DNA from: Prosthecobacter sp.
GTDB lineage: Bacteria; Verrucomicrobiota; Verrucomicrobiia; Verrucomicrobiales; Verrucomicrobiaceae
Assembly (NCBI GenBank): GCA_030827515.1
Contig: JAUREI010000011.1
Span: 1-43,900 of the forward strand
Direction of reading: 5' to 3'
Length of the DNA stretch: 43,900 bases
How positions within the stretch are numbered: position 1 is the stretch's first letter; every line of letters starts with the position of its first letter. The position numbers were made by a program, and so were the translations under genes. Below are positions 1-43,900 of this stretch, piece after piece. The notes under the pieces are model-generated. The model was not told where the DNA came from. It did not search any database and was given only the letters and a program-made list of their open reading frames with translations.

Positions 1-89
1 CGCGGCTGTCAGGGAACTCCACCTCCCCATCACACGGCCCCCAGACACGCCGGCCAGGCACCCTGCCACAAGCAGCACCACGCCGGAAG

Positions 90-204
90 TCTGGTGGCCA
101 TGGCACAGTGGCACCACCCGTTCCCATCCCGAACCCGGAAGTGAAACGCTGTTGCGCCGATGATAGTTGGACGACAGGTCCCGCGAAAGTAGGACGCCGC
201 CAGA
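90..204 (+). rRNA. rrf: 5S ribosomal RNA
   Basis: The stretch has the classical 5S layout: terminal stem TCTGGTGGC (from 90) pairing with GCCGCCAGA (to 204), the conserved CCCATCCCGAACCCGGAAGT loop B/C block near 125-143, and the GGGACGCCGCCAGA-like 3' region. Its length of about 115 nt is normal. It is followed directly by an intrinsic terminator. The 89 nt upstream do not look like the 3' end of 23S rRNA, so if an rRNA operon lies upstream the spacer is at least that long. Ends are set from the terminal helix and may be off by a few bases. Confidence 0.95.
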
Positions 205-220
205 TTCAAAACCCACTCCA

Positions 221-256
221 AACCCCGCCCCCACAAAGGGCGGGGTTTGTTTTTTC
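221..256 (+). terminator. Intrinsic terminator of the 5S/rRNA unit
   Basis: A perfect 11-bp stem AAACCCCGCCC (221-231) / GGGCGGGGTTT (239-249) with a 7-nt loop is followed by GTTTTTT. It lies 17 nt after the 5S 3' end. The T-tract is only on the plus strand, so it serves the rRNA rather than the convergent gene. Confidence 0.93.
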
Positions 257-327
257 CAGCTTAGACCACGGCACGGATCTCTCGGACCTCGGCTGGCAGG
301 CCAAACAGGCAGAGCCGGTGCGAGTTG

Positions 328-1014
328 TCAGCCGGGTGAGCTTGGTTCGGGAGTTGCGGCTTCCGACGGCAGGACACGGCCGCCGTAGAGTTCCAGGGCC
401 CGCCGCGCCACCAGATCGACAAGGACCGGTTGCAGGGTGCGGGCGGCGACATTGCTGACCGCGACGCCGGCCCAGACCAGCGGAGACTTGTATTTCACGG
501 CCTGCCAGACTGGCAGAACGCGTTTCCACCAGCGGCCGGCGGTTTTCACCGCCTCATGACCGGCGATTTTCTGGCTCACTTCCCAGGTGCGCCAGGCGGT
601 GCCGGCACTCACGTCCACCAGACGACCCACGGCATGGCCCCCGAGAAAGCCGGAGACATCCCCGGCGGCCAGCTCGACGGCGCGTGAAAACTGACTGAGG
701 CCTGGCGCCAGGAGGGGCTGTGGGGCGTCCGGGTGATAAATCAGGGCGATCTCACGGACCAGGCGCGGAATCTCGTCGATCAGCGGCGGCAGCCACTCCG
801 GGTTGAGGCGCTTCTGCCAGCGCAGCCGGCTCTTGCAGGCTTCAATCGCCTCCCGGGCCTTGAGATCCTTCGGGGTCCGGGCGTCGGCATCGAGATAACT
901 CGATGCCGCCTGGCGTGCCGCACGCATTTCCGCCGCGAAGCGCAGTGCCTGCCAGAGCAGCCAGGTGGCGGCTCCGCAGAGAAACCCCGCGGCAAAGGTC
1001 AGCAGGTGGGACAT
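328..1014 (-). CDS. Hypothetical membrane-anchored protein (228 aa)
   Basis: I do not recognise this family. An N-terminal hydrophobic segment (about residues 4-22, rich in Leu, Ala and Trp) is followed by a charged Arg/Glu/Lys region (about 25-75). A Gly/Ala/Trp-rich, moderately hydrophobic C-terminal half (about 105-205) could contain further amphipathic or re-entrant segments. The ATG at 1014 is preferred over the upstream in-frame TTG at 1023. A TTGAGT-18-TAGTTG promoter ends 6 nt before this ATG, and no Shine-Dalgarno is visible. The gene runs convergently towards the 5S rRNA and diverges in operon terms from gnd, whose terminator lies upstream of it. Function is unknown; a role at the inner membrane is inference from the hydrophobic segment only. 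Confidence 0.75.
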   Translation of the reverse strand: MSHLLTFAAGFLCGAATWLLWQALRFAAEMRAARQAASSYLDADARTPKDLKAREAIEACKSRLRWQKRLNPEWLPPLIDEIPRLVREIALIYHPDAPQPLLAPGLSQFSRAVELAAGDVSGFLGGHAVGRLVDVSAGTAWRTWEVSQKIAGHEAVKTAGRWWKRVLPVWQAVKYKSPLVWAGVAVSNVAARTLQPVLVDLVARRALELYGGRVLPSEAATPEPSSPG

Positions 1015-1020
1015 GCGGGG

Positions 1021-1050
1021 CAACTACGGCGCGGATTGGCAAAAACTCAA
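1021..1050 (-). promoter_or_regulatory. Sigma70-like promoter of the 228-aa membrane protein
   Basis: Minus strand TTGAGT (1050-1045), 18-nt spacer, TAGTTG (1026-1021). Only 6 nt separate the -10 box from the ATG, so transcription would begin at or next to the start codon. Confidence 0.5.
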
Positions 1051-1112
1051 TCCCGGGTCGCACTGTGTGGGTCGGCCCCGCCGGGGGGGCGGCAAGGTCG
1101 GGGACGGGCATG

Positions 1113-1139
1113 AAAAAGGCGGCCGGGGTGCCGGCCGCC
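1113..1139 (-). terminator. Intrinsic terminator of gnd
   Basis: On the minus strand a perfect 9-bp GC stem GGCGGCCGG / CCGGCCGCC (1139-1118, 4-nt loop) is followed by TTTTT (1117-1113). It lies 27 nt past the gnd stop codon. Confidence 0.9.
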
Positions 1140-1165
1140 TGATTCGTGGAGGGATGGCTTGCGCC

Positions 1166-2674
1166 TCAGCCGATGACCTCGGGCCAGTCGGTGTGGAAGA
1201 ACTGGCCTTCGGGCTTGTCGACGCGCTCGTAGGTGTGGGCGCCGAAGAAGTCGCGCTGGGCCTGCAGCAGATTGGCCGGCAGGCGCTCGGCGCGGTAGCT
1301 GTCATAGTAGCCGAGCGAGGCCGAAAAGGCCGGCACCGGGATGCCGTTGAGGGTGGCGAGGGCGACGACCTCGCGCCAGTTCTGCTGGGTCTTGGCGAGC
1401 ACGTCCTTGAAGAACGGATCAAGCATCAGGTTGACCAGACCGGGGTTGGCGCGGTAGGCGTCGGTGATGCGGTTGAGGAACTTGGCGCGGATGATGCAGC
1501 CGCCGCGCCAGATGGCGGCGATGCGGCCGAGATCGAGGCCCCAGCCCTTCTTCTCGCCCATGGTCTTGATCAGGTCGAGGCCCTGGGCGTAGCTGATGAT
1601 CTTCGAGGCGTAGAGGGCGTCATGCACCTTCTTGACGAGGTCGGACTTGTCGACGCTGAGGCCGGCGCTGACGCTGCCGGAGCTTTTGCCGAAGCTGATG
1701 GAGAAGGTCAGGCTCTTGGCGGCGAGGTCGGGGACCGGGCCGGCGAGTTCCTTGCTGGCGGCGACGCGCTGCTTCTTCTGGCTCGACAGGATGCGCGCCT
1801 CGACGGCGGCATTGATCGTGCTGATGACGACGGCGTTTTCGACGGCGTTCTGCAGGGTCCACTGGCCGGTGCCCTTCTGTCCGGCCTTGTCCATGATCAG
1901 TTCGACGACCGGGTGGCCGGTCTCGGCGTCCTTCTGTTCGAGGGCCTTGCCGGTGATCTGGATGAGGTAGCTGAGCAGGTCGCCCTCGTTCCACTCGTTG
2001 AAGATGGCGGCCATCTCGTCGGTGGTGAAGCCGGCGTTCTTGAAGATGTTGTAGGCCTCGCAGATGAGCTGCATGTCGCCATACTCGATGCCGTTGTGGA
2101 TCATCTTCACGTAGTGACCGGCACCGCCGGGTCCGATGTGAATGACGCAGGGCTCGCCGTCGACCTTGGCGGCGATGCTTTCAAAGATCGGCTTCATCAC
2201 CTCCCAGGTGCTGGCCGGGCCGCCGGGCATGATCGACGGACCCTTGCGGGCGCCCTCTTCGCCGCCGGAGACGCCGGCGCCGATGAAGCGCAGGCCCTTC
2301 TCCGCGAGGTAGGTGTCGCGACGCTCGGTGGTCTTGTAGAAGCTGTTGCCGCCGTCGATGATGATGTCGTTCTTGTCGAGCAGGGGAATGAGCTGCTCGA
2401 TGACGGCGTCCACGGCGTCGCGGTCACTGTCGGCAACGGCGGTCGACTTGACCATGATGTGGATCTTGCGCGGCGTGGCGAGGCTCTGGACGAACTCCTC
2501 GAGGCTGTGGCAGCCGACCAGCTTCTTGCCGGGGTGCTTGGCGACGAATTCGTCGGTGACGCTGGTGGTGCGGTTGTAAACGGAAACCTGGAAGCCGCGG
2601 CTTTCCACGTTGAGGACGAGGTTCTGGCCCATGACGGCGAGGCCGATCAGTCCGAAGTCACTTTTTTGGCTCAT
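1166..2674 (-). CDS. gnd: 6-phosphogluconate dehydrogenase, decarboxylating
   Basis: Catalyses oxidative decarboxylation of 6-phosphogluconate to ribulose 5-phosphate with NADP+ in the cytosolic pentose phosphate pathway. The protein (502 aa from the ATG at 2674) is somewhat longer than the usual 470-480 aa. The N-terminal nucleotide-binding loop GLAVMGQNLVLN is present, as are DGGNSFYKTTERR, the substrate-binding GVSGGEEGARKGPSIMPGG and the signature YVKMIHNGIEYGDMQLI. The C-terminal domain includes QKGTGQWT and WRGGCIIR. The in-frame TTG two codons upstream (2680) is less likely. The gene has its own promoter (TTGCCA-16-TAAGAC) and terminator, so it looks monocistronic; zwf and pgl are not adjacent. 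Confidence 0.97.
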   Translation of the reverse strand: MSQKSDFGLIGLAVMGQNLVLNVESRGFQVSVYNRTTSVTDEFVAKHPGKKLVGCHSLEEFVQSLATPRKIHIMVKSTAVADSDRDAVDAVIEQLIPLLDKNDIIIDGGNSFYKTTERRDTYLAEKGLRFIGAGVSGGEEGARKGPSIMPGGPASTWEVMKPIFESIAAKVDGEPCVIHIGPGGAGHYVKMIHNGIEYGDMQLICEAYNIFKNAGFTTDEMAAIFNEWNEGDLLSYLIQITGKALEQKDAETGHPVVELIMDKAGQKGTGQWTLQNAVENAVVISTINAAVEARILSSQKKQRVAASKELAGPVPDLAAKSLTFSISFGKSSGSVSAGLSVDKSDLVKKVHDALYASKIISYAQGLDLIKTMGEKKGWGLDLGRIAAIWRGGCIIRAKFLNRITDAYRANPGLVNLMLDPFFKDVLAKTQQNWREVVALATLNGIPVPAFSASLGYYDSYRAERLPANLLQAQRDFFGAHTYERVDKPEGQFFHTDWPEVIG

Positions 2675-2719
2675 GTGCAATTGGCAGGGGGTGGTTAGGC
2701 CGCCGGAGCGGGGGAGGGA

Positions 2720-2747
2720 GTCTTACCCGCGCCGACGGGCTTGGCAA
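2720..2747 (-). promoter_or_regulatory. gnd promoter
   Basis: Minus strand TTGCCA (2747-2742), 16-nt spacer, TAAGAC (2725-2720). The 5' leader would be about 40 nt, and no clear Shine-Dalgarno precedes the ATG. Confidence 0.6.
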
Positions 2748-2757
2748 AGGAGATTTT

Positions 2758-2776
2758 GTTCATGGCGGGCATGAAC
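2758..2776. promoter_or_regulatory. 7-bp inverted repeat between the divergent gnd and isomerase promoters
   Basis: Perfect dyad GTTCATG-gcggg-CATGAAC. It lies just upstream of the gnd -35 box (2742-2747) and 23 nt before the opposing -35 box (2799-2804), a position typical of a shared operator. No cognate regulator is visible nearby; the operator role is inference. Confidence 0.35.
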
Positions 2777-2798
2777 GCGGTGACAACATGGGTGCTGC

Positions 2799-2827
2799 TT
2801 GACCGTTGAGGGAATGTCCCCTTACTG
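2799..2827 (+). promoter_or_regulatory. Promoter of the Tat-exported TIM-barrel gene
   Basis: TTGACC (2799-2804), 17-nt spacer, TTACTG (2822-2827). The ATG at 2835 lies 7 nt after the -10 box, giving a leaderless or nearly leaderless mRNA. Confidence 0.45.
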
Positions 2828-2834
2828 CCCGACC

Positions 2835-3890
2835 ATGAACCGCCGCTCCCTTCTCAAGAAGACCGCCCTTGCCACCGCCGCCATGGCCATCCCGCGCCTT
2901 CCGGCCGCCGCGCCAAAACTGAAGCTCGGTCTCGACCACTTTGCCGTGCGCGCCACCGGCTGGAAGGCCGCCCAGTTCATCGACTACGCCGCCTCGCTGA
3001 AGCTCGACACCTGCTTCCTTTCCGAACTGCATGTGCTGGAAAGTTTTGAGGACGTCTACCTGAAGGGGCTGCGCGAACAGGCTGACCGCGCCGGCCTGCA
3101 GCTTTACATCGGCACCGGCAGCGTCTGCCCGACCTCGAACACTTGGAAGGACACTTACGGCACTGCCGAGGATCACCTGGCCCTGACGATCCGCCTGGCG
3201 AAGGCGCTCGGCTCGCCCGTGGCCCGCTGCTATCTCGGCAACTCGAAGGATCGTGTCGGTGACGGCGGCATTCAGCGCCACGTCGAGGAAACGGTCAAGG
3301 TTATCCGGGCGAACCGCTCGCGTGCCGAGGGCGAGGGCATCAAGATCGCCATTGAGAATCACTCCGGCGACATGCAGTCGCACGAACTCAAGGGCCTCAT
3401 CGAGGCTGCCGGCAAGGAGTATGTCGGCGCCAACATCGACCCGGGCAACGCGGTCTGGGCGCTCGAGGAGCCGCTGGCCCACCTCGAGGTGCTCGGGCCA
3501 CTGACCGTCTGTTCCAGCGTGCGCGACAGCATGGTCTGGGAGGATGAAAACGGCGCCGTCGTGCAGTGGACGGCGGTGGGTGAGGGGCTGGTGGACTTCA
3601 AGGCCTATGCCCGCCGCTTTGCCGAGCTGGCCCCGGGCGTGCCCCTGCAGGTGGAAACCATTTCCGGGTTTGCCCGCCCCTTCTCGTGGAAACAGGACGA
3701 TTTCTGGGGACCTTATCCGAACCACCGCGACAGCGCCGCCTTCGCGGCCTGGGTGGGGATGTCGAAGCGGGGCAAGGCCATCCCGACCTTCAAGGCACCC
3801 GAGGGTCCCGGCAAGAAGGAGGCCGAAATCGCCTTCCAGAAGGCCGAATTCGAGCGCAGCATCGCCTGGTTGAAGGCCAACGCGGTTTGA
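2835..3890 (+). CDS. Tat-exported sugar phosphate isomerase/epimerase-like TIM-barrel protein
   Basis: The protein (351 aa) resembles the xylose-isomerase-like TIM-barrel family (AP-endonuclease 2 superfold), whose members isomerise or epimerise sugars using a divalent metal. Seen: a twin-arginine signal MNRRSLLKK followed by an Ala-rich hydrophobic stretch ending near residue 26, then barrel strands including LKLGLDHFAVRA, IKIAIENHSGD (likely metal-ligand Glu), GANIDPGNAV and a late VQVETISG-like strand with a second likely Glu. The start at 2835 places the RR motif at residues 3-4 and agrees with the promoter; an in-frame ATG at 2799 would put 12 extra residues before it and overlaps the -35 box. 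Export suggests it acts on sugars in the periplasm. Exported members of this family are common in Planctomycetes and Verrucomicrobia, but their substrates are mostly unknown. Confidence 0.88.
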   Translation: MNRRSLLKKTALATAAMAIPRLPAAAPKLKLGLDHFAVRATGWKAAQFIDYAASLKLDTCFLSELHVLESFEDVYLKGLREQADRAGLQLYIGTGSVCPTSNTWKDTYGTAEDHLALTIRLAKALGSPVARCYLGNSKDRVGDGGIQRHVEETVKVIRANRSRAEGEGIKIAIENHSGDMQSHELKGLIEAAGKEYVGANIDPGNAVWALEEPLAHLEVLGPLTVCSSVRDSMVWEDENGAVVQWTAVGEGLVDFKAYARRFAELAPGVPLQVETISGFARPFSWKQDDFWGPYPNHRDSAAFAAWVGMSKRGKAIPTFKAPEGPGKKEAEIAFQKAEFERSIAWLKANAV

Positions 3891-3907
3891 GGCCCGCAGG
3901 GATTCTG

Positions 3908-3960
3908 AAGGCTGGATCCGGCCTTTTGCCGGGGGTTGCCCGACCGGGTCGCGCTTTTTT
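3908..3960 (+). terminator. Possible terminator region after the TIM-barrel gene
   Basis: Two candidates: a near-perfect AAGGCTG...CGGCCTT hairpin (3908-3925) with TTTT, and a short CGACC/GGTCG dyad (3941-3951) followed by TTTTTT at 3955-3960. Neither is textbook quality. Confidence 0.4.
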
Positions 3961-3971
3961 GTCCCGGCGCG

Positions 3972-3999
3972 TTGCACGGGCCGCGGCCTGTGCTAGGCT
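3972..3999 (+). promoter_or_regulatory. Putative leuC promoter
   Basis: TTGCAC (3972-3977), 16-nt spacer, TAGGCT (3994-3999). The leader to the leuC ATG at 4068 would be about 60 nt. I see no leader peptide or attenuator in it. Confidence 0.45.
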
Positions 4000-4067
4000 G
4001 GGATTCCCCCTGCGCCGGCCCCGCCGGCGGGCGCCGGGTACAACCCCTCCGCACACCGCATCAAATC

Positions 4068-5483
4068 ATGGGCAAGACGCTTTTCGAAAAAGTCTGGGAT
4101 TCACATTCCGTCGGCAAGCTGGCCAACGGCCAGACCCAGCTCCTCATCGACACCCACCTCGTCCATGAGGTGACCAGCCCGCAGGCGTTTGGCATGCTGC
4201 GCGACCTCGGTCTCAAGGTGGCCTACCCGCACCGCACCTTCGCGACCGTCGACCACATCGTGCCCACCGACAACCAGGAGTCGCCCTTTGCCGACCCGCT
4301 GGCCGAGGGCATGATCCAGGAGCTCAACAAGAACGCGCGCGAGTTCGGTATCACCTACTTCAGCCTGGCGAGCGGCAAGCAGGGCATCGTTCACGTCGTT
4401 GGCCCCGAGCAGGGCATCACCCAGCCCGGCACGACGATCGCCTGTGGCGACAGCCACACCGCCACCCATGGCGCCTTTGGCGCGATTGCCTTCGGCATCG
4501 GCACCACCCAGGTGCGCGACATCCTGGCCACGCAGACCATGGCCCTCGGCAAGATGAAGGTGCGCCGCATCAACGTCGACGGACAGCTGCGTCCGGGCGT
4601 GTATGCCAAGGATGTCATCCTGCACATCATCCGCCTGCTCGGCGCCAACGGCGGCATCGGCTATGCCTATGAATACGGTGGCAGTGTCTTTGACGCCTTC
4701 TCGATGGAGGAGCGCATGACCGTCTGCAACATGAGCATCGAGGGCGGCGCCCGCTGCGGCTACGTCAACCCCGACGACAAGACCTTCGAATACCTCAAGG
4801 GCCGTCCCTACTCGCCCACCGGCGAGGCTTGGGATGAGACCGTCGCCAAGTGGCGCGCGGTTGCCTCGGACGCCGACGCCGTCTATGACGACATTGTCAA
4901 CATCCGTGCCGAGGATGTGGCGCCGACGGTGACCTGGGGTGTCAGCCCGGACCAGGCCATCGCCGTCACCGAGAACGTGCCGACCCCGGAGAGCGCCGCC
5001 ACCGAGCCCGCTCGGGTGTCGATCCAGGAGGCGCTCGATTACATGAAGCTGCCGGCCGGTGCGCCGATCAAGGGCACCAAGATCGACGTCGCCTTCATCG
5101 GTTCCTGCACGAATGGCCGGCTGAGCGATTTCCGTGAGGTCGCCAAATTCATCAAGGGCCGCAAGGTCGCCGCCGGGGTCAAGGCCATCGCGGTTCCCGG
5201 CTCGCAGATCGTCGACACGCTTGCCCGCCAGGAAGGTCTGGACAAGGTCTTCAGCGAGGCCGGTTTCGAATGGCGCGGTGCCGGCTGCTCGATGTGCCTG
5301 GCAATGAACCCCGACAAACTCGTCGGCGACCAGCTTTGCGCTTCGTCCTCGAACCGCAACTTCAAGGGCCGCCAGGGCAGCCCGACCGGCCGCACCGTGC
5401 TGATGTCGCCGGTCATGGTTGCCGCAGCCGCCCTCACCGGTTCGATTGCCGACGCCCGCGAGGTGTTCACCATCGCCGGCTGA
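4068..5483 (+). CDS. leuC: 3-isopropylmalate dehydratase large subunit
   Basis: LeuC with LeuD isomerises 2-isopropylmalate to 3-isopropylmalate in leucine synthesis; it carries the [4Fe-4S] cluster. From the ATG at 4068 the protein is 471 aa, the normal family length. The three cluster cysteines are at residues 347 (FIGSCTNGR), 407 and 410 ([11 protein letters not shown]). Other family blocks are [32 protein letters not shown] and [11 protein letters not shown]. The open frame extends upstream to 3936, but homology begins at [15 protein letters not shown]. leuD does not follow; an unrelated gene converges from the other strand 7 nt away, so the small subunit must be encoded elsewhere. Confidence 0.97.
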
Positions 5484-5496
5484 GGTCCCTTCAGCC
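5478..5496. terminator. Small dyad joining the convergent ends of leuC and the glycosyltransferase
   Basis: GGCTGA (5478-5483), 7-nt loop, TCAGCC (5491-5496). Both stop codons (TGA plus, TGA minus) are built into the stem. No T-tract, so termination function is uncertain. Confidence 0.35.
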
Positions 5497-6588
5497 CCGT
5501 GCAAGCTCCAGGGCCGCCCGCGCCGTGCGCAGGGCGGCGTCGGGCACGCTGATCGCCGCCATGCCTTCGCGCATTGACGTGCCGAGGCGGTGGTGGTCCG
5601 CCAGAATCCGGCGAACGGCTGCGGCGGTCTCGGCGGGTGTGTGGCTGCGCAGGGCACTGTCGCGTGACAGCAGCATCTCGGCATTGCCCTCCTCCTGTCC
5701 GGGCACGACGTAGTCGATCACCGCGGGAATGCGTGCGGCGAGCACTTCATGCAGGATGGCGCCGCCGGCCTTGCAGACGACCACGTCATGGCTGCGCAGG
5801 AGCTCGGGCATGCGGTCGGTCCAGCCAAGCACTTCCAGGGGGGCTTCCGGCCAGGCATCGATGAAGCGGCGCAGGACATGGTGCAGGCGCGAACGGTGCT
5901 TGCCGACGGGAAGGGTCACGTGCAGGCCTTCACGCATCAACGGGGTCAGCGCGCACAGCGTGCCGGCGACGTGACGCGCGGGGGTGGATGGCAGATACAG
6001 CAGGCGATCCGGCCCGGGAGCCGTCCCGGCGACCGGCTCGGCAAAGCGCAGGCTGACCGGAAAGCCCGTGACACGGATGGATTCCTCCGGCACGCCCTGG
6101 GCGGCGACGACGGCGCGTGTCTCCTCGTCGGCCACGCAGAAGAGGTCGCTCGGTTCACGCGTCCAGATGCGGTGGACGCTGATCGAGTCGGTGATCACCG
6201 TGACCAGCGGCGGCAGCGGCCGGCCCTGGCGGCGCAGGACTTCGAGCAGGGCCGCGTGCAGCGGGTAGGTGCTGATGACAAGGCGAGGTGAGTCGGTGGT
6301 GAGGCGATCCTGCAGACCGTGCACCAGCGGCACGAGCCAGGGACTGCGGTCCGGATCCAGTTCGGAGTGTTCCAGCAGCCGGTAGACGAGGCGCCAGGCG
6401 GCCGGCGCATGGGTGATGGCCTGCTGGTAGAGGCCCTTCAGCACCCCGGCCAGGCGCGGCAGAACCTCGCTGACGAGGTCACAGACGCGGACTTCCTCGC
6501 CCGGGCACAGGCGTCGCAACGCCTCCGCAGTGGCGGTGGCGGCGCTGTTGTGACCGTCGCCGAATCCGGCTGTCAAAACAAGAATCAC
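5491..6588 (-). CDS. MGDG-synthase-like glycosyltransferase (GT28 family)
   Basis: The protein (365 aa from the GTG at 6588) begins with VILVLTAGFGDGHNSAA, the nucleotide-sugar GT-B entry motif of the monogalactosyldiacylglycerol-synthase/MurG group. It continues with a YPLHAALLE stretch and VVTVITDS-like strand. The C-terminal donor-binding half contains VVCKAGGAILHEVLAA and VIDYVVPGQEEGNAEML. Such enzymes transfer a hexose or GlcNAc to a membrane lipid at the inner leaflet; the exact acceptor cannot be read here. The frame is open up to 6774, including an ATG at 6684 that overlaps the start codon of the divergent amidase. I prefer the GTG because homology starts there and the upstream residues look like shadow coding. 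The start is uncertain. Confidence 0.85.
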   Translation of the reverse strand: MILVLTAGFGDGHNSAATATAEALRRLCPGEEVRVCDLVSEVLPRLAGVLKGLYQQAITHAPAAWRLVYRLLEHSELDPDRSPWLVPLVHGLQDRLTTDSPRLVISTYPLHAALLEVLRRQGRPLPPLVTVITDSISVHRIWTREPSDLFCVADEETRAVVAAQGVPEESIRVTGFPVSLRFAEPVAGTAPGPDRLLYLPSTPARHVAGTLCALTPLMREGLHVTLPVGKHRSRLHHVLRRFIDAWPEAPLEVLGWTDRMPELLRSHDVVVCKAGGAILHEVLAARIPAVIDYVVPGQEEGNAEMLLSRDSALRSHTPAETAAAVRRILADHHRLGTSMREGMAAISVPDAALRTARAALELARG

Positions 6589-6647
6589 GGCCGGCAACCG
6601 CTTCGCCGGTTTTGCCAAAAGACAAACAAAAAAAACCGTCACGCCGA

Positions 6648-6676
6648 CTGGCAAAGCGTGGGAGCCGGCGCATAGT
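6648..6676 (+). promoter_or_regulatory. Weak promoter of the amidase gene
   Basis: CTGGCA (6648-6653), 17-nt spacer, CATAGT (6671-6676), with the ATG 6 nt later. The -35 box is poor; the spacing fits the leaderless pattern seen elsewhere in the window. Confidence 0.3.
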
Positions 6677-6682
6677 CGGGCC

Positions 6683-7435
6683 ATGAAGCAAGCCTGGGCC
6701 GTCTTCCTTCTCCCCGCCGTTTTGGCCGGGCTCGTCGTCGGGACGGCCTGCACGACCCCCGGCGGCAGACCCAATGCCCGCGTCGCCCAGTGGGAGGCGC
6801 GCTATCACGACAGCGGTCTTGGCCAGGTGACACCGGCGCAGTTGCTCGGCGAGGTGGGGGTGAAGGTCGACTTGATCCCGCCAGGACGCTATGGCCGCGG
6901 ACGCTATCGTCCCATGCAGCCGACCTACATCACGATTCACAGCACGCAGAACTACACGGGCAACGCCCACAACCATGCCCTGGCCCTCAAGCGCGGGGCC
7001 CTGCGTGCCACGCGCCGGCCCGGCGGCAACCGCATCGGCTTTCTGACCTGGCACTTCACCGTCCAGGATGACGTTGCCATCCAGCATCTGCCCTGTCGTG
7101 AGCAGGGGGAGCACGCCGACTTTGACGGCCCCGGCAACAACAAGAGCATCGGCATCGAGATGTGCGAACACCGCGGCAACGATCTGGCGCTGACGATCGA
7201 CAAGACGGCGCGTCTGACCGCCTACCTGATGCGCGCCTACAACATCCCGCTGAGTCATGTCGTGCCACACTACCACTGGCCGCGCATCAGCCCGGCGATC
7301 AAGGATCCGCACAAGAACTGCCCGCACTTTCTGCTCGAAAACGGCCGTCCCGGACCGACCTGGCAGTGGTTCCTGCGCCGCGTCCACTTCCACCACAGCC
7401 GTCTGCTGCCCGAGGCGGCTCGTCCGCTCGGCTGA
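6683..7435 (+). CDS. Exported N-acetylmuramoyl-L-alanine amidase (Amidase_2/PGRP-type)
   Basis: Cleaves the amide bond between MurNAc and L-Ala of peptidoglycan using Zn2+. The N-terminus is a signal sequence (about residues 1-22) ending in VVGTAC, close to but not a perfect lipobox. The catalytic domain runs about 80-235: YITIHSTQN with the first likely Zn His, HNHALAL, WHFTVQDD, QHLPCREQGEHAD, NKSIGIEMCE, the second His region VVPHYHW and DPHKNCPHFL. Length (250 aa) is typical for a stand-alone enzyme without cell-wall binding repeats. It lies 6 nt upstream of the next secreted protein and is probably cotranscribed with it. The role is likely peptidoglycan turnover or recycling in the periplasm. 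Confidence 0.93.
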   Translation: MKQAWAVFLLPAVLAGLVVGTACTTPGGRPNARVAQWEARYHDSGLGQVTPAQLLGEVGVKVDLIPPGRYGRGRYRPMQPTYITIHSTQNYTGNAHNHALALKRGALRATRRPGGNRIGFLTWHFTVQDDVAIQHLPCREQGEHADFDGPGNNKSIGIEMCEHRGNDLALTIDKTARLTAYLMRAYNIPLSHVVPHYHWPRISPAIKDPHKNCPHFLLENGRPGPTWQWFLRRVHFHHSRLLPEAARPLG

Positions 7436-7441
7436 TCCGTC

Positions 7442-8317
7442 ATGAAGTCCCGCCTGTTCCTGCTTGCCGGGCTGCTGTGGCTGCCGGCAGCCGCCGACGA
7501 GCCCGTTGCCGTGCTCGCGGACCGGCGCATCAATGAGGCCAGCGGCCTCGTGCGCAGCCTGCTTCACCCGGACGTGTTCTGGACCCACAACGATTCCGGT
7601 GGCGAACCCTGCCTGTTCGCCATCGACCGCCAGGGGCGCACGCGGGCCAAGCTGCGCCTGCCGGGTGCCGCCAACTTCGACTGGGAGGATCTGGCCGCCT
7701 GGAAGGACGCGGACGGCCGCGCCTGGCTGTATGCCGGTGACATCGGCGACAACTTTCGCCTGCGACCAACGATTCAGGTGTATCAAATCCCCGAGCCCGA
7801 GCTGCCGGCCGATCCGGGGCACGAGGTCGAGAGCGCCAAGCCGCTTCTCTGGCGAGGGGATTATCCCGACGGCCGGCACGATGCCGAGAGCCTGTGCGTG
7901 GATCCGCGTGACGGCCGCATTCACATCGTCACCCGCAGCGAGGACGGACACAGTGCCGTCTACGCCTTTCCAAAGGAACCCTCCGAAGGTCGGGCGCTCA
8001 TGCTGGAGAAAATCGCCGACTTGAAGTTCCCGCTGCTCGAACACACCGGCAAGAGGCCCCGTGATTCCGCGATGGCCACCGCCGCCTGTTTTGCCGGAGA
8101 CGGCCGCCGTCTTGGAGTCGTCACCTACACGCATTTTTATGAATGGAGGATCGGCGAGGGCGAGGCGGTCGCGGAAGCCCTGCGGCGTGCCCCGGAGCAG
8201 ATCCAGGCGCCGCTGTTGCGACAGCTCGAGGGGGTTTGCTACGATGACGACGGCCGCAGCCTGTGGTTCATCAGCGAGCAGTTGCCGACTCCGCTCTGGC
8301 TCTTGAAACGTTCGTGA
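7442..8317 (+). CDS. Secreted beta-propeller-like protein of unknown function
   Basis: The 291-aa protein has a clear Sec signal peptide (MKSRLFLLAGLLWLPAAA). Repeating blade-like segments follow: ASGLVRS, VFWTHNDSGG, DWEDLAAW, AGDIGDN, AESLCVDPRDGRIHIV, LEGVCYDDDGRSLWFISE. Spaced acidic residues such as DNSGG/DIGDN resemble calcium-binding propellers of the phytase-like or esterase-like class, but no active site can be assigned. It follows the amidase by 6 nt and probably forms a bicistronic unit. A role in envelope metabolism is inferred only from that neighbour. Confidence 0.8.
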   Translation: MKSRLFLLAGLLWLPAAADEPVAVLADRRINEASGLVRSLLHPDVFWTHNDSGGEPCLFAIDRQGRTRAKLRLPGAANFDWEDLAAWKDADGRAWLYAGDIGDNFRLRPTIQVYQIPEPELPADPGHEVESAKPLLWRGDYPDGRHDAESLCVDPRDGRIHIVTRSEDGHSAVYAFPKEPSEGRALMLEKIADLKFPLLEHTGKRPRDSAMATAACFAGDGRRLGVVTYTHFYEWRIGEGEAVAEALRRAPEQIQAPLLRQLEGVCYDDDGRSLWFISEQLPTPLWLLKRS

Positions 8318-8329
8318 CGCCGGCCTGGA

Positions 8330-8403
8330 TGGCTACCCCTCAAGGACTCGAACCTTGAACAACAGAGTCAGAATCTGTTATGTTACCATTACACCAAGGG
8401 GTA
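8330..8403 (-). tRNA. trnQ: tRNA-Gln (anticodon CUG)
   Basis: The minus strand folds as a cloverleaf: acceptor TACCCCT/AGGGGTA, D-arm GTGTAATGGTAAC, anticodon loop TTCTGAC in stem AACAGA/TCTGTT, T-arm CAAGG-TTCGAGT-CCTTG. Discriminator G73 is followed by an encoded CCA (8332-8330). Anticodon CTG reads CAG (Gln), and the D-loop is glutamine-like. It stands alone between two protein genes. Confidence 0.95.
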
Positions 8404-8417
8404 GTGCGGTGGGACAT

Positions 8418-8447
8418 TTAATCTGGCCCGGTTTCCGCGGAATGCAA
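8418..8447 (-). promoter_or_regulatory. tRNA-Gln promoter
   Basis: Minus strand TTGCAT (8447-8442), 18-nt spacer, GATTAA (8423-8418), about 15 nt before the mature tRNA 5' end. Confidence 0.5.
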
Positions 8448-8475
8448 GAACTGTCTGCGAGGTCTTGCGGCCCAA

Positions 8476-9132
8476 TCAGCTTCGCCGCCGGCGCGCCAGC
8501 TGCAGGGCGAGGCTGACGAACCCGGCCAGCAACAGTCCCGCCGTCAGCCAGGTGCGAGTGCGCACCGATTCGGCCGGCTGAGAGAAAAAGGCCTCGGCGG
8601 CGTAACCGGTGACGTGGCGGTAGCGACGGGCGTTGAAACTGAACGGCACATTCAGGACCATGTCCTCCTGGACATACTCGGCCTCGACGCAGGCCAGCGG
8701 CCCGAGGGTTTCGAAAAGGTCGAAGGCGAGACAGAAATCAGCCACCGCCAAGGGGTGACGAGCTTGAAAATGAAGGTCGACCAGGCGCCCGGAATCGTGG
8801 GGGGGCGCTGATTGACCCTTGGGCCAGAGCGTTTCGAGCTGGGTGATCTCGCCGAGGTCGGCCGGGGCGCCGTCAATCTCCAGGCGGACGTGACGCTGCA
8901 GGGCCAGGGCCAGGGCCGGGCGTGCCGCCTCCAGTTCCAAGCCCCCGACGGACCCGTCGCCATTGCTGTCCAGCGGACAGAAGCGGGCCAGGCAGGGCAG
9001 GTTGAGGGTGAAGCGGAAGCCTAGTTCGCGAGGTTGGACATCGACCCGCAGGCGCACGACATCGTCGGGATGAGCCGACACCGTTGTGCCTGTCGCCATC
9101 AGGGCGGCGAGGAGCAACAGGAGCCGTGCCAT
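8476..9132 (-). CDS. Secreted, C-terminally anchored protein with an EF-hand-like loop
   Basis: A Sec signal peptide (MARLLLLLAALMATGTTVSA) is followed by mature HPDDVVRLRVDV. A calcium-loop-like segment DSNGDGSVGGLEL lies near residues 55-67. A transmembrane helix (TWLTAGLLLAGFVSLALQL) near the C-terminus ends in RRRRS, which would leave the bulk in the periplasm. The beginning resembles the extracytoplasmic part found in some HupE/UreJ-type proteins, but the polytopic part is absent; I cannot assign a family. The ATG at 9132 is chosen over an upstream in-frame start at 9165 because the signal peptide and promoter (TTGCGG-17-ACACTG) fit. It follows gatB by 37 nt on the same strand. Confidence 0.78.
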   Translation of the reverse strand: MARLLLLLAALMATGTTVSAHPDDVVRLRVDVQPRELGFRFTLNLPCLARFCPLDSNGDGSVGGLELEAARPALALALQRHVRLEIDGAPADLGEITQLETLWPKGQSAPPHDSGRLVDLHFQARHPLAVADFCLAFDLFETLGPLACVEAEYVQEDMVLNVPFSFNARRYRHVTGYAAEAFFSQPAESVRTRTWLTAGLLLAGFVSLALQLARRRRS

Positions 9133-9136
9133 GGCG

Positions 9137-9165
9137 CAGTGTCGTCGCGGCGCGGCGGTCCGCAA
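9137..9165 (-). promoter_or_regulatory. Putative promoter of the EF-hand-like anchored protein
   Basis: Minus strand TTGCGG (9165-9160), 17-nt spacer, ACACTG (9142-9137), 4 nt before the ATG. It overlaps the gatB 3' flank. The -10 box is weak. Confidence 0.35.
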
Positions 9166-9169
9166 GGGA

Positions 9170-10633
9170 TCAGCCGAGCACCTTGCGGCGGACGATCTCG
9201 GTCACCATTTTCGGGTTGGCCTTGCCCTGGCTGGCCTTCATCGCCTGGCCGGTGAACCAGTTCATCGCCTTGTCGTTGCCGCCCTTGACCTCGGCGACCT
9301 TGTCCGGGTTCGCGGCAAGGATCTGGTCGACGATCGCCTCAAGGGCGCCGCTGTCGCTGACCTGCTCAAAGCCCTTCGATTTGATGATGGCGGCCGGTTC
9401 GGCACCACTGGCCATCATCTCGGCAAACACTTCCTTCGCCTGGCTGTTGGAAATCTTGCCGGCCTCGACGGCGGCGGCCAAGGCGCTGAGTTGGGCCGGT
9501 TGCACCGCGCAGGCGGCGAGGCCGCCCTCGGTGTCCTTGAGCGCTCCGAGCAGGTCGTTGATGACCCAGTTGGCAACCTTCTTCGCCGGCACGGCGGGAT
9601 CGGCGCCAACCGCGGCTTCATACCAGGCGGCGAGCTGCTTGTCGCTGGCGAGCACACCGGCGTCGTAGGCGCTGCAACCATACTCGCTTTCGAAGCGGGA
9701 GCGCTTTTCGTGGGGCAACTCGGGCACCAGCGGGCGCACGCGCGCAACGATGTCGGGCGTGCGCAGCGGCAGCAGGTCGGGATCGGGGAAGTAGCGGTAG
9801 TCGTGCGCATCCTCCTTGGTGCGCATGAGCGTGGTCTCGCCGCGGTCGTCGTCCCAGCGGCGCGTGCTCTGGATGAGCTTTTCGCCGCGTTCCAGGCAGT
9901 CGATCTGGCGCTCCGACTCGAACTTGATGGCGCGGCGCACGGCCGACATCGAATTGAGGTTCTTCAACTCGATCTTGGCACCGAGCTGCTCCTGACCCTC
10001 GGGGCGGACCGAGATGTTGACGTCGCAGCGCATCTGCCCCTTCTCCATGTCGGCATCGCTGACGCCGCCATAAACAAGGATCTGGCGCAGGCTGGTCAGG
10101 TAGGCGAAGGCCTCCTCGGCGCTGGCGAGGTCGGGTTCGCTGACGATCTCCATGAGCGGCGTGCCGGCGCGGTTGAAGTCGATCGTCGTGAACTTGTCGT
10201 GGTGGGTGCTTTTGGCGACGTCCTCCTCCAGGTGGATGCGGGTCAGCTGGACGATCTTGCCGGGGTTGGCGATGCTCTTCTGCGCGTCCTTCGGATAGGC
10301 CAGATCATAGAGCGGCACACCGCCCTCGAGGCAGAGCGGCAGGTCGAACTGGGTGATCTGGTAGTTCTTCGGCATGTCCGGATAGAAGTAGTTCTTGCGG
10401 TCCCACTTCACGACCGGAGGGATCGAGCAGCCAAGCATGAGGCCGGTGAGGATCGTCTTCTCGATGGCAGCCTCGTTGAGCACCGGCAGGGCACCGGGCA
10501 GGCCGAGGCAGGTCGGGCAGGTCAGCGTGTTTGGCTCCTCGCCATAGGCCACCGCGCAGCCGCAGAACATCTTGCTGCGGGTGGTGAGCTGGGCGTGAAC
10601 TTCGAGGCCGATGGTGACGATGTACTTGGGCAT
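9170..10633 (-). CDS. gatB: Asp-tRNA(Asn)/Glu-tRNA(Gln) amidotransferase subunit B
   Basis: GatB binds the misacylated tRNA and, with GatA and GatC, converts Glu-tRNA(Gln) or Asp-tRNA(Asn) to the amide form. The protein (487 aa) starts MPKYIVTIGLEVHAQL, followed by CPTCLGLPGALPVLN, YFYPDMPKNYQITQ, the GAKIELKNLNSM block and EDAHDYRYFPDPDL. A YqeY-like C-terminal domain (about 330-487) carries the ISNSQAKEVF stretch. The ATG at 10633 is preferred over one at 10645, which would overlap the likely -10 box. gatA and gatC are not in the window. Confidence 0.97.
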   Translation of the reverse strand: MPKYIVTIGLEVHAQLTTRSKMFCGCAVAYGEEPNTLTCPTCLGLPGALPVLNEAAIEKTILTGLMLGCSIPPVVKWDRKNYFYPDMPKNYQITQFDLPLCLEGGVPLYDLAYPKDAQKSIANPGKIVQLTRIHLEEDVAKSTHHDKFTTIDFNRAGTPLMEIVSEPDLASAEEAFAYLTSLRQILVYGGVSDADMEKGQMRCDVNISVRPEGQEQLGAKIELKNLNSMSAVRRAIKFESERQIDCLERGEKLIQSTRRWDDDRGETTLMRTKEDAHDYRYFPDPDLLPLRTPDIVARVRPLVPELPHEKRSRFESEYGCSAYDAGVLASDKQLAAWYEAAVGADPAVPAKKVANWVINDLLGALKDTEGGLAACAVQPAQLSALAAAVEAGKISNSQAKEVFAEMMASGAEPAAIIKSKGFEQVSDSGALEAIVDQILAANPDKVAEVKGGNDKAMNWFTGQAMKASQGKANPKMVTEIVRRKVLG

Positions 10634-10643
10634 GACGAAGCTC

Positions 10644-10673
10644 ATCCGAAGCGCCGACTCGGGCCCGATGCAA
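10644..10673 (-). promoter_or_regulatory. Putative gatB promoter
   Basis: Minus strand TTGCAT (10673-10668), 18-nt spacer, TCGGAT (10649-10644), 10 nt before the ATG. The -10 box is weak. Confidence 0.35.
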
Positions 10674-10686
10674 GGGCGAAGGTGCC

Positions 10687-10763
10687 GGGGGCTGTGACCC
10701 CGTGGATTTTCGCGGGTCATTGCCCCGCGCTGCGGAAGACGGCGGGTCACAGCCTCGCGCTAC
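10687..10763. repeat. Composite intergenic palindrome, copy A of a REP-like family
   Basis: The core 10687-10735 matches 14301-14350 at about 85% identity by eye (shared GTGACCCCGTGG, CGGGTC and TGCCCCGC). An extra arm gives a perfect 11-bp stem GGCTGTGACCC (10690-10700) / GGGTCACAGCC (10744-10754). It fills the gap between gatB and the HAD phosphatase, and its right end contains that gene's TAG stop codon (10760-10762). Confidence 0.75.
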
Positions 10764-11308
10764 TGGGTCAAGGGTGGCAGCTCGGCGGCAAGCAGGGTGG
10801 CCAGGCCGGTGGTGTCGGGCAGGTGGTGCGTGGCGACCGCTGCGCAGGGCGGTTCGTCGCCGATGCGCACGGTGTGCGGGACGCCGGCGTGACGGGCCAT
10901 GAGGATGTCGCGATCGGCGTCGCCGACGAGCCAGCTGCGACCCAGATCGAGATGGAGGTCGGCCGCGGCGCGCTGAAGCATCTCGGGACTCGGCTTGCGG
11001 CAGGTGCAGTCCGGATCGCTGGCCAGGCAGGTGCAGGCATACAGCCCGTCAAAGGCGGCACCGTCGGCGGCGAGCCGCTCCTGCATGCGCGCATGGATGT
11101 CGTCCAGGTCGGTCTGGCTCATCAGGCCCTTGCCCACTCCCTGCTGGCTGGTCGCCAGCACCAGGGCGTAGCCTGCCTCGCGACAGACCCGCAGGGCTTC
11201 GACGATGCCCGGGGCAAACTCGAAGTCCGCCCAGCGCAGCACGTAGCCGGCACCGGGCGAGACGTTGACGACGCCGTCGCGATCGAAGAACACGGCGGGC
11301 CGGCTCAT
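10760..11308 (-). CDS. HAD-IIIA phosphatase (GmhB/HisB-N type), coupled to ribD
   Basis: A magnesium-dependent phosphatase of the haloacid dehalogenase superfamily, 182 aa. The catalytic motif I FFDRDGVVN lies at residues 8-16, motif II is SQQGVGKG, and motif IV is VGDADRDILMA. A zinc-loop-like Cys cluster C-x-C-x6-C-x-C-RKP has the short spacing of the HisB N-terminal domain rather than the longer GmhB loop, with Cys replacing the usual His. Start ATG 11308 overlaps the ribD stop by 4 nt (ATGA), which implies translational coupling. Possible substrates are D,D-heptose 1,7-bisphosphate, histidinol phosphate or, given the coupling, the phosphorylated pyrimidine product of RibD. The sequence alone does not decide. 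Confidence 0.87.
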   Translation of the reverse strand: MSRPAVFFDRDGVVNVSPGAGYVLRWADFEFAPGIVEALRVCREAGYALVLATSQQGVGKGLMSQTDLDDIHARMQERLAADGAAFDGLYACTCLASDPDCTCRKPSPEMLQRAAADLHLDLGRSWLVGDADRDILMARHAGVPHTVRIGDEPPCAAVATHHLPDTTGLATLLAAELPPLTQ

Positions 11309-12366
11309 GGTTCGCCCTCCGTTGCATCGGCCCAGACCGGGCGGGCGGTCAGGCACAGGTTGTCGCCCAGCGCTTCCACATGGACGTCAGCCAGCCCCAC
11401 CGAGGCCGCCCAAGGCTCGGTCCCGAGGGCGGGGGTGGTGCCGGCCCCACACAGGCGCGGGGCGAGATACCAGTGCACCTCGTCGACCAGCCGCCGGGCA
11501 AAGGCCTGGCCAAGAACCTGACCGCCGCCTTCAATCAGAACAGTGGTGACGCCACGCCTGCCGAGTTCGAGCAGGGCGGTGCGCAGGTCGGGGCCGGGCA
11601 GGATAAGAGTGCGTTCCCGGTGGGCATCGGTGAACAGGCGGGCGGTCGCCGGCAGTTGGCCGCTGCGGCTGAGTACCACCCGCCAGGGCTGTGGTCGGTC
11701 GGAGTCGGCACTGTCGCGGAGCGTGAGTTGTGGGTCGTCCTGGCGGACGGTTTCGGCGCCGACCAGAATGGCGTCGACGCGACGCCGGAGTGAACGGCCG
11801 TGGGCGCGTGCGGCTTCGCTGGTCAGCCAGGGGCCTTCGCCGGCTGGCCGGGTGAGGCGGCCGTCGAGGCTGGTGGCGGCCTTGGCGATGACCCAGGGCA
11901 GCCCGGTGGTGATCCATTTGGCAAACGGTCGAATCAAGGCGGTGCACTCCGCTTCCAGCACGCCGGTGGTGACGGACAGGCCGGCGTCGCGCAGCAGGGT
12001 TTCAGCCCGGCCGGCGTGCCCGGGGTTTGGATCGCGGGCGCCCCAGACGACACGACCCAGACCGGCGGCGATCAGGGCCTCGGTGCAGGGGCCGGTGCGG
12101 CCATGCGTGGAACAGGGTTCGAGGGTGACGTAGATCGTCGCTCCGCGCAGGCGCTGCGGGTGGCGGGCGGCGGCGTCGCGCAGGGCCTCAATTTCGGCAT
12201 GCGGTTTGCCGGCGCGCTGATGCCAGCCTTGGCCGAGCCGTTCGCCATCGGCGACCACGACCGCGCCCACCGGAGGGTTGGGGCTGGTCAGGCCAACACC
12301 GCGCCGGCCCTGCTCGAGCGCCAGGCGCATCCAGCGGGCGTCGTCGGATTCGGCGGCGGCGGACAT
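11305..12366 (-). CDS. ribD: Bifunctional riboflavin deaminase/reductase
   Basis: RibD deaminates 2,5-diamino-6-ribosylamino-pyrimidinone 5'-phosphate and then reduces the ribosyl chain with NADPH. The N-terminal deaminase domain (about 8-150) has SPNPPVGAVVV, the zinc site HAEIEAL and PCSTHGRTGPCTEAL. The C-terminal reductase domain (about 155-345) has KAATSLDGRL, ILVGAETVRQDDPQLTLR and TVLIEGGG. Length 353 aa is normal. It has a good promoter (TTGCAC-17-TATCGA) with a 5-nt gap to the ATG, leaving no room for an FMN riboswitch. It is followed, in 4-nt overlap, by a HAD phosphatase. Confidence 0.96.
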   Translation of the reverse strand: MSAAAESDDARWMRLALEQGRRGVGLTSPNPPVGAVVVADGERLGQGWHQRAGKPHAEIEALRDAAARHPQRLRGATIYVTLEPCSTHGRTGPCTEALIAAGLGRVVWGARDPNPGHAGRAETLLRDAGLSVTTGVLEAECTALIRPFAKWITTGLPWVIAKAATSLDGRLTRPAGEGPWLTSEAARAHGRSLRRRVDAILVGAETVRQDDPQLTLRDSADSDRPQPWRVVLSRSGQLPATARLFTDAHRERTLILPGPDLRTALLELGRRGVTTVLIEGGGQVLGQAFARRLVDEVHWYLAPRLCGAGTTPALGTEPWAASVGLADVHVEALGDNLCLTARPVWADATEGEP

Positions 12367-12371
12367 GCGCT

Positions 12372-12400
12372 TCGATACGATGGCCGGCGGGCACGTGCAA
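12372..12400 (-). promoter_or_regulatory. ribD promoter
   Basis: Minus strand TTGCAC (12400-12395), 17-nt spacer, TATCGA (12377-12372), 5 nt before the ATG at 12366. The mRNA would be leaderless. Confidence 0.55.
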
Positions 12401-12455
12401 GGGCTGCGGTCATTCCGTGCTGGTCCCCGGCGCGGAATTCTGGGAGAATGAACTC

Positions 12456-13448
12456 ATGCACCGCAATGAGAAAGCCGAACTGTTCCATGAGTTGGCCAAG
12501 CTGACGGCGGCGGACTTTCATCTCGATCGCGCCCTGCAGCTGTTGCTCGACCAGAAGGCGGGTGCGGGTCGGCGGGCCTGGCTTGAGGCCTTGCAGCGGG
12601 GCTTGGGCGAAGGGCGGGGCGTGGCCGAATCACTGCGCGTTCACGGTGGGGGCCTGGCCGACGGAATGGAAATCGCCCTGCTGTCGGCGGGTGAGCGCAG
12701 CGGCCGGCTGACCCCCGCCCTCGAGCATCTCGCGCGTTACCACGCCTCGGTTGCCGAAGCGGCAGCGAAGGCGCGCGCGGCGTTGCTTTACCCCTTGCTG
12801 TTGCTGCACGTGGCGGTCGTGCTGCCGGAAATTCCCGCGACCCTGCAGGCGGAGGCGGGGGTGGCCGGTTTTGTCATCGGAGTGCTGTGGCGGCTGGGAC
12901 TGCTCTGGGGCGGGCTGTTGACGCTCGGCCTGCTTTGGCGATGGGCGGAGCGTCGTGCCGAACGGGATCCGGGTCCGGACCGCTGGCTCGGTCGCCTGCC
13001 GCTGGTGGGGGCTCCGCGCCGCCACTGGGCGCTGGCCCGTTTCTGTCAGGTCTTTCACGCCGGCCTGCTGGCGGCCCTGCGTCCCTCGGAATGCTGCCGA
13101 CTGGCCGGCGAGGCCGCGCAGTCCGGTCTGTTGCGAAGGGGTGGAGAAACGGCGGCACATCGGGTTGAGGCGGGGGAAACGCTGGCCGAGGCCCTGGCGG
13201 CCGCGTCCTGTTTTGAACCCGCCTTCGTGAACGCCGTGGCCACGGCCGAGGAGGTCGGTGGCGTTGATGACGAGATGCGTCGCTGGGCGAAGGCGGAAAG
13301 CCTGCGTGCCGCCGAGGCCATCGAGCGGTTGGCAGTCTGGCTGCCGCGCCTCGGCTATGCCCTGGTTGTCGCCTACGTGATCTGGCGCATCTTCAGCCTG
13401 ATGCTCGGTTACTTCGCCGGCTTCAGCCGGTTGCTCGAGGGAGCGTGA
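12456..13448 (+). CDS. PilC/GspF-like inner-membrane protein
   Basis: The 330-aa protein has the two-fold layout of type II secretion/type IV pilus platform proteins. An N-terminal helical domain includes FHELAKLTAADFHLDRALQ and MEIALLSAGERSGRLTPAL, matching the F-domain GE.SG.L signature. Two hydrophobic segments lie near 107-125 and 135-160. A second F-like domain includes RFCQVFHAGLLA and AVATAEEVGGVDDEM, and a final transmembrane helix lies near 300-325. Classical pilus assembly neighbours (PilB ATPase, PilM-Q, pilins) are missing. The ATG at 12456 has one of the few plausible Shine-Dalgarno motifs in the window (GGGAG, 9 nt spacing). It diverges from ribD and converges with trpC. Confidence 0.85.
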   Translation: MHRNEKAELFHELAKLTAADFHLDRALQLLLDQKAGAGRRAWLEALQRGLGEGRGVAESLRVHGGGLADGMEIALLSAGERSGRLTPALEHLARYHASVAEAAAKARAALLYPLLLLHVAVVLPEIPATLQAEAGVAGFVIGVLWRLGLLWGGLLTLGLLWRWAERRAERDPGPDRWLGRLPLVGAPRRHWALARFCQVFHAGLLAALRPSECCRLAGEAAQSGLLRRGGETAAHRVEAGETLAEALAAASCFEPAFVNAVATAEEVGGVDDEMRRWAKAESLRAAEAIERLAVWLPRLGYALVVAYVIWRIFSLMLGYFAGFSRLLEGA

Positions 13449-13455
13449 AGCCGGT

Positions 13456-14238
13456 TCAGGGTTTGGCCGCGCGCAGGGCGGGCAGATCGGCGAGGATGTT
13501 CGTGCTGCGCATCAGCGTCTCGCCGACGAGCAGGGCGTCGGCGCCGGCCTCGGCGAGGCGCTCGGCATCGGCGGGGGTTTTGATGCCGCTTTCGGCGACG
13601 AGCAGGATGTCGTCGGGCACCTCCTCGGCGAGGGCCTCGGTCGTGGCGAGATCGACGGTGAAACTCTTCAGGTTGCGGTTGTTGACGCCGATGATGCGCG
13701 CGTCGGTGGCAAGCGCCCGCTCAAGTTCGGCAAGGTCGTGCACCTCGACGAGGGCGTCGAGCTGGTAGGTGTGAGCGACCTCGAGCAGGTGTTCCAGAGT
13801 CGGCTGGTCGAGCGCGGCGACGATGAGCAGGATGGCGTCGGCACCGGCGACCACGGCCTCGTAAATCTGCGCCTCGTGAATGATGAAGTCCTTGCGCAGA
13901 CAGGGGATGTCGACCTGGGAGCGGATGAGCGACAGGTATTCGAGGCGACCCTGGAAGTATTTTTCGTCGGTCAGGATCGACAGCGCGCTGGCGCCGGCCT
14001 TTTCGTAGCCGCGGGCAATGGTGAGAGGATCGAAGTCGGCGGCGATGGTGCCGGCCGATGGCGAGGCTCGCTTGACCTCGGCGATCATGGCCAGGCGCGT
14101 GGGGTCGGCGCGGAGAGCATCGGCGAAGGAGCGGACATCGTCGCGCAGCGCGGCGGCGGCGCGCAGTTTGTCCGCGCGTGGCAGCAGTTTTTCCACCTCG
14201 GTGCGCTTGTGCGCGATGATCTCGTCCAGCTTGTTCAT
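13456..14238 (-). CDS. trpC: Indole-3-glycerol phosphate synthase
   Basis: Converts 1-(2-carboxyphenylamino)-1-deoxyribulose 5-phosphate to indole-3-glycerol phosphate in tryptophan synthesis. Family motifs in order: MIAEVKRASPSAG, ALSILTDEKYFQG, CLRKDFIIHEAQIYEA, GADAILLI, GVNNRNLKSFTVD, VAESGI and GADALLVGE. Length 260 aa is typical. No other trp gene is adjacent. The ATG lies 9 nt after a TTGCGT-16-CATCTT promoter. The stop codons of trpC and the convergent PilC-like gene are only 7 nt apart. Confidence 0.97.
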   Translation of the reverse strand: MNKLDEIIAHKRTEVEKLLPRADKLRAAAALRDDVRSFADALRADPTRLAMIAEVKRASPSAGTIAADFDPLTIARGYEKAGASALSILTDEKYFQGRLEYLSLIRSQVDIPCLRKDFIIHEAQIYEAVVAGADAILLIVAALDQPTLEHLLEVAHTYQLDALVEVHDLAELERALATDARIIGVNNRNLKSFTVDLATTEALAEEVPDDILLVAESGIKTPADAERLAEAGADALLVGETLMRSTNILADLPALRAAKP

Positions 14239-14247
14239 GGGGCGCGG

Positions 14248-14275
14248 AAGATGCGGCGAAGCGGCGCGGACGCAA
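14248..14275 (-). promoter_or_regulatory. trpC promoter
   Basis: Minus strand TTGCGT (14275-14270), 16-nt spacer, CATCTT (14253-14248). The same CATCTT -10 box occurs before the PBP2 gene. No attenuator-like leader exists because only 9 nt separate it from the ATG. Confidence 0.45.
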
Positions 14276-14292
14276 GCGGGGATGCGATGCCG

Positions 14293-14350
14293 CTGTAGAC
14301 GGGGGCAGTGACCCCGTGGGTTTTTGGCGGGTCGATGCCCCGCACTACAG
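14293..14350. repeat. Intergenic palindrome, copy B of a REP-like family
   Basis: A 58-bp element with perfect ends CTGTAG (14293-14298) / CTACAG (14345-14350) and inner arms CGGGGGCAGTGACCC / GGGTCGATGCCCCG around a T-rich loop. It folds into one long imperfect hairpin. It lies between the TPR gene and trpC and resembles the element at 10687-10735. Confidence 0.75.
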
Positions 14351-14357
14351 AAGGCCG

Positions 14358-14717
14358 TTACAGCGCCGCGTCCTTGACGACCCTGCCGCCGAGCGAAAGG
14401 ATGCGCGCCTTGCCCTTGGCGTCCTCGGCCTCGGCGATCTGGCCGGCGCGGACATACATCTGTGAGAGGCCGGTCCAGGCAAGAAGGTCGTTGGGCCTCA
14501 GGGTGGTGGCCATCAACCCGGCGCCGATCGCCTCCCGGACTTCGCCGGTCTTGAGCAGGGCCATGCCGAGGGCATGCCAGCCGTCGAAAAACTGCGGGTC
14601 GAGGGCGACGCAGCGTCGATACAGAACGACCGCCTCGTCGAGTTCGCCGACGGCGAGATGGCCGTTGGCCTCGTCAAAGAGCGCCTCGAGCTCGGTGGAG
14701 TCATCGGCAGCGCTCAT
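14358..14717 (-). CDS. Small TPR protein
   Basis: A 119-aa protein with about three tetratricopeptide units: LEALFDEANGHLAVGELDEA, VLYRRCVALDPQFFDGWHALG, and LLKTGEVREAIGAGLMATTLRPNDLLAWTG-type helices. No signal peptide, so it is probably cytosolic and a protein-protein adaptor. It starts 9 nt downstream of the PpiD-like gene on the same strand and is likely cotranscribed with it. Small TPR proteins next to SurA/PpiD-type chaperones may be functional partners, but here this is inference from position. Confidence 0.85.
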   Translation of the reverse strand: MSAADDSTELEALFDEANGHLAVGELDEAVVLYRRCVALDPQFFDGWHALGMALLKTGEVREAIGAGLMATTLRPNDLLAWTGLSQMYVRAGQIAEAEDAKGKARILSLGGRVVKDAAL

Positions 14718-14726
14718 GTCGGTGCA

Positions 14727-16226
14727 TCAGGCGCTCTCCTTGACGAGAAGGCGCGGCTTCGCCGCGTCGCGACGCTTGCCAAACCAGGTGTCGAACAGGC
14801 GGCGCTGATCCATTTCGGCACGGGACCGCGCGAGATTGTCGCGCTGGGCGGCGGCATCCTCGCGCTTGCGCAGTTCCTTCGCCTCGACGTAGGCGAGCAG
14901 GGTGCCGCTGTCGGTGTCGATGCTGGCGCTGAGGCCACCGACCGGCAGGTCGCGCACGGCGCGGGCGATTTCGTAGGCGTTGGGCAGTTCGGCCGGAGGT
15001 TCGGAAACCGTGATTTCGGCGGCAGGGGTGAGCTTCAGCTTCAGCTCCTTGGCGAGGTCGGCCAGTTTTTTGCCTTCGCCCAGGCCCTTGGCAATCGCCT
15101 CACGGGCGTCGTTGACCGCCGTGGTCAGACCCTCCTGGGCCTTCTGGGTGACGAGGGCCTCGCGCACCTTGTCCTTCACCTCGGCGAGCTCCTGCTGCTT
15201 CGGTTCCTCCACCTGGCTGACCGTAAAGATGTAGTAGCCGTTGGCACCCTTGACCGGGTCGCTGATCGGCCGCGACTCGGGGTTCAGGGCAAAGGCGGCG
15301 GTGAGCAGATCGGATTCGGCCTTCAGGGCCTCGGGAGCGGCATCGCGGCTGAACAGTTCCGTTTTCTGGGCGGTCTCCTTGAGCTGCTTGACGATGGCGT
15401 CGAACTTGGCGCCCGGGGCGATGCTGGCATCGTTGAAGGCGTTGACGCGATCGACCACCTCGCGCAGGCGCTTCTGGCGCTCTTCAAGGGGGACGTTTTC
15501 CTGTTCCTTGGGATTCTCGAAGTACACATACTGCAGGGCGCGCTTTTCGGCGGTCTGGTAGGTCTCCTTGTTCTCCTCGTAGTATTTGGCGATCTCCTCG
15601 TCGCTGACCTTGGCGGCCTTCTTGTAATCCTCGAGGGCGAAGGCGAGGGTTGCGACCTTGAGGGTCTGATGCTCGCTGGCGTAGCTCTTTTCCGTTTCCA
15701 GCGGACCGGCGACGTAGTTGCCGCCGGCAAGGTCGCGCAGTTTGCCGAAGCCAATGCTGAGCTTCATGAGTTCCAGCATGTCGGCACCGTTCATGCCGTA
15801 GGCGCCCAGCATCTGCTCGGTGCTGTAGGCGCGCTGCGGGCTGAAGGCGCCGTTTTCCATGAGGGCCGGCAGCTTTTCAAGGGCCGACTTGGCCTCGGCA
15901 TCGCTCGGGGTGACGCCCAGGCGATCCATCTCATGTTGCAGAATGACTTGATTGATGGCGACGTCGGCCGGGCCGCCGCTGCGCGAAAGGCCGGACATCA
16001 GGTCGAACATTTGCAGCATGTAGATGGCCTGCATGCGCATGCCCAGGCGCTGGGCCTCGGCGACGGTGTAGGTGCGGCCGTAGACTTCAAAGGCCGGGTC
16101 GGTCGGCTGGGCCTGCAGGCTGTCGCGTCCGGATTTCCAGCCGCCCCAGACGGAGAAGCTGATGATGATGACCACGGTGACAGTGATCAGGAAGGCACCC
16201 TTGTGGCGGCGGAAAAATTCAAGCAT
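14727..16226 (-). CDS. PpiD/SurA-like membrane-anchored periplasmic chaperone
   Basis: The 499-aa protein starts MLEFFRRHKGAFLITVTVV, a cytoplasmic basic stub plus one transmembrane helix (about 11-28) as in PpiD. It continues with a SurA-N-type helical chaperone domain (about 40-215, including INQVILQHEMDRLGVTPSDAE). A divergent parvulin-type region (about 225-390, ending NGYYIFTVSQVEEPKQQEL) and a helical C-terminus follow. Catalytic competence as a prolyl isomerase is doubtful, as in many PpiD proteins. The likely role is folding of outer-membrane or exported proteins at the periplasmic face. The frame is open up to 16436, but the ATG at 16226 fits the anchor and lies downstream of a TTGCCC-16-TTACTT promoter. 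Confidence 0.9.
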   Translation of the reverse strand: MLEFFRRHKGAFLITVTVVIIISFSVWGGWKSGRDSLQAQPTDPAFEVYGRTYTVAEAQRLGMRMQAIYMLQMFDLMSGLSRSGGPADVAINQVILQHEMDRLGVTPSDAEAKSALEKLPALMENGAFSPQRAYSTEQMLGAYGMNGADMLELMKLSIGFGKLRDLAGGNYVAGPLETEKSYASEHQTLKVATLAFALEDYKKAAKVSDEEIAKYYEENKETYQTAEKRALQYVYFENPKEQENVPLEERQKRLREVVDRVNAFNDASIAPGAKFDAIVKQLKETAQKTELFSRDAAPEALKAESDLLTAAFALNPESRPISDPVKGANGYYIFTVSQVEEPKQQELAEVKDKVREALVTQKAQEGLTTAVNDAREAIAKGLGEGKKLADLAKELKLKLTPAAEITVSEPPAELPNAYEIARAVRDLPVGGLSASIDTDSGTLLAYVEAKELRKREDAAAQRDNLARSRAEMDQRRLFDTWFGKRRDAAKPRLLVKESA

Positions 16227-16253
16227 GGCGGGCTGGCGGTTCGGTGGGCGCGC

Positions 16254-16281
16254 AAGTAAGCCGCCCTCCCCGGCGGGGCAA
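16254..16281 (-). promoter_or_regulatory. Promoter of the PpiD-like gene
   Basis: Minus strand TTGCCC (16281-16276), 16-nt spacer, TTACTT (16259-16254), 27 nt before the ATG at 16226. Confidence 0.45.
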
Positions 16282-16293
16282 CCGGAAAATCCG

Positions 16294-16584
16294 TCAGCGC
16301 CGGACGATGATTTCGTCGACCTCGATGACCCGGGCTTCGCCCGGCGGGGTCGGTTCGGCGGGGGCGGGCGTTGGCGGTTGGGGGCGCGGCAGGCGGGCGC
16401 GCACGGCGTAGACCACGGCCGCCACGGCGGAGGCAATCAGGCCGACGGCGGCCACAAACGCGCCGAGGAAGACCAGCAAAGACACCAGGATGGCGGCCAG
16501 CAGCAGGCCCGCCAGCAGACGCAGGACGGTCCGCCAGCCGGCGCGGCGCGGCGCGGAGGCCCCATGCAGGACGTAGATGGGCAT
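16294..16584 (-). CDS. Small membrane protein divergent from lpxC
   Basis: A 96-aa protein with a short basic N-terminus (MPIYVLHGASAPRRAGWR) and one long or two tightly packed hydrophobic helices (about 19-60). A Pro-rich linker (PRPQPPTPAPAEPTPP) and an acidic-basic tail EVDEIIVRR follow. I do not recognise a family. The ATG at 16584 comes 5 nt after a TTGTGG-17-CAATTT promoter. It is transcribed away from lpxC-fabZ, so the two share a 142-bp regulatory region. Larger open frames spanning 16294-17115 run antisense to lpxC and are not credible. Confidence 0.65.
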   Translation of the reverse strand: MPIYVLHGASAPRRAGWRTVLRLLAGLLLAAILVSLLVFLGAFVAAVGLIASAVAAVVYAVRARLPRPQPPTPAPAEPTPPGEARVIEVDEIIVRR

Positions 16585-16589
16585 GTCTG

Positions 16590-16618
16590 AAATTGCCCCG
16601 GAATTGGCTCCTCCACAA
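16590..16618 (-). promoter_or_regulatory. Promoter of the 96-aa membrane protein
   Basis: Minus strand TTGTGG (16618-16613), 17-nt spacer, CAATTT (16595-16590), 5 nt before the ATG. Confidence 0.4.
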
Positions 16619-16687
16619 GGGGCGGGTGCTTCCAAAAACCGTCGAATTCTCCACGCGCCACCACCCCTGTGGGCACCGGATTTTCCT

Positions 16688-16716
16688 TTGACCCCGCTCC
16701 GGCGCGCGGCTACAAC
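16688..16716 (+). promoter_or_regulatory. lpxC-fabZ promoter
   Basis: TTGACC (16688-16693), 17-nt spacer, TACAAC (16711-16716). The ATG at 16727 is 10 nt later, giving at most a very short leader. One of the best promoter matches in the window. Confidence 0.6.
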
Positions 16717-16726
16717 GCCTGCGCCC

Positions 16727-18046
16727 ATGTCTGCTTCCGACCGCCAACACACTCTCGCCAAGGCCGCCTCGATCACCGGCACCTCGCTGCACACCGGCGA
16801 GCAGGTGACCCTGACCCTGCAGCCGGCGCCGGAGAACTTCGGTTTCAAGTTCCGGCGCATGGATCTGGAGGACAAACCGTTCATTCCGGCCCTGGTCGAA
16901 AAGGTCCAGAAGGTTGAGCGTGCCACCACGATCGCCGAGGGCGGCGTCAATGTGCACACGGTCGAGCACGTGATCTCCGCTCTCACCGGCATGGGGGTCG
17001 ACAACGCCATCATTGAGATGGACGCCAACGAGCCGCCGATCGTTGACGGCAGTTCCCAGCCTTTTGTCGAGCTGATCAAGAAGGCCGGCCTGCAGGAGCA
17101 GTCGGAGCCGCGCAAGATCTTCGAGATCCGCGAGCCGATCTACCAGGAGACCCGCGACGGCACCATCCTGACCATCGTGCCCGACAAGAAATTCCGCGTC
17201 AGCTGCACCAATGTCGGCCCCGGCGGTCGTTTCACCCAGTATCTGTCCCTGGAGATCAACCCGGACACCTACGAGAAGGAAATCGCCCCGGCGCGCACCT
17301 TCGTCTATTACGAGGACATCGCCCCGCTCATGGAGAAGGGTCTGATCAAGGGCGGCACCCTGGAGGCCGCGGTCGTCGTGCGCGGCGAGACCCTGCTGTC
17401 CAAGCAGCCGCTGCGTTTCAACGACGAGTTCGTCCGCCACAAGATCCTCGACATCGTCGGCGACCTGATGCTCTCCGGGAAGCGCATCCGCGGTCATGTC
17501 ATCGCCGTGCGCCCGGGCCACGGTCCGAACACGGAGATGGCGCGCGCGGTGGTCGCCCAGTACAACGCCATGCGCGCCATGGTGCCGCCGACGATCAACA
17601 TCCCCAGCGGCGAGGCCGTGCTCGACATCAACGAGGTGATGCGCATCCTGCCGCACCGTTACCCCTTCCTGCTGGTTGACCGCATCGTCGGCTTCGAGGG
17701 CGAGAACAAGTGCACCGGCGTCAAGAACGTCACCATCAACGAGCCCTTCTTCCAGGGTCATTTCCCCGGCCACCCGATCATGCCCGGCGTGCTCCAGCTT
17801 GAGGCCATGGCCCAGGTCGCGAGCATCGTCCTGCTGCGCATGCCCGGCAACCAGGGCAAAATCGGCTACTTCATGAGCGCCAACAACGTCAAGTGGCGCA
17901 AGCCGGTTCTGCCCGGCGACACCCTCGTCATTGAAACCGAGATGCTGAAGGTGAAGCGCAGCATCGCCCAGGCCGCCGGCCGCTGCATCGTCAACGGCCA
18001 GGTGGTGTCCGAGGCCGACCTCATGTTCAGCGTCGTCGACCGCTGA
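16727..18046 (+). CDS. lpxC: LpxC-FabZ fusion: UDP-3-O-acyl-GlcNAc deacetylase / 3-hydroxyacyl-ACP dehydratase
   Basis: A bifunctional enzyme of lipid A and fatty acid synthesis. The LpxC part (about 1-285) has SITGTSLHTGE, the zinc-site HTVEH (His81), HKILDIVGDL (His238, Asp242) and the PGHGPN catalytic His265, matching E. coli numbering. The FabZ part (about 295-439) has LPHRYPFLLVDRI, FFQGHFPGHPIMPGV (catalytic His345) and LEAMAQ (Glu359). The fusion is known in Bacteroidetes and related phyla and in Verrucomicrobia-type genomes. lpxA follows 19 nt downstream, a conserved order. The start at 16727 fits the LpxC N-terminus and the promoter; in-frame sequence further upstream is not conserved-looking. 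Confidence 0.97.
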   Translation: MSASDRQHTLAKAASITGTSLHTGEQVTLTLQPAPENFGFKFRRMDLEDKPFIPALVEKVQKVERATTIAEGGVNVHTVEHVISALTGMGVDNAIIEMDANEPPIVDGSSQPFVELIKKAGLQEQSEPRKIFEIREPIYQETRDGTILTIVPDKKFRVSCTNVGPGGRFTQYLSLEINPDTYEKEIAPARTFVYYEDIAPLMEKGLIKGGTLEAAVVVRGETLLSKQPLRFNDEFVRHKILDIVGDLMLSGKRIRGHVIAVRPGHGPNTEMARAVVAQYNAMRAMVPPTINIPSGEAVLDINEVMRILPHRYPFLLVDRIVGFEGENKCTGVKNVTINEPFFQGHFPGHPIMPGVLQLEAMAQVASIVLLRMPGNQGKIGYFMSANNVKWRKPVLPGDTLVIETEMLKVKRSIAQAAGRCIVNGQVVSEADLMFSVVDR

Positions 18047-18065
18047 AGCGACCCCCGCCCCGCCC

Positions 18066-18866
18066 GTGAATTCGATCCATCCCACCGCCCTCATCGATCC
18101 CTCGGCCCGCCTCGGCGACGGTGTCACGGTCGGCCCCTACTGCATCGTCGGCGCCCAGGTCGAGCTCGGCGACGGCTGCCATCTGCAGCATCACGTGACA
18201 ATCCTGGGCCCCTCCAGGATCGGCCGCGACAACCAGTTCTACGCCTACACCTCGATCGGCCAGCAGACCCAGGACCTGAAGTATCACGGCGAGCCGACCT
18301 GGCTCGAGGTGGGCGACGGCAACACCTTCCGCGAGTTCTGCACCGTTCATCGCGCGACGAGCCCGGGCGACAAGACGATCATCGGCAGCCACAACCATTT
18401 CCTGTCCTACGTCCACATCGCCCACGACTGCATCGTCGGCAATCACGTCATCTTTTCCAACAACGGCACCCTCGCCGGCCATGTGACCGTCGAGGACCAC
18501 GTCATCCTCGGCGGCCTCAGCGCCGTCCACCAGTTCTGCCGGATCGGCACCCGCGCCATCATCGGCGGCTGCTCGAAGGTCGTCCAGGACGTGCCGCCGT
18601 TCTGCACCGCCGACGGCAACCCGGCGCGCGCCCGCGGCCTCAACCTGGTCGGCCTGCAGCGCGCCGGTTTCAGCCGCGACCAAATCCGCGCCCTGCGGCA
18701 GGCGTTCCGCAAGGTCTACCGCAGCGGCCTCAACAACGCCCAGGCGGTCGAGGAACTGCGTGCCGGCGAACTGACGCCCGAGGCGGCCGTCTTCACGGAT
18801 TTCGTCGCCACGACCAAGCGCGGCATCATTGTCGGTGGCAAAAATGCCGCGGATGGGGAAGACTGA
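18066..18866 (+). CDS. lpxA: UDP-N-acetylglucosamine acyltransferase
   Basis: Transfers a 3-hydroxyacyl chain from ACP to UDP-GlcNAc, the first step of lipid A synthesis. The 266-aa protein starts at a GTG (18066) with NSIHPTALIDPSARLGDGV. Hexapeptide repeats of a left-handed beta helix run to about residue 190, including the catalytic region HNHFLSYVHIAHDCIVGNHV. The C-terminal helical domain starts near GLNLVGLQRAGFS. It sits 19 nt after lpxC-fabZ and is surely cotranscribed, so acyl-ACP supply and the first two lipid A steps are coupled. Confidence 0.97.
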   Translation: MNSIHPTALIDPSARLGDGVTVGPYCIVGAQVELGDGCHLQHHVTILGPSRIGRDNQFYAYTSIGQQTQDLKYHGEPTWLEVGDGNTFREFCTVHRATSPGDKTIIGSHNHFLSYVHIAHDCIVGNHVIFSNNGTLAGHVTVEDHVILGGLSAVHQFCRIGTRAIIGGCSKVVQDVPPFCTADGNPARARGLNLVGLQRAGFSRDQIRALRQAFRKVYRSGLNNAQAVEELRAGELTPEAAVFTDFVATTKRGIIVGGKNAADGED

Positions 18867-18951
18867 AGCCGCGTTCGCCGCGATCCCAGTTGGTTCCCTT
18901 TGCCGGCAGCGGTTTCCTCTCGCAACCGGCGCATGTAACCCCTGCACCGTC

Positions 18952-19764
18952 ATGAAGCTCTCCCGTTTCTGCCTGCTGATGGTTTTCCTCGTCCTGCAGG
19001 CTTCCTGCTCGTCCGGCCCCCAATACCGGGAGGTCCGTCGACAGGCTCCCGGCGGTGGATGGTATGTGGAACGCGTCCGCATTGATCCGGCCGCCACAGC
19101 GGCCTCACCGGCATGGCGGCCGGTCCAGGACGACTCCTGGTGGAAGGGCGACCACCTGTCCGGAAGTCCGTCGATGACAATCAATCTCAGCGAGCAGCGC
19201 ATCTACTACTACAAGGGGGGGCAGCTCGCGGGGGTGTCGATCATTTCCTCCGGCCGCGAGGGGTATGACACGCCCACCGGAAACTTCAAGATCACCCAGA
19301 AAAACCGCGATCACCAATCGTCGCTCTACGGCAACTACGTGGATGCCCGGGGCAACATCCTGCAGAAGGAGGTCGATGTGCGCAAGGATCCGAAACCGCC
19401 GGGTGCACGCTTCGACGGCGCTGACATGCGCTACTTCATGCGCGTCACCGGCGCTGTGGGCATGCATGAGGGCTACCTGCCGGGGTTCCCGGCCTCGCAC
19501 GGCTGCATCCGTCTGCCACCCCACATGGCGCATGTGTTCTTCCGCGAAACGCCGCTGGGCACGCCGGTGAAAGTGGTGGGGCGCACGCCGCCTCGGCCGT
19601 CATCCTGGGCGGTGCAGCCGTCGCCACCCCCGCCACGGTCGCTGCCCGACCGTGTGCTGGACACCCTGCTGCCGCCCTCGCCGACACGGCCGGCCTGGCC
19701 GCCGATGCAGCGGCCGACGCGGCTGTCGCCGGCTCCGCGCGGGTCGACCTATTACCTCGAGTGA
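18952..19764 (+). CDS. Exported L,D-transpeptidase (YkuD) with proline-rich tail
   Basis: The YkuD domain (about residues 75-215) forms 3-3 peptidoglycan cross-links or attaches proteins to peptidoglycan. Seen: a signal sequence MKLSRFCLLMVFLVLQASC that could be a lipoprotein signal (Gln at -3 is non-canonical); INLSEQRIYYYKGG, typical of the domain start; SSGREGYDTPTGNF; and the active-site block GMHEGYLPGFPASHGCIRLP with catalytic Cys and His. The last 55 residues are rich in Pro, Arg and Ser (PPPPRSLPDR, PTRPAWPPM), which suits a flexible or wall-associated tail. The ATG at 18952 is chosen for the signal peptide; the frame is open to 18829, inside lpxA. It follows lpxA by 85 nt and may read through or have its own weak promoter near 18934. 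Confidence 0.93.
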   Translation: MKLSRFCLLMVFLVLQASCSSGPQYREVRRQAPGGGWYVERVRIDPAATAASPAWRPVQDDSWWKGDHLSGSPSMTINLSEQRIYYYKGGQLAGVSIISSGREGYDTPTGNFKITQKNRDHQSSLYGNYVDARGNILQKEVDVRKDPKPPGARFDGADMRYFMRVTGAVGMHEGYLPGFPASHGCIRLPPHMAHVFFRETPLGTPVKVVGRTPPRPSSWAVQPSPPPPRSLPDRVLDTLLPPSPTRPAWPPMQRPTRLSPAPRGSTYYLE

Positions 19765-19765
19765 A

Positions 19766-19784
19766 GGCGGTTGTCGAGACCGCC
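19766..19784. terminator. Dyad between convergent L,D-transpeptidase and PQQ-propeller genes
   Basis: GGCGGT (19766-19771), 7-nt loop, ACCGCC (19779-19784). There is no T-run, so termination is only suggested by its place between convergent stops. Confidence 0.35.
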
Positions 19785-19791
19785 GGGCGTT

Positions 19792-21102
19792 CTAGCGCGA
19801 CGGACCTATCCGGTACAGCGCTGCCTCGGTGCGCAGGTAGAGCGATCCGTCGAGCGCCACCGGACTGGCCATCAGCGCGCCGTCGAGGGCGTTCTGCGCT
19901 TCGATGCGGAAGGCCTTCTCCGCCGGCACGACGCTGACGACACCCTCGCGGCTGCAAAAATACAAGCGGTCACCCGCGACGATGGGTGAGGCGCTGAATT
20001 TGCCGCCCAGGCGTTCACGGTAATGGGCTTCGCCGGTGGCGGGGTCGATGCAGCTGAGGATGCCGCCGTCATCGACATAAAACAGCAGGCCGTTGGCCAG
20101 GACGGGGGAGGCCATCTTCGGCGCATTTTTGGCGTTTCTCCAGGCGACCTCGGGCGTCTTCAGGCCGGCATACTTCACGGCGATCACCTGCGACTTGCCG
20201 TAGCTGGTCCCGACGTAGAAGCGTTCGGCGTCGGCCACCGGCCGCACGGGCATGGAGAAGCCGAGGCCCTCATAGGGCACCTTCCAGAGTTCCCGGCCGG
20301 TGGCCGGTTCGTAGCCGTACACCCAGTTGGCCGCCGGGCTGACCACGACGGGCACTCCGTTCATTTCCATGACGAGCGGTGTTCCGTACGCCTTGCGTTG
20401 CTGCGGCCGCGGGTCCATCTCGCCGCTGCGCGCGGTTTTCCAGGCCAACTTGCCGGTGGCCTTGTCGAAGGCGGCGATGAACTGGGCGTCGCTGCCGTCA
20501 AAGTGCACGATCAGCAGGTCGCCCCACAGCACGGGCGTGGAGCCCGGGCCGTTTTCGTGCATGACCTGCAGTTCACGGTTGGTCCACAGCACGCGTCCGC
20601 TGTCGGTGTCGAGGCAGGCGGTGCCGAGGCTGCCAAAGTGGGCGTACAAGCGGCCCGGTTCCGCGACCGGGCTGGGCGAGGCGTAGCTGTTGAGCTGGTG
20701 CGCCCACTGGGGGTCGGCGACCTCAAGAAGTTCAAGGTCATGGAGGAGCTTGCCGTTCGCGCGGTCGACGCAGAGGGCGCGCAGGCTGACCGAGGCAAGC
20801 ACCGTGAGCGGCTGGTCGCCGGTGTTGGTCTTCAGCCGGCGCTCGGCGTCGGCCGGGTCGGCGGCTTTTTCGATCGCGGTTGTCAGCCAGAGGCGGTCAC
20901 CCAGCACGACCGGTGTCGAATGACCGCGGCCGGGCAGTACGGTTTTCCAGGCGATCCCGGAGGTCTCACTGAAGGTGACAGGTGGGTTGCCGGCGTTTAC
21001 CGCCCGGCCCTGACCGCCAGGGCCGCGCCATTCGGGCCAGTCCGCCGCAGCGGCGGTGTGAAGGGAGAAGGCGGCAAGAGGGAGGACGAAAAAACGAATC
21101 AT
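19792..21102 (-). CDS. Secreted PQQ-like beta-propeller protein
   Basis: A Sec signal peptide (MIRFFVLPLAAFSLHTAAAA) is followed by DWPEWRGPGGQGR, a start typical of the outer-membrane-protein-assembly/PQQ-binding-like propellers abundant in Planctomycetes and Verrucomicrobia. Blades carry repeated motifs of the type D..TGK..W (DKATGKLAWKTAR, EPATGRELWKVP, DPATGEAHYRERLGG, DTDSGRVLWTN). No catalytic residues for a quinoprotein dehydrogenase stand out. It is probably a periplasmic scaffold or carbohydrate-related binding protein; the family's substrates are unknown. It lies 38 nt downstream of the antiporter gene on the same strand. Confidence 0.88.
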   Translation of the reverse strand: MIRFFVLPLAAFSLHTAAAADWPEWRGPGGQGRAVNAGNPPVTFSETSGIAWKTVLPGRGHSTPVVLGDRLWLTTAIEKAADPADAERRLKTNTGDQPLTVLASVSLRALCVDRANGKLLHDLELLEVADPQWAHQLNSYASPSPVAEPGRLYAHFGSLGTACLDTDSGRVLWTNRELQVMHENGPGSTPVLWGDLLIVHFDGSDAQFIAAFDKATGKLAWKTARSGEMDPRPQQRKAYGTPLVMEMNGVPVVVSPAANWVYGYEPATGRELWKVPYEGLGFSMPVRPVADAERFYVGTSYGKSQVIAVKYAGLKTPEVAWRNAKNAPKMASPVLANGLLFYVDDGGILSCIDPATGEAHYRERLGGKFSASPIVAGDRLYFCSREGVVSVVPAEKAFRIEAQNALDGALMASPVALDGSLYLRTEAALYRIGPSR

Positions 21103-21140
21103 GCGCCTGCTTCAACGCCGGTGGAAGGCCGTCCCTGTCG

Positions 21141-22235
21141 TCATTTGCCGCGGGCATGGCATCGGCGTCGGCATTCGTGGGCGACCGCCAGGGCGAGAGT
21201 CAGCACCGTGATTGGCACGACGAAGACCAGCATCATGTGCGTGTAGCCGGGCAGGGCCTGGTGGTGGGTGGCATCGAAGAACAGGTACACCGTGTAGGCC
21301 GCGTAATAGCAGAGAAAAACCAGGCCTTCCCAGCGACGGATGGTGCCACCGGCGGTGAAGAAGACCGGCAGGCAGGCGACCGCCACCGCCAGCACGACCC
21401 AGAGGTCGAAGTCGCGCGCCCCTTCCGACACCGGCAGGCCGGACGGCGCCACGACGGCGCTCAAGCCGAGCACGCACAGGATGTTGAAGATGTTGCTGCC
21501 GACGACGTTGCCTACGGCGATGTCACGCTCGCCCTTGAGGGCGCCAATGACCGAGGTGGCGACCTCGGGCAGGGAGGTGCCGGCGGCGACGATGGTGAGG
21601 CCGATGACGAGTTCATTGACGCCCATGGCACGCGCCATCATGACCGCGCCTTCGACCAGCCAGCGTGAGCCGAGCACGAGCAGGACCAGACCGCCGGCGA
21701 CGAGCCCGAGGTTGAGGATGACGGCCTTGGCATCTTGCGCTGCACCGCCAAATTCCTCGGTGAATTCGCCGCCAGCCTCGCGTTCACGTCGCGCAGTGCG
21801 GATCTGGAAGACCACATAAGAGACCAGCCCCAGGGCCAGCAGGGCGCCATCCAGGCGGCTGATGAAACCATCGCGGGCCAGGGGGATCAGGACCGCCGAG
21901 ATGGCAATCATGATGGGCACATCCAGGCGCACCAGCTGGCGGGAAACGACCAGGGGCGTGATCACCGCCGAGAGGCCAAGAATGAGAAGGATGTTGAAGA
22001 TGTTGCTGCCGAGCACGTTGCCGACCGCCAGGTCGGGCTGACCATCCCAGGCCGACTGAACACTCACCGCCAGTTCGGGGGAGCTGGTGCCGAAGGCCAC
22101 CACGGTCAGGCCGATGACCAGCGACGGGATGCCGAAGGCCGCGGCCAGGCGGGCCGCGCCGCGCACCAGAAGGTCCGCTCCAACGACGAGCAGGACGAGG
22201 CCGAGGAGGAACAGGACAAGGGTGGTGGCATCCAT
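21141..22235 (-). CDS. Calcium/sodium antiporter (CaCA family, YrbG-like)
   Basis: An inner-membrane exchanger of 364 aa with two inverted halves. Each half carries the CaCA alpha-repeat: VVAFGTSSPELAVS with GNVLGSNIFNIL in the first, and IVAAGTSLPEVATS with GNVVGSNIFNIL in the second. About ten hydrophobic helices are visible; a charged cytosolic loop with EREAGGEFTEEFGG separates the halves. The last 60 residues add two further hydrophobic segments and a His/Arg-rich end. The ATG lies 8 nt after TTGACG-17-TAGGCA. Confidence 0.95.
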   Translation of the reverse strand: MDATTLVLFLLGLVLLVVGADLLVRGAARLAAAFGIPSLVIGLTVVAFGTSSPELAVSVQSAWDGQPDLAVGNVLGSNIFNILLILGLSAVITPLVVSRQLVRLDVPIMIAISAVLIPLARDGFISRLDGALLALGLVSYVVFQIRTARREREAGGEFTEEFGGAAQDAKAVILNLGLVAGGLVLLVLGSRWLVEGAVMMARAMGVNELVIGLTIVAAGTSLPEVATSVIGALKGERDIAVGNVVGSNIFNILCVLGLSAVVAPSGLPVSEGARDFDLWVVLAVAVACLPVFFTAGGTIRRWEGLVFLCYYAAYTVYLFFDATHHQALPGYTHMMLVFVVPITVLTLALAVAHECRRRCHARGK

Positions 22236-22243
22236 GCGGGTGT

Positions 22244-22272
22244 TGCCTACGCGGCGCCTTTGCCGGCGTCAA
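22244..22272 (-). promoter_or_regulatory. Antiporter promoter
   Basis: Minus strand TTGACG (22272-22267), 17-nt spacer, TAGGCA (22249-22244), 8 nt before the ATG. It lies inside the 44-nt gap after folD. Confidence 0.5.
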
Positions 22273-22279
22273 GCACGCC

Positions 22280-23158
22280 TCAGTGCGCCGCCTGCCGGCA
22301 GGCCTTGACGGTGTTGGCCATGAGCATCGCGATCGTCATGGGTCCCACGCCGCCGGGGACCGGCGTGATGGCCCGGCATTTTGGCGCCACTTCCTCAAAG
22401 GCGACATCGCCGACGAGCTTGTATCCCTTGTCCGTGCCAGGCGCCTCGACCCGGTTGATGCCGACATCGATGACCACGGCCCCCTCCTTGACGTGCTCGG
22501 TGCGAACGAACTCGGGCCGGCCGATGGCGGCGATGAGGATGTCAGCGCGGCGCGTGATGGCGGCGAGGTCGCGGGTGCGCGAGTGGGCGACGGTGACGGT
22601 CGCATCACCGCCCGCGCCCTTGGCCATGAGCAGCAGGGCCATCGGCTTGCCGACAATCATGCTGCGCCCGAGCACGACGACTTCGGCGCCCTTGGTCTCG
22701 ATGCCGGCGTCGATGAGCAGGCGCTGGCAGCCGAGCGGGGTGCAGGGCACGAAGCCGGTCGGGTCCTCGAGCGCCAGCTTGGCGACGTTGACCGGATGGA
22801 AACCGTCAACGTCCTTGGCCGGATCGATGGCGCGCACGATGGCGGCTTCATCGATGTGCGCCGGCGGCGGGCTTTGCACCAGGATGCCGTGGATGGCCGG
22901 ATCCTCGTTGAGGGCGCGCACGTGGGCGAGCAGCTCGTCCTGGCTCGTCGTCGCCGGCAGCTCGAGCTTCACCGAGTGCAGGCCGAGCTCGCGGCACTTC
23001 TTGTCCTTGGAGCGCACGTAGGCGCGCGAGGCGGGATCATCGCCGACCAGCACCACCGCGAGGCCCGGGCGACGTCCCTGCGCCGCCAGGGCGGCGATGT
23101 CATGGCGGCATTCCTCGAGGACTTTTTCGGCGACGGCGGCTCCGGAAATGAGTTGCAT
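22280..23158 (-). CDS. folD: Bifunctional methylenetetrahydrofolate dehydrogenase/cyclohydrolase
   Basis: Interconverts 5,10-methylene-THF, 5,10-methenyl-THF and 10-formyl-THF in one-carbon metabolism. The 292-aa protein has the catalytic [16 protein letters not shown] (Tyr and Lys of the YxxxK pattern), [26 protein letters not shown], the NADP-binding [15 protein letters not shown] and the C-terminal [15 protein letters not shown]. It is a single-gene unit by its own TTGACT-17-AATGAG promoter, with the ATG 6 nt after the -10 box. Confidence 0.97.
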
Positions 23159-23164
23159 GCCCTC

Positions 23165-23193
23165 TCATTCCTCAGGCCGCCGCGGGAGTCAAT
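23165..23193 (-). promoter_or_regulatory. folD promoter
   Basis: Minus strand TTGACT (23193-23188), 17-nt spacer, AATGAG (23170-23165), 6 nt before the ATG. Good -35 box, weak -10 box. Confidence 0.4.
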
Positions 23194-23194
23194 C

Positions 23195-24751
23195 TCAGGG
23201 CGCGGGCTGTTTGCGCGGCCGCGGCACGGTCTTCTTTTCCCGCGACAGCCGTTCCGCCTCCTCGCTCAGCCGCTCGTCATTGGACTTGAGCCAGCCATTC
23301 CAGCTTTTGGACGGGTTGGCGCCGGTGTACTCGTAGGTGTCGAAAATGGCGCCGTTGCCCAGCGCGCGTGGGTCGCCCTCGGCCCTGAGCATCTCCAGCA
23401 TGCGGGTCCGCAGCCCTGTGAGCGTCTCTGCGAATGCCGGGTCGTTTGCCAGGTTGCGCACGCCGTGGGGGTCGTCGCTCAGCCGGTACAGCTCGTCGGC
23501 GGGCCGGAAGTTGAAGCTGAGGTCGTAGAAGTGGCCGCCGAGCAGCTTGATGACCTCCTTGGTCGGGCTGTCGTCGCAGTTGCCATAGTTGGTCTCGGGA
23601 TTGCAGGCCGGCCAGCGTTCGGGGTGGTAGTTGTGAACGTAGAGAAACTCCGGCGTGCGAATCGCCCGCACCGGGTAACCGAGGTTGTCCGGCCGGCCAA
23701 GGTCGTGGCGCTCCTTGCCGGCCAGCATGACGTCGCGTCCCTCGATCATCCCGGACTTCTCCGAGCGCAGCAGTCCGGCCAGGCTGCGGCCGGTGACCTG
23801 CGGATGCGGCGGCAGGCCGGCCAGTTCCAGGTAGGTCGGCGCCAGGTCGCGGACATTGACGAAATCTTCGACAACCCGGCCGGGTTTGACGACGGCACCC
23901 CAGCGGGCGAGCAGCGGCAGCCGGAAGCCGTCCTCGTGGATCTGGCCCTTCACGTAGGGGAACGGCATGCCGTGGTCGGAGGTGGCGATGACGAGGGTGT
24001 TGTCGAGTTCGCCCGCCGCCTCCAGTGCGGCCAGTGCCCGGCCGATGTGCGCGTCCGCCCATTCGACCTCGACGGCGTAGTCGGCCAGATCGCTGCGCAC
24101 GGCGCGCACGTCAGGGAAGTAGGGTGGGACGACGACGTCCTCCAGCTTCTTGCCGAGGCGCACGCCGGAATGCAGCTCGTAGGCGCGGTGCGGCTCCTGG
24201 AAGCCCATCCAGAAACTGAAGGGCGCATTCTTCGGTCGCTGCGCCAGGAAGGCCTCGAAGTTGCGCGCGTAGTCGAGCTTGCCGATGGCGCTCGCCGGCG
24301 GCTCGTTCTTGTGCTCGTCGAACGACGGCCCCGCCGGGTTGCGGGTGCGGCCGTGGTTCTTGAAGTCGCCCGGCCCCCAGCCCTTGCCGGTCAGACCGAC
24401 CGCATAACCCGCCGCCTCCAGCAGGTCGGGATAGACCGCAAACTTGCGCGGGAAGATGCTGTTGTGGACCGACAGTTCCTCGAGCTGCCAGGTGTTGCGC
24501 CCGGTCAGGATGCTGGCGCGGCACGGGCTGCACTTCGGGTTCGAGGTGAAGGCATGGCGGAACAGCACGCCCTCCCGGGCGAGGCGGTCGAGGTTCGGCG
24601 TTTGGATCCAGGTGTTGCCGTAGGCACCGACGCTGTCCCAGCTCAGGTCGTCGAAGATAATGAACAGGAAGTTCGGGCGCTTTTCCGCTGCAGGGGCACC
24701 GGGCGACAGCAGGACGGACAGCAGGATCAGGGCGGAAAACAGCGATTTCAT
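23195..24751 (-). CDS. Secreted type I sulfatase
   Basis: Hydrolyses sulfate esters, probably of polysaccharides, in the periplasm or outside. The 518-aa protein has a Sec signal peptide (about 1-22) and the metal-binding start RPNFLFIIFDDLSWD (Asp34, Asp35). The sulfatase signature CSPCRASILTGR has Cys74 as the residue that must be converted to formylglycine. TGKGWGPGDFKNHG, ATSDHGMPFPYVKG and late HNYHPERWP are further family blocks. The Cys-type signature can be matured by FGE or the anaerobic radical-SAM enzyme, neither of which is in the window. The ATG at 24751 is preferred to a GTG two codons upstream. The C-terminus is basic (REKKTVPRPRKQPAP). The substrate is unknown. Confidence 0.95.
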   Translation of the reverse strand: MKSLFSALILLSVLLSPGAPAAEKRPNFLFIIFDDLSWDSVGAYGNTWIQTPNLDRLAREGVLFRHAFTSNPKCSPCRASILTGRNTWQLEELSVHNSIFPRKFAVYPDLLEAAGYAVGLTGKGWGPGDFKNHGRTRNPAGPSFDEHKNEPPASAIGKLDYARNFEAFLAQRPKNAPFSFWMGFQEPHRAYELHSGVRLGKKLEDVVVPPYFPDVRAVRSDLADYAVEVEWADAHIGRALAALEAAGELDNTLVIATSDHGMPFPYVKGQIHEDGFRLPLLARWGAVVKPGRVVEDFVNVRDLAPTYLELAGLPPHPQVTGRSLAGLLRSEKSGMIEGRDVMLAGKERHDLGRPDNLGYPVRAIRTPEFLYVHNYHPERWPACNPETNYGNCDDSPTKEVIKLLGGHFYDLSFNFRPADELYRLSDDPHGVRNLANDPAFAETLTGLRTRMLEMLRAEGDPRALGNGAIFDTYEYTGANPSKSWNGWLKSNDERLSEEAERLSREKKTVPRPRKQPAP

Positions 24752-24758
24752 CGCCACG

Positions 24759-24787
24759 ACAACGTTGCCCGCGCGACGGTCTGTCAG
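24759..24787 (-). promoter_or_regulatory. Putative sulfatase promoter
   Basis: Minus strand CTGACA (24787-24782), 17-nt spacer, CGTTGT (24764-24759), 7 nt before the ATG. The 60-nt gap to the ACT gene also contains a possible fragment of the REP-like element (GCTGTAG and GGGGTCACC near 24797-24815). Confidence 0.35.
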
Positions 24788-24811
24788 GGGGCCTGCGCTG
24801 TAGGGATGGGG

Positions 24812-25288
24812 TCACCGGCTGAGGTCGCCCTGGCAAAGGACCTTGAAGCCCCCGCGATGCAGGACGTCGACGCCGATTTCGGTGTCGACGCAGTGCAGCG
24901 CAAAGAGCGGGTGCAGACCGGGTCGCACCATGAGCGGGTAGCAGAACTCAAGATTGAGTTCGGCGGCGAGCAGGATCGACAGGCACTCGGTGAGGCGCTG
25001 GTCGGATTCGCGCAGTTCGACCACGAGGATGGCGCAGTCGGTGTAGGGGATGCCCTTTTCGATGAAGAGCAGGGATGCCCCCTCGGGATCGCTCAGCACG
25101 AGGCGGACGAGGGTCATTTCCGTGGTGTCCTGCATCGAGAGACCGAGAACTTCGATGGCGTGGTCGTGAAGCAGGCGGACGAGGGCGAGCAGGGAGCCGA
25201 CCCGGTTGGGGAGAAAGACCGAGAGCTGGCGGATGGGCGAGCCGGCCGGGGTGTTGACCGGCGATTCCTGCAGGTTCGGTTGGTCCAT
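24812..25288 (-). CDS. Tandem ACT-domain protein
   Basis: The 158-aa protein consists of two ACT-type ligand-binding folds. The first (about 20-80) has RQLSVFLPNRVGSLLALVRL, the usual PG.L..V-type start with Arg-Val in place of Pro-Gly. The second (about 85-155) has CAILVVELRESDQRLTECLS and GVDVLHRGGFKVL. No catalytic domain is attached, so it is likely an amino-acid-binding regulator or allosteric partner acting in the cytosol. It is the third gene of the PBP2-DUF6941-ACT unit, 20 nt after its neighbour. Confidence 0.87.
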   Translation of the reverse strand: MDQPNLQESPVNTPAGSPIRQLSVFLPNRVGSLLALVRLLHDHAIEVLGLSMQDTTEMTLVRLVLSDPEGASLLFIEKGIPYTDCAILVVELRESDQRLTECLSILLAAELNLEFCYPLMVRPGLHPLFALHCVDTEIGVDVLHRGGFKVLCQGDLSR

Positions 25289-25308
25289 GGCGGGCAGGTC
25301 TGGCGGGT

Positions 25309-25734
25309 TCAGCCGGCGGGGCCGGTGGCGGAGCGCGACTCGTCGAAGAGGGTCGCGCGCAGGGGGATGCTGGCAAGGGTGCGGCCTCGGTGCTCGAGAT
25401 TCCAGCGGTAGAGACCCTGTCGCTCAATGCGCAGGCGCTGGAGGTTGAGCACGATGTTGCGGGTCACGAAAGGCAGGAAGGAGGAGGGAAAGGCAACGTC
25501 GACCACGGGCTCGAGCGGCGGCATGGCGTCCTGGCCTGCCGGGTCGATGCAGCGCACCAGGAAACTGTGGCGACCGGCATCGGCGGGTTCGAAGATGAGT
25601 CGGATGACCAGCGCGCAGTGCGGGTGGACGACGGGGAACTCACGCGCGCAGAGGGTGTCGAAGGCACCGAGCAGGCAGAGTTTGCCGGCGTAGTCCGACG
25701 CCGAGTCGCACAAGGTGGCCATTTGGACGGTCAT
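25309..25734 (-). CDS. DUF6941 family protein
   Basis: A 141-aa protein matching my memory of the DUF6941 pattern: MATLCDSASDYAGKL at the start, then LLGAFDTLCAREFPVVHPH, an all-beta middle, and a C-terminal GLYRWNLEHRGRTLASIPL strand pair. No signal peptide or membrane segment. Function is unknown. The ATG at 25734 is 7 nt after the PBP2 stop; upstream in-frame codons overlap PBP2 and look like shadow. The tight spacing to PBP2 suggests a link to cell-wall elongation, which is inference. Confidence 0.8.
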   Translation of the reverse strand: MTVQMATLCDSASDYAGKLCLLGAFDTLCAREFPVVHPHCALVIRLIFEPADAGRHSFLVRCIDPAGQDAMPPLEPVVDVAFPSSFLPFVTRNIVLNLQRLRIERQGLYRWNLEHRGRTLASIPLRATLFDESRSATGPAG

Positions 25735-25741
25735 GGCGGGG

Positions 25742-27769
25742 TCAGTTGCGGCGGAAGAGGCGTTTGAAGAAACCGCCGAACGAGCGCTCTTCCGGGGTGG
25801 TGGGCGGTGGCTGGGGAGCGGTGGTCTCGTCCACGGGTTCGGCGGTGACAATGCCCTCGTCGACGGCGAGGGCCTGCGGCACGTCCTTCATGGCGGCGAC
25901 AAGAGGGTCGTCGGTGGGGGCGCCGGCATAGAAGTTGGTGAACACCTCCTTGACGATGGGTGCGGCGACGGCGCCACCGCCAATCTTTTCCCCGGGGCGG
26001 CCTTCATAGACGACGGCGAAGGCGAGCACGGGTTGGCTGGCCGGGAGGAAGCCGGTGAACCAGGCTAGACGTTGATCCTTGGCGACGCGCCACTGGGCCG
26101 TGCCGGTTTTGCCGGCCACCTGGGCCTGCTCGATGGCGGCGGCCCGGCCGGTGCCCCCGGAGCCGGAAACAACGGCGACCATGCCCTTGAGAACGGTGTC
26201 GCGGGATTCGGGGGCGAGTTCGAGTTCGCGGCGCACGCGCCGTTCATCAGTGGCGTCGACGACCCTCTCGCCGATCGTCTGCACCTGCTTGACGAGGCGC
26301 GGCTGATACATGCGGGTGCCGTCGCCGAGCGCGCACATGGCCTGGCAGACCTGCAGGGGCGTGGCGAGCACGGCGCCCTGACCGATGGCGATGTTGGCGA
26401 GCTCGCCGCCGAGAATGCGGTGATCGGCGTTGCTGGGAACATTGCCGCGGGCCTCCGCCTTGAGCGGAATGCCGGTGCGTTCGCCGAAGCCCAGACGGAA
26501 GGCCATGTTGGTGACCGGGTCGGCACCGGCCTGCAGGGCGGCGGCGTAAAACCAGGTGTTGCAGGAGCGCTTGAGGGCGGTGATCACGTTCATCGGGCCC
26601 TCGTCGTTCTTGGTGTTCCAGTTGTGGAAGGCGCGGTCGCCGATCATCATCGAGATCGTGCAGTTGAAGCTGGTGGCGGGATTCACCTGACCGCTTTCCA
26701 GGGCACCGAGGGCGGTGACGATCTTGAAGGTGGAGGCCGGTGGATATTCGCCACGGAACGAGCGTGCAAACATCGGCATGCGTGGATCATTGACGAGTTC
26801 CTCCAGCCGGGCGGACCGGATGCCGGGCACGAACTCGTTGAGGTCGAAGCCCGGGTTGGAGGCCATGGCGAGGATGTCGCCGTTGCGCACATCCATGATG
26901 ACCATCGAGCCGCCGTTGCGGGCATTCTTCTTGAGGGCGTTCTCGGCGTATTTCTGCAGGTTGAAGTCGAGCGTGGTGACCACCGTGTGGCCCGGCATCG
27001 GGCGGCGCAGGAGTTCGTCGGCGAGCAGTTTGCCATCCGGGTCGAACAGCAGGTTGATCTCGCCCGGGCTGCCCTTGAGGTGGTGATCGAAGGTGACCTC
27101 CAGACCTTCACGCCCTTCCATCTCCTCAAACAACGGGTCGCCGTCGACAATCGGCCCCTGCGGCAGCGGCCGGGTGCGTCCGGTGTGGCCGATGATGTGA
27201 CAGGCACTGTCGATGTGGGGGTAGTGGCGCAGGTAGGCGGGCTGCAGGAGCAGGGAGCCGTCCTCCAGCAGGGAGCGCAGCTTTTCCTGCTGTTCGTTGG
27301 TGATCTCGACGTTGAGTCCCTCCTCGATGGAGAACACGAGGGGCAGCCAGCGGCGATGTTCGTAGTGGCTGAGCAGCCGGTCGTCGGGCAGCGACCAAGT
27401 TTTGCCGAGCAGGCGGTTGGCCGTCTCGATTTTGGACTTGGCGTATGCCAGAATGGCGGCGGGGGTCGCCTTGTCCATGAAGGGAAAGTTGAGTGCCAGG
27501 TAGTTGACCGTGCGGTTCTGGGCGAGGGCGATGCCGTTGCGGTCGACGATCAGCCCGCGCGGCGCCGGAATGCTGAGGCGCAGGGTGCGCGCCTCCTTCT
27601 GGGTCAACAGGGAGGCGGCAAGGTCCCGGTTTTTGGCCGGATCACCCGCCGAGGCCGTCTGCAGCGGCAGGGCACGCGGGGCCTCCTGCGCCGGCGCGGC
27701 CTGAGCCAGAAGGGCGAACCAGGCGCCGAGGCGCATCAACTGCCGGGTGCGAGGGAACGCGTGCTGCAT
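25742..27769 (-). CDS. mrdA: Penicillin-binding protein 2 (elongation transpeptidase)
   Basis: Forms peptidoglycan cross-links during lateral growth with RodA and the Mre complex. Seen in 675 aa: an N-terminal hydrophobic segment (about 12-25), a PBP dimerisation-type domain with APRGLIVDRNGIALAQN, DGDPLFEEMEGREGLE, and the transpeptidase domain with STFK (Ser346, Lys349), SCN (402-404) and KTGTAQW (554-560). The N-terminus is followed at once by AQAAPAQEAP and reads more like a cleavable signal peptide than the long anchor usual for PBP2. It heads an operon with the DUF6941 and ACT genes. Promoter TTGACG-17-CATCTT lies 32 nt before the ATG. mreB/C/D and rodA are not adjacent. Confidence 0.95.
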   Translation of the reverse strand: MQHAFPRTRQLMRLGAWFALLAQAAPAQEAPRALPLQTASAGDPAKNRDLAASLLTQKEARTLRLSIPAPRGLIVDRNGIALAQNRTVNYLALNFPFMDKATPAAILAYAKSKIETANRLLGKTWSLPDDRLLSHYEHRRWLPLVFSIEEGLNVEITNEQQEKLRSLLEDGSLLLQPAYLRHYPHIDSACHIIGHTGRTRPLPQGPIVDGDPLFEEMEGREGLEVTFDHHLKGSPGEINLLFDPDGKLLADELLRRPMPGHTVVTTLDFNLQKYAENALKKNARNGGSMVIMDVRNGDILAMASNPGFDLNEFVPGIRSARLEELVNDPRMPMFARSFRGEYPPASTFKIVTALGALESGQVNPATSFNCTISMMIGDRAFHNWNTKNDEGPMNVITALKRSCNTWFYAAALQAGADPVTNMAFRLGFGERTGIPLKAEARGNVPSNADHRILGGELANIAIGQGAVLATPLQVCQAMCALGDGTRMYQPRLVKQVQTIGERVVDATDERRVRRELELAPESRDTVLKGMVAVVSGSGGTGRAAAIEQAQVAGKTGTAQWRVAKDQRLAWFTGFLPASQPVLAFAVVYEGRPGEKIGGGAVAAPIVKEVFTNFYAGAPTDDPLVAAMKDVPQALAVDEGIVTAEPVDETTAPQPPPTTPEERSFGGFFKRLFRRN

Positions 27770-27801
27770 GGGGGCGGGGGACCGGCGTCCGCCGGGCTCT
27801 T

Positions 27802-27830
27802 AAGATGCGACCTTGGAGCAGGGGCGTCAA
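27802..27830 (-). promoter_or_regulatory. PBP2 operon promoter
   Basis: Minus strand TTGACG (27830-27825), 17-nt spacer, CATCTT (27807-27802), with a leader of about 25-30 nt that shows no clear Shine-Dalgarno. Confidence 0.5.
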
Positions 27831-27843
27831 GGCGTTAACCCGC

Positions 27844-28971
27844 TCAGCGGCGCCCGGCGTCGCGGTCGGTGAGCCAGACCTTCAGCCAGCCGTAGAACCC
27901 GGCACCGATCTGGGCGTATCCGGCCGGATTTGGGTGGACGCCGTTGTCGACGGGGTAGCCGGCGTCAGGATCAAGCACCAGTTCGGTGGCGACCAAATGC
28001 AGTCCTTCGGCCTCGCGACCGCCGTAGTGCGCGATCATGCGCTCCACCAGCCGGTGCTGGATGCGCTTCCAGCCCCAGCGATGGTAACGGCCCTTGTAGT
28101 TCGCCTCAAAGCCGGACTCGCGGGCATTCGGTGGTGTGGTCAGGCCGACGGCGAGAACGGTCTCCGGGGCGGCGGCGCGAAAGGCGCCGAGCAGGCGGTC
28201 GGCGTGGCCCAGCACCTCGGTGATGCGGGCGTCCACCGCCTCCGGGCGCTCCGGATCGACACGGAAACAGTCGTTGATACCGAGCAGGAAAAGCGCGGCG
28301 TCCGGCGCACCTCCCTGTTCGCGGAAGTAGCGTGGCAGGTCGGGTGCGGGTTGGCCGTCCGAGGTGGCGTGGAGGAAGGGACTGCGCGTGCGGCGCACCG
28401 GCCCGGCGACAGGTTCCGCGGGAGCGGCCGGATCCCATTTCGTCAGGAAGTTGTCCCAGGTCCAGCCGCCGTAGCCCTCATGGGCGACGCCCTTTGCGGC
28501 GTTGGTGGGCCGGTGTGTGCCAAGCATGGTCCAGCGCGGATTCCCGGGGCGGTTGAGCAGGCGGGCAAGTTCGTTGGGATGGTGCGTGGCCTGGGTCAGG
28601 CTGTCGCCAACGATGAGCAGGCGCAGGGTCCGGCCTGCACCGGCGGTCGCTGGGGCGATCCGCAGGACCGCCCGGGCGGATTCCTGCCGGCCGTCGCGCG
28701 GATCGCGAACCTCGACCTGAAAGGGGTGATCTCCGGTTTGGCCGGCCTCGGCAAGGACACGCCAGCGGTGCGCCTCGGCCGCGCCGACAGGGCAGGTGAC
28801 CCGGAAGCTCAGCGCGCGGCTGTCCTCGGCCAGCACCAGATTGTCAAAGTAAACCTCGAACGGAGCGCCGGCGACAGCATGCAGGACGGGCGGCAGGGCC
28901 AGGCGCAGGGGGGCGGCGGCCGGCAGGGCCGGGGCAAGCAGAAGGCAACCGAGCACGAGGCGCAGGATCAT
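27844..28971 (-). CDS. Secreted SGNH/GDSL hydrolase
   Basis: The 375-aa protein has a Sec signal peptide (about 1-20). An N-terminal beta-rich region of about 95 residues (VYFDNLVLAED onward) is followed by an SGNH esterase domain: block I LLIVGDSLTQ (nucleophile Ser124), the Gly block near EGYGGWTWDNF, block III GINDC and block V NGVHPN (His). Such enzymes deacylate or deacetylate lipids or carbohydrates. Its ATG overlaps the stop of the ceramidase-like gene by 4 nt (ATGA), so the two are translationally coupled and likely act on the same substrate class in the periplasm. Confidence 0.92.
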   Translation of the reverse strand: MILRLVLGCLLLAPALPAAAPLRLALPPVLHAVAGAPFEVYFDNLVLAEDSRALSFRVTCPVGAAEAHRWRVLAEAGQTGDHPFQVEVRDPRDGRQESARAVLRIAPATAGAGRTLRLLIVGDSLTQATHHPNELARLLNRPGNPRWTMLGTHRPTNAAKGVAHEGYGGWTWDNFLTKWDPAAPAEPVAGPVRRTRSPFLHATSDGQPAPDLPRYFREQGGAPDAALFLLGINDCFRVDPERPEAVDARITEVLGHADRLLGAFRAAAPETVLAVGLTTPPNARESGFEANYKGRYHRWGWKRIQHRLVERMIAHYGGREAEGLHLVATELVLDPDAGYPVDNGVHPNPAGYAQIGAGFYGWLKVWLTDRDAGRR

Positions 28972-30266
28972 GGCAGTTGGGCGTGCAGTTCGTGCACTTT
29001 GCGCACGATGCGGGCCTCGGCGTCCTCGGCCCAGCCGGTGGCGGCCTCGTAGCCGCCCTCGCGCTGGAGGCGCAGGCTGGGGATGTAGCCGCTGTAATCG
29101 TTGCTGTAACCGGCCACCCAGACCCCGGCGGGACCGGACAGCTCGCGCTTCAGGCGCAGGGAGTAATCGACCACGACCTCACTGCCGAGGGCGATCAGGG
29201 TCAGGTCGGCGCCGAATTTCACCACCTGCACGGGGTAGGCATGGGCCGGGCGGTCGGGTTTGGCGTAGGCGAGCGGAATCTCCTCATAGGCGGCGCGCAG
29301 CGGTCCGGTCACCGGTCGTGGGTTGACGGTCATCGCCATCTCGACAGCGTTGGCCAGCGTGCGGCCGTGCTGGCGGGCGAGTTCGACATCGCTGACCCCC
29401 GGCACGACGTCGGAGCGGCGCGGGTAGGGATTCTGGTCGCCGCCGCAACCGGTGACGAACATCGCCTGAAAATCCGGCCGGTGCTCCTGCAGGGCCTCCT
29501 GGGCGTAGCCGGCGTAGTCGCCGCACCATCGGTAGAAGCCCAGACAGGTGTTGTGGCAGGCGTAGCCGAAGACGACCCCGCGCAGCCGGCCATCGGGCGA
29601 CTCGACCCGCAGGGCCGGCACCGCGTGGTCGACCGGGCCCTCGGGGTTGGGCACGCGATTGGCATTGGGGTGATCCGCCGGCAGGCTGTAATCGCGCCGG
29701 CGGTTCATGGCAAAACCGCAGCGTGCCTGGTTCCAGGTCAGCCGTGCCGGCTGCAGGTCGGCGAGGGCCTCGCGCACGAGACGCAGCAGGGTGGTTTCCA
29801 GCGCCTGGGTGTAGGCCCAGGCATCGCGGATTTTCGGGTTGGCCAGATCCTCGGCCGAGGGCGGCAGGCCGCGCAACTGCGGGCCGCTGTGGGTGTGCGA
29901 GGCGTTGATCAGCAGTGCCGCGGCCGGCAACTGGTGCTCCCTGGCGAGGGCGTCGGCGACGCGATGGCGCAGCGCCTGGGGCACGCCGATGAGGTCGAGC
30001 GTGATCAGGACGAAGCGGCCGCGCGCGCCGTCCTCCAGGGTCAGGACCTTGGCAAAAAGATCCTGTTCGCGGCCCTCGGCGGGTTTGTTGCGGGCGGCGT
30101 AGCCGGCCATCCACAGCGGCTTGTCCGGGGTGATGACGGCGCGGGCGAACCCCGCCTGCCAGGTCGCGGGCAGGTGCGGCGCGACCGATTTTGGCGCTGG
30201 GTCGAGGGCCGGCAGCAGGCTGGCCAGCAGCAGCGCAGGCAGGAGGACAAGCAGGGCGCGGGTCAT
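28968..30266 (-). CDS. Secreted neutral/alkaline ceramidase-like hydrolase
   Basis: A 432-aa protein with a signal peptide (about 1-20, MTRALLVLLPALLLASLLPAL) and the amidase-like domain of neutral ceramidases. Seen: QAGFARAVITPD, NASHTHSGPQLRG (zinc-binding His pair), YACHNTCLGFY (zinc His), FVTGCGGDQNPYPR, VVDYSLRLKREL and VAGYSNDYSGYIPS. Family members cleave the amide bond of ceramide, but many environmental homologues have unknown substrates. It lacks the extra C-terminal Ig-like domain of classical ceramidases. The ATG at 30266 fits the signal peptide; the frame is open to 30338 inside the upstream gene. It is the middle gene of a three-gene exported operon. Confidence 0.9.
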   Translation of the reverse strand: MTRALLVLLPALLLASLLPALDPAPKSVAPHLPATWQAGFARAVITPDKPLWMAGYAARNKPAEGREQDLFAKVLTLEDGARGRFVLITLDLIGVPQALRHRVADALAREHQLPAAALLINASHTHSGPQLRGLPPSAEDLANPKIRDAWAYTQALETTLLRLVREALADLQPARLTWNQARCGFAMNRRRDYSLPADHPNANRVPNPEGPVDHAVPALRVESPDGRLRGVVFGYACHNTCLGFYRWCGDYAGYAQEALQEHRPDFQAMFVTGCGGDQNPYPRRSDVVPGVSDVELARQHGRTLANAVEMAMTVNPRPVTGPLRAAYEEIPLAYAKPDRPAHAYPVQVVKFGADLTLIALGSEVVVDYSLRLKRELSGPAGVWVAGYSNDYSGYIPSLRLQREGGYEAATGWAEDAEARIVRKVHELHAQLP

Positions 30267-30276
30267 GGCGTTGGGG

Positions 30277-31551
30277 TCAGAGGCTCCAGCCGGCGCGAAA
30301 GGGTTTGGCGAGCAGGGCGTTGGCGGCCTCGTCGGCAAAGCGCTCAGCCACGGGATTAAAGGTCAGCGGCCTGCCCAGGCTGGCGGCGATGGCGCCGAGT
30401 TGGCAGGTGGTGGCGGCACGCTGGGCGGTTTCCGCCGGGGCGGCGGTCGGTCCGCGGCTGAGCACGGCGTCGATGAAGTTGCGGTGGTGATGCTTTGACT
30501 CGAACAGGCGGACGTCGCCGGGTTTGAGCTTGGCGCGCAGGATGGCGTCGTCGCTGGCCTTGAGAATCTCGCTCTCGGTGAAGATCCAGCCCTCGCTGCC
30601 GACAAAGCGGGTCCCCCACCGGCTCTTGTCGTCGGTGCTGCTCATGACCACGCGGACGCCATTGGCGTAGCGGTACTCGATGTGAAACTGCTCGGGCGCG
30701 TCGTACAGGCTGCCGGCGCGGCGCTTGACGTCCCGTGCCTCAACCTCAACCGGGGTGGTGTCATCCATGCCGGCACCCCACTGGGCGACGTCCAGGAAGT
30801 GCGCCCCCCAGTCGGTGATGTAGCCGGGTGCATACTCGTCGATCCAGCGAAAGTTGAAATGGCAGCGCGCCGCCGTGTAGGGCCGGGCCGGCATTGGACC
30901 GAGCCAGCGCTCGTAATCGAAGTGGACTGGCACCGGCTCGGCGGCTTCGGTGCCGGTGAAGCCCCCGCGCACGGCAAAGGCGCCGGGCACGCCGATTTCG
31001 ATCTCCCTGAGTTCGCCGATGTAACCGTTGCGCACGCGCTCGCAGGCCATGCGCACCTTCATGCCCGACCGACGCCAGGTGCCGCATTGGAGCACGCGCC
31101 GGTTCTCCGCGACTGCCCGACAGATGGCACGACCGTCGGCGACGCTGCCACCGAGGGGTTTTTCCGAGTATAGATCCTTGCCGGCCCGGGCCGCAGCCAC
31201 CGCGACGCCGGCGTGCCAGTGGTCGGGAGTGGCATTCATCACCGCATCGACGTCCGTGCGCGCCAGCACTTCGCGGAAGTCGTTGTGACAGTCGCCGCCT
31301 CCGAGTTTGGAGAGGGCGGCGGCGCGCTCGCGGTGCTTGGCGTCGACATCGCAAAGCGCGACGACCTGCACGCGCTCGTCGGCCAGGAAGGCGCGAAGGT
31401 TGCTCGTGCCCTGGCCGCCGAGGCCGATGCAGGCCAGGCGGATGCGACTGTTCGGAGCGACGGCGCCGGCACGGCCGAGCACGGCGGCGGGAAGAATCAG
31501 GGGGAAGGCCGACTTCAGGAAGCGGCGGCGCGTGGTCAGGACAGGTGGCAT
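30277..31551 (-). CDS. Tat-exported Gfo/Idh/MocA oxidoreductase
   Basis: An NAD(P)-dependent sugar or inositol dehydrogenase-like protein of 424 aa. A twin-arginine signal TTRRRFLKSAF lies at residues 6-16 with a hydrophobic stretch to about 30. The Rossmann entry IRLACIGLGGQGTSN and the catalytic-lysine motif YSEKPLGG follow. The C-terminal domain is of the planctomycete type (WLGPMPARPY, WIDEYAPGYITDWGAHFLDVAQW). Export with a folded bound cofactor is the usual reason for Tat use. It is the first gene of the unit with the ceramidase-like and SGNH genes (10-nt gap). A TATTGG box lies 4 nt before the ATG, but no convincing -35 box is visible. Confidence 0.93.
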   Translation of the reverse strand: MPPVLTTRRRFLKSAFPLILPAAVLGRAGAVAPNSRIRLACIGLGGQGTSNLRAFLADERVQVVALCDVDAKHRERAAALSKLGGGDCHNDFREVLARTDVDAVMNATPDHWHAGVAVAAARAGKDLYSEKPLGGSVADGRAICRAVAENRRVLQCGTWRRSGMKVRMACERVRNGYIGELREIEIGVPGAFAVRGGFTGTEAAEPVPVHFDYERWLGPMPARPYTAARCHFNFRWIDEYAPGYITDWGAHFLDVAQWGAGMDDTTPVEVEARDVKRRAGSLYDAPEQFHIEYRYANGVRVVMSSTDDKSRWGTRFVGSEGWIFTESEILKASDDAILRAKLKPGDVRLFESKHHHRNFIDAVLSRGPTAAPAETAQRAATTCQLGAIAASLGRPLTFNPVAERFADEAANALLAKPFRAGWSL

Positions 31552-31665
31552 AAGGCCAATACGCGCCGCCGCGGGGGTTTTCGCGGCACAAGTCCGGCCC
31601 AGAACAAAGCAAGTGACGCGGGGCGGAATTTCCGTCAGGGTCCTATCCTTGACCCATCACCTGCC

Positions 31666-32574
31666 ATGAAATCGTACCAACGTCTCATCGCCGCCATCGA
31701 CTTCACGCCCTCCTGCCGCAACGCGCTGCGCGAGGCCGTGCGCATGGGCCGGCATTCCGGCGCGTCGATCACCGCCGTGCACGTCATGGACGAATTCCTC
31801 GTCAGCGAGCTGAAACGCGCGTTGTCCACCGACCAGGCCAGCATCCGCGCCGAGTGGGAGACGCGCCTGCGCAAGTTTGTCGACGATTCCGAACTTGGAA
31901 CTCCCCATGTCGAGATCGAGATTCGCATGGGCAACGCCTTTCAGGAGCTGGTCGAGTGCTGCCGGGTTCACCAGGCCGATCTGTTGGTGATGGGAGCGCG
32001 CGGCTCGCGCAACGAGCCGAACCGGGTCGGCGTCATCGCCGCCCGCTGTGTGCGCAAGGCGCCGGTGGATGTGCTGCTTGTGCGCGAGGATGCCCAGGGG
32101 CCGTTCAGGCACCTGGTCGCCTGCGTCGACCTGTCCGAGAACTCCGCCCGTGCCGTCAGCCATGCCCTGCAGATCGCGGCCGAGGATGGTGCCACCCTCG
32201 ATTGCCTGCACGTGTATCAGTCGGCCCTGGCCATGTCCCTCGACTACGGCGGTCTGGCGGCACCGGTCGCCTCGACCATGGATGAGCAGGGACTGCGGAT
32301 GTGGCAAACCGAGCTCGACAAGTTTCTCGCCCCGGTGGAGGCGGCGGCACCGTCGGTGAGGGTGACGCGCATGGTCAAGGAACGGGTCAACATCCGCGAA
32401 GCCATCCTCGATCATGTCACCGAGACCCAGGCTGACATGGTCGTGCTCGGCACGCGCGGCAAAAGCGGCCTGCGTGAACTGCTCATTGGCACGACCGCCG
32501 AAAAGATCGTCGCGCACGCGACCTGCTCCATTCTGGCCGTCAAACCCAGCGTGTTGCCCGAGGGCGACGACTGA
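31666..32574 (+). CDS. Tandem universal stress protein
   Basis: Two UspA domains in 302 aa. The first (about 1-145) starts YQRLIAAIDFTPSCRNALR, with LLVMGARGSRNEPNRVGVIA as a degenerate ATP-binding loop. The second (about 148-295) starts FRHLVACVDLSENSARAV, with the full G-x2-G-x9-G(S/T) loop in VLGTRGKSGLRELLIGTTAEKIV. It is cytosolic and probably binds ATP or AMP under stress. The ATG at 31666 fits homology; the frame is open upstream to 31213, antisense to the Gfo/Idh/MocA gene. It precedes the sensor kinase, which suggests a shared stress or oxygen response. Confidence 0.94.
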   Translation: MKSYQRLIAAIDFTPSCRNALREAVRMGRHSGASITAVHVMDEFLVSELKRALSTDQASIRAEWETRLRKFVDDSELGTPHVEIEIRMGNAFQELVECCRVHQADLLVMGARGSRNEPNRVGVIAARCVRKAPVDVLLVREDAQGPFRHLVACVDLSENSARAVSHALQIAAEDGATLDCLHVYQSALAMSLDYGGLAAPVASTMDEQGLRMWQTELDKFLAPVEAAAPSVRVTRMVKERVNIREAILDHVTETQADMVVLGTRGKSGLRELLIGTTAEKIVAHATCSILAVKPSVLPEGDD

Positions 32575-32651
32575 CGCCATGATCCCGGATCGCCAGCTCT
32601 GCGAGGCCGCGGATGGCGGCGGAGGCACGTTGCGGGCGGCGGCTGGCGGTC

Positions 32652-32681
32652 TTGACAGCGCCGGTTCCGGGGCGCTAGCTG
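32652..32681 (+). promoter_or_regulatory. Promoter inside the upstream end of the kinase reading frame
   Basis: Consensus TTGACA (32652-32657), 18-nt spacer, TAGCTG (32676-32681). It lies downstream of the ATG at 32579 and 14 nt before the ATG at 32696, which favours the latter as the true kinase start. Confidence 0.5.
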
Positions 32682-32695
32682 GTGGCTCCTGCGCG

Positions 32696-34120
32696 ATGCT
32701 GCCGACCTCCGACCCCGATCTCATCCAAAGCCTTGTCGACCACGCGGGCATGCTGGTCATCGGCCTGGACGTTGAGGGGCGCATTCAATGGATGAGCCGC
32801 GGGCTGGAAAAGCTGTCCGGCTACCCGACCGATGAGGTGGTTGGGCGCGACTGGGTGGAGACCTTTTTGCCCGAGGAGCACTGGCAGGCGGCGCGGCTCA
32901 TGTGCCGGGGCGGCATTGGCACCGAGCGCGCGGAAAGCCATGTCAAGCCGCTGCTGGTGCGTGGGGGGGCGCCGCGCCAGGTCGACTGGTTCCATTCCGA
33001 TCTCAAGGATGCCGCCGGCAACCTCACCGGCATCCTTTGCATCGGTCGTGATGTCACCGAGTTGCGTGCCGCGCGGGCGGCGCTCGAGGTTTCGGAGGAG
33101 CGCAGCAGGGCGGTCCTCGAGACCGCGGTCAACGCCATCATCACGATGAACGAGCAGGCGGTCATCGAGACCGTCAACAGTTCCACCGAACGCATTTTTG
33201 GTTATTTGCGCGAGGAGTTGGTCGGCCAGAACATCAAGATCCTCATGCCCCAGCCCTATCGGGCCCGTCACGACGGCTACGTCGGCGCCTACCTGCGCTC
33301 GGGCGAGAAGAAGATCATCGGCATCGGCCGCGAGGTCGTCGGGCAGCGCAAGGACGGCACCATCTTTCCCATCGACCTCTCGGTCGGCGAGGCGCTTCTG
33401 CCGGATGGACGGCGGGTCTTCACCGGCATCATTCGCGACCTTACCGATCGCAAGCAGCTGGAGGAGAAAATCCTGCAGATCAGCGAGGAGGAACAGCACC
33501 GCATCGGCCAGGACATCCATGACGACCTCTGCCAGCAGCTCGCCGCCATCGGTTGCCTGGCCAAGGTGGCGCACCAGCAGTTGGCGCGCACTGGCAGCCG
33601 GGAAGCTGCCAACCTGGACGAGATTGTCCGTCTGGTCACCCAGGCAAACGTCCGTGCCCGGGAGATGTCGCGCGGCCTGTTGCCCGTGGTGCTTGACTCG
33701 GTCGGTCTGATGGAGGCGCTCAAGGATCTGGCGCAGGGAACCGAACGCATTTTTCGTGTCAGCTGTCCGTTTCGCTGCGACCGTCCGGTGAATGTGCCTG
33801 ACAACAAGATGGCGACCCAGCTCTTTCGCATTGCTCAGGAGGCGGTGGCCAATGCGATCAAGCACAGCCAGGCCGGACGCATTGAAGTCCAGCTCGCCGA
33901 GGAGGATCAGCATGTCCTGCTCCTCATCCGCGACAACGGACAGGGCATTCCCGACAACGTTTCCGGCAAGCGCACGGGCATGGGTCTGCTGACCATGACG
34001 CACCGGGCGCGCATGCTCGGCGGCACGCTTTCGGTTGAACCGGACGAGTTCGGCGGCACCGTGGTGCGATGCCGCGTCCCCGTCCCGACCCCGCAAAAGG
34101 CCAGCCCCAAGAAGCCGTAA
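32696..34120 (+). CDS. Sensor histidine kinase with a FixL-like haem-PAS domain
   Basis: Soluble 474-aa kinase with no membrane segment: PAS1 (about 5-126), PAS2 (about 134-256), HisKA_3 (about 263-331, EEEQHRIGQDIHDDLCQQL with His275) and HATPase (about 373-466, DNGQGIPDN, GTGMGL-like). PAS2 closely follows FixL: ARHDGYVGAYL and EKKIIGIGREVVGQRKDGT. The haem-ligand His of FixL corresponds to His192 and the distal Arg220 to Arg212; FixL Arg206 and His214 are Ala and Lys here. It may therefore sense O2 or NO. An alternative ATG at 32579 adds 39 Gly/Ala-rich residues; the 32696 start is favoured by a promoter. It overlaps the response regulator gene by 52 nt. Confidence 0.93.
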   Translation: MLPTSDPDLIQSLVDHAGMLVIGLDVEGRIQWMSRGLEKLSGYPTDEVVGRDWVETFLPEEHWQAARLMCRGGIGTERAESHVKPLLVRGGAPRQVDWFHSDLKDAAGNLTGILCIGRDVTELRAARAALEVSEERSRAVLETAVNAIITMNEQAVIETVNSSTERIFGYLREELVGQNIKILMPQPYRARHDGYVGAYLRSGEKKIIGIGREVVGQRKDGTIFPIDLSVGEALLPDGRRVFTGIIRDLTDRKQLEEKILQISEEEQHRIGQDIHDDLCQQLAAIGCLAKVAHQQLARTGSREAANLDEIVRLVTQANVRAREMSRGLLPVVLDSVGLMEALKDLAQGTERIFRVSCPFRCDRPVNVPDNKMATQLFRIAQEAVANAIKHSQAGRIEVQLAEEDQHVLLLIRDNGQGIPDNVSGKRTGMGLLTMTHRARMLGGTLSVEPDEFGGTVVRCRVPVPTPQKASPKKP

Positions 34121-34764
34121 AACGGCTCCTGCTCGTGGACGACCACCCGATCATGCGCCACGGGCTGGCGCAGCTCATCCGGGCAGAGCCCGGCCTGGAG
34201 GTTTGCGGCGAAGCCGGCAGCGCGCGCGAGGGCCTCGAAATCGCCGGTCGCCTGAAGCCGGATTTGGTGGTCATTGACTTGACCCTGCCCGACAAGAACG
34301 GCTTGGAACTGCTCAAGGACATCCAGGCCCAATACCCGGGCACCCTCTGCCTGGTGCTGTCGATGCATGACGAGACCATCTATGGTGAGCGGGCCCTGCG
34401 CGCCGGAGCCCGCGGTTACATCATGAAGGAGGCTGCGGCCGACCATCTCATCAGCGCCGCGCGCAAGGTCCTCTCCGGGGGCATCTACGTCAGTGACAGC
34501 ATGGCCAGCCGGATGCTTGAGCAGGTCACTGGCCGACGTGCCCGCGGGGGTGCCGGCGTCGAAACTCTGAGCGACCGGGAGCTTGAGGTGCTGGAGATGA
34601 TCGGACTCGGGGTCGCGACCAAGAACATTGCCGGGCGTCTGTGCATCAGCGCGCGCACGGTCGAGGCCCACCGCGCGCACATCAAGGAGAAGCTTGGTGT
34701 CGGTGATGGCGCGGCCCTGGTGCGCTATGCCGTGCAGTGGGTGGAGAGCCGGGCCGGCGTCTGA
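34069..34764 (+). CDS. NarL/LuxR-type response regulator
   Basis: The cognate partner of the preceding kinase. The 231-aa protein has a receiver domain (about 17-135) with RLLLVDDHPIMRHGL, phospho-acceptor Asp70 in VVIDLTLPD, a SMHDE switch region and the conserved Lys in YIMKEA. A GerE/LuxR helix-turn-helix follows (about 165-225: LSDRELEVLEMIGLGVATKNIAGRL, ISARTVEAHRAHIKEKLGV). Start ATG 34069 lies inside the kinase gene, implying translational coupling. No later ATG or GTG would keep the whole receiver. Confidence 0.96.
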   Translation: MPRPRPDPAKGQPQEAVKRLLLVDDHPIMRHGLAQLIRAEPGLEVCGEAGSAREGLEIAGRLKPDLVVIDLTLPDKNGLELLKDIQAQYPGTLCLVLSMHDETIYGERALRAGARGYIMKEAAADHLISAARKVLSGGIYVSDSMASRMLEQVTGRRARGGAGVETLSDRELEVLEMIGLGVATKNIAGRLCISARTVEAHRAHIKEKLGVGDGAALVRYAVQWVESRAGV

Positions 34765-34781
34765 AACCGCGTAATGGTTTC
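34763..34781. promoter_or_regulatory. Inverted repeat after the response regulator
   Basis: GAAACC (34763-34768), 7-nt loop, GGTTTC (34776-34781), overlapping the stop codon. No T-tract follows. Confidence 0.3.
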
Positions 34782-34787
34782 CACGAT

Positions 34788-34801
34788 GCCGCAATTGCGG
34801 C
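34788..34801. promoter_or_regulatory. Perfect 14-bp palindrome upstream of the AraC-type gene
   Basis: GCCGCAATTGCGGC, a continuous dyad centred about 98 bp before the AraC-type start codon. Its size and symmetry suit a dimeric regulator such as the neighbouring LuxR-type protein; this is inference. Confidence 0.4.
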
Positions 34802-34816
34802 GGCTCATCATGGCTT

Positions 34817-34832
34817 GTGCCGTAGCCGGCAC
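34817..34832. promoter_or_regulatory. GTGCCG/CGGCAC inverted repeat upstream of the AraC-type gene
   Basis: GTGCCG-TAGC-CGGCAC, a 6-bp dyad 15 bp after the 14-bp palindrome. It is a possible second operator or a small RNA hairpin. Confidence 0.35.
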
Positions 34833-34892
34833 GAATAGCCGGTCTGGTCCTGGCGGCCTAGCCTCGGGCGTCACCCAAAACACCGAACCGCC

Positions 34893-35714
34893 ATGAGCCA
34901 ATCCGCCAATTCCCACCAAGCCCGCCAGCGTTTCATCGACAATCTGGCCGACAGCGATCTGTTCCGTCACTACCAGCAGGCCTTTCACACCCTCACCGGG
35001 CTGCCGCTGTCGCTGCGCGCCCTCGGCGACGAGGAGCACATCGAGCAGTTGCTCACCCGCAAGGGCGTGGCGGGTGTCGTTCACAGCCTGATCCCCGTCA
35101 AGGTGGGCAAGAATCCGGTCGCCCTGCTGGAGACCGGCCACGTCCGCCTCGAGCCCGCCAACGCCAGCACCTTTGCCCCGCTGGCCAGCTCGCTGCTCGA
35201 CGACGACCGCAGCGCTGCCGAAATACGCTCCGCCCGCGTGCACTTCGATCAGGTGCCGGTCATGGATCCCCCACGTTACGAGGCGGCCCTCTGCCTGCTG
35301 CGCTCCTTTGCCATCCAGCTCGGCGAAAATGCCCATCGACTGCTTTTCGCTCACGCGACCCATGAGCCCGAAGCGGTGCGCAACGCCAAGATCTTCATCC
35401 ACGCCCACCTGGCCGAGCCAATGACGCTTGAGGGCGTCGCCAAGGCGGTCAGTGTCAGCCCCTTCCACTTCTGCAAGGTGTTTAAGCGGGCCACCGGCCT
35501 GACCTTCACCGACTTCGTCAACCGCGCGCGTGTGGAGAAGGCCAAGCGCATGCTCATGAAGCCTGCCGCGCGCATCACCGAGGTGGCCTACGATGTCGGC
35601 TTCCAGAGCCTCTCGCACTTCAACCGCAGTTTCCGTCGCATCGCCAGCGAATCGCCGACCGAGTTCCGCGGGCGCATGAAGGGCGGGCGCGTCGAGGAAC
35701 CGGCTCTGGCCTGA
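34893..35714 (+). CDS. AraC-family transcriptional regulator with PocR-like sensor region
   Basis: The 273-aa protein has an N-terminal region (about 20-155) that resembles a PocR-type ligand domain (YQQAFHTLTGLPLSLRAL, then VHSLIPVKVGKNPVALLETG) but lacks the usual Cys cluster. A C-terminal AraC double helix-turn-helix follows (about 168-265: IFIHAHLAEPMTLEGVAKAV, SPFHFCKVFKRATGL, ITEVAYDVGFQSLSHFNRSF). It probably senses a small metabolite or redox state. Three dyads lie in its 128-nt upstream region. It ends 14 nt before a bidirectional terminator. Confidence 0.92.
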   Translation: MSQSANSHQARQRFIDNLADSDLFRHYQQAFHTLTGLPLSLRALGDEEHIEQLLTRKGVAGVVHSLIPVKVGKNPVALLETGHVRLEPANASTFAPLASSLLDDDRSAAEIRSARVHFDQVPVMDPPRYEAALCLLRSFAIQLGENAHRLLFAHATHEPEAVRNAKIFIHAHLAEPMTLEGVAKAVSVSPFHFCKVFKRATGLTFTDFVNRARVEKAKRMLMKPAARITEVAYDVGFQSLSHFNRSFRRIASESPTEFRGRMKGGRVEEPALA

Positions 35715-35728
35715 GCCGATCCGGGCAC

Positions 35729-35765
35729 AAAAAACCCCGCGCCCGGATCGGGTGCGGGGTTTTTT
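35729..35765. terminator. Bidirectional intrinsic terminator
   Basis: Perfect 12-bp outer stem AAAAAACCCCGC / GCGGGGTTTTTT continued by an inner GCCCG/CGGGT stem with a GAT loop. T-tracts on both strands terminate the AraC-type gene (plus) and the HU gene (minus). Confidence 0.95.
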
Positions 35766-35778
35766 GCTGGGCAGGATC

Positions 35779-36054
35779 TCAGAGAGAGCCCTTGAGGGTG
35801 CTCGAGGGCGTGAAGCGAACGCTCTTCGAAGCCTTGATCTTCATGGCCTCGCCGGTCTTCGGGTTGCGACCAGTGCGGGCGGCGCGCTTGGCCACCTTGA
35901 AGGTGCCGAAGCCGATCAGCTGGACCGAGCCATCCTTCTTGATGCCTTTGGCGATCGATGCGAGGACTGCCTCGAGGGCTTCAGCGGCGGCGCGCTTGGA
36001 GGTTTCGGCGCCGAGGGCCTTTTGCACAAGTTCCGTGAGTTCTGCTTTATTCAT
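35779..36054 (-). CDS. hup: HU-type nucleoid DNA-binding protein
   Basis: A 91-aa histone-like dimer-forming protein that bends and compacts DNA. Seen: MNKAELTELVQKA, an Ala-rich helix AAAEALEAVLASIAKG, the conserved GFGTFKVAKRAARTGRNPKTGE beta-arm with the RNPKTG tip, and the C-terminal KIKASKSVRFTPSSTLK. Length and charge are standard for HU/IHF. It has a strong promoter (TTGACA-17-CTTAAT) and a leader of about 55 nt with a hairpin (36083-36105). It is terminated by the bidirectional terminator at 35729-35765. Confidence 0.97.
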   Translation of the reverse strand: MNKAELTELVQKALGAETSKRAAAEALEAVLASIAKGIKKDGSVQLIGFGTFKVAKRAARTGRNPKTGEAMKIKASKSVRFTPSSTLKGSL

Positions 36055-36082
36055 GGGATATTGGTATGGATGTTTTCAGCTT

Positions 36083-36105
36083 TTCCGCGGGGAAATTCTG
36101 CGGAA
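36083..36105 (-). promoter_or_regulatory. Hairpin in the HU mRNA leader
   Basis: TTCCGC (36083-36088) / GCGGAA (36100-36105) with an 11-nt loop, about 28 nt before the HU start codon. It could affect stability or translation; no known family is recognised. Confidence 0.3.
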
Positions 36106-36115
36106 TTAGTGGGCG

Positions 36116-36144
36116 ATTAAGAAGGCCCCCTCCTGGCCTGTCAA
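36116..36144 (-). promoter_or_regulatory. HU promoter
   Basis: Minus strand consensus TTGACA (36144-36139), 17-nt spacer, CTTAAT (36121-36116). The best promoter in the window, consistent with high HU expression. Confidence 0.7.
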
Positions 36145-36183
36145 ACATAAAAACCCCTGTGCAGCCGCAAAAGCCGTTGGCCC

Positions 36184-36729
36184 ATGAAACCCGATCCCTT
36201 GAAGCGATTTTTGCTTGACGAAATGCGCCCGTTTGTGCCCGCCTCGGCCTACCTTGCACCGGGTGCCGTGGTGTTAGGCGACGTCCGCCTTGGCGAGCAT
36301 GCAAGCCTGTGGTTTGGCAGTGTGTTGCGCGCCGACATCAACCGCATTGTGGTGGGCGCGCAGAGCAATGTCCAGGATGGTTCGGTGCTGCATGTCAGCG
36401 ACGATTTCGCCTGTGTGCTGGGCGAGCGGGTCAGCATAGGTCACCGCGCCGTGGTGCATGCCTGCGAGGTGGCCGACGAAGTGCTGGTCGGCATGGGAGC
36501 GATCCTGCTCGACGGCGCGGTCATCGGCGCACGCAGCATCGTTGCCGCAGGGGCGCTGGTGCCAAAGGGGATGCGGGTTCCGGAGGGTTCGCTGGTGCTG
36601 GGGTCGCCGGCGCGCGTGGTGCGGGCACTGACGCCGGATGAGCGGTGTGCCAACGCCCGCTTGGCGCTGAAGTATGTCGAGCTGGCGCGCCGCTACCGGG
36701 AGGCGGGCGGTTTGGTGCCGGGGTTGTAA
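36184..36729 (+). CDS. Gamma-class carbonic anhydrase-like hexapeptide protein
   Basis: A 181-aa left-handed beta-helix trimer protein. Repeats run from AYLAPGAVVLGDVRLGEHAS to LVLGSPARVV. The diagnostic block WFGSVLRADINRIVVGAQSNVQDG contains the Arg, Asp and Gln of the gamma-CA family. The metal histidines appear as HVSDD, GHRAVVHACEV. A C-terminal helix (CANARLALKYVELARRYREA) packs on the helix. Activity as a carbonic anhydrase is uncertain because many members lack it. It diverges from the HU gene; the upstream region lacks a clear promoter on this strand. Confidence 0.93.
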   Translation: MKPDPLKRFLLDEMRPFVPASAYLAPGAVVLGDVRLGEHASLWFGSVLRADINRIVVGAQSNVQDGSVLHVSDDFACVLGERVSIGHRAVVHACEVADEVLVGMGAILLDGAVIGARSIVAAGALVPKGMRVPEGSLVLGSPARVVRALTPDERCANARLALKYVELARRYREAGGLVPGL

Positions 36730-36746
36730 AAACCGCCGCCGCGCGG

Positions 36747-36776
36747 TTGCCAGCGCCGCGCCCGGCGTGTTAATAC
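36747..36776 (+). promoter_or_regulatory. Promoter of the BFN gene
   Basis: TTGCCA (36747-36752), 18-nt spacer, TAATAC (36771-36776), 7 nt before the ATG at 36784. The -35 box begins at the 3' end of an AACCGC/GCGGTT hairpin (36731-36748). Confidence 0.55.
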
Positions 36777-36783
36777 TTCCTCC

Positions 36784-37413
36784 ATGAATCGAGAAGTCGT
36801 CGAAGTCCAGGTGCGCGCCGTGCTCCCTCTCGAGGGGAGTTTTGCAGTGTTTCTTGGCAACGCCGACAAGACCTTTGTGATTTACGTCGACGAGTCGGTG
36901 GGCACGGCCATCTCCATGTTCATGCGCGGCGTTGCCAAGGACCGGCCGCTGACCCACGACCTGCTCGGTTCGGTGCTGATGGCCTTCGGTGCCCGTGTTG
37001 AGCGGGTGGTCATCAACCATGTCGAGGGCAGTGTCTTCCATGCCCGGCTGATCTTGTCGGCCGCCAACGAACTGCACCAGCGCAAGGTCGTGGAACTCGA
37101 TGCCCGGCCCAGTGACAGCATCGCCATGGCGGTGCAGCAGGGCGCTCAGATCTTTGTCGCCCGCAGCGTCTTCGACGCGGTGGAGGACGTCACCGACACC
37201 TTGGCGCAAATCGAGAAGCGCGGCCTGGAGCAGCCCTCGGCTGAAGCCGGAATGGGCGGTGAGGCCGAGGAAATCGATCCTGACGATCTGGATCTGGAGG
37301 GACTCGACCTTGAGGACGACGACGAAGACGATGAAGACGACTTCGATGACGGCTATCAAGGGCAGGATGACGACGATGAAGAGGGCGAGGAGTGGAAGAA
37401 GTCCGACGGCTGA
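36784..37413 (+). CDS. Bifunctional nuclease (BFN/DUF151) family protein with acidic tail
   Basis: The 209-aa protein has a BFN domain (about 1-140): VEVQVRAVLPLEGSFAVFLG, FVIYVDESVGTAI, RPLTHDLLGSVLMAFGARVERVVI, VVELDARPSDSIAMAV. The last 50 residues are extremely acidic (runs of Asp and Glu such as EDDDEDDEDD). BFN proteins cleave DNA and RNA in plants and are of unclear role in bacteria. The acidic tail is longer than I expect and could regulate nucleic acid binding. The gene starts 7 nt after its -10 box. Confidence 0.92.
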   Translation: MNREVVEVQVRAVLPLEGSFAVFLGNADKTFVIYVDESVGTAISMFMRGVAKDRPLTHDLLGSVLMAFGARVERVVINHVEGSVFHARLILSAANELHQRKVVELDARPSDSIAMAVQQGAQIFVARSVFDAVEDVTDTLAQIEKRGLEQPSAEAGMGGEAEEIDPDDLDLEGLDLEDDDEDDEDDFDDGYQGQDDDDEEGEEWKKSDG

Positions 37414-37435
37414 GCGTGTCGCCGCAAACAAGTGA

Positions 37436-37463
37436 TTGCGCGTGTCGCGCAGCCGCCTACAGG
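37436..37463 (+). promoter_or_regulatory. Putative promoter of the nucleotidyltransferase gene
   Basis: TTGCGC (37436-37441), 16-nt spacer, TACAGG (37458-37463), 6 nt before the GTG at 37470. Confidence 0.4.
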
Positions 37464-37469
37464 CCGCCC

Positions 37470-38393
37470 GTGCATCAAGCCTTTGTCCTCGGCGCCGGGC
37501 TCGGCACGCGGCTCCGTCCGCTGACCGACCAGCTGCCCAAGCCCCTCATTCCGGTTTTTCACCGCCCCCTCATCGAGTTTGCATTCGACCACCTGATCGA
37601 CGCCGGCGTGCGCTCCTTCGTGGTCAACACGCACCATCTGCCGGGGGCCTATGGGCGCGCCTTTCCCGAGGCCCGTCATGCCGGCGCGCCGATCCGCTTC
37701 CGCCAGGAAAGTCCGGAGCGCCTGGAGACGGCGGGGGGCATCGCCAACGTGCGCGATCTGCTCGGCAACGAGGGCTTTCTGGTCTACAACGGCGACATCC
37801 TGACCGACCTGCCCCTGGAGCGTTTGCTGAGTGCCCATCGTGCTGCCGGCAATCTGGTGACCCTGGCCCTGCGTTCCACCGGCCCGGCCCTGCATGTGGC
37901 ACTCGACCGGGATTCGGGTCGCATCGCCGACATCCACAACCGGTTGGGCAGCGGGCGCACCGACGGCTGTCTGTTTACCGGAGTCTATGTCTGTGAACCG
38001 GAATTTCACGATTGGCTGACGCCGGGCAGGGTGGAATCGGTCATTCCGGTGTTCCTGCGCATGATTCAGGCCGGAGCGCCCCTGGGCGGCGTGGTCATTG
38101 ACGAGGGTCGCTGGTGGGACTTGGGCAGCCGGGAGGCCTATCTCGACGCCCATCGCGAGCTGCATGCAACGGGTGTCGGCCCGGCCCTGCATCCGCTGGC
38201 CCGCATCGCCGATGGCGCCGTGCTGCGCGGGCTCAATGTGATCGGTCCTGGGGCCGAGGTCGGTGCCGGGGCGGTGCTGGAGGATTGCCTGCTTTGGCCC
38301 GGCGCGCGGGTTGAACCGGGGGCTCGTCTTGCCGGTTGCATCGTCCGCAGTGGTGTCACGGTGACCGGGGAGCATGGCCAGACGGACCTGTGA
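37470..38393 (+). CDS. Sugar-1-phosphate nucleotidyltransferase
   Basis: Transfers a nucleotide to a sugar 1-phosphate, making an activated sugar for envelope glycans. In 307 aa: the nucleotide-binding signature [14 protein letters not shown] and [30 protein letters not shown], the metal Asp in VYNGDIL, and [12 protein letters not shown] short left-handed-helix tail follows (about 240-300: [20 protein letters not shown]). The profile is closest to MurU or mannose-1-phosphate guanylyltransferases; the exact sugar cannot be decided. The GTG start at 37470 is chosen by homology and promoter; an upstream ATG at 37392 lies inside the BFN gene. Confidence 0.92.
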
Positions 38394-38421
38394 GCCTCCG
38401 CCAAAACCCCCAACAAACGGG

Positions 38422-38450
38422 TTGCCCGGGCGCGCGGCGGCGCGTAAGTC
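38422..38450 (+). promoter_or_regulatory. nuoBC promoter
   Basis: TTGCCC (38422-38427), 17-nt spacer, TAAGTC (38445-38450), 23 nt before the nuoB ATG. Confidence 0.55.
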
Positions 38451-38473
38451 TCCCCGAACCCCTTTTTGCCGAC

Positions 38474-39004
38474 ATGGTCGCCCCCGCCGAAACTCACGCC
38501 GCCTACGATTCGAAAATCGAGGGCAACGTTGTGTTCACCAAGCTTGATGCCGCCATCAACTGGATGCGCAAAAACTCCCTCTGGCCGATGCCGATGGGCC
38601 TCGCCTGCTGCGCCATTGAGATGATGGCCGCCGCCTGCAGCCGCTATGACCTGAGCCGTTTCGGCATGGAGGTCATGCGCTTCTCGCCGCGCCAGGCCGA
38701 CGTCATGATTGTCGCCGGCACTGTCACCTACAAGATGGCCCTCGCCGTCCGCCGCATCTGGGATCAAATGCCCGAGCCGAAGTGGTGCATCGCCATGGGG
38801 GCCTGCGCCTCCAGCGGCGGCATGTACCGCAGCTACGCCGTCCTGCAGGGCATCGACCAGCTCATTCCGGTGGACGTCTACATTTCCGGCTGCCCGCCGA
38901 GGCCCGAGGCGCTGCTGGAGGGCCTGATGCGCCTGCAGAACAAAATAGAGCGCGAGCATTCCCTGGTCGATCAGAAAAAGGAACTGCTCGCCGAACTCGC
39001 CTGA
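38474..39004 (+). CDS. nuoB: NADH-quinone oxidoreductase subunit B
   Basis: Carries iron-sulfur cluster N2, the last electron carrier before quinone in complex I. The 176-aa protein has the four cluster ligands Cys45-Cys46 ([10 protein letters not shown]), Cys111 (MGACASSGG) and Cys140 ([13 protein letters not shown]), plus [17 protein letters not shown]. Length is normal. It has its own promoter and is followed 27 nt later by nuoC. The other nuo genes are absent from the window. Confidence 0.97.
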
Positions 39005-39031
39005 CGCCTCAACCTGCCGCCTGTTGATTTC

Positions 39032-39601
39032 ATGAACGCCGCCCAGATGGCCGCCGCCCTCAAGGACAAGTTTGGCGATGTCGTGTCCGCCGCCTCCGAA
39101 TTTCGCGGTGAGCAGACTGTGCAGGTCCGCCTGGATGCCCTCAAAGCCCTGCTGGGCTACTGCCGCGACGAGTTGAACTTCGACTGCCTGCTGGATGTGT
39201 CGAGCGTTGACCACCAGGGCGAGACCCCGCGGTTCGAGATGGTTTACGAACTCTACGGCTACGGCCACCACCAGCACCTGCGCATCAAGGCCCGGGTCGG
39301 TGAGGACGCCGCCGCCCCCAGCGTTGCCGACCTCTGGGCCACCGCCGACTGGCATGAGCGCGAGGTTTGGGACATGATGGGCATTCGCTTCGACGGTCAT
39401 CCCGACCTGCGCCGCATTCTCATGTGGGAGGGTTACCCCTTCTTCCCGTTGCGCAAGGAGTTCCCCCTGGCCGGCAAGCCAAGCGATTTGCCCGAGGTCG
39501 GCTTCAGCCGACCCGCGCCGATGGCCGACGGTCCGTTCGTCACCAGTGCCGGTGCCACGGACACCGTGGACCGCGAGCCACGCGCGAAACCGGCGCGTTG
39601 A
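39032..39601 (+). CDS. nuoC: NADH-quinone oxidoreductase subunit C
   Basis: The 30-kDa peripheral subunit of complex I, 189 aa. Seen: LLDVSSVDHQGETPRFEMVYELYGYGHHQHLRIKARV, the WHEREVWDMMGIRFDGHPDLRRIL signature, and the late EGYPFFPLRKEFPL that replaces the usual HPFRKD. A Pro/Arg-rich tail of about 30 residues ends the protein. It is cotranscribed with nuoB. In most operons nuoD follows directly; here a convergent HNH gene ends 9 nt away. Confidence 0.96.
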   Translation: MNAAQMAAALKDKFGDVVSAASEFRGEQTVQVRLDALKALLGYCRDELNFDCLLDVSSVDHQGETPRFEMVYELYGYGHHQHLRIKARVGEDAAAPSVADLWATADWHEREVWDMMGIRFDGHPDLRRILMWEGYPFFPLRKEFPLAGKPSDLPEVGFSRPAPMADGPFVTSAGATDTVDREPRAKPAR

Positions 39602-39622
39602 GGCGGCGCTTCAACTGCCGCC
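39602..39622. terminator. Dyad between convergent nuoC and HNH genes
   Basis: GGCGGC (39602-39607) / GCCGCC (39617-39622). The HNH stop codon lies in the loop. There is no T-tract. Confidence 0.3.
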
Positions 39623-40201
39623 GGCAAGAAACGGTTCCCAGTCACGCACGCGATAGGTGTTGCGGATGAGATGGCTGACCGGCACCTCCCGCGGCGTGAA
39701 CGGTCGGCGCAGCAATTGCAGACCGGCCTCCTCCGGCAGCCTGCTGCCCTTGCGGCTGTTGACCTTTTTGTCGGCCAGCACGCAGTTGTCCCAGGTGCTC
39801 TTGCCGCCGCGCGAGACCGGCACCACATGGTCGATGTTGCCCTCGCTGGGCTTGAGCTTGCGGCCAGTGTACTGGCAGATGCCGCCGTCGCGTTCCCAGA
39901 TGGCCTTGGCACAGAATTTGGGACGGCGCTTGGGCACCTTGTCGAAGCGGGCGAGCACGAGCACCGTGGGCACGCGCACCGGACCGTGGACGGTGCCGAT
40001 CGAGTGGTCGTTGTCGCGCACCGGCAGGTCCAGCCAGTCCTCCCAGCGCACCGGCGACATGAAGTCTTCCCCACGTATCTCCAATGCGGTGGCATTGCCG
40101 GCCGCCATCATGCCGAAGGCTTCGGCCGGGGTTTTCACACCGACCGCCTGCCAGTTCCGGTTCAGCACCAGAACGGTCGTTTTGTTCAGAACGTCGCTCA
40201 T
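39611..40201 (-). CDS. HNH endonuclease domain protein
   Basis: The 196-aa protein has an N-terminal region of about 90 residues (VLVLNRNWQAVGVKTPAEAF, then VRDNDHSIGTVHGPVRVP) typical of a widespread family of chromosomal HNH proteins. The HNH core follows: FCAKAIWERDGGICQYTGRKL (one Cys of the usual CxxC pair is Tyr-Thr-Gly context), NIDHVVPVSRGGKSTWDNCVLAD and KKVNSRKG. The His-Asn-Asn residues are present. It is probably a DNA nicking or repair-associated nuclease; no methylase or phage genes are near. A 14-bp palindrome lies in its upstream region. Confidence 0.93.
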   Translation of the reverse strand: MSDVLNKTTVLVLNRNWQAVGVKTPAEAFGMMAAGNATALEIRGEDFMSPVRWEDWLDLPVRDNDHSIGTVHGPVRVPTVLVLARFDKVPKRRPKFCAKAIWERDGGICQYTGRKLKPSEGNIDHVVPVSRGGKSTWDNCVLADKKVNSRKGSRLPEEAGLQLLRRPFTPREVPVSHLIRNTYRVRDWEPFLAGGS

Positions 40202-40240
40202 GAATCGCCAAGGCTGAGGTTTTCAGGCCCGGTTCGGAAG

Positions 40241-40254
40241 GGCTTCCGGAAGCC
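40241..40254. promoter_or_regulatory. Perfect palindrome between the divergent HNH and glyoxalase genes
   Basis: GGCTTCCGGAAGCC, 14 bp without interruption, preceded by an overlapping CGGAAG...CTTCCG dyad. It lies 40 nt upstream of the HNH start codon in the 189-bp divergent region. An operator role is inference. Confidence 0.35.
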
Positions 40255-40340
40255 GCGGCACCGCTCTGGACGAACATGCTACCCGTGGCGGGAGCTTTGC
40301 CAAGCGGCATTTTTGACAATGGCGACCATCATCTCCAGGG

Positions 40341-40369
40341 TTGCCAGCGGGCCGTGCCTGCCGCACAGT
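40341..40369 (+). promoter_or_regulatory. Promoter of the glyoxalase-like gene
   Basis: TTGCCA (40341-40346), 17-nt spacer, CACAGT (40364-40369), 21 nt before the ATG. Confidence 0.4.
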
Positions 40370-40390
40370 GGTACAAACGCCGCTTTCGCC

Positions 40391-40768
40391 ATGGTAAAAA
40401 AGCTCCTGCACACCCGCTACCGCGTCAACGATCTGGAGAAAACCGTTGCCTTCTACCGTGAGGTTCTCGGGCTTGAGGAGATCAAACGCCACAAGTCACC
40501 GCGGGGCTCCGAGCTGGTGTTTTTGCGGACGCCCAACAGCGACGAACTCATTGAGATCTGCAGCTTTCCGGCCAGCGGGCAGGTCACGGTTTGCCCGGAC
40601 CTCACCCATCTCGCCTTTGAGGTCGACGATCTTGAGAGCTTTGCCCGACATGCCGCCGCCTGCGGCTATCCCTTTTCTGACGGCCCGACAGAAAGTTCCA
40701 GCGGGCGGTTCGCTTTCATTGACGCCCCGGAGGGCTATGAGATAGAACTCATTGAATACCGGAAATAA
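40391..40768 (+). CDS. Glyoxalase I-like VOC protein
   Basis: The 125-aa protein has the two beta-alpha-beta-beta-beta units of the vicinal oxygen chelate fold. LLHTRYRVNDLEKTVAFYREVLGLEE starts with a likely metal His. SDELIEICSF gives a Glu, THLAFEVDDLESFARHA a second His, and EGYEIELIEY a second Glu. This His-Glu-His-Glu set matches lactoylglutathione lyase, which detoxifies methylglyoxal, though relatives act on other substrates. The start is clear because upstream in-frame sequence overlaps the divergent HNH region. Confidence 0.92.
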   Translation: MVKKLLHTRYRVNDLEKTVAFYREVLGLEEIKRHKSPRGSELVFLRTPNSDELIEICSFPASGQVTVCPDLTHLAFEVDDLESFARHAAACGYPFSDGPTESSSGRFAFIDAPEGYEIELIEYRK

Positions 40769-40801
40769 GCGTGTCCGGCACGGCTCCTTCCCCTGACCTC
40801 C

Positions 40802-41080
40802 ATGGACTTCGACTGGCTAGGCGTGACCTTCGATCTGACGCAACTGACTCCCAAGGACATCGAGGAGTCGTTCGAGGATCCGTTTTCGCTCAAGCTGCTG
40901 CCCGATGACAATGCCGAGGGCGCCGGAGCCCGGTATTACAACCTCGGCAAGTGCCTGGGCGGGCGTGCGATCTTCAGCGTCTTCTGGACCGACGGCAAGC
41001 GCTACCGCGTCATCTACGCGCGCGAAATGACGCCGACCGAAGAGGACTTTTTTGAGAGGAAGAAGGCCGAGGACATTTGA
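40802..41080 (+). CDS. BrnT-like (DUF497) toxin, divergent
   Basis: The 92-aa protein matches the BrnT fold in its middle and end (SFEDPFSLKLLPDD, FSVFWTDGKRYRVIYAREMTPTEEDFFERKK, which fits the R.I.AR..T..E..FYE pattern). The N-terminal WDxxKxxxNxxKHG block of classical BrnT is replaced by DFDWLGVTFDLTQLTPKDIEE. BrnT toxins are ribonucleases neutralised by BrnA. It is followed within 5 nt by a ribbon-helix-helix antitoxin-like gene, the canonical BrnT-BrnA order. No canonical promoter is visible in the 33 nt before it, so it may read from the glyoxalase promoter. Confidence 0.78.
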   Translation: MDFDWLGVTFDLTQLTPKDIEESFEDPFSLKLLPDDNAEGAGARYYNLGKCLGGRAIFSVFWTDGKRYRVIYAREMTPTEEDFFERKKAEDI

Positions 41081-41085
41081 TCACC

Positions 41086-41409
41086 ATGGAACCCAAGCGC
41101 CGCGGCGACACCACCCAGAGCACCCGACCGGGCGACGAACCCTTGTATCTGCGCACCTGGGGCGAGGTGCCCTCCTTCGACACCGAGGAGGAGGAGGGAA
41201 AGTTTTGGTCCCAACATCAGGTCGATCCCCGCCTGATGCAGATGTCGATTCATCGCACCGACGTGCGGGAATCGACGACGATCACCCTGCGCTTCGATCC
41301 GCGCATGCTCAGTCGCATCAAGCGCATCGCCCGGCGCCGCTATCTCAATTACCAGAGCATGATCAAGCAGTGGTTGAGCGAGCGCATGGAGCAGGAGACA
41401 CGCGAGTAG
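41086..41409 (+). CDS. BrnA/CopG-like antitoxin
   Basis: The 107-aa protein has an acidic linker region (PSFDTEEEEGKFWSQHQ) typical of BrnA-type antitoxins that wrap the toxin. A ribbon-helix-helix follows at about 60-100 (STTITLRFDPRMLSRIKRIARRRYL, then NYQSMIKQWLSERM). It is expected to bind the toxin and repress the pair's promoter. The ATG at 41086 is chosen; an in-frame TTG at 41077 would overlap the toxin stop codon and is also possible. Confidence 0.8.
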   Translation: MEPKRRGDTTQSTRPGDEPLYLRTWGEVPSFDTEEEEGKFWSQHQVDPRLMQMSIHRTDVRESTTITLRFDPRMLSRIKRIARRRYLNYQSMIKQWLSERMEQETRE

Positions 41410-41438
41410 CCGCCGTGCAGCTCCGCCTCCATCCGTCA

Positions 41439-42518
41439 ATGAAACGTCGCTTTCTCGCGTTCTGCCTGCTTCTCGCCGGTCTGTCCGACGCCTCTTCCCA
41501 GGAAGGCCTGCTTGGTCGCCTTCAAAAGGCCCGGCCGGAGCAGATTCAGGCTCTGCTCCCCAAGTTTCCCGCCGCTGACGCCGACAGGAACGGCGTGTTG
41601 ACGAGGGAGGAGGCGCTAGCTTACGCGCGCCGCCGCGCAGGAGGCGAAGGCAGTGCGGCTGCACCTCGTGGTCCAGCTCCCGAGGTGACCGACGTCGCCT
41701 ACGGCCAGCACGAACGCCAGATGCTGGATTTCTGGCGCGCGCCCGGGGACGGGCCGCGGCCGCTGGTGGTTTTCATTCACGGCGGCGGTTTCACCAGTGG
41801 AGACAAATCCAAATGGCGTTCCAGCCGGGAACTGGCCGCGCTGCTGGAGAACGGCATTTCCTGTGCCGCCATCAACTATCGCTTCCGGGCGCATGCCCCC
41901 ATTCAGGACATCCTTGGTGACGTCGCCCGCGCCATCCAGTTTTTGCGCCACCAGTCCGGTGTGTGGGGGCTCGACAAGAAGCGATTCGCCGCCTGGGGAG
42001 GCTCTGCCGGCGCTGGCAGCTCGCTCTGGCTGGGCAGTCGTGATGACCTTGCCGCCCCGGAGGATCCGGATCCGGTCCGGCGCGAATCCTCGCGGGTTCA
42101 GGCCGTTGTTCTCACCGCCACCCAGGCCACCTATGACCTGACCCGCTGGGATGCCTTCCTCGGGCCGGCCGATCCCGCTTGGTGGAGTTCCCCCGATGAA
42201 GCGGCGCAGTTTTATCATTTCAAGACCCTGGCTGATCTGGACGGGCCCGAGGCGGTGCCGGTATTGCGTGAATGCGACATGCTCAGCTGGATTTCACCGG
42301 GCGATGCGCCGGTGTTCGTCAGCAACCCGCTGCCGGACGGCCCGTGCAGCAGTCGCGGCCATTACCTGCACCACCCGTCCCATGCCCGGCAGATTCACGA
42401 GCACTGCCTGCGTGCAGGAGTCCCCTGTCACTGGCTGCAGGCTCCTGAAAAACCGGCGCTGACCGATCCGCTGGAGTTCGTCCGGCGAAGCCTCGGGGTG
42501 GCGACTGCGGCGGAGTGA
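41439..42518 (+). CDS. Secreted alpha/beta hydrolase (esterase) with EF-hand
   Basis: The 359-aa protein has a signal peptide (MKRRFLAFCLLLAGLSDASS) and a calcium-loop-like EF-hand DADRNGVLTREEA near residues 46-58. An esterase domain follows with FIHGGGFTSGD (oxyanion HGGG), the nucleophile motif WGGSAGAG and a late HYLHHPSHARQIHEH region. It belongs to the hormone-sensitive-lipase-like BD-FAE group often found with polysaccharide utilisation genes. The frame is open to 41052 in the toxin-antitoxin genes, but the ATG at 41439 fits the signal peptide. It converges with the DUF1080 gene 12 nt away. Confidence 0.92.
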   Translation: MKRRFLAFCLLLAGLSDASSQEGLLGRLQKARPEQIQALLPKFPAADADRNGVLTREEALAYARRRAGGEGSAAAPRGPAPEVTDVAYGQHERQMLDFWRAPGDGPRPLVVFIHGGGFTSGDKSKWRSSRELAALLENGISCAAINYRFRAHAPIQDILGDVARAIQFLRHQSGVWGLDKKRFAAWGGSAGAGSSLWLGSRDDLAAPEDPDPVRRESSRVQAVVLTATQATYDLTRWDAFLGPADPAWWSSPDEAAQFYHFKTLADLDGPEAVPVLRECDMLSWISPGDAPVFVSNPLPDGPCSSRGHYLHHPSHARQIHEHCLRAGVPCHWLQAPEKPALTDPLEFVRRSLGVATAAE

Positions 42519-42530
42519 GCGGCTGTGTAC

Positions 42531-43253
42531 TCAGGGCTTGCCACTGCGGAGCTTGGACGCTTCTTCCAAGCCTATCGGACGCACCCAGAGGTTGCGCCAG
42601 CGGATTTCACCACCGTGCGTTTGCAGCATGATGGGTCCGGTTGCCGGCAGCGGCTGGTTGCGATCCCAGTAGTTCTCCATCTCCGCGCCATCGACCACGA
42701 GCTGGTCGTTCAGCCAGACCCAGGTGCGGGCGCCGGCTTGGACGATCCGAAACCGGTTCCATTCACCGAAGGGCTTGTCAGCGACGACGAGCGGGTCGCG
42801 GCCCGGGGTGTTTGGCGTGTTATTGAACAGACCCCCGGACCCAAGGTGGGGCTTGCGGTCGGGACGGGAGGCGTCAAAGACTTGGGTCTTGTCCCAAATT
42901 TGCACCTGCGGCGTGCCGCGCAGGTAAATGCCACTGTCTGCCTTCGCCACGGTTTTGTATTCCAGCCGCAGTTCCATGTCACCGAAGGCCTCGTCCGTGG
43001 TTGCGTAAGGCCCGGTGCCGTCGTTGACGAGTTCGCCGTTTTCGACACGCCAGTGCGAGGCGAATTCCTCGCGCTGTTTGAGCAGGGCGGCGTGCTTCTT
43101 TTCCCCTTCCAGCTTGACGACTGTGTGGGGGTTGAGACCGTGCCAGCCGGTCAGGTCACGGCCATTGAGCAGGGTGCGAAATCCTTCGGGCGGGGTGTCG
43201 CCGTGGACTGTCAGGGTCAGGAGGAGCAGGAGGGCAAGGGACCAGGATTTCAT
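42531..43253 (-). CDS. Secreted DUF1080 protein (3-keto-disaccharide hydrolase family)
   Basis: A 240-aa lectin-like beta-sandwich protein with a signal peptide (about 1-18). Family blocks are GFRTLLNGRDLTGWHG, WRVENGELVND, DMELRLEYKTVAKADSGIYLRG, GEWNRFRIVQAGARTWVWLND and IMLQTHGGEIRWRNLWVRPI. DUF1080 proteins are strongly expanded in Planctomycetes and Verrucomicrobia; some hydrolyse 3-keto-glycosides, others probably bind sugars. It fits functionally with the exported Gfo/Idh/MocA oxidoreductases of the same lifestyle, though not adjacent here. A TAGTCT box lies 6 nt before the ATG, but the -35 box is weak. Confidence 0.94.
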   Translation of the reverse strand: MKSWSLALLLLLTLTVHGDTPPEGFRTLLNGRDLTGWHGLNPHTVVKLEGEKKHAALLKQREEFASHWRVENGELVNDGTGPYATTDEAFGDMELRLEYKTVAKADSGIYLRGTPQVQIWDKTQVFDASRPDRKPHLGSGGLFNNTPNTPGRDPLVVADKPFGEWNRFRIVQAGARTWVWLNDQLVVDGAEMENYWDRNQPLPATGPIMLQTHGGEIRWRNLWVRPIGLEEASKLRSGKP

Positions 43254-43320
43254 TCGGGAAGACTACGAGCAAGCAGAGGAAGGCTTTTCAGTCGACAATG
43301 GCAGAACGAGAATGCAGCAT

Positions 43321-43347
43321 TTTTCAGAATTTTCATAATTTTCATTG
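43321..43347. repeat. Three tandem 9-bp AT-rich repeats
   Basis: TTTTCAGAA, TTTTCATAA, TTTTCATTG in direct tandem. They lie in an AT-rich 179-nt divergent region that contrasts with the GC-rich rest of the window. Confidence 0.5.
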
Positions 43348-43363
43348 AAAAATAGAAGGTTTG

Positions 43364-43388
43364 CCCGTATTCATTCCATGAATTCGGG
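43364..43388. promoter_or_regulatory. 11-bp inverted repeat upstream of the partial secreted gene
   Basis: CCCGTATTCAT (43364-43374), TCC, ATGAATTCGGG (43378-43388), with one mismatch. It is centred 57 bp before the ATG at 43433 and could be an operator. Confidence 0.35.
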
Positions 43389-43432
43389 AAATAAAGCTCC
43401 TGAAATCACTCAACCAGCAATAGCCGCAAATC

Positions 43433-43900
43433 ATGAAAACGACCTTGTTCATTGCCTTGATCGCCGCAGGTACGTACAGCCTGAAAGCGGATATCGTTCT
43501 CGGCGCTCCTGGAGTTCCCGTTGGCGCACGCGTCGCACCTCGGGTGCCCTTCAAGCTGCAATATCAACTGCCCAGGTCCTACAAATTCGTTTTTCTGGGT
43601 ATCCAAGCCAAGGGCGACACTCTAGGCGCTCCGGGTTCTTCGGGCACCCAAGGGAACGGCGGACAATTCAGCTTGAAGGCCACAGTCTGGGACAACAATG
43701 GCACTCCCCGCGAGCGAGCTGGCAACCTCTACTTCCGGGACGTACAAGAGTTCAACAGCGCACCGCTGCAGACCCTGCTAATCACACCCGGTGCGGTTTT
43801 CAAAGCGGAGAATTCCCCGATCACCATCACCACCGAGTGGCAGGGCAACGGCAATGCGCACAAACCCAACGGCTGGTTCAACATTCTCGGTGAATATCAG
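43433..43900 (+). CDS. Partial secreted protein of low GC (runs off the window)
   Basis: The frame is open from the ATG at 43433 to the window end (156 codons, no stop), so only the N-terminal part is present. The protein starts with a Sec signal peptide (MKTTLFIALIAAGTYSLKA). A Gly- and Asn-rich beta-type region follows (IVLGAPGVPVGARVAPRVP, GSSGTQGNGGQ, WDNNGTP, WQGNGNAHKPNGWF). No family is recognised. PEP-CTERM or other surface sorting signals cannot be judged without the C-terminus. The gene and its AT-rich promoter region have clearly lower GC and more rare codons (CTA, ATA-type) than the neighbours, suggesting recent acquisition or a fast-evolving surface gene. Confidence 0.75.
   Translation, partial: MKTTLFIALIAAGTYSLKADIVLGAPGVPVGARVAPRVPFKLQYQLPRSYKFVFLGIQAKGDTLGAPGSSGTQGNGGQFSLKATVWDNNGTPRERAGNLYFRDVQEFNSAPLQTLLITPGAVFKAENSPITITTEWQGNGNAHKPNGWFNILGEYQ

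Follow-up and report, generated by a model that had tools for sequence, protein, structure and literature searches.

A HAD-IIIA phosphatase gene overlapping ribD in Prosthecobacter and its probable role in ADP-heptose synthesis

Introduction

In the synthesis of ADP-heptose, the phosphatase GmhB acts between HldA and HldC on D-glycero-D-manno-heptose 1,7-bisphosphate. In a genome of Prosthecobacter sp. (order Verrucomicrobiales), a phosphatase gene of the HAD superfamily overlaps the end of ribD, and a first-pass annotation of this DNA had proposed the product as the missing phosphatase of riboflavin synthesis. The locus raises the question of which of the two pathways, or both, this enzyme serves.

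According to the available text of a 2025 paper (PMC12051542), the riboflavin phosphatase was the one unannotated step of its pathway until the Aquifex enzyme of that same paper. At this step, B. subtilis, E. coli (YigB and others) and Arabidopsis are reported to use phosphatases that are HAD proteins like the enzyme considered here and are termed nonspecific in that text, and the riboflavin-step enzymes of Aquifex are an IMP and a histidine-family phosphatase, neither of them HAD. The available text of PMC9302095 describes E. coli GmhB as partly redundant. In a literature search with most subscription literature outside its coverage, no RibD-GmhB link and no ribD-coupled HAD-IIIA phosphatase was found; the terms "gmhb", "heptose" and "purn" are absent from the main text, as available, of PMC4921024, which compiles riboflavin gene fusions.

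Results

The ribD-phosphatase locus

The window, i.e. the whole stretch of 43,900 nucleotides analysed, belongs to a genome of 4.05 Mb in 315 contigs (96.25% complete; G000). The features of the locus are as follows.

11305..12366, minus strand: ribD, bifunctional deaminase/reductase, 353 aa (TIGR00326 297.3 bits, cut-off 156.35; PF00383 and PF01872)
11305..11308, minus strand: ATGA, shared by the ribD stop and the phosphatase start (sequence)
10760..11308, minus strand: HAD-IIIA phosphatase of GmhB/HisB-N type, 182 aa (TIGR01656 132.7, cut-off 84.15; E. coli GmhB is the nearest solved structure by sequence and fold)
11276..11284, minus strand: HAD motif I, D9-R10-D11 (invariant in a 22-row alignment)
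11150..11152, minus strand: HAD motif II, T53, in TSQQGVGKG (invariant in the same alignment)
11000..11035, minus strand: metal loop CTCLASDPDCTC, C-x-C-x6-C-x-C, residues 92-103 (from the translation; varies or is lost in relatives)
10994..10996, minus strand: HAD motif III, K105, in CRKP (invariant in the same alignment)
10907..10924, minus strand: HAD motif IV, G129-D130 ... D134 (invariant in the same alignment)
9170..10750, minus strand: gatB, next same-strand gene downstream of the phosphatase, context (NF004012 611.5 bits, cut-off 338; the true start is probably within the reading frame)

The ATG of the phosphatase gene sits inside the 3' end of ribD, and the length of 182 aa is counted from that ATG. 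Sequence and translation bore out the 4-nt ATGA overlap described in the first-pass annotation, which was also right in stating that neither a heptose nor a histidine gene borders the pair, whose neighbours are GatB, a GspF-like gene scoring below cut-off and TrpC. Genes for lipid A synthesis, a fused LpxC-FabZ (16577-18046) followed by LpxA (18066-18866), are also present in the window, about 4-6 kb from the pair.

Family, motifs and predicted fold

The assignment to HAD-IIIA holds, the product scoring 101.7 with TIGR01662 (cut-off 44.6) besides the 132.7 with TIGR01656 given above, and the catalytic residues D9, D11, T53, K105, D130 and D134 are unchanged across the 22 alignment rows. The scores with both GmhB profiles are below the cut-offs (NF006506, 133.6 against 178; TIGR00213, 112.8 against 149.6), so the protein was not classed among the GmhB equivalogs and the claim made here is that it works like GmhB. 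For comparison, the HAD of the Akkermansia type in L091, located behind hldE and gmhA, scores 152.7 and 154.2, respectively, and passes TIGR00213 alone.

Among solved structures, the closest by sequence is E. coli GmhB (E 3.4e-24), with HisB-N nearly as close (3.5e-22). An AlphaFold2 model (mean pLDDT 95.5) gave in the fold search E. coli GmhB (TM 0.87), B. bronchiseptica GmhB (0.82) and a putative Mesorhizobium phosphatase (0.81), followed at lower ranks by HisB-N (0.70) and B. thailandensis GmhB, 4pnh (0.66). The predicted structure speaks to the fold and not to the substrate. With the GmhB proteins (2gmw/3l8e of E. coli, 3l8h of B. bronchiseptica and 4pnh) the window phosphatase shares the HAD-IIIA class, the catalytic HAD motifs and the nearest fold. 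It differs from them in the motif II region, which reads TNQSGIxRG in GmhB and TSQQGVGKG here, in the metal loop, which carries Cys where GmhB has His and lacks its ligands in several relatives of the window phosphatase, and in being coupled to ribD with scores under the curated GmhB cut-offs.

The loop pattern C-x-C-x6-C-x-C is as first described. Its length had been raised as an argument against a heptose phosphatase, and this argument fails, since 4pnh, deposited under the name D,D-heptose 1,7-bisphosphate phosphatase, has a loop just as short (C-x-H-x5-C-x-C in the alignment); a short loop is therefore no mark against GmhB. The loop varies even inside the ribD-linked clade and is lost in the fused proteins, and none of the four ligand residues remains in groups such as f6 and g11. 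Loop length was accordingly rejected as a marker of specificity. The motif TNQQGVGKG was likewise rejected as a marker of the ribD-linked group, because Bacteroidota homologues beside gmhA-like genes have it.

The closeness of HisB-N suggests another reading, in which the enzyme would act on histidinol phosphate or on some other sugar phosphate, alone or as an extra role. The HisB N-terminal histidinol-phosphatase (2fpr) belongs to the same TIGR01656 domain family, also has a short metal loop and is almost as close by sequence as GmhB; for Chlorobi, the available text of PMC8305728 speculates on a GmhB that acts in the heptose and the histidine pathways alike. The search for a separate gmhB or hisB, as suggested by the first-pass annotation, gave no second HAD-IIIA match in the window genome, hence no HisB-N, and HisN is matched weakly (134.4 against a cut-off of 275.15), these two being the histidinol-phosphatase types covered. 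A role on other sugar phosphates would agree with the g11 proteins that join the HAD to a DUF2064/TIGR04282 domain (see below). Against this reading, the hisB_Nterm profile TIGR01261 scores 75.1 at a cut-off of 140, the fold search placed HisB-N behind the GmhB proteins of E. coli and B. bronchiseptica, and, unlike 2fpr, the window protein carries no dehydratase fusion. On balance we consider this reading improbable.

Linkage to ribD across the Verrucomicrobiales

Both the HAD (E <= 1e-10) and ribD were searched for in one set of 141 Verrucomicrobiales genomes. The HAD was matched in 114 genomes, and ribD in all 141, in 139 of them over the cut-off. Family f2 (41 genomes), apparently that of the Akkermansia-type genomes, is often set apart from the counts below; f1 is the label of the window's own family in these tables. 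Outside f2, the HAD is present in 93 of 100 genomes.

The conservation of the pair, which had been left to be checked, was evident: in 57 of these 93 genomes the HAD follows ribD on the same strand (33/42 in f1, 12/36 in f3, 9/11 in f4, 0/1 in f5 and 3/3 in f6). The two are tightly spaced or fused in 49 of the 57, and 0.45-1.44 kb separates the matched parts in the other 8. An in-frame start codon with an overlap of exactly 4 nt was found at 31 of 55 linked unfused loci, a few genomes being counted twice. The arrangement is not a product of chance. The remaining 36 HAD genes were not seen linked to ribD, some of them near contig ends; in G044 it is ribD that lies at a contig end.

RibD and the HAD form a single reading frame in four genomes, G006 (591 aa), G009 (581 aa) and G014 (557 aa), all of f6, and G121 (529 aa) of f3; profiles confirmed the fused domains in G006 and G121. 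Sequencing error is unlikely for the f6 fusions, because they come from three different assemblies, while the single case of G121 could be one. The f6 fusions keep the catalytic residues in the alignment, and no other strong HAD-IIIA match was found in those genomes, leaving the fused domain as their sole HAD-IIIA candidate for GmhB.

When 137 HAD rows were placed in a tree, the ribD-linked sequences fell, together with close relatives from the Verrucomicrobiales, into one group of 76, whose support of 94/94 is slightly short of the strict mark. On this tree, 11 changes were required for the label "adjacent", which permits ribD-HAD gaps up to 1.6 kb, and 2, of which the starred branches force only 1, for the label "fused". 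By parsimony, the link to ribD would be old and repeatedly lost. The sister group of the window phosphatase includes a Prosthecobacter record. The MAG record CAMCWM010000085.1 (L109), titled Akkermansia muciniphila, has its genes at the same places as G125:C85 of the window's genus, appears to be identical with it and is probably mislabelled.

The wide spread of the link and the four in-frame fusions favour a functional tie between the two proteins, and such a tie could take two forms. In the first, one phosphatase would serve two pathways, a GmhB that also dephosphorylates the RibD product 5-amino-6-ribitylamino-uracil 5'-phosphate. This would explain why the HAD stays coupled or fused to RibD, and the HADs of the riboflavin step elsewhere are called nonspecific (PMC12051542, in its available text); genomes without the link or the gene would use other promiscuous phosphatases for riboflavin. 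In the second, the enzyme would be a dedicated riboflavin phosphatase, the heptose step being left to another, unrecognised enzyme. The ATGA overlap, the gene order with ribD conserved in f1, f3, f4 and f6, the 57 linked genomes among 93 and the four fusions all agree with the latter.

Co-occurrence with gmhA

The distribution of the HAD follows the heptose gene gmhA and not the riboflavin gene ribD. Among all 141 genomes, 107 had both HAD and gmhA, 7 the HAD alone, 1 gmhA alone and 26 neither (Fisher p 7e-21); the corresponding numbers were 87, 6, 1 and 6 outside f2 (p 5e-6) and 77, 1, 1 and 4 outside f2 at a completeness of at least 90% (p 1e-5), common descent being ignored in all three tests. 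Genomes unnamed in the match tables (7 for HAD, 13 for gmhA) were taken to be the handles missing from those tables. The genomes with the HAD alone were G005, G014, G028, G036, G059, G067 and G130. In G136, the only genome with gmhA alone, no ribD match reached the cut-off either, which makes an assembly gap probable. The agreement with the HAD is looser for HldC than for gmhA: no HldC match at 1e-10 was obtained in G028, G055, G071 and G124, four HAD-bearing genomes outside f2.

For ribD, 27 of the 141 genomes have no HAD at 1e-10 and 26 of these 27 have ribD over the cut-off, so that the HAD is not present wherever the riboflavin pathway would need it; a lineage-specific riboflavin phosphatase, however, need not be present wherever ribD is. 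This pattern speaks against a dedicated riboflavin phosphatase, as do the closeness of GmhB by fold and sequence and the heptose genes of the window genome, which has no other HAD-IIIA match. It also bears on the two-pathway explanation: ribD occurs without a HAD match in 20 of the 41 f2 genomes and in 6 elsewhere, and 36 of the 93 HAD genes outside f2 were not seen linked, some near contig ends. Because genomes with ribD and without the HAD, or without a visible link, are so many, the coupling must be dispensable.

The six genomes outside f2 without both HAD and gmhA come from g11 and g17, in which the HAD was not seen linked to ribD, and from g22, in which its former place is unclear; they provide no direct test of the ribD-linked form. 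Three of the six still show pathway matches, for the hldA-type gene and HldC in G048 (75% complete) and G058 (92%), and for HldC in G138 (79%), indicating that the heptose set was not cleanly lost in every case. In the other three, G012, G027 and G112, hldA was unmatched at 1e-30 and HldC was not matched strongly. Three Akkermansia-type genomes were checked; their HAD falls on a different branch of the tree and lies behind hldE and gmhA.

Among the linked genomes, 52 of 57 have gmhA. The five without it are G014 (82% complete), G028 (86%), G036 (86%), G059 (87%) and G130 (95%), and a heptose kinase was matched in G036, G059 and G130, with no match in G014 and G028. In G028 no hldA, HldC or TIGR00441 match was detected, and yet the ribD-linked HAD is kept. 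With no ADP-heptose genes recognisable, G028 makes the strongest individual argument for a riboflavin role, although 14% of it is missing and a gap may be the cause. A separate GDP-heptose-like cluster of G028 (L210, G028:C22) contains a GHMP-type kinase, a nucleotidyltransferase, an SIS isomerase and its own HAD, the roles being assigned partly by eye.

Heptose genes in the window genome and the HldC-PurN fusion

The window genome carries an hldA-type gene (rfaE_dom_I, C302:13164-14117; 343.3 bits against a cut-off of 345), 6 nt downstream of it a gmhA-like gene (TIGR00441, 178.5 against 209.45), HldC (rfaE domain II) on C277 (177.5-180.5 bits against 181.5) and three matches to Glyco_transf_9, the heptosyltransferase family. 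The pairing of hldA with gmhA supports these matches, of which gmhA is clearly under its cut-off. No second HAD-IIIA match was found in this genome (96.25% complete), the window gene being the only one. The first-pass annotation had itself named a complete heptose pathway without any other gmhB candidate as evidence against its proposal, and this is essentially what the genome contains, with hldA, HldC and gmhA, the pathway genes covered by the search, all below their cut-offs. One partial match to PF08282 was also detected, which speaks neither for nor against another riboflavin phosphatase in this genome. We take this profile to represent Cof-type HADs, the kind of YbjI and YcsE; these two and YigB presumably belong to other HAD subgroups than the window phosphatase.

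Fusion of two genes is normally taken to speak for a shared pathway. In the window genome, HldC is fused in frame to PurN (L182:3519-4868, G000:C277), both domains being confirmed by profiles, and the same fusion was found in 12 of 12 non-Akkermansia genomes checked, i.e. the window genome and 11 of 11 others (L203-L209, L211, L212, L217 and L218). The joining of a heptose enzyme to a partner without obvious pathway link thus arose here at least once. Since the heptose enzyme HldC is fused to a purine enzyme, the RibD-HAD fusion is weaker evidence in this order than it would be elsewhere, and this tells against the dual role as well.

Relatives in other contexts

Genome contigs were scanned for relatives of the HAD, and the best 80 of at least 520 were considered. 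Named records among the relatives include Prosthecobacter, Brevifollis, Verrucomicrobium and Phragmitibacter. In 19 of these 80, all from records titled Verrucomicrobi- or with a genus or MAG name belonging to the order, ribD is in the same locus. Six Bacteroidota relatives (L146, L147, L157, L164, L176 and L177) are located directly behind a gmhA-like gene, which in L147, the only member scanned, scored 206.4 against the cut-off of 209.45; the six join the ribD-linked clade at a weakly supported fork (76/78). Twelve loci, mostly of Kiritimatiellae and Lentisphaerae (L119, L121, L123, L125, L130, L132, L136, L138, L144, L152, L162 and L172), have a neighbour of one cluster, and its scanned member (L125) matches TIGR03790, a family named by number only.

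Some f3 genomes, mainly of g11, encode a protein of 383-419 aa that has a DUF2064/TIGR04282 (CofC-like) domain at the N-terminus and the HAD at the C-terminus (L081, L082, L085-L088, L115-L117, L127 and L128, some from the same genome; profiles run on L081 and L087). These fusions often adjoin a metallophosphoesterase gene and a clpX-like gene, the latter recognised by eye; the close relatives L083, L084 and L131 are without the DUF2064 fusion. Fusions of the HddC-GmhB type (L093 and L094), like RibD-HAD, join a HAD-IIIA domain to another enzyme in the same order; they differ in the motif TNQPVIARG, in the nucleotidyltransferase-like partner (by eye) and in their separate branch of the tree. 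Phylum-wide, the HAD was matched in 175 of 288 genomes at 1e-30, ordinary GmhB proteins included. No relative was found among the candidates from viral contigs. Beside ribD of HAD-less genomes (L183-L189 and L194), no replacement phosphatase was recognised by eye in the first 100 residues of picked reading frames, some of them on the wrong strand.

Discussion

Taking all readings together, the window gene quite probably provides GmhB activity for ADP-heptose synthesis. This most likely assignment is based on the HAD-IIIA family, the catalytic residues, the GmhB-like predicted fold, the heptose genes of the genome, the sole HAD-IIIA match and the co-occurrence with gmhA. The enzyme would remove the 7-phosphate from D-glycero-D-manno-heptose 1,7-bisphosphate between the HldA and HldC steps. 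The proposal of a riboflavin phosphatase stands in one part, as the coupling to ribD is real, widespread and accompanied by fusions, and gives way in the other, as heptose genes are present, no other HAD-IIIA protein is found and the HAD tracks gmhA rather than ribD.

The best single explanation, which we put a little short of an even chance, is a GmhB alone, with a ribD link that would carry no function. The place behind ribD would then be an old arrangement of the Verrucomicrobiales that may give translational coupling, a shared pathway not being required. Points against a GmhB alone are the scores below the GmhB and gmhA cut-offs, the rank of 4pnh below HisB-N, the old and widespread link to ribD, the fusions, and the genomes G028, G014 and G130.

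A GmhB with a second role in riboflavin synthesis would account for both the association with gmhA and the link to ribD with its fusions, and the f6 proteins, with catalytic residues kept in their sole HAD-IIIA candidate for GmhB, agree with it. Given the dispensable coupling and the precedent of HldC-PurN, we regard this explanation as possible and somewhat unlikely. The idea that GmhB might have another biosynthetic task besides its own is not new, having been proposed for histidine in the available text of PMC8305728. The further suggestion that the f6 fusions represent RibD with a built-in phosphatase for the riboflavin step, to which no enzyme is assigned in most bacteria, the same GmhB-type enzyme serving ADP-heptose and riboflavin across the order, has about the same standing. 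A dedicated riboflavin phosphatase, for which G028 is the best argument, appears improbable in view of the distribution of the gene.

In a natural RibD-phosphatase fusion, this order offers a single protein that could settle the question of its riboflavin phosphatase. Should the heptose assignment be true, gene overlap and even fusion with the expected chemistry can mislead as to the pathway, and a table of presence and absence can correct it; the GmhB gap of the window genome would then be filled by a candidate under NCBI's GmhB cut-offs.
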